From contig BCJC01000009.1 of assembly GCA_001600175.1 (NCBI GenBank), positions 124,001 to 188,000 on the forward strand: DNA of 64,000 nucleotides, read 5' to 3'. The translations under genes and the position numbers were made by a program. The DNA is from Erythrobasidium yunnanense. Taxonomy: Eukaryota; Basidiomycota; Cystobasidiomycetes; Erythrobasidiales; Erythrobasidiaceae. Below the pieces are notes generated by a model that saw nothing but the letters and a program-made list of their open reading frames with translations, was not told where the DNA came from and ran no database searches. This document shows positions 1 to 64,000 of the stretch, piece after piece (position 1 is the first letter of the stretch; every line of letters starts with the position of its first letter).

Positions 1-12181: not shown

Positions 12182-13113
12182 TCAACCGATTGAAGCCTGC
12201 ACCAACGCATCGGTAAGAACGCCAAACCCAGTCTGTCGTGATTCTGCTTGTCGCTCATCAAACGCAACAGCTAGGGCAGCTATCAGAGCCAGATCGACGC
12301 CGGGTACGACCTGAAGGAAATATACATGACATTCAGCACGAATGAGTGATATGGAATGATCGGAATGGATGTTTGCAACATACGTGAACGAAGTAGTCTC
12401 TGACCTCATGCTTCTGCTTGAAGAGCTTCCATCTCCTGCCTTGTTCTCCTGAGAATGTTGCCAGAACAGCGCCCGTCTGGACGAGTCTCATCTGTGCATT
12501 TCTGTCTTCGCTGTTTCCTTGAATGCTGACTTCGAGCGGAACTCCATCTGCTCTATTTTCAAATTTGATGCTCATCTTGATCTTTGCGACTATCAACAAA
12601 GGGCGATTAGATATGTGAAGGTGTAGCTGCAACCAGAGTTGCCTACATTTGTATTTGCCATCGATATCAACGAGAAGGGAACCATCTGGCCCGACAATCT
12701 CATGCGAACCAAGCGTGCTGAAGGCTTTCTTCTTCAGGGTGAAGAGCGGCTGACCAGCGGCATCGGTGAAATCTAAAGAGAGTAGAGCAGGATCGTTCAT
12801 CCACTACGCCTGTATACCGTAAGAGCAGGCCTGTCTCACCTTTCTGCTCGGAGTAGCTGCGAGCTTTACCAGATACGTTGCAGACGACTGCTCCCTGAGA
12901 ATCTCGGACACTACGCATACCAAGAGCTGTTCAGCCAGAGGCAAACGCCAGTATCTAGACGAAAGGGAAGTCGACAACGCACGCAAATCGCGATCCGGAA
13001 ACTTTGCTCTTATGCGTGTACTCTTGGATTACCAAAGTAACGGGGTTTGGAACCGCGTACTGTGGGAAGATCCCGACCGCAGGCGGCGCGTTATTGTACT
13101 GAGCTTGGTTCAT
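12182..13113 (-). CDS. LURP-one-like protein, paralog B
   Basis: The start is ATG 13113 (MNQAQYNNAPPAVG). Exon 1 ends at 12983, and four more exons end in an extended tail (VVPGVDLALIAALAVAFDER, then about 22 extra residues) with the stop at 12182. Core motifs are GIFPQYAVPNPVTLVIQE near the start, RDSQGAVVCNVSGKA, LGSHEIVGPDGSLL, FENRADGVPLEVSIQG, and a C-terminal hydrophobic helix ALIAALAVAF. These fit the LURP-one/Tubby C-terminal barrel; plant members act in defence, and fungal members are uncharacterised. All exons are open, so this copy looks functional. Intron positions and phases match copies A and C, which shows common descent. Confidence 0.8.
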
Positions 13114-13199
13114 GATCTTACGATTCAAGCTTAAGGAGGAAGAAGGCGAGAGAAAGCGAGGGATGCAGAGGAAACAAGAGCTCCAATGGAATGGACCTT

Positions 13200-13345
13200 G
13201 TTTATCATATAACAGGATGCTGTATGCAGTTTTTAGAACTACTATTACGTTCCATTCGGTCTTGTTAGCCAGCTAGCGCTCTTGCGTTGTTTTTCGGGCA
13301 GGCAGCACAGCACAGCATAGTCGCGAGGGTTTGCTCATATTCGTC
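13200..13345. repeat. Duplicated upstream block, copy 2
   Basis: Counterpart of 11680-11835, upstream of paralog B. Same order of shared words with small substitutions. Confidence 0.75.
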
Positions 13346-13715
13346 CTTTGGCGTCACACCAACACTTCGCAGTCGATGCATTGGATTCTGGAAGTCAGCA
13401 CCTCGTAAAGCGAGCCACCTTGGCGAAAGAATCGTCTCGACAGCCAGAAATCTGGAGGACACCTTCTGGGGTAGCTCGGGCACCTTGCTGATCACTTGTA
13501 ATATGCACGATCTCGCCATATGAAGGTCATTCAAGTGATGGGTGTCTCGATATGCGCATTGGCGTGTTGTAAACCTTCCGCTTTACGTAGCGTGTTTCGA
13601 AGAAGCATGCAAAGTACAACAACATGCTATTACTGATCTAGCGAGTTTGAATCCAAGATAGATATAATGATGGAGCGGCGAAGGCGGAAAAAACTTGGAT
13701 GGCCCGCGACTAGCG

Positions 13716-14586
13716 TCAGCCCACAGCGACAACAGGCTGGCGCATCTCCAGCTGTCTCTCATCGAATGCCACAGCCAGAGCTGCGATGAGAGCCAAGTCG
13801 ACGCCCGGAGCGACCTATTTCCGCGCCCTCAGCGGGACCATCGCACATGTAAAGAGCCGAAATGTGCATACCTGAACGAAGTAGTCTGTATCGGCAGGCT
13901 TGAAGAGCTTCCATGGACTGCCATGTGCTCCTGAAAGAGTCGCTAGCACGCTGCCCGTTTGCTCAAGGACCATCTTTGCGTCTCTCTTCTTGTAGTTCCC
14001 CGTAATGAGGATTTCGAGAGGGACTCCGTCTGCTTTGTTGGTGAATTTGACTTTCATCTTGATGCTCGCGACTGCAATAGCAGCTTTCAGAAGCGAGAAG
14101 CGTAGGTAGACGCAAAGTGACGGCTTACATTTCCACTTGCCACCAATGTCACACAGCAGCGAACCATCTGGACTAAGAATTTCATGCGAGCCAAGCAGGC
14201 TCAATGACTTCTTCTTGATAGTGAAGAGAGGCTGGCCCTGTACATCCGTAAAGACTGGCGAGGAAAGCATGAGCCGTTGCGAGATGGTACTTATCATTTG
14301 CAGCCGATCTGCCTAACTCACCTTTCTGCCCAGAGTAGCTTAGCGACTTGCCAGATACGTTGCAAACGACAACTCCTTCTGTGTCTCGGATTCTGTATAT
14401 GCACGCCCGTCAGCGAAGAAGCCAAAAACAGCCAGGAAAGCTGAATGCGCACGCAAAGTCTGGACCGCTATATTTGTCTTTATGTGTGGCTTCTTGGATA
14501 ACCAATGTGACTGGCTTTGGTACCGCATACTGAGGGAAGATGCCAACTGCTACTGGCGACTTTTCGTCCTGAACCTGCTGCATCAT
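13716..14586 (-). CDS. LURP-one-like protein, paralog C
   Basis: ATG 14586 (followed by a second ATG) opens exon 1, 14586-14453. Introns lie at the same phases as in paralogs A and B. The protein runs MMQQVQDEKSPVAVGIFPQYA, then RDTEGVVVCNVSGK, then LGSHEILSPDGSLLCDIGG, then FTNKADGVPLEILITGN, then a tail with the ALIAALAVAFDER helix, about 200 residues in all. The family is LURP-one-like (PF04525), a Tubby-type barrel that may bind membrane lipid, with a C-terminal hydrophobic helix at its core. It is intact. It lies furthest upstream on the minus strand, and its own promoter shows little of the duplicated block seen before A and B. Confidence 0.8.
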
Positions 14587-15760
14587 TGCTCTCGGGGGAA
14601 AGGTAGAGACGATGGAAGGTATCAAGATGAAAGTGAGTAACAGGATATGATATGGCGATTTCGCCTGTTTGTACTGTAGTTAGCTTTGAGTCGCGCCGAA
14701 GACACAGCCGCGAGGTGCTTCTATGACTTCATGTTCTCGAGAACAGTATTGCTGTACATCAGTCTGTAAGGATCAGCCTTTGTAGAATGGATCAGCTGGC
14801 AGAAGGACTTTGCATGGAATCAGAGTCCGCTGAAGGCATCTTTCGTTTCTTCGCCAACACGACATACCAATTCAAAGGCCGTTAGAACAAGAACAACGAT
14901 CTACCTCTTCAACCGTAGCTCATAACAATGCTGCCTCATTCCTCCTCGATCCAATCAGCTGCGACGACCTGCCTGCCTGCCTCACTCTACACGTTCTTCG
15001 CAACGCGTAGAATGCTTTGACCGCCGCGTACATGCGATGATTCTGATCCTGATGCTCTGCTCTTATGTTTTTACTGGAGCTTCCGGCGCATCGGTGCGGC
15101 GCATCTCGTCAGCTGGTCATGGGACGATGCTTGGTTCGTGCCGTTACGATGCTGCGCCTCTTCATTGCAGATCTGGATGGCTGATCCCAACTCAGATAGG
15201 GCATCACTATGTGTAAGCTCTCGTATCGCAGTAGCGCAAACTAGTCCAAAAACCTGAGAGCATGTCATGAAGAGGTCCTGTCAACAAACGAGACATAGGT
15301 AGGGTAAAAAGGGCTGTATGAGGGAGCTGTAAAGTCCATTCGAACACTAGCTTTAAGCACGTTTGCTCTACTCTTTGTATCGCGATTGCCTTGACTTTGC
15401 TTTGAGATCTGGCTGGCCTTTTTGTGACCGACTTCCAGTGGAGCATCGCTTTTCTGGCTGCAAAGCACGCAAGCGAGCGAGACTTGGTAGGTCGTCTACA
15501 AGCTTCAAGATCTGTCTGTTCTGGCGCGCAAAAGCTGCAAGAAACGTTGGCGCAAGACTCGACATCGCTGGCTGGCAGTTCTGGACCGGCGAGACCTCGC
15601 TGCCTCGAGGTTGGCAAGTTGTTGGCAACAAGGACAGCTCTGGAGAACTCACGAACCGAGTAACGCAGCAATCGCGCTGTCAGATTATCTCGATTCTCGG
15701 ATCAGCTTGTGACCATATCTCAGCGGGTCAGGCTCAAGGACCCGTCAAGAGTAGCGAGAG
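14587..15760. other. Intergenic, 1.2 kb, nothing supported
   Basis: Divergent promoters for paralog C (-) and the LAMMER kinase (+). Open frames overlap on both strands at 15207-15809, but none has a domain, a plausible splice partner or biased composition. A long kinase leader is likely on the right side. Confidence 0.45.
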
Positions 15761-18054
15761 ATGGCTACAGCTACGGCGAGGAGAGCGCAGCCTGCCTATC
15801 CAGGCGTAGGCTCATCTTCAACAATGACAACAATGTCGTCCACTACCACCACTGCTCCTGCTTCGACCTCTTCCGTCAGCGGTATTCCTCCCTACTCGAC
15901 TCCGGCAACCTCTGTAGCTAGTAGCAGCCAGCATATCACAGGAGCCTATCCTCGTACTCCTGCTTCTGCCGCTACTTCCACTGCTTCACGTCCTCAGCAG
16001 AGAGCGGCCGGGTATCCCAACAACTCGTCCTCTTTCCCACTACGAACCGCAGGCGAGTCTTGGTCCCTCAAGCGAGAAGGCGACAAGCAGGTCATCATCA
16101 TCGAAGATACTCCTCCTCCCTCTGCTTCTTCCTATACCGCCAACAAAGTCGCTGCATCGTCTGTTGCAGCTGCAGGAGGTGCAGGTGCCGCGAAAAGGGT
16201 GAAATACAATGGGACATCTACCTCTGCGAGATCGAGCAATGCATATCCTGACTATGCTGCAAACAATGCGCAAGCGAGTACATCGAATTATGTGCCGCCT
16301 GCTAGCGGGGCGGGTAAAGATGCTGGAATCGTAAGCACTTCAACGAGGAAAGTGAGCAATGCGAAGCGAAAGTACAACGAGGTGGTCGACCCGGCAGCAG
16401 CGGTGAGTCCTTTTCTTGTGCCTCTCAGCTTCAACTGAACAAGTCCCGCAGAATGATCGCATGTACACTGCGAAGGCTCAACTGCCTTGCGACGATAAGG
16501 ACGGGCACTACATTATTCGAGCAGACGATGAATTAGGAGACTCGCGGCGGTGTAAGTCTTTGCCTAGATACTATATCGATAGTCTGAGCTAACGAAATCT
16601 TCCTGCCCTTCCTAGACAAAATCATCAAGCTGCTCGGGCAGGGAACGTTTGGCAAGGTTGTCGAAGCGTGGGACAGGGATGCAGGTACGACGGTAGCTGT
16701 GAAGGTGATCCGAGCGATCCAGAAGTACAGGTGCGTCATTCCGGTCTTCCCCCATGCTGGAGTCTAGACTGAAGAAATTGGACATCGCAGAGATGCAAGT
16801 AAAGTTGAGATCAAGGTACTAAACCTACTTCGAGACCGTGATCCGCACAATATCAAGTAAGCTCGCCTTGTCCATCTAGCAAGCGTATTTCGTGGAGCTT
16901 ACTTTGCCGACCACAGCAAATGCATCCATCTACTCGACTGTTTCGACCACCGCAATCACATCTGCATCGTGATGAAGCTGCTAGGAAGCTCCGTCTTCGA
17001 CTTCCTCAAGGACAACAACTACTTCTCATTCCCCATCTCTCACATACAAAGCTTTGCAAAGCAGCTGCTCACGAGCGTGTCGTGTAAGCATGCCTTGTCA
17101 CCACGACGCGATGGGTCTTTGGCTGATATTGATGGCGGTTTCTTCCAGTCCTACACGATTTGAGACTGGTGCATACAGATCTCAAGCCGGAGAACATTCT
17201 GCTAGTAGACAGTGGGTATGGGAGCATACCTATCAAGGTGCGTTCTTCTACTTGTACGGACCGGACATCCAGCTGACGAATAGCGCCAGCCAACGAAAGC
17301 AGCGCCGCAAGTGAAGGCTAAGCGGATACTGAAGAATACAAGCATCCACTTGATCGATTTCGGGAGCGCGACGTTCGAAGAAGAGTATCACGCGAGCGTA
17401 GTCTCTACAAGACATTACAGGGCGCCAGAAATCATCCTAGGTAAGCTTCTCAGCCATTACTCCGTTTGAGCAGCCTGCTTATCTATACTTACAGGACTCG
17501 GCTGGTCGTATCCTTGTGATGTCTGGTCGATAGGGTGTATCCTTGTCGAGTTCTGGACGGGAGAAGCGCTCTTCCAGACGCACGAGAACCTCGAGCATCT
17601 GGCAATGATGGAGATCGTTTTTGGAAGAGCGCCAGATACGCGGTGGGGTAAACAGGCAGTGTAAGCACAATTTGCTTCTTCTGCCGAGCTTAGACCTTGC
17701 TGATGGCAGACGTAGTCGCTCCAAGCCGGAGTGGTTTCATCAAGGGACGAAGGTCAATTACCCTACTCCAGCAACGTCAAGGCAGTCGAAGAAGTATGTC
17801 AAAGCAATGAAGCCGCTGGAGGTGAGTTATTCTCAGTTTCCCAGTACATTTCAACGATACTGACCTAGATTATCATTCATTAGACTGTCGTGCCGCCGAC
17901 AAACATCGTTACGTCGCGCTTTTTGGATCTACTCAGTCATCTGCTCAAATGGGATCCGGCGGACCGGTATACTGTGCGAGAAGCACTTCGTCATCCATTC
18001 TTCTCCATCAAGATCGACGATGAAGAAACGAGGCAGCTTAGCCAGCTCAGCTGA
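15761..18054 (+). CDS. lkh1: LAMMER-type dual-specificity kinase (Kns1/Lkh1/CLK family)
   Basis: About ten exons, starting with 15761-16402. The first 210 residues are a Ser/Thr/Ala-rich disordered head. The kinase core follows: [14 protein letters not shown] (glycine loop), VAVKVI (ATP lysine), [10 protein letters not shown] (catalytic loop in the LAMMER-typical HTDLKPEN form), and [27 protein letters not shown] (Mg site and activation loop). The signature segment reads [11 protein letters not shown] instead of EHLAMMERILG. The C-lobe ends at [17 protein letters not shown]-like sequence ([17 protein letters not shown] here). Family members phosphorylate SR-type splicing factors and control growth and stress responses. 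The assignment is strong; the name follows the fission-yeast ortholog. Confidence 0.92.
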
Positions 18055-18848
18055 GCAGAAGATCGCCAATCACACTGCATCAGTCCGCTTGAAGCATGAG
18101 AGGTCCTGCTCACTCACAATGTACATCATGGGCAGGGTCCGAGTCGTCTCCCTCAGCACTGCGGTCTCAACACCTTGCAAAATTGACCTGCTTTACCGTC
18201 GTCCACATCGCAAAAGCTCCTAAAATCGCAAAAACCCTGTAGCCTATCTACTTCGACCCGTTGGTTCATCCGCTAGCGCACTAGAAGCGACAGTCATTCC
18301 ATTCCCTCGTCACTCAGTTTCGCCCATGCGTACCTCCTCCGCGCTTGGATCTGCTCATGCAGTAGACTTCCATTTATCGGAAAGGAACGAGCAAGTAGCA
18401 GCAAAAACAGACGAGATTACCGCGACAGACGCGCTTTCCACTCAAATCAGCACCCCTTCACCTCTTCATTCTTGGAACTTACTCCAAGTCCTTCCCAAAG
18501 TCCTTTCCGCTCGCATAAAACGTAGTATGTTAGGGAAAATTATCAGTTACTGCCATTCCATGTCCTTCTCCGACCGCTAGAGTGCACAAAAGTTGTGTAT
18601 TCCTCATGCACCTGTTTCTGTTATTCCTTTTTTCCACCTCATTTGTTTTTTTATCAGTTGCAACGCAAAGCACGTACGCAGGGCTGTCGATCTCCATTTA
18701 GTACAGACAACAACAAGTAAAACAATGTTACATCTTCCTCACAGTATTGCAAGTCGCAAAGAATCAGAATGTGCCTACTTTCGGGATACCGTGTTCGTGC
18801 CTGGCTAGTCCTTCTGTTGACTTCACGCTTGCCAAACATACAGCGAAC
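18055..18848. other. Intergenic, 0.8 kb
   Basis: Contains the 3' flank of the kinase and the promoter of the phosphatase gene. T-rich tracts occur near 18600-18660. No coding or RNA signal was recognised. Confidence 0.45.
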
Positions 18849-20461
18849 ATGACTGACTACTCTGGCCCGTACGCCGCAGAGCTGTCTCTGGCATTCGCTA
18901 TCGCTTCCGAAGCAGGCTCCATGATACTCGCTGCTTCAGACAAGAAATGGTCATCCTTCTCGTCATCCTCCGCTGAACCTGGAAAAGAACCTGGCACAAA
19001 GAAGAACAGCGTAGATGTACGTAGCTATCCTCAGATCCTTTCCGAAAGCTGTTCAAGAAGGCAGCTCGCTGGTTCATGGTTGCTGACGAAACGTGTTCTC
19101 TGGGCGCGTCAATCCTGCAGCTCGTCACCGAAACTGACCAGGCAGTGGAGAAGCTCGTCAGAGAAAGAATAAGCAAGACCTTTCCTGACCACAAGTGCGA
19201 CTACGATATGTATTGTGCGAAACGAGCTGACTTGCTTCCAGGTTCATCGGCGAAGAATCCTATGCTGGAGGTGAACGGCCTGAATGGACGGACGAACCTG
19301 CTTGGATAGTAGACCCTATCGATGGCACAACGTCAGTCTGGTGCAAGAAAGACCACGTAGCAGGCTATACTGACAGTCGCAATTCAGGAACTTCGTCCAC
19401 GGCTTCCCATATGTCTGCATATCTATTGGCTTTTGCGTCAACAAGACACCCACGATGGGGTAGCGTTTTCCCCTATACCTCCCGTGTGCAGCGATTGACT
19501 GTACTTGTCTGGCTTGCAGAGTCATCTTCAATCCCTTCCTGAACCAACTATACCATGGCGTAGCGGGTCAAGGCTCTTTCTTGAACCGCACAAAGAAGCT
19601 TCCTCTCAGTCAACCACACCCTGCACCGCTCAATAGCTTAGGGGAAGCGCTTCTAGGCGTAGAATGGGGTAGCGACCGCAGTAAATCGGTGAGCCGCCGT
19701 TTGGATGCCTTCTCAGGTAACATAATGCTGAAGAGCTATATAGATAATGGACAAGAAGGCTCTCTCGTACAAGAAGCTGGCAGGGGACGGTAAAGAGATA
19801 GAGGGCGGAAGAATGGCCCATTCGTTGCGGTCGATGGGGTGAGTGACATGCCCCTAGCGGAGCGCAAGCTCTTACACTACCAATTGGGCGACTCTCTTGG
19901 TCCGCACTTGCGCGTCGATCTGACAAATTGGAATAAACAGCTCTGCGGCTTTAAACTTCGCTCACGTGGCTACTGGACAGGTGCGTCAAATGTGAAGCAT
20001 AGTAGCGGACACATTTCGACTGATTGATCCAGAGATGGTGTGATGTGCTGAGACTCCTGAATCTTTCCTTCCGCGTCGCAGCTCGATATGTATCACGAGA
20101 TCGGTTGCTGGAGGTGCGTCACTGATGAGTTTTGCTTGGCCTCCTCTGGCGTCGCTGACATTCTGGGCAGCTGGGACGTATGTGCAGGCGTAGTGATTGC
20201 GCGAGAAGCGGGTTGCAAGGTGAGTTTGTGCCTCTTCCGTTCATATCCGGAATTGCATGATCTCGTCTCATCTCGTCATACTGATTGGGCTTTTTCGTAT
20301 TGCTGCAGGTGTACGGACGCAGGGGAAAGGATTTTGATGGGGAAGCATTGATGGGACACCACTTCTTTGTAATTCGCGCTATCGGAGGCGCCAATGGAGT
20401 CTCGCAGCAGGACCGTCTGTGCGATGACTACTTTGAGACGGTCGAGGACTGGGATGTGTAG
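18849..20461 (+). CDS. Inositol monophosphatase
   Basis: Starts at ATG 18849 ([20 protein letters not shown]) and is spread over about ten short exons to TAG at 20461. Motifs in order: [11 protein letters not shown] (first metal site), FIGEES (metal-binding Glu), [17 protein letters not shown] (signature 1, DPIDGT), a stretch [20 protein letters not shown], and [15 protein letters not shown] (signature 2, WDxxAG). The enzyme removes phosphate from myo-inositol monophosphate, feeding phosphatidylinositol synthesis. Typical length is near 280-300 residues; this one is slightly longer through an insert after [10 protein letters not shown]. All catalytic residues are visible. Substrate could also be a related sugar phosphate. 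Confidence 0.9.
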
Positions 20462-20847
20462 TGTTGTAGATGCATTAGCAGTTACTCTAAAGTGCATACT
20501 GCCTCATCTCAAGAGATAGCCGGTCGCAGGTGCTGATTGGTCAGAGCTTATACACGCCAAAAATAACGCTTCATTTGATTATCTGCGGGAGGCCTTTGCG
20601 AGAAGGAAAAGAAAGTCTGAAGGCTTTAAAACACACCTTCTAACAACACATACACTCTATACACATCCAAATCAATACCCAGATTCAGGGAAACCCTTTG
20701 CATCCTGTCAGACGTTATCCCGTAATTATTCGATTTCGAGTCGCATAACTTATTCTCGACATCAAACCGACACTTCGAAAGAAGCCAAAAGAAAGTTACG
20801 ACGCAGCTCTTCTGCAGCAAGAAGCAAGTCACACGACGCTTTGGGGA
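20462..20847. other. Intergenic
   Basis: Short promoter region for the next gene. Nothing else recognised. Confidence 0.4.
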
Positions 20848-23604
20848 ATGGCCCAGCGACGGCGGCAGCGAGATACAGGACAGCGAGCAATCGCAGGAGA
20901 AGCAGCGGGATCCAGCGAGGACGACAATGGGGAGGGATGCAGCTACAGCTGGGCGGGCGTGAGGGATGCCTACAGTAGCAGTAAGTCGTAAAGAATACGA
21001 TGCAATCTACATCGCATCTTTGTGCTGACGCTTTCTCGTCCTCGATGGTCAGACGTAACAGCGGGCTCGCCCAACTCGGAAGAGGCATGCTGGTGCGGGA
21101 ACAGCGTCGCAAGCACAACAAGACAGCGCAAACGACGAGCAAAGGGCAGTGTATCATCAACGAAGACTTCCCTCGCTCTTCTGGCCGCCAGCATCCCGTT
21201 TCTGCCTTTGGCGCAGGCCGTCCCATTCGAAAAGGGCAGCACCGAGAAGGGCAAGGGAAGAGCCGCTATGCCAGCGCAGGACGACGTAGACTACAGCGAC
21301 AGATACATCTACGCAGACACTGCTACCTACCACCATCAAGGCAGCGACAAGCTCGCAGATATCTTCTCGAGCAATCTAGACGCTGGCTATTCTGAGAAGC
21401 CCGCGCACCGGGTAATCCGATCAAAACGTGGTACAGCAGCAGCAGCAGCAGCAGCAAAGCCTCCGGGACCAGCAGCAATACTACCAGGACACTACGTATA
21501 TGTAGATGGACAATGGGTGCCATCGACAGATTGGTCGCTGAACGGAAGAGAGGGAGCACAGGATGCGTCACCAGTAACCTCGACCTCCGCGTCGGAAGGT
21601 GTCGCATCCGATCAGGGTGTAGACGAGTCGTTGCTGCAGCCTCAGATAAGTATAGATAGTGGTGAAGACAGCAGTGCGCTAGAGGCGAATCCCGATGACA
21701 ATCTGGACGAGGATAGCCTAGGGTGGGCACCCACAACGAAAGCCATGCTAGGAGTCGATCTGGAAGCAACGCGGACTGTCTCCTCATCACCAACATCATC
21801 AAACACACAAACAAGCCTACCGACCCGGACGAATATGGCGCACCTATCTTCAGCTTCGAGCTCAGCCAGCTCGGTTGCATCAGCTTCATCACAGTCAGCC
21901 TCAAGCAATGGCATGGTAGCATACGACTTCAGTCACGATGTTCCAAACGGATGGGTCAACGATGGCCGGACGCCAGCCTACGCCGTCCCCGTCATTATCG
22001 GCGTTTCCGTTGTTCTAGCGATAATCATCTTCACGCTCGTACTCTTCTTTGTGCGAGGTGCACGGAAGCGCAAGAGACGTAGAAAGTACGGCATGAAGCT
22101 GCAAGAAGAGGGCGATATGCCAACTACACGCCCTACGAGCCCTTCAAGCCAGGATCGAGGTGACGGGGATGAGCAAGACATGAGTCGTGGAGCTAGAGCT
22201 CCGAATGGGGAGATTGTCTATGATGAGAAGAAGAAGCAAAGAATAATTTCTAGAAGATGGAGCTTGGCGGGCGGACAACAGAGTCTGAGGAAACGAAGAG
22301 GCAAGATCGCAAAACTCCTCAATAGGAAAGGACCCATCGTTGAAGAAGTCGTCGCTTCATCAACTACCTCAGCCCACATACGCACTTCGTCTCGCGATAC
22401 TTCTCCTTTGAGACGCAGGACGCTGTCACAACAGTCGCAGGAGAGCAGTAACAGACCTGGATCGGCGACAGATGGCTCCCACTCTGCAGACGCTGAACAG
22501 TCGCATGATGCTCATACTGCAGACAGAAGCAGAAGTCCGGTATCGGCATCAATGGCATCAATGGTTCGCGATGCATCGACTATATCGTCTATTGCAAGCG
22601 AGGCTCCTCTTCAATCGGCCGCGGAAGCTGCTCTACTAGCTACTTCTGGCAACTCACCACGACCACCCATGCTCCAACTCCCGCAGCCATCTACTGCGCC
22701 TCTGCAGCCGACTCAGGATCTGTACAACGTCCCTGTACCGGTCGTTGGGCCTCCAGCTTACATCCATCCACCTTCACCAGCATATACATCCAATTCGCTC
22801 GACACTCCTCAAGCCGGCTACTTCGCAGACGAGAAGCGCGCTCTTCTTAACCACACTCCCGCTCAATCAGGCAGCAATATTGTCGCAGGAAGCTCCAGCG
22901 ACCCATATCGACAGCAAAGAAGATACGAGCATCTGTATGCAAGCAGAGATGGCGAAGACGCGGAACGTGAACAGCGGACTGGCGCACCTCAAGCTGGACC
23001 TTCGTCCTCCGGATCGGCGTTCAGAATTCAGTCCGAGGGAGACGAAGCAGAGGAAGCTCAGCAGCCTATGCGTGCACATATCGCCGTAGACGATAAGGGT
23101 CTGCTGAACAGGATAAGGGAAGCGGCTAGTGCACCTTCGCAGCCTCCTTCGTCAATCGCTATCGAGTCTGTACCGGAACCTGCGCTCGATGCCTCTGCGC
23201 CTCCTCTTCTTCCAGAGACAGACAACTACGAAGAAGAGCAGGTGTCGCCCGCGCAGATCTCTTCTTCAGCTCGATCCTTCCTTCCAGCACCTCCTCGACC
23301 CGTCGCAACCTCGCTCAGCGCTATACCACCTCTATTGGATGAGAAGATTAGACTTCGCCAAGTTGAAGAGCAGCAAGCTGCGTATATGGTCGCTGTAGAT
23401 CAGCCATTGGCGCCAGACTTCGCCTCTTCTGCAGCGCAGGAGCCATCTGTACCGGACTTCGCTCTGCCTTATGGTTCGGAGGAGGCTTCTGCTCCCCCGC
23501 TTGACGAGGAGGACGTGGACGCCTCAGCACCTCCTCTACCCGAGGCAGTTGACGACGACGATCACCACTTCTCAAGCCGACCTCATCTAGAGGGCATCGT
23601 ATAG
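20848..23604 (+). CDS. Single-pass membrane protein with PPxY motif and SAPPL repeats
   Basis: Exons 20848-20980 and 21053-23604, about 895 residues. The start at 20848 joins in frame across a GTAAGT..GTCAG intron. Order of parts: a charged head with CWCG; a hydrophobic stretch near residues 85-105 (SLALLAASIPFLPLAQAV), which may be a signal anchor; a poly-Ala run; a Ser/Thr-rich part; a strong membrane helix (YAVPVIIGVSVVLAIIIFTL) near residue 330; a basic stop (ARKRKRRRK); then about 520 residues of disordered cytosolic tail. The tail carries GPPAYIHPPSPAY, where PPAY fits the PPxY ligand of WW domains, and three ASAPPL units near the end. An Rsp5 ubiquitin-ligase adaptor or a sensor-like protein are possibilities by inference only. 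Confidence 0.75.
21430..21459. repeat. (GCA)n coding microsatellite
   Basis: Seven GCA triplets encode poly-Ala in the membrane protein above. Confidence 0.85.
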
Positions 23605-24050
23605 TCGCGAGCGCCTCAGAGCCCTCTTTCCATTCAATCTCTCTTTATGCACACTCCAAAACGTGCTTCTTCAAGCATGAATGTATATCCTTCGCGTTTC
23701 TCAGCAGTCACATAGTCCGTTCAGGCTTGGAGTTTTACAGCAGCCATTCCTGGCATGCCTCCCTGCCGCTTTGAAGCTTTTGTGTATAGTCGATATGCGA
23801 TAACAAGTCAAAATAGCAGTTTCTATAGTCAACAGCATAACAGAAGGTATAGTCTTATTCGTTGTCTGTAAGAATCATCTGGCCTTAGGCTGCCTGTATC
23901 GAAGCGCATTCAATCATAGCTTGGTAATGAAGATACATGATCCACAGACATTACCGCTAATCTTGCAAAATGCACTCCTTTAAGCACCGTCATTGACTTT
24001 TCTTCGCCGGTCGTCAATTTCTTTCTTTACCTTGCAAGTCCGATATCAGT
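23605..24050. other. Intergenic
   Basis: 3' flank of the membrane protein and CBP3 promoter. No gene seen. Confidence 0.4.
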
Positions 24051-25268
24051 ATGGCTGCTACACGTTCTGCGACTGTTCTGCGAAGGTTAGGGCATGAAGC
24101 TGGACATCTTCGCGGGAATCTGCCATCTTCTTCAGCCTGTGGAGCTGCTCGATGGGCATCATCATCGACTGCAACGTCGACTTCTTCTGGCTCGTCATCC
24201 AGCACCAGTTCACAGCCTATGCCAGGCGTTACAGGCTCATCAAGCTCCTCAGCGAGCTTAGCGAATACAGCTGCGAGCATGACGAGCAAACCTGGAAGTG
24301 CTCAAGAAGCTGCTCCGCCCGGATCGCTGGAAAGCATGTCTCCTTTGAAGCAGAGTATCATGAAAGGCATCGCGAGCGTCATGGGATACAATACAAGGAC
24401 TGCGACTGCTATTCGTGCGACATCGGATTACTACGATCGATGCTCGGAGCGTGACGAGAAAGAAGCGACTTTCTTCTATGATGGTCAGTCTATTCATCTT
24501 TTCTTGATTGTGCTTTCTCACATGTACGTTCATGCAGAGTGCGGACTGCCAGTGTCCTACCAATCCTGGATGCAAATTACAAATCTGCACATCTGGCTTT
24601 TGAGTGTCCGATATCGCAGTCTTCCTGCACCTTTGGGCAAATCCTACATCCAAGAAATGATCAATCACTACTTCATCCATGCAGAAGGACTAATGCGAGG
24701 CCGGTACAAGGTCAAGCAGGGGCGTCTGATCAAAGGTTATTTGCGAGATATGCTCTATCAGTACCATGGTGCGAACATGGGCTACGACGAAGGCCTTATC
24801 AGCGAAAACGATGCAGTCCTAGCAGCGGCGGTATGGAGGAACCTGTTCGGAGCAGGATGGGGCAAGATGGGAGGTGTGAAAGGGAAGCTCAATCAAGACA
24901 AGGCATTGACAGAAGCGGAGCTGAAGGCACAAGAGAAGGAAGAAGACAGCTCATTGGCGAAACTGAACCTCGATCCTAGCTTACCACCCTCGCCGGAGAT
25001 CCCAAATCAGATGGGAGGCATGCATGCAGGAGGTTCTGGTCTAATCACACCTCTACCTCGGCATGATCCTGCAGGCTTTGCTGAACTTCAGCTCAGAGAA
25101 GCTCGATTCGCATTGTGCTTGGAAAGACTTGTCAAATTCATCAGGAGCGAGGTGCATAGAATGGAGAAAATACCAGATGATGTGGTCATGAGGGGTGTAG
25201 GAGCTGTACAGGATAGAGCATCGGGAGACTCTGCACCGGGTAGCTTGACCGCTTTCGGGCGGATCTGA
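24051..25268 (+). CDS. cbp3: Ubiquinol-cytochrome c reductase chaperone Cbp3 (UQCC1)
   Basis: ATG 24051 opens a Ser-rich mitochondrial-type presequence with basic residues and no early acidic run (MAATRSATVLRRLG). The PF03981 chaperone domain follows from about residue 130: YYDRCSERDEKEATFFY, then LPVSYQSWMQITNLHIWLLSVR, INHYFIHAEGLMRGRY, IKGYLRDMLYQYHGANMGYDEGL, AAAVWRNLFG, and near the end a helix LCLERLVKFIRSEV. An acidic insert of about 60 residues precedes that helix. Cbp3, with Cbp6, binds newly made cytochrome b on mitoribosomes for complex III. One intron (24484-24537) is likely, since its removal joins FFYD to ECGLPVS. It is 54 bases and stop-free, so retention would only add 18 residues. 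Confidence 0.9.
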   Translation: MAATRSATVLRRLGHEAGHLRGNLPSSSACGAARWASSSTATSTSSGSSSSTSSQPMPGVTGSSSSSASLANTAASMTSKPGSAQEAAPPGSLESMSPLKQSIMKGIASVMGYNTRTATAIRATSDYYDRCSERDEKEATFFYDGQSIHLFLIVLSHMYVHAECGLPVSYQSWMQITNLHIWLLSVRYRSLPAPLGKSYIQEMINHYFIHAEGLMRGRYKVKQGRLIKGYLRDMLYQYHGANMGYDEGLISENDAVLAAAVWRNLFGAGWGKMGGVKGKLNQDKALTEAELKAQEKEEDSSLAKLNLDPSLPPSPEIPNQMGGMHAGGSGLITPLPRHDPAGFAELQLREARFALCLERLVKFIRSEVHRMEKIPDDVVMRGVGAVQDRASGDSAPGSLTAFGRI

Positions 25269-25354
25269 GTGTAGCTATGATATAGCCTTGATTGAACTGA
25301 ACCAAGCCGTAAAAGTACAAACAACAGTTCTATATCATTCAGTGCTGCGCGAGG

Positions 25355-25859
25355 CTACCGGTTGATGGCTGTCTCTGCCAATTTTATCTGATGTTCCAGC
25401 TCCGCACGCGTATCTGATTTCTCGCGGGCTTTACTTTCCGCCTTCTTCTCCAACCTCCGCTGTTCGCCGTAGTATATACTGCCTCCTAGTGCGGCTGCAG
25501 AAGCACACCATGCATCAGTCACTCGCTTTGTTGCAAGCGGGACTTCGTCCTTACCGATGACCGTAAATGCTTGCGCTGCTACTCTGAACCGCAACATTCT
25601 GTTGAATTGTGCTCGATTGCCTTTATTCATGCTTCTCGTCGCGCCGATCAATGCTGCTGTCGTAAGAAGGATGCCTATATCGTCACAGGAGAATGGGGAT
25701 TAGAAGAGGAGGAGGGATAGAGGTGAGAGAGTGGATAGAACAGGATGTGACGGCACACGAACCAGCAGGGACCAAAGGCTCTTCTTTGGCTTTTCGGGTA
25801 GCTTTCTGCCATCCGGTCTCGCGATCTGGCGTCTGGTTGATGGTCGTAGTATTCGACAT
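25355..25859 (-). CDS. rcf1: HIG1-domain respiratory supercomplex factor (Rcf1)
   Basis: Three exons from ATG 25859. The protein, about 125 residues, reads: a polar head, ATRKAKEEPLVPAGILLTTA (HIG1 start, with the typical E-P-L-P-x-G), ALIGATRSMNKGNRAQFNRM (loop and RxxQ-type region), FRVAAQAFTVIAALGGSIYY (second helix), and a charged helical tail to the stop at 25355. HIG1 proteins sit in the mitochondrial inner membrane and associate with complexes III and IV, helping cytochrome oxidase assembly and supercomplexes. Introns lie after PAG and TVI. It is convergent with CBP3 (86 bases apart) and divergent from COX23. Confidence 0.88.
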
Positions 25860-25998
25860 ATCTGATTGTACAGAGTCAGTTTCTGAATCTGCCTTGATCT
25901 GGCTACTCACTTAAATGCTATGCCAGGAATCGTTACAAAGCCGACTTATGAAACTTGCAGCCACTTGTGACAGCTTGGAAGCGTCCCAACACCCCAAT
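25860..25998. promoter_or_regulatory. Compact divergent promoter, RCF1 / COX23
   Basis: Only 139 bases separate the two ATGs, so both 5' leaders and the control region must lie here. No clear TATA box. Coregulation is an inference from shared function. Confidence 0.55.
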
Positions 25999-26392
25999 AT
26001 GACCAACACAAAGACGACGTATCAGGCGTCGCATCCACGGTCATCGTCGCCTGCCATCAGCGACATCGAGCAAGCACCCAGCGTAGCCGGCGCAAATCAG
26101 TCGGAAACGCCAAAAGACTACAAGAGCCTGTTTGATGCAAGAGCAGCGCATACAAAGTGTATGTAACGCCTCACCAGCTTCATATGCCGCGAAGATGGGG
26201 AAAAGCTAAGTATTCTCTGTGCTTCTAGTCGTCGACCCTTGCGAAGATGCGCGTAAAGAGTCTATGAGGTGTCTCGACAAGAATAACTACAATCGCGATG
26301 CATGTACAGAGTTCTTTAAAAGCTACCGGGAATGCAAGAAGAAGTGGTTAAATCAACGGCGGGACGACCGAAGAGCGGGAATGGACGTTTAA
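25999..26392 (+). CDS. cox23: Twin CX9C protein Cox23
   Basis: Exons 25999-26158 and 26229-26392, about 107 residues. A disordered Ser/Pro/Thr-rich head leads to the CHCH fold: VDPCEDARKESMRCLDKNN, then YNRDACTEFFKSYRECKKKW. The four cysteines form two CX9C pairs, as needed for import and oxidation by Mia40 in the mitochondrial intermembrane space. The sequence between pairs (LDKNNYNRD) matches Cox23 well and Cox17 poorly. Cox23 is needed for copper delivery or assembly of cytochrome c oxidase. Confidence 0.9.
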
Positions 26393-26724
26393 GAAGGAAC
26401 CCGGCCAACACACATTCCATCTGTCTACCAATCACTTTTCTCGATTCCCCTTCTTCATTCTCCTTCCAAACATCATCGTACTATCCGTCGTTTTCGTTCG
26501 CGCAATCGCATAAAGCAGACATGTTGTCAGTACTACTTTCTACGGGTATAATCGTCGAGTCCTCCAGCCTGCCATAAGACCGCTCAGACAATCAACACCC
26601 TGATCGTGTCTGTCAGAGCGGTGCCTCTCGTAGGAACCGTTATAAAACCGCAGAGCTCTGTAGATACCTCTTACTATTCGCTCATATCACACCAAACCCA
26701 CCAAATCCACAAAGCATAACAGTG
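26393..26724. other. Intergenic, promoter of histidine phosphatase copy 1
   Basis: Holds the COX23 3' flank and a promoter that resembles the one before copy 2 (see TATA entries). Confidence 0.45.
26641..26647 (+). promoter_or_regulatory. TATA box, phosphatase copy 1
   Basis: TATAAAA lies 84 bases before ATG 26725. The 25 bases before it (CGGTGCCT-CTCGTAGGA) are shared with copy 2. Confidence 0.6.
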
Positions 26725-27478
26725 ATGAACAGATCGCGCTCAAATTCCAGATCCTCAGCTTCCGGTGGTAGCGGCTCTCGCCGAAGTAGCAGGAACGGCA
26801 GAGCAATCGATCAAACGGGTCAGCACTCCAGACGATCATCTTCAGCTAGTCAGACTAGCATACAACAGCTGCGCGAGGCTGCTGCTCGTCAGGTGGCAGC
26901 TGCGGCTGCCGTGCCTCGCCCTTTGTCGAGAGCTCCGTCCTCGTCCTCGTCCTCAATCAGATCTAGATCCTCATCTATCTCAAGTCTGCGTAACGACCAG
27001 ATCATTGGCCTGCTGCGCCATGGACAGTCAATCTCGTAAGTCTTTATCATATAGCGTGTAGCAAGTGTGTGTGCGCCAACTCACTATACTCAATGCTCCG
27101 GCAGTCAAGTAGCCAAGGATGGCGAAGGTAGCAAGATACTTGATCCAGTTCTCACACCTTTGGGTGTTCAGCAAGCTCAGAAGGTGCCCAAACAGTTTCC
27201 TAAACTCCTGTCTCGCATCTCGAGGAACGGCGTCATTCTATCGTCACCCATGCGAAGGGCATTCCTCACGATGGCTTATGCTTTCCGCCAACTTGCGGAA
27301 GGAAAGATCGCTTGGGAGCTTTGGCCGGAGCTGCTCGAAGCGAGAAACTGCAACTCTGGTACTGGCTCCACTCGCGAGGCTCTGACAGCTGAATTCTCCA
27401 AGGTAATGCCCTGGCTCAAGTTTGACAGCCTGAAGGCGAATTGGTCTGAAAAGGTTGGCCTCTTGGCTGCTAGGTAAG
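26725..27478 (+). pseudogene. Histidine phosphatase superfamily, copy 1, 3' half missing
   Basis: Exon 1 (26725-27035) encodes a Ser/Arg-rich head ending LLRHGQSIS, the RHG catalytic motif. Exon 2 (about 27106-27474) reads LDPVLTPLGVQQAQ, ILSSPMRRAFLTMAYAF (the substrate-site Arg region), then WPELLEARN and SEKVGLLAAR. It ends at GTAAGC. In copy 2 the next exons carry the second catalytic histidine (ISHSGT). Here the downstream 330 bases give no such sequence in any frame; a short unrelated C-terminus is the best one can read. It is either truncated and inactive or has gained a new end. Unlike copy 2 it has no intron after WPxLL. Confidence 0.6.
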
Positions 27479-27813
27479 CTTACAAGACTGGTTTGCAGCG
27501 TCCTCCATTCCTCTCCGCTTCAGACCACACTCTCTATAAACACTACGACTGACACCACTTGCAGACCTCCTTCTTGGCAAGGCCCGTCTCGACAAACCGC
27601 GCACTCCTCTCTCTTTCTCCCTTTCTACACTCCATCTATCATCACTTTGCTATCCATCTGTTTCGTCCTTCACTCTTGCATAAGCAGATACAGTATTGTT
27701 TCACCATCGATGATATGATCAAAACCTTCGGCTCTGTCAAGAGTGCTTACGATAAAACCCCTTGGATCGCTGACATCCCGAGCTTGTTGCGGCGGTGCCT
27801 TCCGTAGGAGTGG

Positions 27814-27819
27814 TATAAA
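27814..27819 (+). promoter_or_regulatory. TATA box, phosphatase copy 2
   Basis: TATAAA 87 bases before ATG 27901, within a block like that before copy 1 (GCGGTGCCTTCCGTAGGA). Confidence 0.6.
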
Positions 27820-27900
27820 GACGACAAATCTGACTCGGAGGACCTCTCTCTTCCGCTCATACCAAACCCACTCCAAAGACTGTCACAATACTAGTCGACG

Positions 27901-29121
27901 ATGAGCCATACACCTCCTCAGCAGCATCGCCCCGCCAACTCCAGACGAAGTTCATCGCAAAGAGATACGGATAAAAACCAGAGAGACGCTGCCCATTCAT
28001 TCAAAACACCTTCCGGACGCACCTCGACGTCGAGCAAAGCCAGCTCTACTGGACAGGGTGTCGAAACGGATCCCGTCAGACAGGTTGCAGTGCCTCGTTC
28101 GCTGTCCAGAAGACCATCCCTCGCGTCTTGGTCGTCACAAAGAAGTCTTTCGAACCCCAAAAGCAACTCCGGTAACGACAAGATCGTTGTTCTGATGCGA
28201 CATGCTCAATCGCAAGCGTGAGTGATTGCGCTGGTCGTCCATATTGATGCTGGCAGCTGAAGCTGCTTGATCCACCTCCACCTTAGAAACGCTGCTGGTG
28301 GTTATAAGGGCGACACGACGATGATTGACCCTCCTCTTTCGGACAAGGGCATTCAGCAAGCCAAGAACATCGGGAAGCTTTTTCCAAAACTCAAGGAGAG
28401 ACTTATGAAAAATGGTGTTATCTTAACATCTCCAATGCGAAGGGCCTTCCTTACGATGGCCTACGCCTTTCCTGATCTGGCATACGCCAGGATCCCTTTC
28501 GAGTTGTGGCCTCTCTTGTGAGCTCTCGTTGATTGAGGCGACCAAAATTGCGCTGATTTTGATTGTTCAAGACTCGAGGCCAAAGAACACAACTCGGCCA
28601 AAGGATCTTCGAAGGAAGTTTTGGCTGCCGCGTACGCTCAGAGCTTTCCCTGGCTTAGCTTCGACGAATTACAGGAAGGATGGTATGATAAGATTGGCTT
28701 GCTCGCTACTGCGTAAGTGCTGGTAGCTTTAGTGCCGAACCAGCAATCACTGACCAGATCCCCACAGGAAGCCGGCCAGATTGGCTTGCGCCTTACACAT
28801 TCGCAAGACTGTAAAAGCTCGTAAAGAGAAGGTGGTGGTCCTGATCTCGCACTCGGGAACTCTACGCACCGTAGCTGATAAATACGAAGATGTGGGTACG
28901 GAGCCCGTTTTCGGCTTATCATTTGACTAATCTGTGTCCTTCCACAGTGGAGCAACGATACTGTCAGGGTATATCGTTTCGATACTTCGTCAGCTGAAGC
29001 GATCGATGCTGCTAAGCTAGTACAGCTCAGCACTCGTGAAGAAACAGCCTTTTTAGGAGGCATGCCCATTCCAGCTCAGGCCCGAGTCATGCCGTCAGAA
29101 GCTGTGGCCCACCGAAAGTGA
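27901..29121 (+). CDS. Histidine phosphatase superfamily protein, copy 2
   Basis: Five exons from ATG 27901, about 330 residues. A Ser/Arg-rich head of about 95 residues is followed by IVVLMRHAQSQA (the RHG motif with Ala for Gly), LSDKGIQQAKNIG, VILTSPMRRAFLTMAYAF, FPWLSFDELQEGWYDKIG, KVVVLISHSGTLRTVA (second histidine), and a tail ending in VAHRK. This is the phosphoglycerate-mutase-like branch-2 fold, acting on phosphorylated small molecules or proteins. The exact substrate is unknown. Both catalytic histidines and the R-M-R site are present, so it should be active. The partner exon after WPLL is set off by an intron absent from copy 1. Confidence 0.85.
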
Positions 29122-29455
29122 TTGTCATTCACTTGTAGCCGGTTAGCGCCATTTATGTGTCACGAGATCGAATGCAGTGACCTCTCTTCGGACGCAAAGC
29201 GATAGGAAGTTCTGCCGTCGTCCCAATTCTGTGTGATTTGCGAGCCTGTTTCACCAAGTGAGCCTCGGATGTCACATTTGCTGTAGTTACCTATTCAAGC
29301 GCTCTTACTCATGTCTATAGTGGCTTGGGCAAGATAGTGGCCTGCGTTGGTGTGACGCTTGGTATATCGTTCATAGGGCCGCATCTAGAGAACATCAAGA
29401 AAAGTCTAAGCAGTTGAGCAGAACTGCGATCTCTACTTAAGCTTGCGCGAATATC
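29122..29455. other. Intergenic, convergent ends
   Basis: 3' flanks of the phosphatase (+) and Ssz1 (-). No gene seen. Confidence 0.4.
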
Positions 29456-31425
29456 CTATAGAGTGACTGTCTGCTTCGACGACTCATCCCCACCCGTTTG
29501 ACCAGCTGTAATCGTGACCTTCTCGTCCTTGTCAACGATGACTTCGATTTGGACCGAGCTGTCCTTGCCAGAAGAAGTGACAGGGACGACCAATTCCGCC
29601 AATTGCGTTGTAGCTTTTACGTATTTTGTTCTAGTCTCCTCCTCTTCATCCTCCTCTTCACTGTCATCATCGTCGTTCGAGGCCTTCTTGCCGTTCGTAG
29701 CAGGAGGAGCTTGGACGTGGATCGCCTCTTCACCTTCCGCAAGGACGATCTTTGCGGCTTTTGACGAGGAAGAGACGGGTAGGCTGACGATTCTCCTTGC
29801 GGGCAGAGGTGTTGAGCTCTCCAAGATGGTGACAAATGTCTTTCCATCTACAACTCCTGGGTTCTCTGCATTGTCGGGCGAAGAAGGAGCTGGGACGAGC
29901 AAGCCGATAGGTTTCGTAAGAACCTTGACTTGTTGAGGCGCTAGTGAAGATTTGGAGTCGACAGCTTCGGAAGAAGGGGAAGTAGAGGAGAGAGCCTGTG
30001 CTTGCAGAACACAGCCGCGTGCAATCACTTGATCCGGCTCGATTTGCGAGGAGACGAGCGTCGTCTCGGGGAAGATGGCGCCAATCCTGTCTGCCAACGT
30101 GGGGTTCTTGCTTGTTCCTCCGACAAGGATGACTTCGTGGATCTGCAGAGGGTCTAGCTTCGCTTGTTCCAACGCCTCGCGAATCTTGTCTCCTATCTGG
30201 CTGTAGACCTTTCCGCTCAATAGATCAAAGCGGCTTCTGTTGACGCTGGAAGAAAAGTCGATGCCGTCGACGAGCGATTCTACGGAGCATGTTGCGGAGG
30301 TGCTGGCGGATAGCGAACGCTTGACTACCTCGCACGACAGGCGCAGCTTCATGTTTGCGCGGTGATTCTCCTTGATATCCAGCTTGACGCCCTTGTTCTT
30401 CTTGGTGAACTCCTTTACGAAGTGCTCAACCAAGTTCTGGTCCAAGTTGTTTCCACCTAGATTCGTGTCGCGTACAGTCGAGAGAGGAACATACAGGCCT
30501 TGTCTTGCGGCTAGGACAGTAGCAGTCGTCGAAGATGCACCAACGTCGAGCACGACGACGTTGCGGTCTTGGCTTGCAGGAGAAGCGCCAGCAGCGGTAG
30601 AAGTGGAGGGAGATGTGGTGGAAGTCAGGCCATAAGCCAGACACGCTGCAGCGGGCTCATTCAAGAACTGCAAGACCCGTACGCCAGCAGCATCTTTGCA
30701 TGCTTTCGCGAGAGCATCCAGCTGCGCTTTTGAGAAATTCGAAGGGACGCCAACGACTGCTGCGTCTATTTTCCTGCCTAAGAAGTCTGATGCGAATCCA
30801 ATGAGAGTGGTGAGGTATTTCACTGCAGCGTCGTGGGCGGTAAGAGTCGTTTCAGAGTCGTTTATGGAAACGGTGTATGCAGGGGAAGAGCCGTCTTTTG
30901 CAGCGACAACGGCCGCCGAGCCGTAAGGTGCTTCGAATGACTTGACCTCGTCGTATCTGATACACTAAAGCATTAGTATGTGCGAGCGTGGTGCATTCGG
31001 TCGCTATGGATCCAAATTTTGCGATTTTGCGGACGTAAACAACTCACGTCTTTCCGAGGACGGTAGTGAAGCTTAGGATAGTGTTCTTGCTATTCCTCAC
31101 GAGCTGACTCTTTGCGGGAATACCAATGTACTGTGGATCATCGAGAATATGGATTTTGGTCAGATTTGTTGCGCCAAAGATACAGATCTCGGTCCAGCCA
31201 AGGCCAAGTTAGCACACCTCTTCATCGCCAGAGAATGATAGAGCATTTGCGATCTGCCTCTCGCCGTCGTCGTTTGCGATGCAGTCTGGCAATCCGTCCT
31301 AGTTGGCATTTTCAGCTGAATTCTTCTAAGTCTTTTTCCTTGCAGTGGGATGAGGGCGCTACCTTGCTGATAACTGCGACTGACGAGGCTGCTCCTCCCA
31401 GGTTTATACCGAGGACTGTAGGCAT
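29456..31425 (-). CDS. ssz1: Hsp70-like Ssz1 of the ribosome-associated complex
   Basis: ATG 31425 begins MPTVLGINLGGAASSVAVIS, the Hsp70 phosphate-1 region with changes (GINLGG for GIDLGT). Two or three short exons follow, then one long exon 30900-29456. Visible blocks: AAVVGVPSNFSKAQ, VLQFLNEPAAACLAYG (with the Ssz-typical change from INEPTAA), VVVLDVGASSTTATV, LGGNNLDQNLVEHF, and VILVGGTSKNPTLADRI. The peptide-binding domain is short and ends in an acidic loop and a beta-like tail. This is Ssz1 (Pdr13), which pairs with zuotin at the ribosome exit and binds ATP with little or no hydrolysis. Length and missing lid match the family. Confidence 0.88.
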
Positions 31426-31512
31426 TGTAACACTTTGGGTTAATCGAGGTTAACCCTTGGCTTTAATCGCATTTCAACACTTTCAAGGCTAATCAATAAC
31501 CAACATAACACA
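31426..31512. promoter_or_regulatory. Compact divergent promoter, SSZ1 / CGS
   Basis: 87 bases between the two start codons. It contains TTAATCGAGGTTAACCC, an imperfect palindrome-like stretch. Confidence 0.5.
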
Positions 31513-33608
31513 ATGCCCACCATCGCCGGGATTCCCTTAGGTCATTCTATCCCGTATCTCACACCGCACGCCGTCAGCGTGAGCCTGCCGACTTGGAGGG
31601 ACAATGTAGACTATGAAGAAGGCGACAAACGAGTGGTAGACGCCATGCAGACCGGATACCCGCGATTCTTCGTACATAGATCCATACAGAAGCTCGCAAA
31701 CGTAGCGGCGAACCACCTCCAAGACCGGCTGAAAGATCCATCCGACTCATGCTATCTCTACCCGACCGCCAGAACATCTCAGGGAGCTGTAGACTTCCTA
31801 GCTGCTAGAACTCCATCTATCAGTGCATATACGCTGGAATGGGCCATCACAGAAGCTACGACGATCTACTGTGTCTTCACGGACGCCACGACCGGCTTCA
31901 AGACTCAGAAGCAGTACTGGCAGCATGCAGGGGATGGTATATCGTCCAGACTAGCAGAGGATTGCCTTCATGCGCTCGGCGTACCGATCAACCCTTCCTC
32001 ACCTGCTGCCAGCACGACACACTTATCATCTCCCGTCATGCGAGGCTTCTCACGCAACAAGCACTATTCGGCAAAGTCATCTGCTGCTCTGCAAGCTATC
32101 ATGGCATCGACGAGCACTCATCAAGAGGCGAAAGAGCATGACTCGGCGAATCTGCCGGGCCAGAAGGAGGAGGAGACTACAACGTATATCGAAGAGAGAT
32201 ACGCTCGCAACTTGTCAGCTTCCCAAGCACCACTCGCAAAGTTAGCTTTGAAGAGGAGGATAGCGGGAGTCTTGAAGGAGTCGTCGCTCCAGCAGCCTGG
32301 AACACCATCCACAGCAGCTGCGCAGATCGCATCTACAGATCTGAATGGAGCGGCGCAGTCCATCGTCGCAGATCCAACTACTGAGGACACTCTTCAACCT
32401 TCTGATAGAGGTGTTTCGGGATTGACGGAAGACGACGTCTACCTGTATCCGGGCGGCATGTCCGCAATTTTCCATTCTTTCACGACTATCCTACACGCTA
32501 CGAAGAAGTCTTCCAAAGCCTTAGGCAAATCCGTATGTTTCGGCTTCCCTTACACGGATACTCTGAAGATTCTGGAGAAATGGGGCCCGGGATGCCATTT
32601 CTTCGGAAGAGGTCTAGACTCTGATCTAGCTTCATTGGAGCAACTACTTCAGACACAGCATGATAAGCATATCGCGAATCCGACCTCGACGGATCCGGAA
32701 GATCAGCCGATCCTAGCGCTGTATTGCGAATTCCCGTCAAACCCTCTACTTCGATCTCCGCATTTGCAGAAGATCAAAGAGCTACAAGATAGATTCGGGT
32801 TCTATATAGTGATAGATGAGACTGTGGGCGGGTTCATCAATGTAGAATGCTTGCCTTTCGCAAGTATAGTAGTATCGTCTTTGACGAAGATCTTCTCGGG
32901 TGATTCGAATGTCATGGGAGGATCGTAAGTTCACAGCAGCTACTGTCTCTGTTCCGTGCTGATGGCATCGGTACGAAAAGCCTTACTCTGAATCCCGCAT
33001 CTCAGCACTACAATACGCTTAAGGCAGCTCTCGACGAGACTTACGAAGACGCATACTATTTCTCCGATGCGATCTTCATGGAGCGCAATTCAAGAGACTT
33101 CATCTCTCGCGTTGGCAAAATCAACGCCAATACAGAGGCAGTCTGCGATCTGCTCCATCAATATACAGTCGAATCCGGCAAATCCCTCCTCTCCTCCTCC
33201 TCCTCCACACCACAAGCAACACACAAACCAGTCGTTACTAAAGTCTACTATCCCAAATATATCACGCCCGAGAACTACGCATCTCGACTTCGGTCTTCCG
33301 ACCCTTCTCGTGAAGACATGAAACCAGGCTATGGCAGTTTATTCAGCATCACATTTACATCTCTAGCATGCTCTCGTGCTTTCTTCGATAACTTGAAATG
33401 CTGCAAAGGCCCGTCCCTTGGCACAAACTTTACGCTCGCATGTCCCTATACCGTCTTGGCCCACTATTTGGAGTTGGATTGGGCGAAGGAGTGGGAGGTC
33501 GAAGAAGGACTTGTCAGAGTCACGGTCGGGTTGGAAGATAAAGAAGTCCTCAAGGAATGGTTTGAAGATGCGCTGAGGGCGGCAGAGCTGGCTGGGCAGG
33601 AGGAATAG
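31513..33608 (+). CDS. str2: Cystathionine gamma-synthase-like PLP enzyme (Str2 type)
   Basis: Exon 1 is about 31513-32924 and exon 2 about 32981-33608, giving about 675 residues. Residues: MPTIAGIPLGHSIPYLTPHAV at the start, typical of fungal Str2; VYLYPGGMSAIFHSF (PLP phosphate binding); FGFPYTDTLKILEKWG; LYCEFPSNPLL; IVIDETVGGFIN (Asp for the PLP nitrogen); and VVSSLTKIFSG, whose Lys should form the Schiff base. The enzyme joins O-acetyl- or O-succinyl-homoserine with cysteine in transsulfuration. An acidic/Ser-rich insert of about 120 residues lies before the PLP domain. Str2 branch membership is based on the N-terminal motif. Confidence 0.85.
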
Positions 33609-33946
33609 GAGAAAACGGAAGTGGCTGCACTAGATCGGTGTAGAGCTGTGAGGTAATAATTGGGTCCTCCGCTAGCAAGGTCGACTATTTCAATTGATCT
33701 GATGACGAGGTGGAGAAGTGCGAACTTGAAAGCTGAAATTAAGCTAGGGCGAGCTCTACTCCGAGCTACTGTCTATATAGAGGCACACTACCAGTCCAGA
33801 TCAGACAAAGATGCTCTTAAGGGCCCGGAAAAAGAGGAAATGCAGAGAAGTCTGTCGTCCATCAAGCATTCCACCTACCCTACGATCAAGCTATGCTTTG
33901 TCGATCTTGCTGTTCTCAGCAGGCTTGGTCCAGCCCTGCGCCGTTA
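33609..33946. other. Intergenic, convergent ends
   Basis: No gene recognised; open frames here are antisense or lack ATG. Confidence 0.4.
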
Positions 33947-34364
33947 TCACCTGCATGTGTTTAATGCAGTCGCTGAGACAGTCGTTCTTGTTCTCCGGCT
34001 GCTAGCTGCATCTGGCATTCCGTCTTCGTGACCTCTCTCACTAGCATTCCTTTCCGCAGAGCCAGCGCATTTCTCTCCCCATTGTCTGTTCATCATTAAT
34101 GTTAGTCGCGGCTCAGAGAAGCTGCGACACCGAGCATCCCGCTTACTCTTTTTGACTGCGCACACAGTCAGCTATACGAATACCGTCTACATGAGTCTTC
34201 GACTTACTTTCGTCGAGCAAGATCTGCGTTGCGCGGTGGAGTTTGGCCTGTTCATTTCTCGACATCTGCGGAATGCTGGAGTTTACGTGCGACCAAGTCA
34301 GGCTCAATGCAGATCCATACAAACCCTGGTTATATGCGATCTCGTACCTCTTTTGTGCTTGCAT
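33947..34364 (-). CDS. Small hypothetical protein
   Basis: ATG 34364 gives MQAQKRYEIAYNQGLYGSAL, a short helical stretch, then a GTAAGT donor. Splicing to the CAG near 34162 continues in frame (KKSKRDARCRSFSEP) to a stop at 33947, about 120 residues. The first 55 residues look genuine; the second exon is Arg/Ser-rich and could contain one more small intron. No family recognised. A tentative call. Confidence 0.4.
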
Positions 34365-34786
34365 CGTTATTGCACTTCGGGGGTAGGACTGCTCGAGCTG
34401 ATGAGTGGAGGAAAGGGAAGCTGTGTGGGCTGAGAAGGGCTCTTTATATACTTTTGAGAAAGGACAGTGTACAGCGGACAGTGTGCTGAGCTCATCATCG
34501 CCCCTGAGCCGATCGCGACCTCCTTCTGTCCAGGCACAAACCCAGACAAACTCTTGCATAAGCACTGCATTGCTAATTTAGATACATTTTCCTTGCTTCT
34601 TGTATTTCTGATCTACTGTTACAACTGCCCGCTCTCGCTTGCGAGACCTCAGAGGAAAAAGCAAACCCCAAAACACCTCACATATGGAAATGCAGAAGAA
34701 CCTATATTGATTGTCGAAAAGCAGAAGTCTATACAGCTAGAAAGAACCCGAAAGGAGTGAAGAAGGGAGCGTGCCCGTTGAAGAGC
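34365..34786. other. Intergenic
   Basis: Promoter of the small gene and 3' flank of SNT1. Nothing else recognised. Confidence 0.4.
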
Positions 34787-37700
34787 CTAAGGTTGTTGTG
34801 CTGAATTACGTCGAGTATGAGCGAGAGGAGGTTGATTCTCGTAGCGTTGGTAGTAGGAAGGGTGGTCTACTGGGGATCTAGCAGCATCTGTAGGAGTGGA
34901 AGCTCCGCTACCGTTGACACCATGGGCCGATGATGGGAGCGTGTGCGGGACATTCGAAGCGCTAGAGCTTCGGGCAGAACTCGTATGATGTGGAGGGCGT
35001 TGGTGAGGTGGATAGCTGACGCCATCAAAGTAGGAGCCGTGAGCATAGCTAGCTGGCGACTGATTCTGATGGGGCAGGCCCGCTGGCACTTTCGTATGTG
35101 TAGCTCCATCTTGAGCTATACCGAGATTCCTACCAGCCGCGTACGAGGACGGAGGATGGTATGTCCTGGCGGACAACGGCGGCAGATCTTCGTACCTTGC
35201 CGATCTGCTGCTGTAGAAGTCTCGTGCCAGCGGAGCTTGTTGGCCGTAGCTTGGGCTATCGTACGGTGACCAGGTTCGACTAGAATGTGGAAGGGAAGGA
35301 GGAATGGTTCCGTATCTCGAGCCATTTGGCGGAGCAGTGTATGACGTATAGGCACCAGGTCTGCGCTCCGATAGCACAGAAGGAAAGGGCGACGAGAGAG
35401 GTTCACGAAGGCTGAAAGTGGGAGATCTTCGCGAATCGGAGATCGAGCGTGCATGGTGAGCTTGTTGACCGTACGTTCTAGCAGAATGAGGCGGCTGTTG
35501 GTACTGATACGAGAGGCTACGCTCGTGCTGATGGTGATGAAGAGAAGGATCGGGTGGTAAAGTCTGAGGTGAGATAGTGCGATGTAGTGGTAGAACGTCG
35601 CTAGCCCTTCTGACATGCTGCTGCATATGCGTTGCGAATCTTCTAGGTTCCGCTTCATCTTCGGTCGAGCTGTCTTCGAGAACATCGCTCGGCGTGGGCA
35701 TGCCCTGAGCTTGCTGTCCTTCCGCTCTTTGCTCGAATCGGAACGGATCGTGTGCACCTCCCTCTGCATCTGGTGCATCGTCCAGAAGGTTGTGCAGGTT
35801 CATGCCGCCTCGTGAGATTGGGACAATATTCTCCCGCTCTACCTTGCTGGTCTGCGGTGAGGAGAAGAAGCCTGCAGAAGGCTGAGCAGCATGTCCGTTC
35901 GGCTTTCCAAACACACTAGGTATCTGACGAAGGGCCTGACAGCAGGAAAGACCTCTTAGCATGCGGATGAGCGTAGCAGTATAGTCAAGACCTACATCAG
36001 GCTGTGCTTGACCGTCTTCCTCTGGCTTGGCTTCAAGACGATTTTCTGCATCCGTGACGATCTGAGCGAGTCCGAGCCTCTTGAGGTTGTTTTGGAAGAA
36101 CTGGTCAATAAGGCATCAGCTTATTATTTCTCACATGAACGCTTGCTTCTGCACTTACATTCTTGCATTGTACAGCAGTTTTACTAGGAATACCATCTGC
36201 GATAGATTGGTAATTCTTGCCATGTAGTCCCAAAAGTCTGACAAATTCGTTCTTATCTGCAACAGACCAATAGCTCGATGAATGCGGTCTGCTCCGCTTG
36301 GCTGGGCCTGCAGCACTCTTAGGTGTACTTCCGTCGAAGCTGAGATCCGTCATAGGCTCGGACATGGATGGTTTGCGCTTTTTCTTCTGTCCCAGACCTG
36401 GTGTAGACCCGTTGAGAGGATTTCTGCCCTTCAAAACGGAGCCAGGATCTGCTAAGCCTGCAAGAACGCCTAGAGCTTCCGCCGCTGCTATAGCTCCGTC
36501 TGAAGCTGGAGCTACACCGTCTTCGTTGACTGCATGCTGTGAAGGAGGTGGAGAGAGGAACCTGGCAGCCTTCTTGTTGGCGTTGCTTCGGCTGCTTGCG
36601 TGCTTGTACTCCTCTCCTAGCATCATCTTGCTAGCAGGTCTCGTTGAGCCATGTCCGTCCGATTCCGAGTTGAGTTGGTCTATAAGAGCGCGTGCAGCAG
36701 GTAGAGCGACGGCATCAACAGCCGCTGACACGGCAGCCATAGCACTACCAGGAGTCTGAGGCTCTTCATCATAATCGTCTTCCTCCATCTCATCTTCCTT
36801 AGATCGCTTGAGGTTAGATAGAAGAGAAGTGCCCTTCTTTTTATCGCCTGGAGGTCCATCATCGTCTGTACCCTTCTCGCCCAAGCCAACTTTGCGCTTT
36901 CTTTTCCCATTGACGGACCGCTTATCGACAAGAGCACGGAAGTTGATCTTCTTCTTCGAGCGATAGTAGAAAAGTACACATTGCGCAGTAGTCTTGTCAG
37001 GTAGCGAAGCGGCGATCTTGCCAAACTGTTTCGGGAAGAGTGCATAGCGTCGACAGAAGGTCGCTATCTCATCTTCTGTCCAGACGTCGGGCTTCTTGTT
37101 CAAGCCATAGTGCTCAAAGGGATCCGTTACGAGTCCTGAAGAGTCGTCATAATCTTGCAGTATGCCGTGCTCCCCTGCATCTATTGCCATGTCTGGTACG
37201 GTAGCTGTCGTTCTCATTGCGCGTAGATTTGGGTCACGCATATCTGCATCTTCGAGACTTGCTAAGATCTCCAAGAACTCGGCTTCTGAGCGAGCAGCGT
37301 CTCCGTAACCTAGAGAGCTAGCTGCGTTTCTGCGATTGGCTCTCCCTGATGGAGCTAATATGCTGGGGGTAGCTGGCGTAGCTGACAAGAATGGGAGACC
37401 GAACGGAGCTTCCATAGAAGGGGTCATGGGAGGTGCTTGAGCTGTCTGTCGTCTCTTCTGGCGAGTACGGATTTTTTCGAGCTTGTTGCAGTGTACAGAC
37501 CAATCTTGATCTAGCTCTTTATACTGTGCTCTGAGCCTGAAGATATGGTTGCCTCTCTCGATGTCCCGAGCCTGAAACTCGTCAATGAGGAAAGTCTCCA
37601 GTCTGAGATGGTTCTCGAAGACTATTTCTTTTACTTCGAGAAGATCCATCCCTTGGTATAGCTTCGGAACAGCCAGAGGTAGCTGAACCGGTGCTTTAGC

Positions 37701-40700
37701 TTTGTTATGCTTGATGATGTCGAGCGATAGATCTCCTGCAGCTGATGTAGCGCCTTTGCTGTCTTCCGCTTCGATGAGAGAGCCTAGCATCTGTACGAAG
37801 GCAGGATCGAGCTGTGGTTCGTCATCGTCTTCATCTTCCATCTCTTCGTCTTCAGAAGCCTGTTGTTCGATGGGCTCCTCCTGAGTCTCTTCCATCTGAG
37901 CTAGAACCTCGTGTTCAGTCTGCTCTTCCGTTGCTTCAGTGCCATCGAGCGGGATGTCATGTTCAGCAAGGATTGCTTCTGCAAGCGGTGAGGGAGGGTT
38001 GTCGGCAGCTTCTGTAGGTTGTTCATGCTGCTCTTGCTCTGAATCAGGCTGTTCAGGAAGGTCGATATCCATTGATGAATGTTCGATAACAGTGCCGTTT
38101 GCCGAGACATCTGCCAGCAATTCTGCTTCCTCCATCTCTACGTCGGCCTTCCCATCTGTCATCTCTGCCTCTTGAGGTTTTTCTCCCTCATCTGCGGGAG
38201 TGGAGGCTAGGTCGCCCTGTTGTACCGATGGCTGATTGTCCGTGAAGCCTTCATCCTCAGCAAGGTTGAGCTGTCTCTCACTTCCACTTCCGCTATGCCC
38301 ACTTTCAGAAGGTACCGAAGCAGCTCGAGGCGATGTTTCGGGAATGGCTGTCTCCTTTAGACCCTGCTCCTCAGGCTGAGCGATCGCTGTCGTAGTCGGA
38401 GGTGCAGAAGCTAGAGATGGCCCATCTGCCTTGCCTTTCAGGGACAATGCCTTCTCTTCGACATTCACTTCCTTCTTGAGCTCTCTTGGCGGTGTAGCTG
38501 CTTCCCGCCTATGCTCCACTTCTTCAACAACCACCTTTTCAGCCAACGCCTTGCTTCCTGGAACCCTTTCTTCAGGAAGTACTTTCGGTAGCTCTTCCAC
38601 CTTTCTCGCTTGGATATTGGGCGATTTAGGCAATGAAGGAGAAGGTGCCGAAGTCGTGCGTGGTCTTTGGTAGTTCGCTGACTGCTGTTCTTTCGGTATT
38701 GTTTCCTGAACAATGAGACATGGGCGATTTATAGCAGGCTCTATTCTTTCCAATAAAGAACGCGTGGAAGGCTGAGGCGATCCTTGTGGTTGATCCTTTG
38801 CGAAAGAAGGTGAAGAAGTAGGGTTGCTGACAGTAGGAAGGGAAGGAGAAGTCACACGACGTTCCACCGACATCCGAGTAATTTCGTTCGAGTGCAGTGT
38901 GCGGGATGAAAGATGAGGTGAGGGAGATTGTCTCGCCTGAAACGACGGAGGAGGAAAGGGAGGTTGGCTTAGACGTTCTGCGAGACTTCTGCTCGAAGAT
39001 GAGGAAGATGTGGTGGAAGTGAGGTTGAGCTCTTGTTCCCTTCGCATGGCTCGAGGAGAGGTAGGAATTGCCGGATCGTTCAGACGCTGTCGGATGATGT
39101 TGGAAGATGGGTTGGACAAGTTGAGATTGACCTTCGAGAGAGGAGGCGTGTTGGGACTAGTAGCCATTGTGTTGGGAGGGCGTAGTTCTGGATTGAGCGA
39201 ACGAGGAGATGGCAGAGGATCTGTTCGTTTGCTGGCGGACGAAGAGGATGAGGGTGGTGCCTGAGAAGGTTCTTCTTGTTGTGGTTTAGGAAACGAGATA
39301 TCGACTGGTGTCATTTTCACGTCTGCTAACTTGGAAGAGGAAGCAGAAGGTTGTTCTGCAGGCGGTCTCGTCGGGCGAGGTGACGGCGTTCTTCCCCCTC
39401 TGCTCATCCTACTACTGCTTTCATCACCATTCTTGGTAGTCAGAGAAGGAGCTGTAGATATCCTCGCTGCAAGGCTATTCTCCAGCATCTCCTGCTTGAC
39501 CTTCACTTCCTTCTCCCGCGTTTGTTTCTGCAGATCTGGATTCGACAGACGAGGCGAGGTAATGTTGTGATCTGATACCTCTCCCTCCTCTTCTTCATCG
39601 TCTTGAGGTAGTGGGGCAGGTTTTCGAGGTGGTGGTGTTCTCGGTCCGTCTTGCTCCCGCTGCTGCTGCTGGATCGTAGGCGTAGCGTTATTGCTATGCC
39701 TATCGTTGTTATATTGTGTGGAAGAAGTGCTTCTGTCATCTGCTGGCCAGCCATTACTCATTCTGTCGCTGTGCGTTGAACAGGAATCAGCACTTTTCCA
39801 TTTCCACCAACAAGAGAAGTTGAATTGGAGTGACCTAGCAGAATAGGGTTCTGATCCTCTCGAAACACTACTCCTCCTCTCACTCCCATTGCCAAATTGT
39901 AGGTTGTTTGGTCTGTTCTGAGCATAGGATGGCGGTCCTCTACTCCTTGCTTGCTGCTGCTGCTGTTGCTGGGATTCTCGCTCCTCCATCTGTTCATGAG
40001 CTCTTGTTCTTTTCCCAATTACTGTAGTTGCAGGCGGTGGTGGAGCAGGCGGTAGAGCTGTATTGGAGCTGTTGCTGGAAGAAGAAGCGGATGGACGCTC
40101 GTCGTCGTAGTATTTTGCTGGAGGCTGGACGGGTCGGTTGTTGTTGTTATACCATGAATCTCGAGTAGGGAAGCGGTCTCCGTAATCTGTGTATCCTCTA
40201 CCGCGTGCAGGTTCTCGCTCGCGGTCGCGGTCGTACCTCTCTCCTGTACCATCTCTCGGAGAGATACTTCCGCTGGGGTAGTCCGATCTTCTAGCACCGT
40301 TCATGTGCGTCTGATTCACAGGAGACAGTGAGCGAGGTCTTCCTCCATTCGAGGTCCGCCTTCCTATATCGTCTGCTCTTCTCTCAAACGACCTCTCGGG
40401 CGTCCCCGGCCCTCCAGCCTTCCTGAACGCTTGCGAGTTATTGCTAGCCTTCCATCTTGCACTCATAGGTGGGCTATTCTCCCTTCCATTGGTGGTGTAG
40501 TCCTTCGTTGTGGACGATGAAAAGCTGTCTCCTCTAGCTCTCGGTCGTTCTCTGCTGTCTCGCTCTGAGTAGACTGAGTCTTGTCGTGTATCTCGTTCTC
40601 GTGGATCGCGGACTGAACGTGCGTCTCTCTGCTGAGTAAAAGATGGCCTCTCTCGCTGTTCGGGAGGGACGGACGAGGCATAGTAGCTGGGTCTGCGGGC

Positions 40701-40981
40701 GTAGCGGCTGCATGGAACACCATATATCAACACTATACTTCATTAGAATCCACTCAATGCAGCTCACTCGTCTTCGAACGACGGCCTGCGATGATTAGGC
40801 AGCCTGTAGACCCCAAGTCCCAGACGGGTCGCAATCAGTCAGCAAGACTTGCAACATACTTTAAGTTGATGTATGCACACCTCTCTCTGTCTCTATACCC
40901 ATCTCGCTCCCTCTGCGGCGGCCCTCTGTCCCGCTGGTCTCGCCTGCTGCTACCGCCAGCAGAGTAGGGAGCATGGTCCAT
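34787..40981 (-). CDS. snt1: Snt1/NCoR-like SANT-domain corepressor
   Basis: ATG 40981 (MDHAPYSAGGSSRRDQRDRG) joins through two short exons to the long exon 40710-36160, then to exons 36110-35990 and 35940-34787. The protein is near 2,000 residues. The first 900 are Arg/Ser/Pro-rich disorder, then acidic. A helical block starts at KLYQGMDLLEVKEIVFENHL. SANT 1 reads KPDVWTEDEIATFCRRYALFPKQFGKIAASL with a YYRSKKK end. SANT 2 reads SYWSVADKNEFVRLLGLHGKNYQSIADG and continues FFQNNLKRLGL after an intron. A His/Ser/Tyr-rich tail ends it. Snt1 scaffolds the Set3 histone deacetylase complex and is related to animal NCoR/SMRT. An in-frame intron near 39850-39778 is likely. Confidence 0.88.
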
Positions 40982-41506
40982 TTGCGAGTGCGAGTGCGAC
41001 CAGACGTCGCTGATAGGGCGTGCCAGTTTGAAGGTATATTATTGATTACTTCTAGCTATCTGTGCGCTCTCTTGCCTGCTCTCGCTGCCTCTCTGCCCTG
41101 TTGGGTGATTCCTGCGCTTGACCCATCAAAGGGATGTTGGCGATGTCGGAGTGTGTAATGTATATTGTATGTTGGTGTGTATTGCTGTCTTGCTCTGTTC
41201 TGCGCCTCTCCTTTCACTTTCGAGACTTTGCGAGCATCGTCGAGGTTGGGTAGAGCTGACCCATCAATTGAGAGGTGTGAACGACTATGATTGCTTTTGA
41301 TGGCGACAACAAAGAGAGTAGAGCTACATTGTACACCACACTGCGTTCTGCCCTACGAACGAGATATCCCATGCTTTGTGAGGTTGACCTGAAGCCTGGG
41401 CCGGCGACGGTGATTGCCTCGATGGAGATGGATGGTCGTACATCGTTTAGTTGATCATGTGGTGTCGTCCCTGCAGACTTGCGACTGATTCGCTTCTATG
41501 CTGTCC
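40982..41506. other. Intergenic
   Basis: SNT1 promoter side. Short open frames only. Confidence 0.4.
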
Positions 41507-41932
41507 TCAGACTAGTCTTTCAGGCGTCGTCGATGTCGCTGGCAATTCCTGGCTGGAAGATGACTGCATATTCATATTCCGCCTATCTCTTCTCGCTAAT
41601 CGTTCCTCTTTGAGTTTTGCCAGTTGCTGCTTGAGCTCGCTCTCCGTTTCAGACAGTTTCTGCGTAATCCTCGTCAGGACATGCATTTGATCTAGATCTT
41701 TGCGCGCACAATGTCTGCTTTTTCAGGCTGCAAGTAGGCATCTCGTAGGGGGTAGATGTACTGCAGAAGCACCACCGTAAAAGCATCAGCTTGATTCCAA
41801 GTGATGCAGGATGGTCGGGCGTGAGTTATTCACCTTGTTGTACCAGTCTGGGTCGCCGTAGTGAGCCATGATCAAGATGGGGAAGAAGACATACATCCCA
41901 AACCGAAACAACTCGAGCTTCGGACCGGCCAT
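41507..41932 (-). CDS. pet100: Cytochrome c oxidase assembly protein Pet100
   Basis: Three short exons, none long enough to stand out alone. Exon 1 from 41932 gives MAGPKLELFRFGMYVFFPIL, the Pet100 start (K-L-E-x-F-R plus one membrane helix), and DPDWYNK. Exon 2 gives YIYPLRDAYLQPEKADI. A 50-base intron (GTGCGC..ACGCAG with a CTGAC branch) leads to KLSETESELKQQLAKLKEER and a polar end at 41507. Human PET100 has the same order: membrane helix, PPEK, then a Glu/Lys/Arg helix. It acts in the mitochondrial inner membrane in complex IV assembly. About 100 residues, as usual. Confidence 0.82.
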
Positions 41933-42350
41933 GGTATCGTCACTCTCACTCTCAAATTGTCAGAATGACGAGATGCTCCTTGGCTTCGGACGACTTCTTC
42001 TCCTTTTCAACGCTTTCCTGATGCAAGATTAGACCATCGAGAGTGCCAGCAATGCTTCTATCTCCTCTCCATCTGTCCGTGCTCCCAGCTCGTCCTCCCG
42101 GTCCTCGAACTCCTTCTTGCCGTGCAATCTTTCAAGCAGCCCTTTGATGCTGGGCCCCCTTCTACCTATCGGCCCTTTGATCTGGCACAAGGCCTCTTAG
42201 AAGCTGTCTTTCTGCGTCTCTGCGTATCTCTCTCTCTGTCCCTAAAGCTGCTCCGGTCCGATCATCTCGATTGGTGGATACATCGCAACACACATGCACC
42301 AACCCCCGAATACGCAAACTCTCTCATCACTCAGTCAGTGTAGGAGCAGC
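41933..42350. other. Left edge of the array, with a block shared with 43360-43440
   Basis: PET100 promoter and leader of array member 1. Bases 42124-42200 resemble 43362-43440 (see repeat entries). Confidence 0.55.
42124..42200. repeat. Array upstream block, copy before member 1
   Basis: Shares TTTCAAG, TTGATGCTGG/TCGATGCTGG, CCCCCTTCT and TCGGCCCTTTG with the block at 43362-43440, at about 75% identity by eye. Confidence 0.7.
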
Positions 42351-43157
42351 ATGTCTCGACCATCCAGCTCCCATACTCCCATCAAGGTCAGCTATGCCGA
42401 CGACAGCAACTGCCAGCTCAGATATTCATACAACGACCCGCTTATCAACGACAACGACTACTATATGGCTCGACGATACGACGCTCGAGTAGTCTATATT
42501 GTCGAATCTCAGTACACCTGCCAAGCTCTCCTCGAATGGGACAGCAGACGAGCTCGTCTCGATCGCAAGGTTTTCGGTCCCAAAAGCAAGTATCATCTTC
42601 CTCAGGGAGACAGGGGAGACTGGCGACCTGTCGCTGTCTGGAGTCTCATTCTCGTATACCACATGGCGGCCCATCCCAAGGTCGACTTCGACTTGGGCGC
42701 CGTCCCTCATCTCTGTGTGGATGAAGAAAACAGATGCATCTGGGCACCACAACCTTTTACACGCATCGTACCAGCCAAAGATATAGTCATTCTCACGGCT
42801 CCTCCTACTACTAGGACGACGACTTACAATAAACGTCCTATCACCATCTACAAAGCTATCATACCCTCTCGAGAATGGCGCACTGGCCGTTCTGGCTTCA
42901 AACAAGACAACAACTCGATGATCGTTATAGACGATAAGCCGTACCTGGGCAGATACACCGAGTCACAAGCTTTTCCCGTAGTCAGAACAGCCTCGGGCAG
43001 GACGACGACTGCCTCACATGGCAGGAATATCATAGGGAACAATCCCACACCTCCGTTACGCGCACGATTAAGATTGGGAAAACACGCTCGAAAAGAGAGG
43101 AGAGGAGAGGTGCAGGCGGGTGAGGATAGCAATATCCGAACTTCTAGAAGCGACTGA
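42351..43157 (+). CDS. Array member 1 (type I)
   Basis: ATG 42351 (MSRPSSSHTPIKVSYADDSN), 268 residues. Core reads YSYNDPLI, VYIVESQYTCQALLEWDSRR, ARLDRK, KYHLPQ, then IWAPQPFTRIVPAKDIVIL and IYKAIIPSREW. The tail is Arg/Gly-rich. It is nearest in sequence to member 2, and the two also share 5' flank. No function can be assigned. Confidence 0.78.
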   Translation: MSRPSSSHTPIKVSYADDSNCQLRYSYNDPLINDNDYYMARRYDARVVYIVESQYTCQALLEWDSRRARLDRKVFGPKSKYHLPQGDRGDWRPVAVWSLILVYHMAAHPKVDFDLGAVPHLCVDEENRCIWAPQPFTRIVPAKDIVILTAPPTTRTTTYNKRPITIYKAIIPSREWRTGRSGFKQDNNSMIVIDDKPYLGRYTESQAFPVVRTASGRTTTASHGRNIIGNNPTPPLRARLRLGKHARKERRGEVQAGEDSNIRTSRSD

Positions 43158-43361
43158 GGAGCAGTGGCAAGCGTCTCGGCTCCTAGTCGCTGCAACGTCA
43201 GTTTCCATCATATCCCGTCCAGCTCGAAAGAAATTTCCTTGGTTTGCTTCGACGAGCATTCGGGTTTATCAGCACCTCTTCGATGGTATTGGGCAGCTCA
43301 CACACTCCCCGTGCGCGTCAGTGTACCATCTCGCGTTCTGCCACTCCACTCCACTCCATGC

Positions 43362-43440
43362 AGCCTTTCAAGCGACCTTTCGATGCTGGTCCCCCTTCTA
43401 AGTTTTCGGCCCTTTGGCATCTGGCCAAATCGCCATGTTC
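43362..43440. repeat. Array upstream block, copy before member 2
   Basis: Counterpart of 42124-42200. The duplicated unit therefore reaches at least 200 bases upstream of the coding start. Confidence 0.7.
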
Positions 43441-43626
43441 AACGTTCACGTCTCCTGGCCAAGGCTTTCTCTCGTACCTCACACGCTATCTCGCATCGAT
43501 CATCAAGCCATTGAACTGGCTCACAGATCGCACAACGCCTAATACGCAACTTCACAAACATCAGCTCCCTTCACTGCACTGCTCTGCTCAGTCTACCAAG
43601 TCTGAGCTCGGAAAAAAGGACCAAAC

Positions 43627-44418
43627 ATGCCTCAAGCAACCAACTCGAATTGCCCTGTCAAAGTCAGCTATGCCGACGACAGCAACTGCCAGCTCAAGTA
43701 CTCCTATAACGATGCAACCATCAATCAGGACTTCTACATTACCCGCAGGTACGATTCACGTGTGTACATCATCGAATCCCAGTACAGTCTTGAAACTCTT
43801 CTCGAATGGGACAGCAGACGCGCTCGTCTCGATCGCAAACTGCGAGGCAAAAGTAGCCGCTATTGGCTTCCACGCGGCCCCAAAGCAGAAGAGTGGAGAC
43901 CTATCGACTTGTTCACTCTAAACAAGGTACAATCCCTGGCCCTGCGGGAGAAAGGTATTGGTAATTCGTGGTCCAGGCTCCGTCTTGGGATAGACGATAT
44001 CGAGCGTACCATATGGGTCAAACAGCCATTTACGCGAATCCAACCCGCAAAAGACATCGTCTTCATTCTCAACACACGTGAATTTAACCCAAAATATGGA
44101 ATCATCGATACATACAAAGCCATCATGCCATTGCAAGAGTGGCTCACGAATGCACCCAGCAAACATGGATACGTGTACGCTCAGGAACTAGTGGCCGATA
44201 AGAAAGACGGCTACGGTGGTGGATATAGAGAGACGGTAGCTTGGTCGAAAACTTGGCTGGAGAAGGAAGCAGCACGCACAGGCAGCATTGTTTGGAGTAG
44301 GATACTTGCGGGACGACCCTTGTCTCGATCAATACCCGGTAGCGACGCCGGCGGACACTGTAAGATTGGCAAGTCTGCGACGCATACTTCCAGCTCCAGC
44401 TCCAGCTCCGGCTTCTGA
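43627..44418 (+). CDS. Array member 2 (type I)
   Basis: ATG 43627 (MPQATNSNCPVKVSYADDSN), 263 residues. Core: YSYNDATI, VYIIESQYSLETLLEWDSRR, ARLDRK, YWLPRG, IWVKQPFTRIQPAKDIVFIL, TYKAIMPLQEW. The start VKVSYADDSNCQL is nearly the same as in member 1, while the middle third is quite different. The tail ends in eight serines encoded by a TCCAGC repeat. Confidence 0.78.
   Translation: MPQATNSNCPVKVSYADDSNCQLKYSYNDATINQDFYITRRYDSRVYIIESQYSLETLLEWDSRRARLDRKLRGKSSRYWLPRGPKAEEWRPIDLFTLNKVQSLALREKGIGNSWSRLRLGIDDIERTIWVKQPFTRIQPAKDIVFILNTREFNPKYGIIDTYKAIMPLQEWLTNAPSKHGYVYAQELVADKKDGYGGGYRETVAWSKTWLEKEAARTGSIVWSRILAGRPLSRSIPGSDAGGHCKIGKSATHTSSSSSSSGF
44388..44414. repeat. (TCCAGC)n coding microsatellite
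   Basis: Four units encode the poly-Ser tail of member 2. Confidence 0.85.
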
Positions 44419-44883
44419 AATGCGTTCCCAGAAGTCATTTCAACAAGGTATTTGGCACATCCCACCCCACTCCCGCAATCTGTGTTCAGAGGATACTCCA
44501 TACCAAAACCCTAGAATGGATACTTTCTGCGTCGTTTCCAGTCTGCATGCTCATGCTTCGGTCACACTACCCACACAATCCACCTGGTCGTCTATATGAT
44601 ACATGTCTGCATCCTCAGTCCTGGCACCAGAGATCGTCATGGCTGAAATGCAAGTCTAAACCCCCTTGAATGGCTTCCTTTCAAGCAAGACCCATTCAAT
44701 CATAAGCCCAACTATCGGCTACAGCCTCTTCAACGGATTGTAAGCAGCTGGAGATGATAATGCGAGCGCGCCTCAGCTAGCTCGACGTCCGGCTGTCACG
44801 ACACGGTAGCAGAAACAATTGGGTCGCATCAACAACAGCCAGCGACAGTATCGGTCACAGACAGCAGTCCATCCACCAACGTC
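44419..44883. other. Spacer between members 2 and 3
   Basis: No open frame with family motifs. Promoter and 3' flank. Confidence 0.4.
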
Positions 44884-45655
44884 ATGCCCCGCCGCCTCCT
44901 CGACAAGCTGCGAGCCAAGCCACTCACCACCTCTGCCTCAACTCCTCCGCCTGCTGCACATGCAGCTGACAAAGTCAGCATCCTAGACGATGACAACTAC
45001 AAGCATTCGTATTTCTTCAACGACCCTACAGTGAGCGACATGATCTACTCGACCGTCACCCCCTTTGTCAAAAGTCTACATTATCGAATCGCGCTACAGC
45101 GTCGATTCGCTCCGAGAATGGGGTAGCAGGTACGCTCGTTGGGACCGCAAACGACACCCTAAAGGAGATGGGATGTATGCACTTCCGCGTGGTCAAAAGG
45201 CAGGGTACAAACCTATTGATGCCGTATTCCAAGCGAATGTACGAGACGTCGGAAAGAGACACTTTGAGAAGCAGATCCTTCCTGGCTTTCATGTAGATCG
45301 CAAGAATAACAAGATATGGACTACCCTACCGGAAACAAGGATCATTCCCGTGAAGGAGGTCGTCCTCGTATACACTCAACCGGCACTCAACATGCTCTAT
45401 GGCCCACGGAGGATCAGAGCTATCATATCGCGGGCAGACTGGATCGCGGCAAGGCATGATTTCAAGCTACTTTCAGAGGAGGACGAAATTATCGAAAGCA
45501 AGAAAGCATCGTGGATAGACGGACTCGCTGTTCCGAAGCCGCAGCTGTCGCCATCCGGTGCGAGACGAAGTAATTTTGCAAAGAGTATCACGTCGAGCTC
45601 GTCGAACGATACGATGAAAACTGCACGAACATCTTTCACACATAGGAGTTCATGA
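44884..45655 (+). pseudogene. Array member 3 (type I), one frame break
   Basis: ATG 44884 (MPRRLLDKLRAKPLTTSAST) runs through KVSILDDDNYKHSYFFNDPT. Near 45060, at a run of five C, the frame shifts. From 45065 the +1-shifted frame gives SKVYIIESRYSVDSLREWGS, ARWDRKRH, IWTTLPETRIIPVKEVVLVY and IRAIISRADW to 45655. A single one-base change accounts for it. It is either a decayed copy or a base-calling slip in the C run. Confidence 0.6.
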
Positions 45656-46105
45656 TAGCCTCGGGGGAGATCGAAATATGCGACGAGCTAGAGGTCGCGC
45701 AAAGGTCCTTGATCTTCACCATGAGCTCGTGGATGTTCACCGTGAGCTCGTCAACTGGACACCTTGCACGCTGCACACCTCTATGCCCCAAGCAAGGACA
45801 AGCAATCACACCCTTTCCGCTGGCACCTTACGCGGCCTGAAAGGGGGCAATCTAGAAAGGAGCCTGGCGAGAGGCTGGGGCAGCAGACTGGCCGCTCGCT
45901 GACAGCTGGTCTAGCACTCTTTTCTTGAAATAAGTACAACGACAGCTGCTTCCTTAGGTCATACGAGGCATTCAGTGAAGTAAGTCTGCGCAACTCATGG
46001 CTAATCTGCGGCTCGAGCTTGGGTACGGTGTGGTCTGACTCATCTCATCTCCATCCTCAGCAACTCGCATCTTGTCCACCGCTCATCTAGTCATCAGACT
46101 CAACT
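45656..46105. other. Spacer between members 3 and 4
   Basis: Includes a short direct repeat near 45715-45755 (TTCACC.TGAGCTCGT twice). No gene. Confidence 0.45.
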
Positions 46106-46760
46106 ATGCTTACCTCACTACGAAAGAGGGCGATAACTTCCAAGACGCCTGTCTCGTATGCAACTCAGCAAGACAAGTACGAATACAGGCACGACCCGCA
46201 GGTAAAGTTGTTGGCAAGGGAGGGCGGCGAGGAAATGTATGGCGCATGTTACGTCGTCGAGTCTTGCTACAGCCGCGACACCTTGCAGGAGTGGGAAGGC
46301 AGCCATCCACGCCTTCGACAGAAGCTGCACATGAAATCAAAGTATACGCTGCCGGCACCTGGACCTTATCAAGTCATCGATGTCTTGTTTTCGTTCCGAA
46401 GTCACCCGGCTCGTCGAAGCTGGCCATGGTCCCTATGGCTTGGCCAGAGACATAAAGGACGGACGTCCCTACACGACTTATCCGGGGGTCAAGTTCATCC
46501 TAATAAATGGTGCTTCAACATATCGCGGAACAAGTCCCGATAAGCCTTACAGGAAGTTCATCAAAGCAGTATTCTCGCTCGCTCCTCTAGCTCAAGAAAT
46601 GAAGTTGCCTGCCTGGGTAGATGACCGCTTGGCTGCAGCTGGACTCATCGGATTAGCTCTGCACAGCGGCGGTCAGGCCTCTGATGGCGCTGTCAGAAAC
46701 AGGAGTGCATCATCTGGAGAAAGTACGAAGATGGCGTCACGCAAGGGATCTTCTGCTTGA
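46106..46760 (+). pseudogene. Array member 4 (type II), one frame break
   Basis: ATG 46106 (MLTSLRKRAITSKTPVSYAT) gives CYVVESCYSRDTLQEWEGSH, RLRQKLHMKSKYTLP and PYQVIDVLFSF. Near 46390-46400 the frame shifts; the continuing frame reads PYGLARD, TYPGVKFILING, FIKAVF and a tail STKMASRKGSSA ending at 46760. One single-base change would account for it. Type II features (PYGL, TYPGV) link it with members 8 and 9. Confidence 0.6.
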
Positions 46761-47201
46761 GCGCAGAGTTGAGATTGCAGGGCAACCCATGAATGTCATA
46801 AGCTAGCATAAGATGGGGAAGCGGTCTGACAGCCTCAGGCTGCCTCGAAGTAACCCAAGCCCAAAAGACGACTCTTCGCTTCAATTTCATCGAAGTAGTG
46901 TACAGTACATCTGTGCACGGGAATCGCCACTCGTGTCACAGCGCCCAATTTGCAGCACATGCGTGTCGCGTGTACTCGTCAAGGCAAGATTCCCTTTGAT
47001 CCACAGTCAACGCATCCTTTCATCAATCAACATGTAAATAATGGCTCACCCAAAGTCTACTCGACCGGCTGGTCTCCCTGTTCTCCTCGTTACAAACCTC
47101 AATTGCTGACTTGCAACGCGTCCGCTCAAGCCAGCCGCCATCCACAGCAATCCGAGTCAAGCACACTTCAGCTCCTGGTCAAAGCATTGTGGTACCGAAT
47201 C
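46761..47201. other. Spacer between members 4 and 5
   Basis: An open frame continues upstream of member 5 from 46950, but the family core begins only after 47202. No separate gene seen. Confidence 0.4.
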
Positions 47202-47783
47202 ATGCTTCGTCGAAGTAAGCCGACTGTCACCGCGCCCATCACCGTCAGCACTCGAGACGAGAGCAACTGCCGAATCGATTACGAGTACAAGGATCCCTCC
47301 TGCGACCCCGCCATATACACGACCATCATCGCTCCAGGCTCGCGATCGTACGTCATAGAGTCTAGGTACAGCGTCGAAGCTCTCGCCAAATGGGATAGCA
47401 AGCACGCTCGACTCCATCGCAAGATGTATCCGAATGGGCGTTATGCGCTTCCTCAAAATCCAGGTCCCTACAAGCCTGTAGACGTATTCGAGATCTTCTC
47501 GCTTCGTCGTAGAACAGACGATCCGGAGACGCCGTTCAAGACATACATGCAGCCGCGCATCGCACGGGATGAAAAGGCAAAGACTATCTGGGCACTGCAG
47601 CCTGGTGTGCGCATCATCCCCGTTAAGGACGTGGTCTTGGTCCAGAAAGCCGGCACGGCACCTGAAACCGGACCCAAATACAGAGCTATCATACCCAAGA
47701 AGAAGTTTGCAGCTTGGACAAAAGGATGTACGGGCAAGCTTGAATCTAATGCTGGGATGATGGTAGCGCAGCTGGGATTGTGA
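47202..47783 (+). CDS. Array member 5 (type I)
   Basis: ATG 47202 (MLRRSKPTVTAPITVSTRDE) is preferred over upstream codons because it matches the lengths of other members; 193 residues. Core: YEYKDPS, SYVIESRYSVEALAKWDSKH, ARLHRKMYPNGRYALPQ, YKPVDVF, IWALQPGVRIIPVKDVVLVQ, KYRAIIPKKKF. It is intact and close to member 6 in the VKDVV region. Confidence 0.76.
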   Translation: MLRRSKPTVTAPITVSTRDESNCRIDYEYKDPSCDPAIYTTIIAPGSRSYVIESRYSVEALAKWDSKHARLHRKMYPNGRYALPQNPGPYKPVDVFEIFSLRRRTDDPETPFKTYMQPRIARDEKAKTIWALQPGVRIIPVKDVVLVQKAGTAPETGPKYRAIIPKKKFAAWTKGCTGKLESNAGMMVAQLGL

Positions 47784-48146
47784 CGTTGATTGGAGTAACT
47801 CCGGCTCGCCTATGCACTCGGATTCTGCTTCAGGACGAAAACCTGGATTGGCAGTCACCACGATTACTGTCACTCTTCACTAGCAATGCCTACTGGAAGT
47901 CGCCGACGTGTTATGTCCAAGTCTCCAAGCCTTCCCTTCGAGCTCTTTCGTTGCTTCCTTTGTGGACACCCCTTTTTTCCTAATAAACGATGATACCTTA
48001 TACAGGATCAACCTGCAGCTGTCTCTCTCCACTGCGCAATCCGATAGGCCGTCATCGCACTCAGCCATCCCAAAGAACGGGTTGTGTCTGGTCCAGCGAG
48101 CCTATCCCCAAACCAACCGATCCAAGCCATTTCCGCGCCTATCGTC

Positions 48147-48925
48147 ATGCATAAAGTCAGTACTCTGGACGACAGCAATTGCCAACCTGACTACGAGTAC
48201 AACGACACCTCAATCGACGATGCTATCTATACTATCATCTTTCCGGACTCTAGAATCTATGTTGTCGAGTCGCAGTACAGTCTTCAAGCCCTAGCGGATT
48301 GGGACGCAAAGTACGCTCAGCTCCATCGTAAAGTGAACCCAAAAGGCCGGTATGCCCTGCCCCGCAATCAAGGATCGTTCAAAGTCATCAACATCGTCAC
48401 TCTCGGTGACTTGCGTAAAATTGGCGCGAAGCAATTCCGAAAGGCCAACCGCGTCTAGCTAGGAATAAGGATTACGATATCTGGGCCTTACAGCCGGGCG
48501 TGAGGATTGTGCCTGTTAAGGATGTAGTGATCCTTGAGAGAATCTGTCCTGAACTTCAGGGAGGACCCAGATACAAGGCTGTCATACCTAAGCAAGACTG
48601 GCTGGCAAGAAGGCATGAATTCAAGGGCTGCGAGAAGGTGGACATCCCCGGCGCAAGTCATTGCTACCGGAACTCCGCCTCTGGCCGCGATAGTGGCTGC
48701 CCCAGTAGTGCTGGACGGCTTGCGACTGCGCCAGGAACGTCCTCATCCCCGCCATTATCCGGGTCTGCAGCACGTCGTAACTCTTCGTTGAGTCGAAGTT
48801 CGTGCAATAAGCAGAAAGTTAGAACAACATTGGGCGATAGTGGTCTGGCCGTGCCACCGACGCAGCGCGCTGCGAGCTTCCGCAAGGCATCCTCGGGCAG
48901 CATTAAGCTAGCCACAGGGCAATAG
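48147..48925 (+). pseudogene. Array member 6 (type I), one frame break
   Basis: ATG 48147 (MHKVSTLDDSNCQPDYEYND) runs through VYVVESQYSLQALADWDAKY, LHRKVNPKGRYALP and stops at 48458. A shifted frame picks up at once with DIWALQPGVRIVPVKDVVIL, RYKAVIPKQDW and a Ser/Gly/Arg-rich tail to 48925. A one-base loss near 48450 explains it. The sequence on both sides stays well conserved, so the break is recent or a sequencing artefact. Confidence 0.6.
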
Positions 48926-49184
48926 ATCGGAGCCTCTGGGTCGAGTTTTGGAAGAACGCAGCCAGCGGCATCACATCCTCCGCTGTAGTTCATACTGTGT
49001 TCTTTTCAGATTTTTCCAATGTGCTGCCAATGCGAACCTGCTCGCATCACATTACGATGTCTCCCTTCAAACGAGTCGAGGCAATGCAAGCTCGTCATGA
49101 GCTCCTTGAGCAGCATGCTGCTTGGCTCTCCTCCGCAAACTGTTATAGGCGGTCGATACGATACACAAGCTCTTTCTGCCCGCG

Positions 49185-49757
49185 ATGTCGAATAGCAAGC
49201 CTTCACCTCCACGCACTCGCAAAGCCAAGATCATCTACTCTCTTCCTGTTGTTCTGGACTACGAACACGACGATGGTCTCGTCGATGCCAACGAACGCTT
49301 CATCGCCATCGTTCCTCAAACACAGATGTTCATTATCGAGTCACAGCACAGCCTAGCTGACCTCAAGGCATGGGACAGCAAGCATGCTAGATTGAGCCGA
49401 ACTTTCTCTCCGAGAGGTTCTCGCGAGGTATCTCAAGACGTCAAGCCTTATAGACCTTTAAAGCGAGTCAGTCTACCAAGTCTGCGCCTCCGCACAAGCA
49501 AACACAGCCCCCATCTCCAGCCTCGACTCGTCGTAGACCGACAAAGTAGAAGTTTATGCACACCACAGCCAGGCGTTCGCATCGTTCCTGTCCAGGATGT
49601 GGTCATCGTTGAGCGGCCCTTTCCGGCTCACACGGGAAGAGACCGCTATAAGGCTATTATACCGCAGAAGTACTGGAACGAGAGGAAACATCTGTACCCT
49701 GGGTGCGGGAACGTAATAGTATCTGCTGATAGGCCTGTGGAGCACGTACTCGCATAA
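49185..49757 (+). CDS. Array member 7 (type I, divergent)
   Basis: ATG 49185 (MSNSKPSPPRTRKAKIIYSL), 190 residues. Core: LDYEHDDGLVD (type II-like start), MFIIESQHSLADLKAWDSKH, ARLSRT, PYRPLKRV, then LCTPQPGVRIVPVQDVVIVE (Leu-Cys replaces Ile-Trp) and RYKAIIPQKYW. It mixes a type II start with type I later parts, so it may be a recombinant. It has almost no Ser-rich tail. Confidence 0.76.
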   Translation: MSNSKPSPPRTRKAKIIYSLPVVLDYEHDDGLVDANERFIAIVPQTQMFIIESQHSLADLKAWDSKHARLSRTFSPRGSREVSQDVKPYRPLKRVSLPSLRLRTSKHSPHLQPRLVVDRQSRSLCTPQPGVRIVPVQDVVIVERPFPAHTGRDRYKAIIPQKYWNERKHLYPGCGNVIVSADRPVEHVLA

Positions 49758-50076
49758 CAAGCCAGAGTTGTCAAGCTTCGACCCCGTAAGCTTCGAGCAA
49801 CGCCAGCAACAGAGACGATGACCACAGATGTAGATCTGTACATGTAACTAATGCATTGTGGTACAAGCTTTAACACGAGTCTGTTGGAGAAAAAAAGAAA
49901 ACAGCCCTTGTTTCTTCCTTACATGCGCTTGAAAGGCCTGCCGTCAAGCTAGGCAGAGGACTGGCATGTAACACGACTACTGGGTACGCTTGTGGTGGTC
50001 TCTAGACGACAACGACATACTTTAGCTATCGGAGCTATCGGGATCAATCGCTACACGGTGAGTTCAGCCATACAGC

Positions 50077-50793
50077 ATGGTCTCTCTACTGATTCGAGAG
50101 GCGTCTTTCATGCCGTCAGATCTGGATTATCGCATAGCATCAAGCCGCTCAGTAATCCTCCCAATGAAGTCACCGTTCAAAGTCTCAATGGACAAAACAC
50201 CCAAGTCTAATGTACTCATTCCGGATACGACAGTCGTCAAGCCATACCACTACGACGACGGCCTGATTGATGTTGAGTCCTACGCGGTTGTCAGGAACAT
50301 CGCACCTTGCTATGTTATCGAGTCCCGCTACACTTCCAAAGCACTGCTCGAATACGGACGCGATCAACGTCATGGCCTGAAGAGACTGCGAGGCGGAAGC
50401 AAACCAAAGTACTCTCTACCTGAGCCGGAAGCGTACAGACCTATTGCAATCATTTTTGATTCATGGGTAGACGCCTACCTCACCAAGAAATGGAGACCGC
50501 GTGCATGCGGTGAGATTCCGTATGGCTTAGCCAAAGACAGAGAGGGATTGGTCGTCTCTACTTATCCTGAAACCAGGGTTGTCGTGGTCAGAAACCCTGT
50601 GACAGTAGTACGATCTACGCTGGACCACCCAGACCGCCACAGCATCAAGGCCGTAGTGCAGCAAGAAGTTTTGGCTCAGAAACAAAGCTTGTGGGCAGAT
50701 CAGAGAGCTGCACTTAATGACGAGCATACCCGAAAAGGGAGCGTGGCCTCTCAAGATTCGACAAGGAAGAGCCGTTTTGTCTCCCGAGCGTAG
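50077..50793 (+). CDS. Array member 8 (type II)
   Basis: ATG 50077 opens the frame, but ATG 50164 (MKSPFKVSMDKTPKSNVLIP) fits family length better. Core: YHYDDGLIDVESY, CYVIESRYTSKALLEYGRDQ, LKRLRGGSKPKYSLPEP, YRPIAIIF, PYGLAKDREG, TYPETRVVVVRN, IKAVVQQE. The tail has HTRKGSVASQ. It is intact and most like member 9. Confidence 0.76.
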   Translation: MVSLLIREASFMPSDLDYRIASSRSVILPMKSPFKVSMDKTPKSNVLIPDTTVVKPYHYDDGLIDVESYAVVRNIAPCYVIESRYTSKALLEYGRDQRHGLKRLRGGSKPKYSLPEPEAYRPIAIIFDSWVDAYLTKKWRPRACGEIPYGLAKDREGLVVSTYPETRVVVVRNPVTVVRSTLDHPDRHSIKAVVQQEVLAQKQSLWADQRAALNDEHTRKGSVASQDSTRKSRFVSRA

Positions 50794-51262
50794 CTTTTCT
50801 TTGTCACAAGATTATCTGGAAACCACTGCTTTGGCATAGTAGCGCTGACCTGAGATGGTACAAATGGGAGAGCGCAGGCATTGCTAACCACGATCGCGCC
50901 TCCAATCTCTTCAAGATTCCCTGCCGTTCCCGTCACACTCGCATTCACTTTCCATTCGCAGACATCGTCGCCTACGAGCTGCTAACTGCAGATGCCCAAA
51001 TACAGCCCAGTGGCTCCCGCGACCTTTGTTCGAACTTGACCCGCATATCAAGCGAGGCCAAGAAAGGTCCTTTGACCCAGATCTAGTTGGAGTGCTATCA
51101 CCAGCTGCGTGAGACAGCCCAAGGTCTCTCTCTTACCCACAGTGTTCGAGCCCAAAGTCTGAGCTATCACCCGCATCTGTTGCCTCAGCCACTCATCAAT
51201 CCTAATCTGTCGCTCGAACGCTGGTCATCCATCTTGGCGCTGCAAAAGCATCATCCGCGCCA

Positions 51263-51874
51263 ATGCAGACCCATGCGAAAGAACCTGCTGCGCAGGCAAA
51301 CGTGAGGTTCGATTATGAGTTTGATGATGGACTCATCGACGAACAGCAATACAACTGTACCACGTACCACTCACAATGCCTTGTCATTGAATCCTGCTAT
51401 GACATCAAAACCCTGCAAGAATGGCTGAATGCGCAACCCCGCGTTCTCAGGAGACTACGATCGCAAGGCAGTCCAAACTATGGGCTCCCTCAACCTGGTC
51501 CGTACAGACCTATCGCAGCCTTCATGCCTGGAGAAATCGATCATTACCTTCTAGGTGAGAAGTCGAGATTTGGCCGCAGGTCGGTTCATGCTCCGTATGG
51601 CTTGAGAAGAGGCGCATGTGGACTACTGTATTCGACCTATCCTGGGATCAGAGTTGTACTGACCACCAAGGTCCTCGTGATCACAAGGGCTGTAGGTCAA
51701 CCGCTAGATCGATCCATCATAAAAGCGATCGTCCAGCCAGAAAATTTGGCACTTAAGGAGAAGTTGTGGTCCGCTCAGAGAGCTAATTTGAAAAAGACAA
51801 GCAGAATAAGCGGCAGTACGGCCAGTGGTAGTACTGGTCGGAAGGGGAGTGCAGCAGCTGAACGCAGCGGATGA
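51263..51874 (+). CDS. Array member 9 (type II)
   Basis: ATG 51263 (MQTHAKEPAAQANVRFDYEF), 203 residues. Core: DDGLIDEQQY, CLVIESCYDIKTLQEWLNAQ, VLRRLRSQGSPNYGLPQPG, YRPIAAFM, PYGLRRGACG, TYPGIRVVLTTK, IIKAIVQPE. The tail reads SGSTASGSTGRKGSAAAERSG-like (Gly/Ser repeats with RKGS). It is the last member before SEC62. Confidence 0.77.
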   Translation: MQTHAKEPAAQANVRFDYEFDDGLIDEQQYNCTTYHSQCLVIESCYDIKTLQEWLNAQPRVLRRLRSQGSPNYGLPQPGPYRPIAAFMPGEIDHYLLGEKSRFGRRSVHAPYGLRRGACGLLYSTYPGIRVVLTTKVLVITRAVGQPLDRSIIKAIVQPENLALKEKLWSAQRANLKKTSRISGSTASGSTGRKGSAAAERSG

Positions 51875-52150
51875 TGACGAAGTGCTTTTTGCTGCGGGGA
51901 GCTCTGGGACGCATCAGCATCACAGAATGGAGCCACCTTATCCCAATTACTCCTTGTACCGCCGATGAACGATACGATCAGTCCGACAAGGATGATTAGT
52001 GGAAACGCGCGTCTTGCTAGATCTAGTCAAGGAGAGCACAGGACGCCAGGGTCTCTTGCAGATGCGACTTTCCTTTGCTTGCTTGACCTTCAACTCTTGG
52101 GGTATACACGAAAGATTGCCAACAATCTGCTGCCTGCAGAGGCTCGCCCC
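51875..52150. other. Right edge of the array
   Basis: 3' flanks of member 9 and SEC62 (convergent). No gene. Confidence 0.45.
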
Positions 52151-53231
52151 TTAATCGGACAGCTCTGATATCTGTGCTCCTCTAGATTCTGCAGATGATG
52201 GTCCATTCGGCGCACCGCTTGCTGATGGCGCAACCGCTGTAGAAGTTGCAGAAGTACTCTTTCTCGATTTCTTCTCTTTCCCGCCTGGAGCGCCATCGAC
52301 TGCCTTGCGCTGCGAGGTCCGATGCATCAGTGCCTTTTCCAGTGTCGACGGGTGGGAGAAGGCTTACCTTCTTCTTCTTGGGAGGCGGTAGATCCCAGTC
52401 CCACCCTGGAATGAACGAATCGATCTGTTGCATCGACTCAGTCAGCATAGGCGGTAAGGTAGAGAAGCTTGTAATACGTACAAAGCCAACGTCTGCGAAG
52501 AGATTCGGGAATATCCAGATACCAGGCTTTGCGACCACAATTGTGATCACGTAAAAGATAAGACGGAAGATGGCGAGACCAAAGAAGAGACCGATGACAC
52601 CAAGCATTGCCATACTGAGGTACCATACTGCGATTCTGAGGCTTGTAGGCCACAGAGGGAACATGACGCCGGCCAGGATGACGGCAACAAGACCTATTCC
52701 TCCTAGGACGCTCTTGACTTGTGAGCCTTCCAGTAGCCAGACGTAGTAGTCTTCACTGTTGAAAGCTTGCATCTGATTGACCTGAAGCATCTTGATACTA
52801 GGTCCTTTGGCGCCGCCAGGCCCTGTCGACGTGACGCTCTGTCCGCGGTCTACTTTCAGGTAGAACGCGTGTGGGATGATGCTTCGCAGCAGGGATAAAG
52901 CTTCATCTTCGCTTGTAATCTTGGGGACGCCCTTCTGCTTTGCATAGGCTGGCGTTTGCAGCGCTTTCACAGCGGATTTGCCTGGATTACTTCGCATATT
53001 AGCGAGCCGTTTTGGCAGGTTTCTTGCGCGATGTTATGCACCTCTGAAGTAGTCTACTCTCTTTCCATTCAAGATGCCCGTCTTTGCTTTCAGGCCAGCT
53101 TTGTTTCGCAGCCAATGCACCACTTTCTGGAACTCAGCTTAAAAACGATTTGATGCAAGAAAGTCAGCTAACTTGTGGAAGCTAAATACCACAAATCCCT
53201 TACCTGGCGCTTCCTTCTGCCGCTGCTCCAT
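52151..53231 (-). CDS. sec62: Translocation protein Sec62
   Basis: Five exons from ATG 53231. Exon 1 is MEQRQKEAP; exon 2 FQKVVHWLRNKAGLKAKTGI and VDYFR; exon 3 GKSAVKALQTPAYAK (Sec62 YFxGK.AV.AL signature), LPHAFYLKV-like IIPHAFYLKVDRG, DYYVWLLEGSQ, two membrane helices (VLGGIGLVAVILAGVMFPLW and VWYLSMAMLGVIGLFFGLAI) and PGIWIFPNLFADVGF; exon 4 FIPGWDWDLPPPKKKK; exon 5 a Lys/Ser/Ala-rich tail ending SELSD. Sec62 works with Sec61/Sec63 at the ER membrane in post-translational import. The C-terminal exon is used with a GTAAGC..GCAAG intron after KKKK. Confidence 0.9.
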
Positions 53232-53573
53232 CGTCTGATATGTCTACCTTCGAGTTGGGCCTGGCGAAAGACACGCGCAATTGCTGTCCGAACATTTCGG
53301 CGAAATCTGCCCAGATCATTGACGAACTGGCTGAACAGAATCTACTGAGCACTGACTCTGCTGAACTACAGCGAGAGCTCGCGATCTCGCGAACAAAACG
53401 GCTAACTTGGCGTTGCTGCTAGATCTCATCATTCCTTACAGCGTGGACAGACATATGCATCTTCTGCAAGCTTAGGTTGGCAATTCTCCCTTGCATCACC
53501 TGGCGGTGCAATAGACCTGACATCAGGCCTGTCTTTGCAATACGACCCTGCGCTGGCTCGGACAAGAGTCGCA
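53232..53573. other. Divergent promoter, SEC62 / His-Cys-rich protein
   Basis: An open frame with an ATG at 53240 lies only 9 bases from the SEC62 start and does not splice into the downstream gene; treated as non-coding. Confidence 0.45.
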
Positions 53574-54727
53574 ATGGGTCTGACCGAGAAGCTCTATGTA
53601 GGGTTGCAGCTAGATTTCCCTCACCTGTTCTGATCGCCGTTTGATAGGGCAAGATCCCTAAACGCTTTCCAACTCCGCCCAAACAAACCAACGAGCTGGA
53701 GAGCGATGATGTGTCCGATTCGTCGTCTGTCATATCTACAGAAAGTGGTAGACGCTATCGCATGACTCCCATCCCTACAGGCAAAGGCGGCAAGGGCAAG
53801 CAGAGCAAGCTCGCAAAACGGACAAAGACACCCAAACAGCTCGATGAAGAGATCATAGAAGAAGCTGAGGATGAATCTGAAGAAGAGCTCGAGCAGGAGT
53901 ACGACAATATCAGCTTTGCCAGTCGGACGGGCAGCGAGCCTGTCCAGGTCAAGCAGCCACCGAGTCCGTATCAGACTGACCCAAGTTTGGCGTATGACGA
54001 AGCTATTCAAGAGCCAGAACCATACCACAGGCATCAAGCTCCGCTTCCAGCCGACTACGAGATGCCTTTGTCCTCTGCCGCATCTGCTGCTGTCCCACCT
54101 GCGTATCAGCAGCCGCGACATCATCATCAGCAGCATTCATCCTCGAGCGGTCCTGTGCAGCACAGACATCATCACAAGTCAGCAGAGCCAGCGCAAGAGC
54201 CGCACAGACCGAGGAAGCATAGGATGATGCCATCGACTGTCAGATCTGCTTGCTCATGCGAGTCTGAGGAGATCATCCATGCTTCGAAGTGTGGATGTCA
54301 TGCTTGCAGAACGCTAAGCAAAGGCAAGCGACGGTCTCACAAACATAGGCTGTCTCGGAAGCTCGAGCGGCTACATCAGGTTGATGAAGGTGCCCGATGC
54401 CATTGTGCTGATTGTAAGAAGAAGCGCTACAAGGCTAAGCTGAAGAAGGAGATCATGCAGGAGATAGAGATGCGCCAGAATTCGAAACGCAGGCACCGAC
54501 ATCGGCATGGACACCCGCGACATCGGAGCCATCGCGATCAATACTACGATGCTGACTCGCGAAGGGATGTGGAGTACATCCCTGTGCCTGTCCAAAGACA
54601 TAGAGGACATCGCATGCGAGGCTACCGGGACGAGCGAGTCACTCGCGCAGATCTCGAGAGTCTAGCATACGAGTTGCGGCGGCGACGATTGTCACCTCAT
54701 CGTAGATATCGTAGTCGATATCACTAA
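53574..54727 (+). CDS. His/Cys/Arg-rich protein, unknown
   Basis: Exon 1 is 53574-53597 (MGLTEKLY) and exon 2 is 53648-54727, giving about 367 residues. The 50-base intron (GTAGGG..TTGATAG) is needed because the frame upstream of exon 2 is stopped. Parts: IPKRFPTPPKQ, a Ser/Asp stretch, an acidic helix (EEIIEEAEDESEEELEQEY), a Pro/His-rich stretch, then clustered cysteines (CSCESEE, KCGCHACR, CHCADCKKKR) and a very basic end with HRHRHGHPRHRSHR and RRRRLSPHRR. The cysteine pairs could bind metal. No family recognised; possibly nucleic-acid binding by charge alone. Confidence 0.65.
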
Positions 54728-54783
54728 CTCCTTTAGTCAGCATGTAAAATAGCTTCGCTTGCTAAGCAGTCTCGATATCATAC

Positions 54784-55797
54784 TCAAGCCAGATCACCGT
54801 ATATTCTCCGCACCTCTTCCCTGCTGATAGAGTCCGCAAGCCGTATCGTTTCCGGTACTCTTGCTTGCGAACAGGCTAGAGTTACAGCTAATGCCGATTC
54901 GAGCGAGATCTTATGACCAGGTGATACGAAAACGGGTTGCTTCGCGTTCTTGTCGCAAGAAGTCATGACGGCCTGATGTGGAGAGCATTCAGCAAACTGA
55001 TGGCGTCTGCTGTGACCTTGTCAAGCTTACTGCGCCGTGATACTCGCTGCCATCGGCATTATGTATCCCTATCCACTGTCCTCTTGAGTCGAGCACTTGT
55101 TTGCACCTTTCCTTGAAGCCTTTTTGCAGGTATCTCCAGTCTGTACCGAGTTCGTGCTGACCGCCAGCAGGCAGCGGGTTGTACTCTTTGGCGCAGCCTA
55201 TTGTCGGAACATCGGCTAACACGCCTACCGCAACCGCCAGACCTGCTTGTCGTACGTGAAACCGTCCGTTGCCATCCACGAGGAAGACTTGCGGGAAGGG
55301 TGAAAAGGCGGACTTGCGGAGGTCCTGTATCACATCGACGAGGAGATCGCATTCTCTCATCGCAAGAAAAGAAGGGATATAAGGCTTGCTTATGGTGGCT
55401 TTCTTGCTCAGGGAGTGAAGAAGCTGCCAGCAAACATCTAGTCAGGGAAAGGTAGGACCTCTTGCTTGCCAGCGCTTCTTACCTTCAGTGACGGGAACTC
55501 CAGGACCGTAAGCGTAGCGACTCCTTCGTCCTTCAAATGTCTTGGAAAGCTGACGTCTAAGCCGCCGATGCAATGCAGACCGCTTATCGAGCCAGTGACG
55601 GTCCGGGTTATGGGACGAGCATAGTCTTCCGCATCGAAGGTGGAGTTCCCTGAAACGCTGAAGCAGAGTTCCGAGTCTTCAAAGACAGCAAGCGAGGCAT
55701 AGCGGAGCTGTTCTGCCTTCCAGATGTCTATATGGCTTTCGGGCGGACCAGAGCTAATAGATGTCGCAGCATTCTCTGCCTGACTTTCGGCTAGCAT
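54784..55797 (-). CDS. Endonuclease V
   Basis: Three exons from ATG 55797. Motifs: IGGLDVSFP (first catalytic Asp), KPYIPSFLAMRECDLL (family YVPGFLxxRE with the acidic Glu; here Ser for Gly), VFLVDGNGRFHVRQAGLA (second Asp), PTIGCAKEYN, VFVSPGHKISLESAL and RLADSISREE. The enzyme cuts nucleic acid one base 3' of deaminated bases; eukaryotic members act mainly on inosine in RNA. Exon 1 joins exon 2 at LK|LLHSLSKKATISKPY via an acceptor at TGGCAG; exon 2 ends at EYHGA. All three acidic residues are kept. It converges with the His/Cys-rich gene, 56 bases apart. Confidence 0.88.
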
Positions 55798-56000
55798 AGA
55801 GGATCAAGATGCATTTCGAATCTAGATGGCGCTGCTTGAAGTCGGAGTGAACCAGAGTTGGTGAGCGAGAGAGCAAGGCACAGATCGATGAGGCACAAAA
55901 TGCTTATACTTGCTTAGATTTCGCTAGCAGTATGTTTTACTTGATATATGCTACATAAAGTTAGCTGAATAAGTCATGCATAGCAAGCCTGCCTATGCTT
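55798..56000. other. Intergenic
   Basis: Endonuclease V promoter and 6PGDH 3' flank. No gene. Confidence 0.4.
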
Positions 56001-57884
56001 TTACGCCTTACGCCATTCTTGGATGACACGGGAGACCAAGTCAGCAGATGATTTGGGTAAGACGAGTGCGTCACATACCGACGTGATGAGAGCCCTTCTT
56101 CGGCGCTCCGCTCTCTCCCCATAAGCTAGAAAGAGCCATCTCAGCATTTCCCTCATCGTCGCGTTACGGTACTCACGAGAACATATGATCACCAAAGGCA
56201 TCGAGCTGAGCTTCTTCGAAGCTCGTAGGCTCATCAAGAGCAACAGACTTGATGTACTCGAGAGAAGCGCTGATAGCCGGCACTGTTGCGTTCGCATCGA
56301 TAGCAAGCTTTACGACTTCTTTCAGTGGCTCGTATGTTCTTGCCAATTCCTTGCAGATAGTCTCTTCGGTCAGTAGATTCATGAGCTTTGGGTTGTTTTC
56401 GTAAATAGGCTGTATAAGATCCGCGATCTGTGGTACCCGAGTCAGACTCAGCATTCATTCGCTTAACGAAGCACCATCGACGTACGTATTCACTCTTGAT
56501 GATACAACCTTCTCGCCAAATACCAATTACTGGTCCCATAGGTACATCCCAGCCAAAGTCGGCTGAAGCTCGGGCGATCATCTATATTCGACGTCAGTCA
56601 CTTTGGTTCTGGAGAGGGTTGTACGAGGCCGCACATTGAGACCTTGGATGAAAGAGCACAAGAAAGCGGAGTATGTAGCCAGTCTGATCGTTTCGATCCA
56701 TTTCTCTCGATTTTCATGTTCGGGATGCCTTGATGTAGCTGGAATCTTGAGTAGCTTTTGCGTTGTCTTTCGTTCAGATCGATTGGCTGACAGCAGCCTA
56801 AGGTAATGAGCTGTTGCTATAGTGGGCGCAGCGATGTGCCGCAAGCTCGATTCTTCGACTGTCCATACTCCGGTGCCTGCGCGAGTACTTAAGCGTGTGA
56901 ACGTTTCACAGAGAACGCCCACACACCTTCAGAGTTGTCGACATCCTGTGTGACCTTATCTGCGATATCATCGACGATTCCTGCCTTGTCTTTCAGCTTG
57001 CCGTCTTCTCCCTCTTTAAAACTCGTGATGAGGGCTCCTAGATTGACAAGAAAGTTGTTTGACAATTCTCCTTTTTCGTTCCAGTCCGTAAAGATCTTGC
57101 TGATTTCGTCGTTCGAGATGCCCAGCGTTTTGTGCAGGAGAGTATAGGCTTCTGCAAGGACTGAAAGTTCGCCTTGCTCAATACCGTTATGGACCATCTT
57201 CACATAGTGTCCAGCGCCTCCTGGACCACAGTAGGTCACACAAGGCTTGCCATTCTTGTCTTTCGCTGCCCAGTCCTGGAGAAGAGGCTCGATCCTGTCG
57301 TAGGCGCTTCTGTCGCCGCCTGGAGACATCGAAGGACCTCTTCTCGAAGCTTGATAACCTCCACTGACGCCTGTACCGATATAAGCGATACCTTTCTTCT
57401 TCAGGCGTTCTTGTCTTCTCTCGGTAGCCTTAAAATGTTCGTTCGCGCCGTCCAGAACGATGTCGCCTTCCGACAAGTGACGTTCTAGCTCGTCCACAAC
57501 CTTGTCAATGGTGTCACCATGGGGCAGACTCATGATGATCAGTCGGTGTTCGTCTTTCTTGAAAGCTTTCAGCATGGCTTCGATAGAGTCATGACCGTGT
57601 ATCTTGTCATCTGGAACGCTTTCAGTCTCTTTCGCTTCCTGGATCACGCTCTTGACGGCATCTTGGTCGACATCATAAAGGTGCACCGTGGAGCCCTTCG
57701 GAAGCCAGGCTTAGGCTTTTCATACAAAGAAGGAAGATGAGGTGAGTACCTTCTCGCTGTAAAGGAGAGCCATCCCACGGCCCATGCTTCCTGCGCGAGC
57801 ATGTCAGCCCTGGCTTTCGCAACAAACGTGTTCACCTCTTCTCCTACCGCTGCCAATCACGCCGACTTCGCTAGACTTGCCCAT
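56001..57884 (-). CDS. gnd1: 6-phosphogluconate dehydrogenase, decarboxylating
   Basis: ATG 57884 gives MGKSSEVGVIGSGSMGRGMA (NADP-binding Rossmann loop), split by introns after GSG and SEK. The body: VHLYDVDQDAV, IIMSLPHGDTIDKVVDEL, IVLDGANEHF, YIGTGVSGGYQASRRGPSMS, CGPGGAGHYVKMVHNGIEQG (catalytic Lys and substrate site), ILISNDEISKIF-like segment, GTGVWTVEES, an IQGLN|MIARASADFGW junction, IWREGCIIKSEY, and a last short exon ending HHVEWRKA. The end resembles the HYEWKPA type of fungal 6PGDH rather than the GGNxSxSxY type. It makes ribulose-5-phosphate and NADPH in the pentose phosphate pathway. Confidence 0.9.
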
Positions 57885-58172
57885 GCTGTATGTTCGATTC
57901 TGAAAGTGATGGAAAGAAGGAAAGAAGCGCCTTTGGAAGCAACTGGAGTATCCCTGAGTAGGCGAAGTGTAATGATGACAAATCAGTCGATCAGGAACAA
58001 TTAGAAGGGCAGCATTCTCGGCATTTTCTAGCAGTGATACGTTGAACTAGTAGATACATGGCGTTGCACTCGAATCATCACACCTGTATACTTCGGACCA
58101 CTGACTTTGGAACTTCTTGGGGGTATTGAACGAGGCATAAAATAGCGTCTTCTGTCTCTGCAAATTGTCCTT
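57885..58172. other. Intergenic
   Basis: 6PGDH promoter. No gene seen. Confidence 0.35.
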
Positions 58173-59982
58173 CTAGTCCCAGGCCTCATTACTTTGGACT
58201 TGTGGAGCGCCAGCAGCGGGACTTCCCCATCCGGCATCGGTATTGGGCTGGGCGGTTTGATCGTTCGAGGGCGCAGCGGCGCCCCAGCTGTCAGTCTCTT
58301 GCTGCTTCTGCTGCCCTTTACCGCCCCCTTGATTGCCCTTCTGCTTCTGAGAGTTCTTGTTATCGTTGCTCTTTCCTTCCTTGCCTTTCTGTTGACCACC
58401 CTTACTGCCCTTCTGCTCGTTTGAAGGCTTTGACGCATTGTCTTCGGTAGCCCAGTTGTCCTGAGCTGGAGCAGTGGAGGCATTGTTGTTGTCCTCGCTA
58501 TCTCCCCAACCAACTGTACCTGCCGCTTGATTCCCGGCAGTATTGTGTTACTGTCTCCCCAGCCGTCAGATTGACCTTTCTGGCCCTGACCTTGCCCTTG
58601 TCCCTTCGAGTTGCCTGATTTGTTGTCATCGAAGTTCTTGGTCCATTCGAAGAGAGCCTCTTTCGAAGTATTGTACTGCTGGTCCTCGAAAAACTTGCCG
58701 AGCACGTTCATAAACTCATTCTTCTGCTTCTCAGCTTTGCTCTTCTGTTCGTCTTTCATCTTCGACTCCATCAAGACTTTGACCAGCTGTTCGATCTGAA
58801 AAGCCAAAGGGTCAGTGCCTGCTCAACCAGCTTAAAAAGCAGCACTCACGGTCGAAAGGTTCTTGTTTCCCTTTCCACCACCTTGATTGTTCTGCTTCCC
58901 TCCTCCCTGCTGTTGATTCTTGTTCTTTTGCTTCCCTCCCTTTTGGCCCTGGTTCCACTCCTCCTCAGAATCGCCTTCTTCGCTATCTGTATCATCGTCA
59001 TACTGATTCTGCTGCTTTCCTTTTCCTTTCTTGCCACCTTGCTGGTTCTGCTGATGGTTCTGCTGATGATCTTTGTTCTTCCCGCCTTTTCCACCGCTTT
59101 TGCATTGCTGACAGTGTTGCTCCGGCTTCTCTGCTTCAACCTTGAGAGCTGTCCCCTCTGCAGTCACTTCGACAGAATCGTAACCCACATGCAGGTTGCG
59201 CCACTTGAAGTTGACGATTGCGTTTGCACCGAGTCTACGGGCTTCGAGTATCAGGTCTGCATAGGCTTCTCGGCGCGCATTGACAGGAGCCTCGCGTAGT
59301 TCGTCAGGTGTAGCATCTTCTGGAAGAGCGTGCATAGTGCAAGCGCCAGTCACTGTGCCCCGCACATCCAAGACTCGAGCGCCAGGTACTGTTTGCAATG
59401 TTGCGTAAGTAGCATTTTCCTCATACAGAGGCGAGACAGAGCCTACTAGCTGATATAGTGACCACAGTCATCTCCTTGCCATCTGAACCGTTAAAGATGT
59501 CTTCCATCTGACGATGGCGATCACGCTGTAGCTGTCTTTGCCGGTTCAGCTCGAGTGTAAGCTGTTGGTACTGTAAATGCGTCTTTTGCATCGATATCTC
59601 GTAGCGTTGGTGCAGTTCGAGTTGTGCGCGGCGAAGATCCTCTTCGTATTGCTTTCGTAGGACTCTTGGATCTACTTGTCGGTCTATACTGCCACTGCGC
59701 TTGGGCTGGGTGAGTGCATAGGAATGACCGCCTCTACACGCGATCACAGTATCACTCAGCATGTAATGCGGGCATGTCGAGTGGACGTGTTCTACGTACC
59801 GCTCTCTGGCTTGATAGTCTCCGACTTCCTTCCTTAGCCTCTCTACCCTGTAGGATGTAGTCAGTACGTGAACCACTAAACTTTGCAGAAGTTGAGCGCG
59901 CTTACTTCTGCTCCGGCGTCTCTGATCCAGCTCTTGCTTTTCCAAATGCCGACACTGCAGTTGAAACGGCAGGACGCGCCAT
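58173..59982 (-). CDS. Coiled-coil / YbjQ-like / WG-repeat protein
   Basis: ATG 59982 (MARPAVSTAVSAFGKARAGS) leads through three exons of Arg/Gln/Glu-rich coiled coil (RQLQRDRHRQMEDIFN). A likely 43-base intron joins to VGSVSPLYEENATYATLQTV. A YbjQ-like domain (PF01906) follows: ARVLDVRGTVTG, AYADLILEARRLGANAIVNF, VTAEGTALKV. Then come CQQC, a Lys/Gln/Gly/Asp-rich disordered part, a helix IEQLVKVLMESKMKDEQKS, and a C-terminus with WG or GW units (DGWGDS, VGWGDS, DSWGA, AGWGS, EAWD). YbjQ forms rings in bacteria with unknown role. The join to the coiled coil is inferred: the YbjQ exon has no upstream ATG in frame. Confidence 0.65.
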
Positions 59983-60925
59983 GATGGTTCAGACAAACAA
60001 AATAGGAGTTCGAAGTCGAAGCCGCTCTCAGTAGAGAGTTGTCAGGGTATGTTGTTCATGCCAAAATGGTGAAAGCTAGACAGTGTCAATGCAGAGGTAG
60101 GAGAGATTGGCTGCTGAGATCAGCCTGCTCTAAGCCGCTGGCTGCAACGTTTACGTTCGACGAAGAAGATGTCCTGCCGTCTGCCAGTGGCGCCTAATAA
60201 CTTTCGCCTCCACGAACGAGTTGCTGGCTGATTGATGGGCAATCCCTACGCGAGCCGGCCAGCCAGAGCTCGACTATTCGAGTGTGGATAGTTGGTCAAA
60301 GAGCCTTGTCGCGATGAAAGAAAGCCTGAGTGTGGTGACGATGAAGGCGGAGCTCGACTGTTCGACCAAACAGCGGACCATCCGGCGTTTGACGAGCGTA
60401 ATCAGTCCTGTCTTGTCGCAGCCAGACTTCGTCAGCTATTCAGCGATGTGAAGGCACAGGGTCGGATTGCAAAGAAAGCAAAAGATGTGCACAGATGAGC
60501 AGAAGAGAAACCAACTTTTGTGCGTCTTCGGGTTACAAGCGGGAATCATAACGGCTAGGAACGAGAGGACGCGGTGTGCATGCGTCTTTGTCTGGACAAG
60601 CATATTCTCGGCCTTGCAACTGGACTCGTGGTCCCTCTGAACAATCAGACTAGTTGAGCGAGCTGCATCAGACTTTCCTGCATATCTGCCTTCAGCAAAG
60701 TGTGAACATCTGCCATTAGGCAGAACTTGAGCCGTTTAACACACTAGCTGTAACAGAGCCCTATGTGTAGCCTTTCGAATGAAGCCTTTCTTAAGCCTCT
60801 CAATGGGCACCCTCCATGAAAGGGATCCGGACATGTGACGGCTCCAAGTTTTTTGGAAGGCCATTACGGTTGTGTCTGTATTCACGCTGCTTCAAGCGAA
60901 ACGGAAGACAACCAAGAGTTAGACC
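59983..60925. other. Intergenic, 0.9 kb
   Basis: Divergent promoters. An open frame at 60292-60498 lacks motifs and its composition looks non-coding. No RNA gene recognised. Confidence 0.45.
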
Positions 60926-61711
60926 ATGTCTAATCGCGATTACAGAATGAACGCTTCTCCAGCAGGACTCACCCGCACAAGATCGTCCTCTAGCAACAGG
61001 AGCAGTAGCAGCCTTCCAGCACGCCGTAAAAGTGTCGGTAGCCGGCAGCCTCCAAGACCAGCAGGTTCGGCCTCCCAAGCGACCAGAGCACCCGTGCCCA
61101 GCCAGCAGCAGCAGCAAGCACGCGCTTATCCAGCCGGCTCAGCCAAAGTCGTGAGCGTACAGCCTCCCAGAGTCAGCCAGATGAAGCCGGTGCCACCTCC
61201 AGCATCGCATCAGGTGCAGAATGGTCGAAGGCCCTCCCTCAGCGGGATGCGCTCGAATTCTTGCGACGGTACTCATCACCACCACCACCATCACCAGAAC
61301 GGCAATCAACCGCGCAAGCGCCCCGGCTGGACGAGAGATCCCTGTCTAAAGACCTGCGGTATAGGTCTTGTACTGGGTATCGGAGCTTGTTTAGTCACTG
61401 CCGGAGTGGGTACAGCCAAAGCATGCACGCACTGCTGTCGAGGTCCACAGAACAGGAACAAGAACAACACCAAGTCCAATGCATTGATGAATGGTGGGGG
61501 AAGAAACGGTAGAACCGATAAAGATGATCTCTTCCAGGATTGTGCTGATCTGACGAGTGACCTTCTCGATTGCGATGGATGCTGCTCTGGAGACTGCTGC
61601 TTCTGCTGTGGAAGCCCTTCTGGAGGAGGAGACTGCTGCTCCGGCGATTGTTGCGGAGGAGGAGGAGGCGGCAGCTGCGATTGCGGCGGCGGCGGAGGCG
61701 GCTGCCTATAA
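60926..61711 (+). CDS. Cys-rich protein with one membrane helix
   Basis: Single exon, 261 residues, from ATG 60926 (MSNRDYRMNASPAGLTRTRS). The first 130 residues are Ser/Arg/Pro/Gln-rich with a run of seven His. GIGLVLGIGACLVTAGVGTA near residue 145 is a plausible membrane helix with a Gly zipper, flanked by cysteines (CLKTCG before, ACTHCCRG after). The C-terminus is a Gly/Cys sheet: CDGCCSGDCCFCCG, then CCSGDCC, then GGGGGGSCDCGGGGGG and CL. Double-Cys units (CCSGDCC twice) may bind metal or be lipid-modified. No family recognised. It converges with TLG2, stops 36 bases apart. Confidence 0.7.
   Translation: MSNRDYRMNASPAGLTRTRSSSSNRSSSSLPARRKSVGSRQPPRPAGSASQATRAPVPSQQQQQARAYPAGSAKVVSVQPPRVSQMKPVPPPASHQVQNGRRPSLSGMRSNSCDGTHHHHHHHQNGNQPRKRPGWTRDPCLKTCGIGLVLGIGACLVTAGVGTAKACTHCCRGPQNRNKNNTKSNALMNGGGRNGRTDKDDLFQDCADLTSDLLDCDGCCSGDCCFCCGSPSGGGDCCSGDCCGGGGGGSCDCGGGGGGCL
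61273..61295. repeat. CAC/CAT run encoding poly-His
   Basis: Seven consecutive His codons in the gene above. Confidence 0.8.
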
Positions 61712-61747
61712 TGTGCTTCGATTGCTATCGAATTTAGTAGATGCGGA

Positions 61748-63207
61748 TTAAACTTTGATTGGCGCCGTTGGAGACACGACAGGACTAGTTGCTGGAGGTA
61801 GTGGTGCACTATGCCGCCGTGGCTTGTAGATCAGGACGAGGATAGCTCCGATGATGAGAAGGATAAGCAGGCAGATGACTTGTCTCTTGCCTGAGCGTCG
61901 TTGGTATCTGGTGTTTGCACTTGGTCAGCTCATGACCTTCGAACAACGTGACAGCATGCGTACTTCGTAGCCACATTCAGCTCTCCTACTGCCTTCTCCA
62001 TCTCTGTCGCCATCTGCTCAACGTTGTAGTCTATACGATCCAGCAGAGTCCCTTGATCGATAACGAGGTTGGATAGATCCTTGAACAGGTCCGCAAGCTC
62101 CGTGATGCTTTCTGCGATCGTGGTAATCTCGCGATCTCGTTGCGTGATGGCTTCGAGAGACAGGCCGGCATCCGTCCTCTGAACTTGGGCTTGCAGGGAG
62201 ACTGAAGATGTCGCGAGGGTGTCTTGCGACTGAAAGCTGATCATCAGCCTCAGGTTGCCCAATAAAGCTAGCTGGTAATGCTTACCAATTCTACATCGTC
62301 TCTGACGGACGCATACGAGTCCTTCGCAGGTGCCGCACCGGACGCAGCCAGTATGTCTGCATTTCGCAGTTCGTAGCCTCGCAGTTCTAGAAGGAAGCGA
62401 TCATTAGTAGCTCCGTTCGAGCATGGCCAACGTCCACTCACGCTTAAGGTAATTACTCTGCTTTTTGCGGAAGATAGTACTTATATCCTGCACCTTTGTA
62501 GCCAGAGCCGTCTGTACGTTTTGTATCATGACCCTATCTTCCCTAGATGTTGTACTCAAAGGCAAGTTCCGCGCCATATGAACGATCTTGGAGATAATAG
62601 ACTGGCATTTCCGCAAATCGCGTGTAATGGCAGCTGTAAGTGCTGCTATTTCGCGCTCTTCTGCTGACTTGTCGCCAAAAGATGGGAGGATGTGCTTCGA
62701 GTGCAGCTTGTCCAGCTGGGCGACTGGGATCGCGACAAGCTTTTTAGTATACGGATGAGCAGACGAGTATATGAGCATACGCACGCTTGACTTTGATCTG
62801 CTCTAGCACGCTATCGACCTTGTCGCCCTCGTCGACCCTGGACGACACCCTTCAGTCATGAATTACGCGGTCGCAAGCAGGTCGCACACACCATTTGGGA
62901 GGAAGAGTATTCATATGGATGACAGAATGCTGAGCATGGCCATTTCCCATGGGATTCCGCGAATCTTCAGCAGTTCCAGCGAGCAACCCGGAGCTCTCTT
63001 CTTCATCGTCGCCCTCATCGTACTTTGCGCGTCCTTTTCCTTTGTTTGAAGCAGGGGGATAGCTGCTGCTGCTGCTCGTCGTTGTCGTCGGCCGGATCAC
63101 GGTATCTCTATACGATAGGAAAAGGCCAGTTCTTGAGCGAGTAATGCATCCAGTACTGCTGCTCGTTGACGCATAGCCAGCGTACGAGCTTGACCAGGCA
63201 TAGGCCA
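61748..63207 (-). CDS. tlg2: t-SNARE Tlg2 (syntaxin-16 type)
   Basis: Five or six exons from an ATG at 63207 (start uncertain). The head reads RSRTGLFLSYRDTVIRP, the Tlg2-type peptide that binds Vps45, then a Ser/Asp/Glu linker and LPPKW. Next: VDEGDKVDSVLEQIKVK (Habc region), KLHSKHILPSFGDKS, LRKCQSIISKIVHMAR, and the SNARE motif ITQRDREITTIAESITELAD with zero-layer Gln near LVIDQGTLLDRIDYNVEQM. The tail anchor is VICLLILLIIGAILVLIYKP with a Pro-rich lumenal end. Tlg2 serves fusion at the trans-Golgi network and endosomes. The zero-layer Q makes it a Qa-SNARE. Confidence 0.88.
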
Positions 63208-63332
63208 TACAATGAATGCGAACCGAAACTTGCAAAGTAGCAAGGAAACACAAAAACGTACGAGAGAAAGGTCAACAAAGCTCAACACGCCTTGTCTTTT
63301 CGCGACATCATAATACATATTCTGACCGTCTG
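63208..63332. promoter_or_regulatory. Compact divergent promoter, TLG2 / ERG8
   Basis: 125 bases between the two start codons. No obvious TATA box. Confidence 0.5.
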
Positions 63333-64000
63333 ATGCCTGCTACCGTCGTTTCTGCGCCTGGAAAAGTCCTGTTTGCTGGCGGCTACATCGTCCTCGACCC
63401 ACGCTATCCTGCCCTTATTGTCGGATCTGCCTCGCGCTTCTATACTGCTGTCCAGGATCAGGAAGAAGACGCAAAACATAGTGGTTCCAATGGCTATCAT
63501 CGCGAAGATCATGTGTACATTACGGTGAAGAGCCCTCAGTTCACAGACCCAGAATGGATCTATGCAGTGAAGTATTCCGACACGACCTGTCAAGTCTCGC
63601 AAGTAGATAATGGGTAGATTCGCACATATCTTCTTTGAATCTACTCTTCTCTCTAACTCCGCCCTACTCTCTTCACTTAGCGCACGCCAGAATCCATTTG
63701 TGCAATATGCGCTCGAAGCCTCTCTGAAGATCAGCTTCGCATCAGGGAAGAAGCTACACCATGATCTAGAAGTCAATATCGTCGGAGACAACGACTTTTA
63801 CTCGCAGAAGCGGCCAGTAAGTCGGTAGAACGAGCTCCTCAACGGAGAGAAGCTGATGTCAGATACTTTAGGAAAGTAACGGTACAGCCCACACAAACGG
63901 CAAAGCGCAAGCGCATCATGAAGAAGAGCCCTTCGCCTTTCTCGATGTTTCCCTCAAGAACGTACATAAAACCGGTCTTGGCTCTTCCGCTGCGATGGTG
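63333..64000 (+). CDS. erg8: Phosphomevalonate kinase (3' end outside window)
   Basis: ATG 63333 starts MPATVVSAPGKVLFAGGYIV, the GHMP-kinase opening with APGKVLxxGGY. Then LDPRYPALIVGSASRFYTAV, YITVKSPQF, FVQYALEASLKIS, IVGDNDFYSQ, and at the edge FLDVSLKNVHKTGLGSSAAM, which holds the ATP-binding motif GLGSSAA. Introns are expected near 63617-63690, 63815-63870. The enzyme makes mevalonate diphosphate in the sterol pathway. The C-terminal half lies to the right of the window. Confidence 0.9.

Follow-up and report, generated by a model that had tools for sequence, protein, structure and literature searches.

The DUP240 proteins of Saccharomyces cerevisiae are membrane proteins and, to judge from the titles of published work, belong to a family in tandem that has expanded and contracted and left relics. 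The family described here is tandem as well. The wtf family of Schizosaccharomyces pombe, which includes killer meiotic drivers, also contains broken copies. According to an excerpt of one study, wtf copy number varies among isolates, with repeat changes and nonallelic gene conversion (PMC6526906). In hemiascomycete yeasts, the available part of a nine-species survey describes tandem arrays that mostly consist of same-strand paralogs, mostly two but up to 16 genes; gene relics occur in 11% of the arrays, and a 16-gene array 'without similarity' in Debaryomyces hansenii is broken three times by other genes (PMC2822764). Orphan tandem arrays are already known in yeasts; the family reported here is itself new. 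It is likened to the yeast arrays by organization, not by sequence, as a set of same-strand paralogs in a compact fungal genome, whereas the arrays in that part of the survey belong to Ascomycota, mostly hold two genes, and in the 16-gene case are interrupted by other genes (PMC2822764). Like wtf, it is a multicopy fungal family, but its copies come from a single genome, are diverged, and share one clear identical patch (1 of 53 pairs). Unlike DUP240, it lacks a strong hydrophobic stretch.

The window is the whole 64,000-nucleotide stretch of DNA that was analysed. Within it, the interval between PET100 and SEC62 (about 42351-51874) is filled by nine homologous copies on the same strand, an arrangement claimed in the preliminary description and borne out by searches of the organism's own genome and by the Pfam match of the high-side flank. 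This flank is a SEC62 exon region (52182..53033, minus strand; Pfam Sec62, E 1.5e-45). The low-side gene (approximately 41507..41932, minus strand, multi-exon), which we take to be PET100 on reading it by eye, has a protein start, likewise read by eye, of MAGPKLELFRFGMYVFF and requires at least one intron. A single branch, supported at 100/100 in both trees, divides the copies, all on the plus strand, into subfamily A (c1, c2, c3, c5, c6, and c7) and subfamily B (c4, c8, and c9). Reading frames are intact in six of the nine. In subfamily A these are c1 (42351..43157, 268 aa), c2 (43627..44418, 263 aa), whose closest paralog is c1, c5 (47202..47783, 193 aa), and the divergent c7 (49185..49757, 190 aa); in subfamily B they are c8 (50188..50793, 201 aa) and c9 (51263..51874, 203 aa). 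The length of c8 is counted from a start at 50188, which is probably correct rather than 50077 because the alignment of the relative P0002 begins there. When 13 family sequences were compared with the window by tblastn (E ≤ 0.1), all 115 matches fell at the copies on the plus strand, six of them running past the annotated copy ends by at most 81 nt; no tenth copy or relic appeared in the window, and none on the minus strand. No member outside the array was found among the 10 places listed for each of four own-genome queries.

The products are basic proteins of about 190-270 aa (pI 9.5-10.1 across the six intact copies), and several end in a Ser/Lys/Arg-rich tail. The sequence [IV][IV]ES is present in all nine copies and its extended form [IV][IV]ESxY in eight, c7 having IIESQH, with H in place of Y; a six-frame scan of the whole window returned eight matches to the extended form, which equals the number of copies bearing it. 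Among the shared motifs named in the preliminary description this one stood, while LxEW (5/9), RLxRK (3/9), and Kx[IV]IP (3/9) proved less general. The divergence of the middle regions that it reported is seen, and its claim that membrane helices are absent is consistent with the hydropathy profile: in 11 sequences (the six intact copies and five pieces, the first part of c3 being left out) no strong hydrophobic stretch was found, the highest 19-residue Kyte-Doolittle mean being 1.26. The family proteins are probably soluble. Its description of the genes as intronless holds for all six intact frames, which are uninterrupted; the alignment of c9 with its relative P0001 is likewise gap-free over 203 residues. 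The other three copies each change frame once, a point absent from the preliminary description.

These frame changes lie near 45056-45080 in c3 (44884..45655), near 46376-46400 in c4 (46106..46760), and near 48431-48465 in c6 (48147..48925), and the sequence on either side of each is open and conserved. GT-AG pairs able to restore the frame were sought by eye in the broken copies. In c6, a 53-nt GT...TAG intron would restore it but would delete a segment alignable with the coding sequence of c3 and c5, and no convincing branch site was seen; a frameshift is preferred. No slippery site for programmed frameshifting was found by eye. The three copies are probably now being lost, a decay that we infer from the breaks. 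A tentative alternative is that all three breaks are assembly errors and that all nine genes are intact: each copy has a single break with open, conserved frames on both sides, a run of five C and one of four A occur close to the break in c3, and four T close to that in c4. Against this, the surroundings of the c6 break contain no run longer than three A, and the SSZ1 exon that served as a comparison has 502 codons of open frame and a 96% match to the protein P0003.

No two copies are near-identical, and direct repeats of at least 45 nt reach 82% identity at best among those reported. Between c1 and c2, 108 of 253 residues are identical (dS 2.53), and between c8 and c9, 78 of 196 (dS 1.73). 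In a set of 35 pairs that excludes c4, dS was beyond the range of the method in 19; in all 16 pairs for which it could be computed, dN was smaller than dS. Because these dS values approach or exceed saturation, selection on recent branches lies outside their reach. An anomalous identical stretch was visible in one place, a run of 11 identical codons in c1 and c2 that none of 2000 simulations reached, the sole anomalous pair among 53. In five of the 53 pairs, in addition, the number of identical codons exceeds the expectation from codon usage (p<0.01). It is therefore likely that copies have exchanged some sequence or are subject to constraint at the DNA level.

The preliminary description had proposed birth-and-death evolution, possibly under conflict. 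The death part agrees with the three copies that look like losses, but no recent birth is visible, all pairs being strongly diverged. A family driven by conflict, whether through self/non-self recognition or a poison-antidote drive, would show rapid birth and death; the size of the array, the divergent middle regions, the three broken copies, and the identical c1/c2 patch would suit it. We regard this reading as improbable, given the lack of recent duplicates and the dN/dS comparison, a check proposed with the original claim, which yielded nothing in its favor; no positive evidence for self/non-self recognition or a toxin-antitoxin-like drive was obtained. The proteins also have neither a strong hydrophobic stretch nor a known toxin domain. 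The absence of near-identical copies, the excess of dS over dN in all 16 computable pairs, and the single anomalous run lead us to favor, with moderate confidence, an old, lineage-restricted tandem family under purifying selection, some of whose copies are decaying, rather than a young family driven by conflict.

The claim that the family is undescribed and without a known domain holds within the databases searched (Pfam, NCBIfam, PADLOC, PHROGs, PDB, and fold searches). Pfam gave no match above the cut-off for seven proteins and for nine rows, and NCBIfam none in six rows; weak matches to Glyco_hydro_77 (E 0.11) and to mediterrocin (E 0.023) lay below their cut-offs and were taken as chance. 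The same judgment was passed on LmuB (E 0.023), from searches including PADLOC (12 rows), and on phrog_12094 (E 0.026, the best) with four weaker PHROGs in 12 rows. Rows from the PDB sequences (E 0.13, 0.15, and 0.24) were not significant, and a further PDB search gave none. Structure prediction, also proposed at the outset, produced an AlphaFold2 model of c5 with a mean pLDDT of 77.9, for which the top Foldseek rows were ACT-domain folds (best E 0.16, probability 0.20, TM 0.25) and no match was significant. With no recognized domain and no significant match of its modeled fold, the family is a candidate orphan fold from a sparsely sequenced basidiomycete clade. A literature search on this kind of family found nothing, which does not prove absence.

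The intronless genes and the lack of a known family could also point to domestication of part of a virus or mobile element. This origin is highly improbable: no relative was found in IMG/VR viral contigs (queries P0002, P0001, and c2), the best PHROGs row was the chance match above, none of 175 viral fold rows reached E ≤ 0.001, and the own-genome matches listed include no dispersed copies. Nor did genome_contigs yield a relative that would indicate a bacterial origin (queries P0002 and c5).

Two relatives were recovered by two protein searches, on which the restriction to one lineage also depends and whose sensitivity was limited, the second, with P0002 in its query, having failed to return P0002 itself. 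P0001 is 81% identical to c9 and P0002 52% identical to c8; in the two trees c9 groups with P0001 (bootstrap 100 and 99) and c8 with P0002 (88 and 94). Because the relative that groups with c8 is not the one that groups with c9, the split between these two copies predates the species split. With relatives for two members of an old orphan array flanked by housekeeping genes, birth-and-death should be separable from conflict. The longest contig of P0002 and the contig carrying P0003, the 96% match to SSZ1, are both 30,150 nt long, and on this ground P0002 is probably a member of the syntenic locus in a close relative. The identity of 52% between c8 and P0002, set against 96% for SSZ1, suggests that some members change fast. 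This comparison can be read in favor of conflict, but relaxed constraint fits it equally. The branch to c8 (0.82 and 0.73) is longer than that to P0002 (0.098 and 0.16), and c8 was the faster with seven of eight outgroups in relative-rate tests; chi2 ranged from 0.05 to 9.8 and exceeded 3.84 with only two outgroups, which speaks against the conflict reading, and accelerated evolution of c8 is not claimed.

For the favored old family, the following course may be envisaged. The host, a basidiomycete that is Pucciniomycotina-like to judge from SSZ1, would carry a family of small basic, probably soluble, intronless proteins, whose copies may have been made long ago by unequal crossing-over. At least c8 and c9 would have arisen before the host parted from its nearest detected relatives; the copies would have separated into the two subfamilies, most being retained by purifying selection, and c3, c4, and c6 are probably now disappearing. 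As to function, we would guess, without much expectation of being right, that the proteins bind a partner of negative charge, for example nucleic acid, within the cell, the copies being specialized by partner or condition. More speculative still, and very unlikely, is that a new family with a new fold serves as the intracellular recognition set of one lineage, in allorecognition or drive, with subfamilies A and B as partners and fast-changing members, c8 for one, tracking a changing target.

Another possible but doubtful explanation is a niche or stress family, with copies specialized for different growth conditions and kept by dosage and subfunctionalization. The copies are old and diverged, which suits it, and the available part of the nine-yeast survey reports that cell wall, conjugation, and stress-response genes are over-represented in tandem arrays (PMC2822764). 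A further, weak lead comes from the upstream regions (259-400 nt), where the 9-mer CTTTCAAGC precedes four of the nine copies, compared with at most three in 100 shuffles. It was chosen post hoc, however, and two of its four sites (c1 and c2) are related by descent; being post hoc and weak, it was not accepted as a promoter motif. The commonest upstream 6-, 7-, and 8-mers were within the range of 100 shuffles, and TATA[AT]A is absent from all nine regions. Over the whole window, CTTTCAAGC has five matches, a count reached in one of 100 shuffles.

The interval between PET100 (identified by eye) and SEC62 holds nine homologous copies of an orphan gene, all on the same strand: c1 (42351-43157), c2 (43627-44418), c3 (44884-45655), c4 (46106-46760), c5 (47202-47783), c6 (48147-48925), c7 (49185-49757), c8 (50188-50793), and c9 (51263-51874). 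Own-genome searches of the host assembly (20.9 Mb, 10 contigs; the window is C9:124001-188000) and reads of the flanks bear out the nine-member array of the preliminary description. For each query (c2, c9, c5, and P0002, a protein relative nearest c8), all 10 candidates scored fall within the array, and the homology is clear of chance (c2 versus c1, E 7.3e-50; c5 versus c9, E 6e-10). As scoring was confined to these 10 candidates per query, a very remote member elsewhere in the genome may have been missed. No additional relic of the family was seen beyond c1-c9. Four copies (c1, c2, c3, and c8) are preceded by the 9-mer CTTTCAAGC, at 42129, 43365, 44678 (plus), and 49927 (minus); within the window it occurs just once more, at 8567.

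Six of the nine frames are intact, and c3, c4, and c6 carry one frame change each, at points that are approximate. The c3 break has stretches of five C and four A nearby and the c4 break has four T; near the c6 break no run exceeds three A. Because the frame on either side is open and resembles other copies, we take each break for either a recent loss or an error in the sequence. No intron interrupts the six intact copies, as had been claimed, and PET100 has at least one (by eye). The motifs proposed as shared held up unevenly: [IV][IV]ES is present in all nine copies and [IV][IV]ESxY in eight, but LxEW occurs in only five, RLxRK in three, and Kx[IV]IP in three. Invariant columns of the intact copies (c2 numbering) are M1, Y25, D29, E50, S51, L58, P92, P134, R137, A165, and W172. 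Their six products have a pI of 9.5-10.1 and no strongly hydrophobic stretch was found in them. AlphaFold2 models of c5 (mean pLDDT 77.9, pTM 0.77) and c9 (70.9, 0.64) show a similar predicted order of elements, with strands followed by two helices, a strand, a helix, more strands, and a final helix; neither model gave a significant match in fold searches.

Two trees were built, with the first or second pieces of c4 and c6 and the second piece of c3 in both. One branch (100/100 in both) parts subfamily B (c4, c8, c9, P0002, and P0001, a protein relative nearest c9) from subfamily A (c1, c2, c3, c5, c6, and c7); besides this branch, only the pairs c1-c2 (97/95 and 91/94), c8-P0002 (88/88 and 94/91), and c9-P0001 (100/99 and 99/98) are settled. 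By NG86 over 35 pairs, c4 left out, dS is computable in 16 (1.73 to 4.47; dN 0.51-1.05), all with dN<dS, and not in the other 19. Identical codons are close to the codon-usage expectation in most of 53 pairs and in excess (p<0.01) in c1/c5, c1/c3, c2/c5, c2/c3, and c9/c4; saturation is therefore incomplete.

The otherwise strongly diverged c1 and c2 have 11 identical codons in common (33 nt; 42387-42419 and 43663-43695), a run reached by 0 of 2000 simulations, and no other pair among the 53 has an unexpectedly long run at p<0.10. They also share an upstream block of 45 nt (82%). Short exchange or DNA-level constraint likely acted here, and short gene conversion is a possible source of the 33-nt identity. 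Conflict, as first suggested, is possible, but we found no support for it: for wtf, copy number differing among isolates and nonallelic gene conversion are described (PMC6526906), whereas the sign of conversion in the array is weak and comes from a single genome. The arrangement is consistent with an old tandem family in which copies are slowly lost. We regard the family as new and its array type as already known, since yeast tandem arrays with relics, and one 16-gene array without similarity, are reported (PMC2822764).

A protein search with six copies (about 5.8 billion proteins) returned two matches among 4101 candidates, P0001 (81% identity to c9 over 203 residues) and P0002 (52% to c8). 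With 12 query rows including P0002, P0001 was the sole match among 5054 candidates; P0002 itself was not returned, and the search therefore misses true relatives, a limit that also applies to the lack of a family match in Rhodotorula and Mixia, both in the same database. The SSZ1 exon (minus strand, 29459-30964) gave 32 matches at E<=1e-100 among 7993 candidates scored: P0003 at 96% identity and 31 others listed, all below 60%, with the seven ranking next at 54-59% and those in Phenoliferia, Rhodotorula, Mixia, and others at 43-47%. Because of this gap the host clade is, judged from these sequences, sparsely sequenced. P0003 sits on a 30,150-nt contig, exactly as long as the longest contig bearing P0002, and we infer that they are one and the same. 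The SSZ1 tree, which has no outgroup and is midpoint-rooted, groups the window with P0003-P0010 in a nine-row clade separate from Mixia and from rows that we take to be Microbotryomycetes; given the match list and this placement, the host is probably a Pucciniomycotina lineage.

Elsewhere in the window, the adjoining minus-strand ORFs 12336-12803 and 13818-14312 are alike by eye and are perhaps a small tandem pair; the latter resembles the LURP-one-related (LOR) family (E 0.00054, under the Pfam cut-off), and the former had no Pfam match at E<=0.001. The plus-strand ORF 60923-61711 ends in a long Gly/Cys-rich tail.
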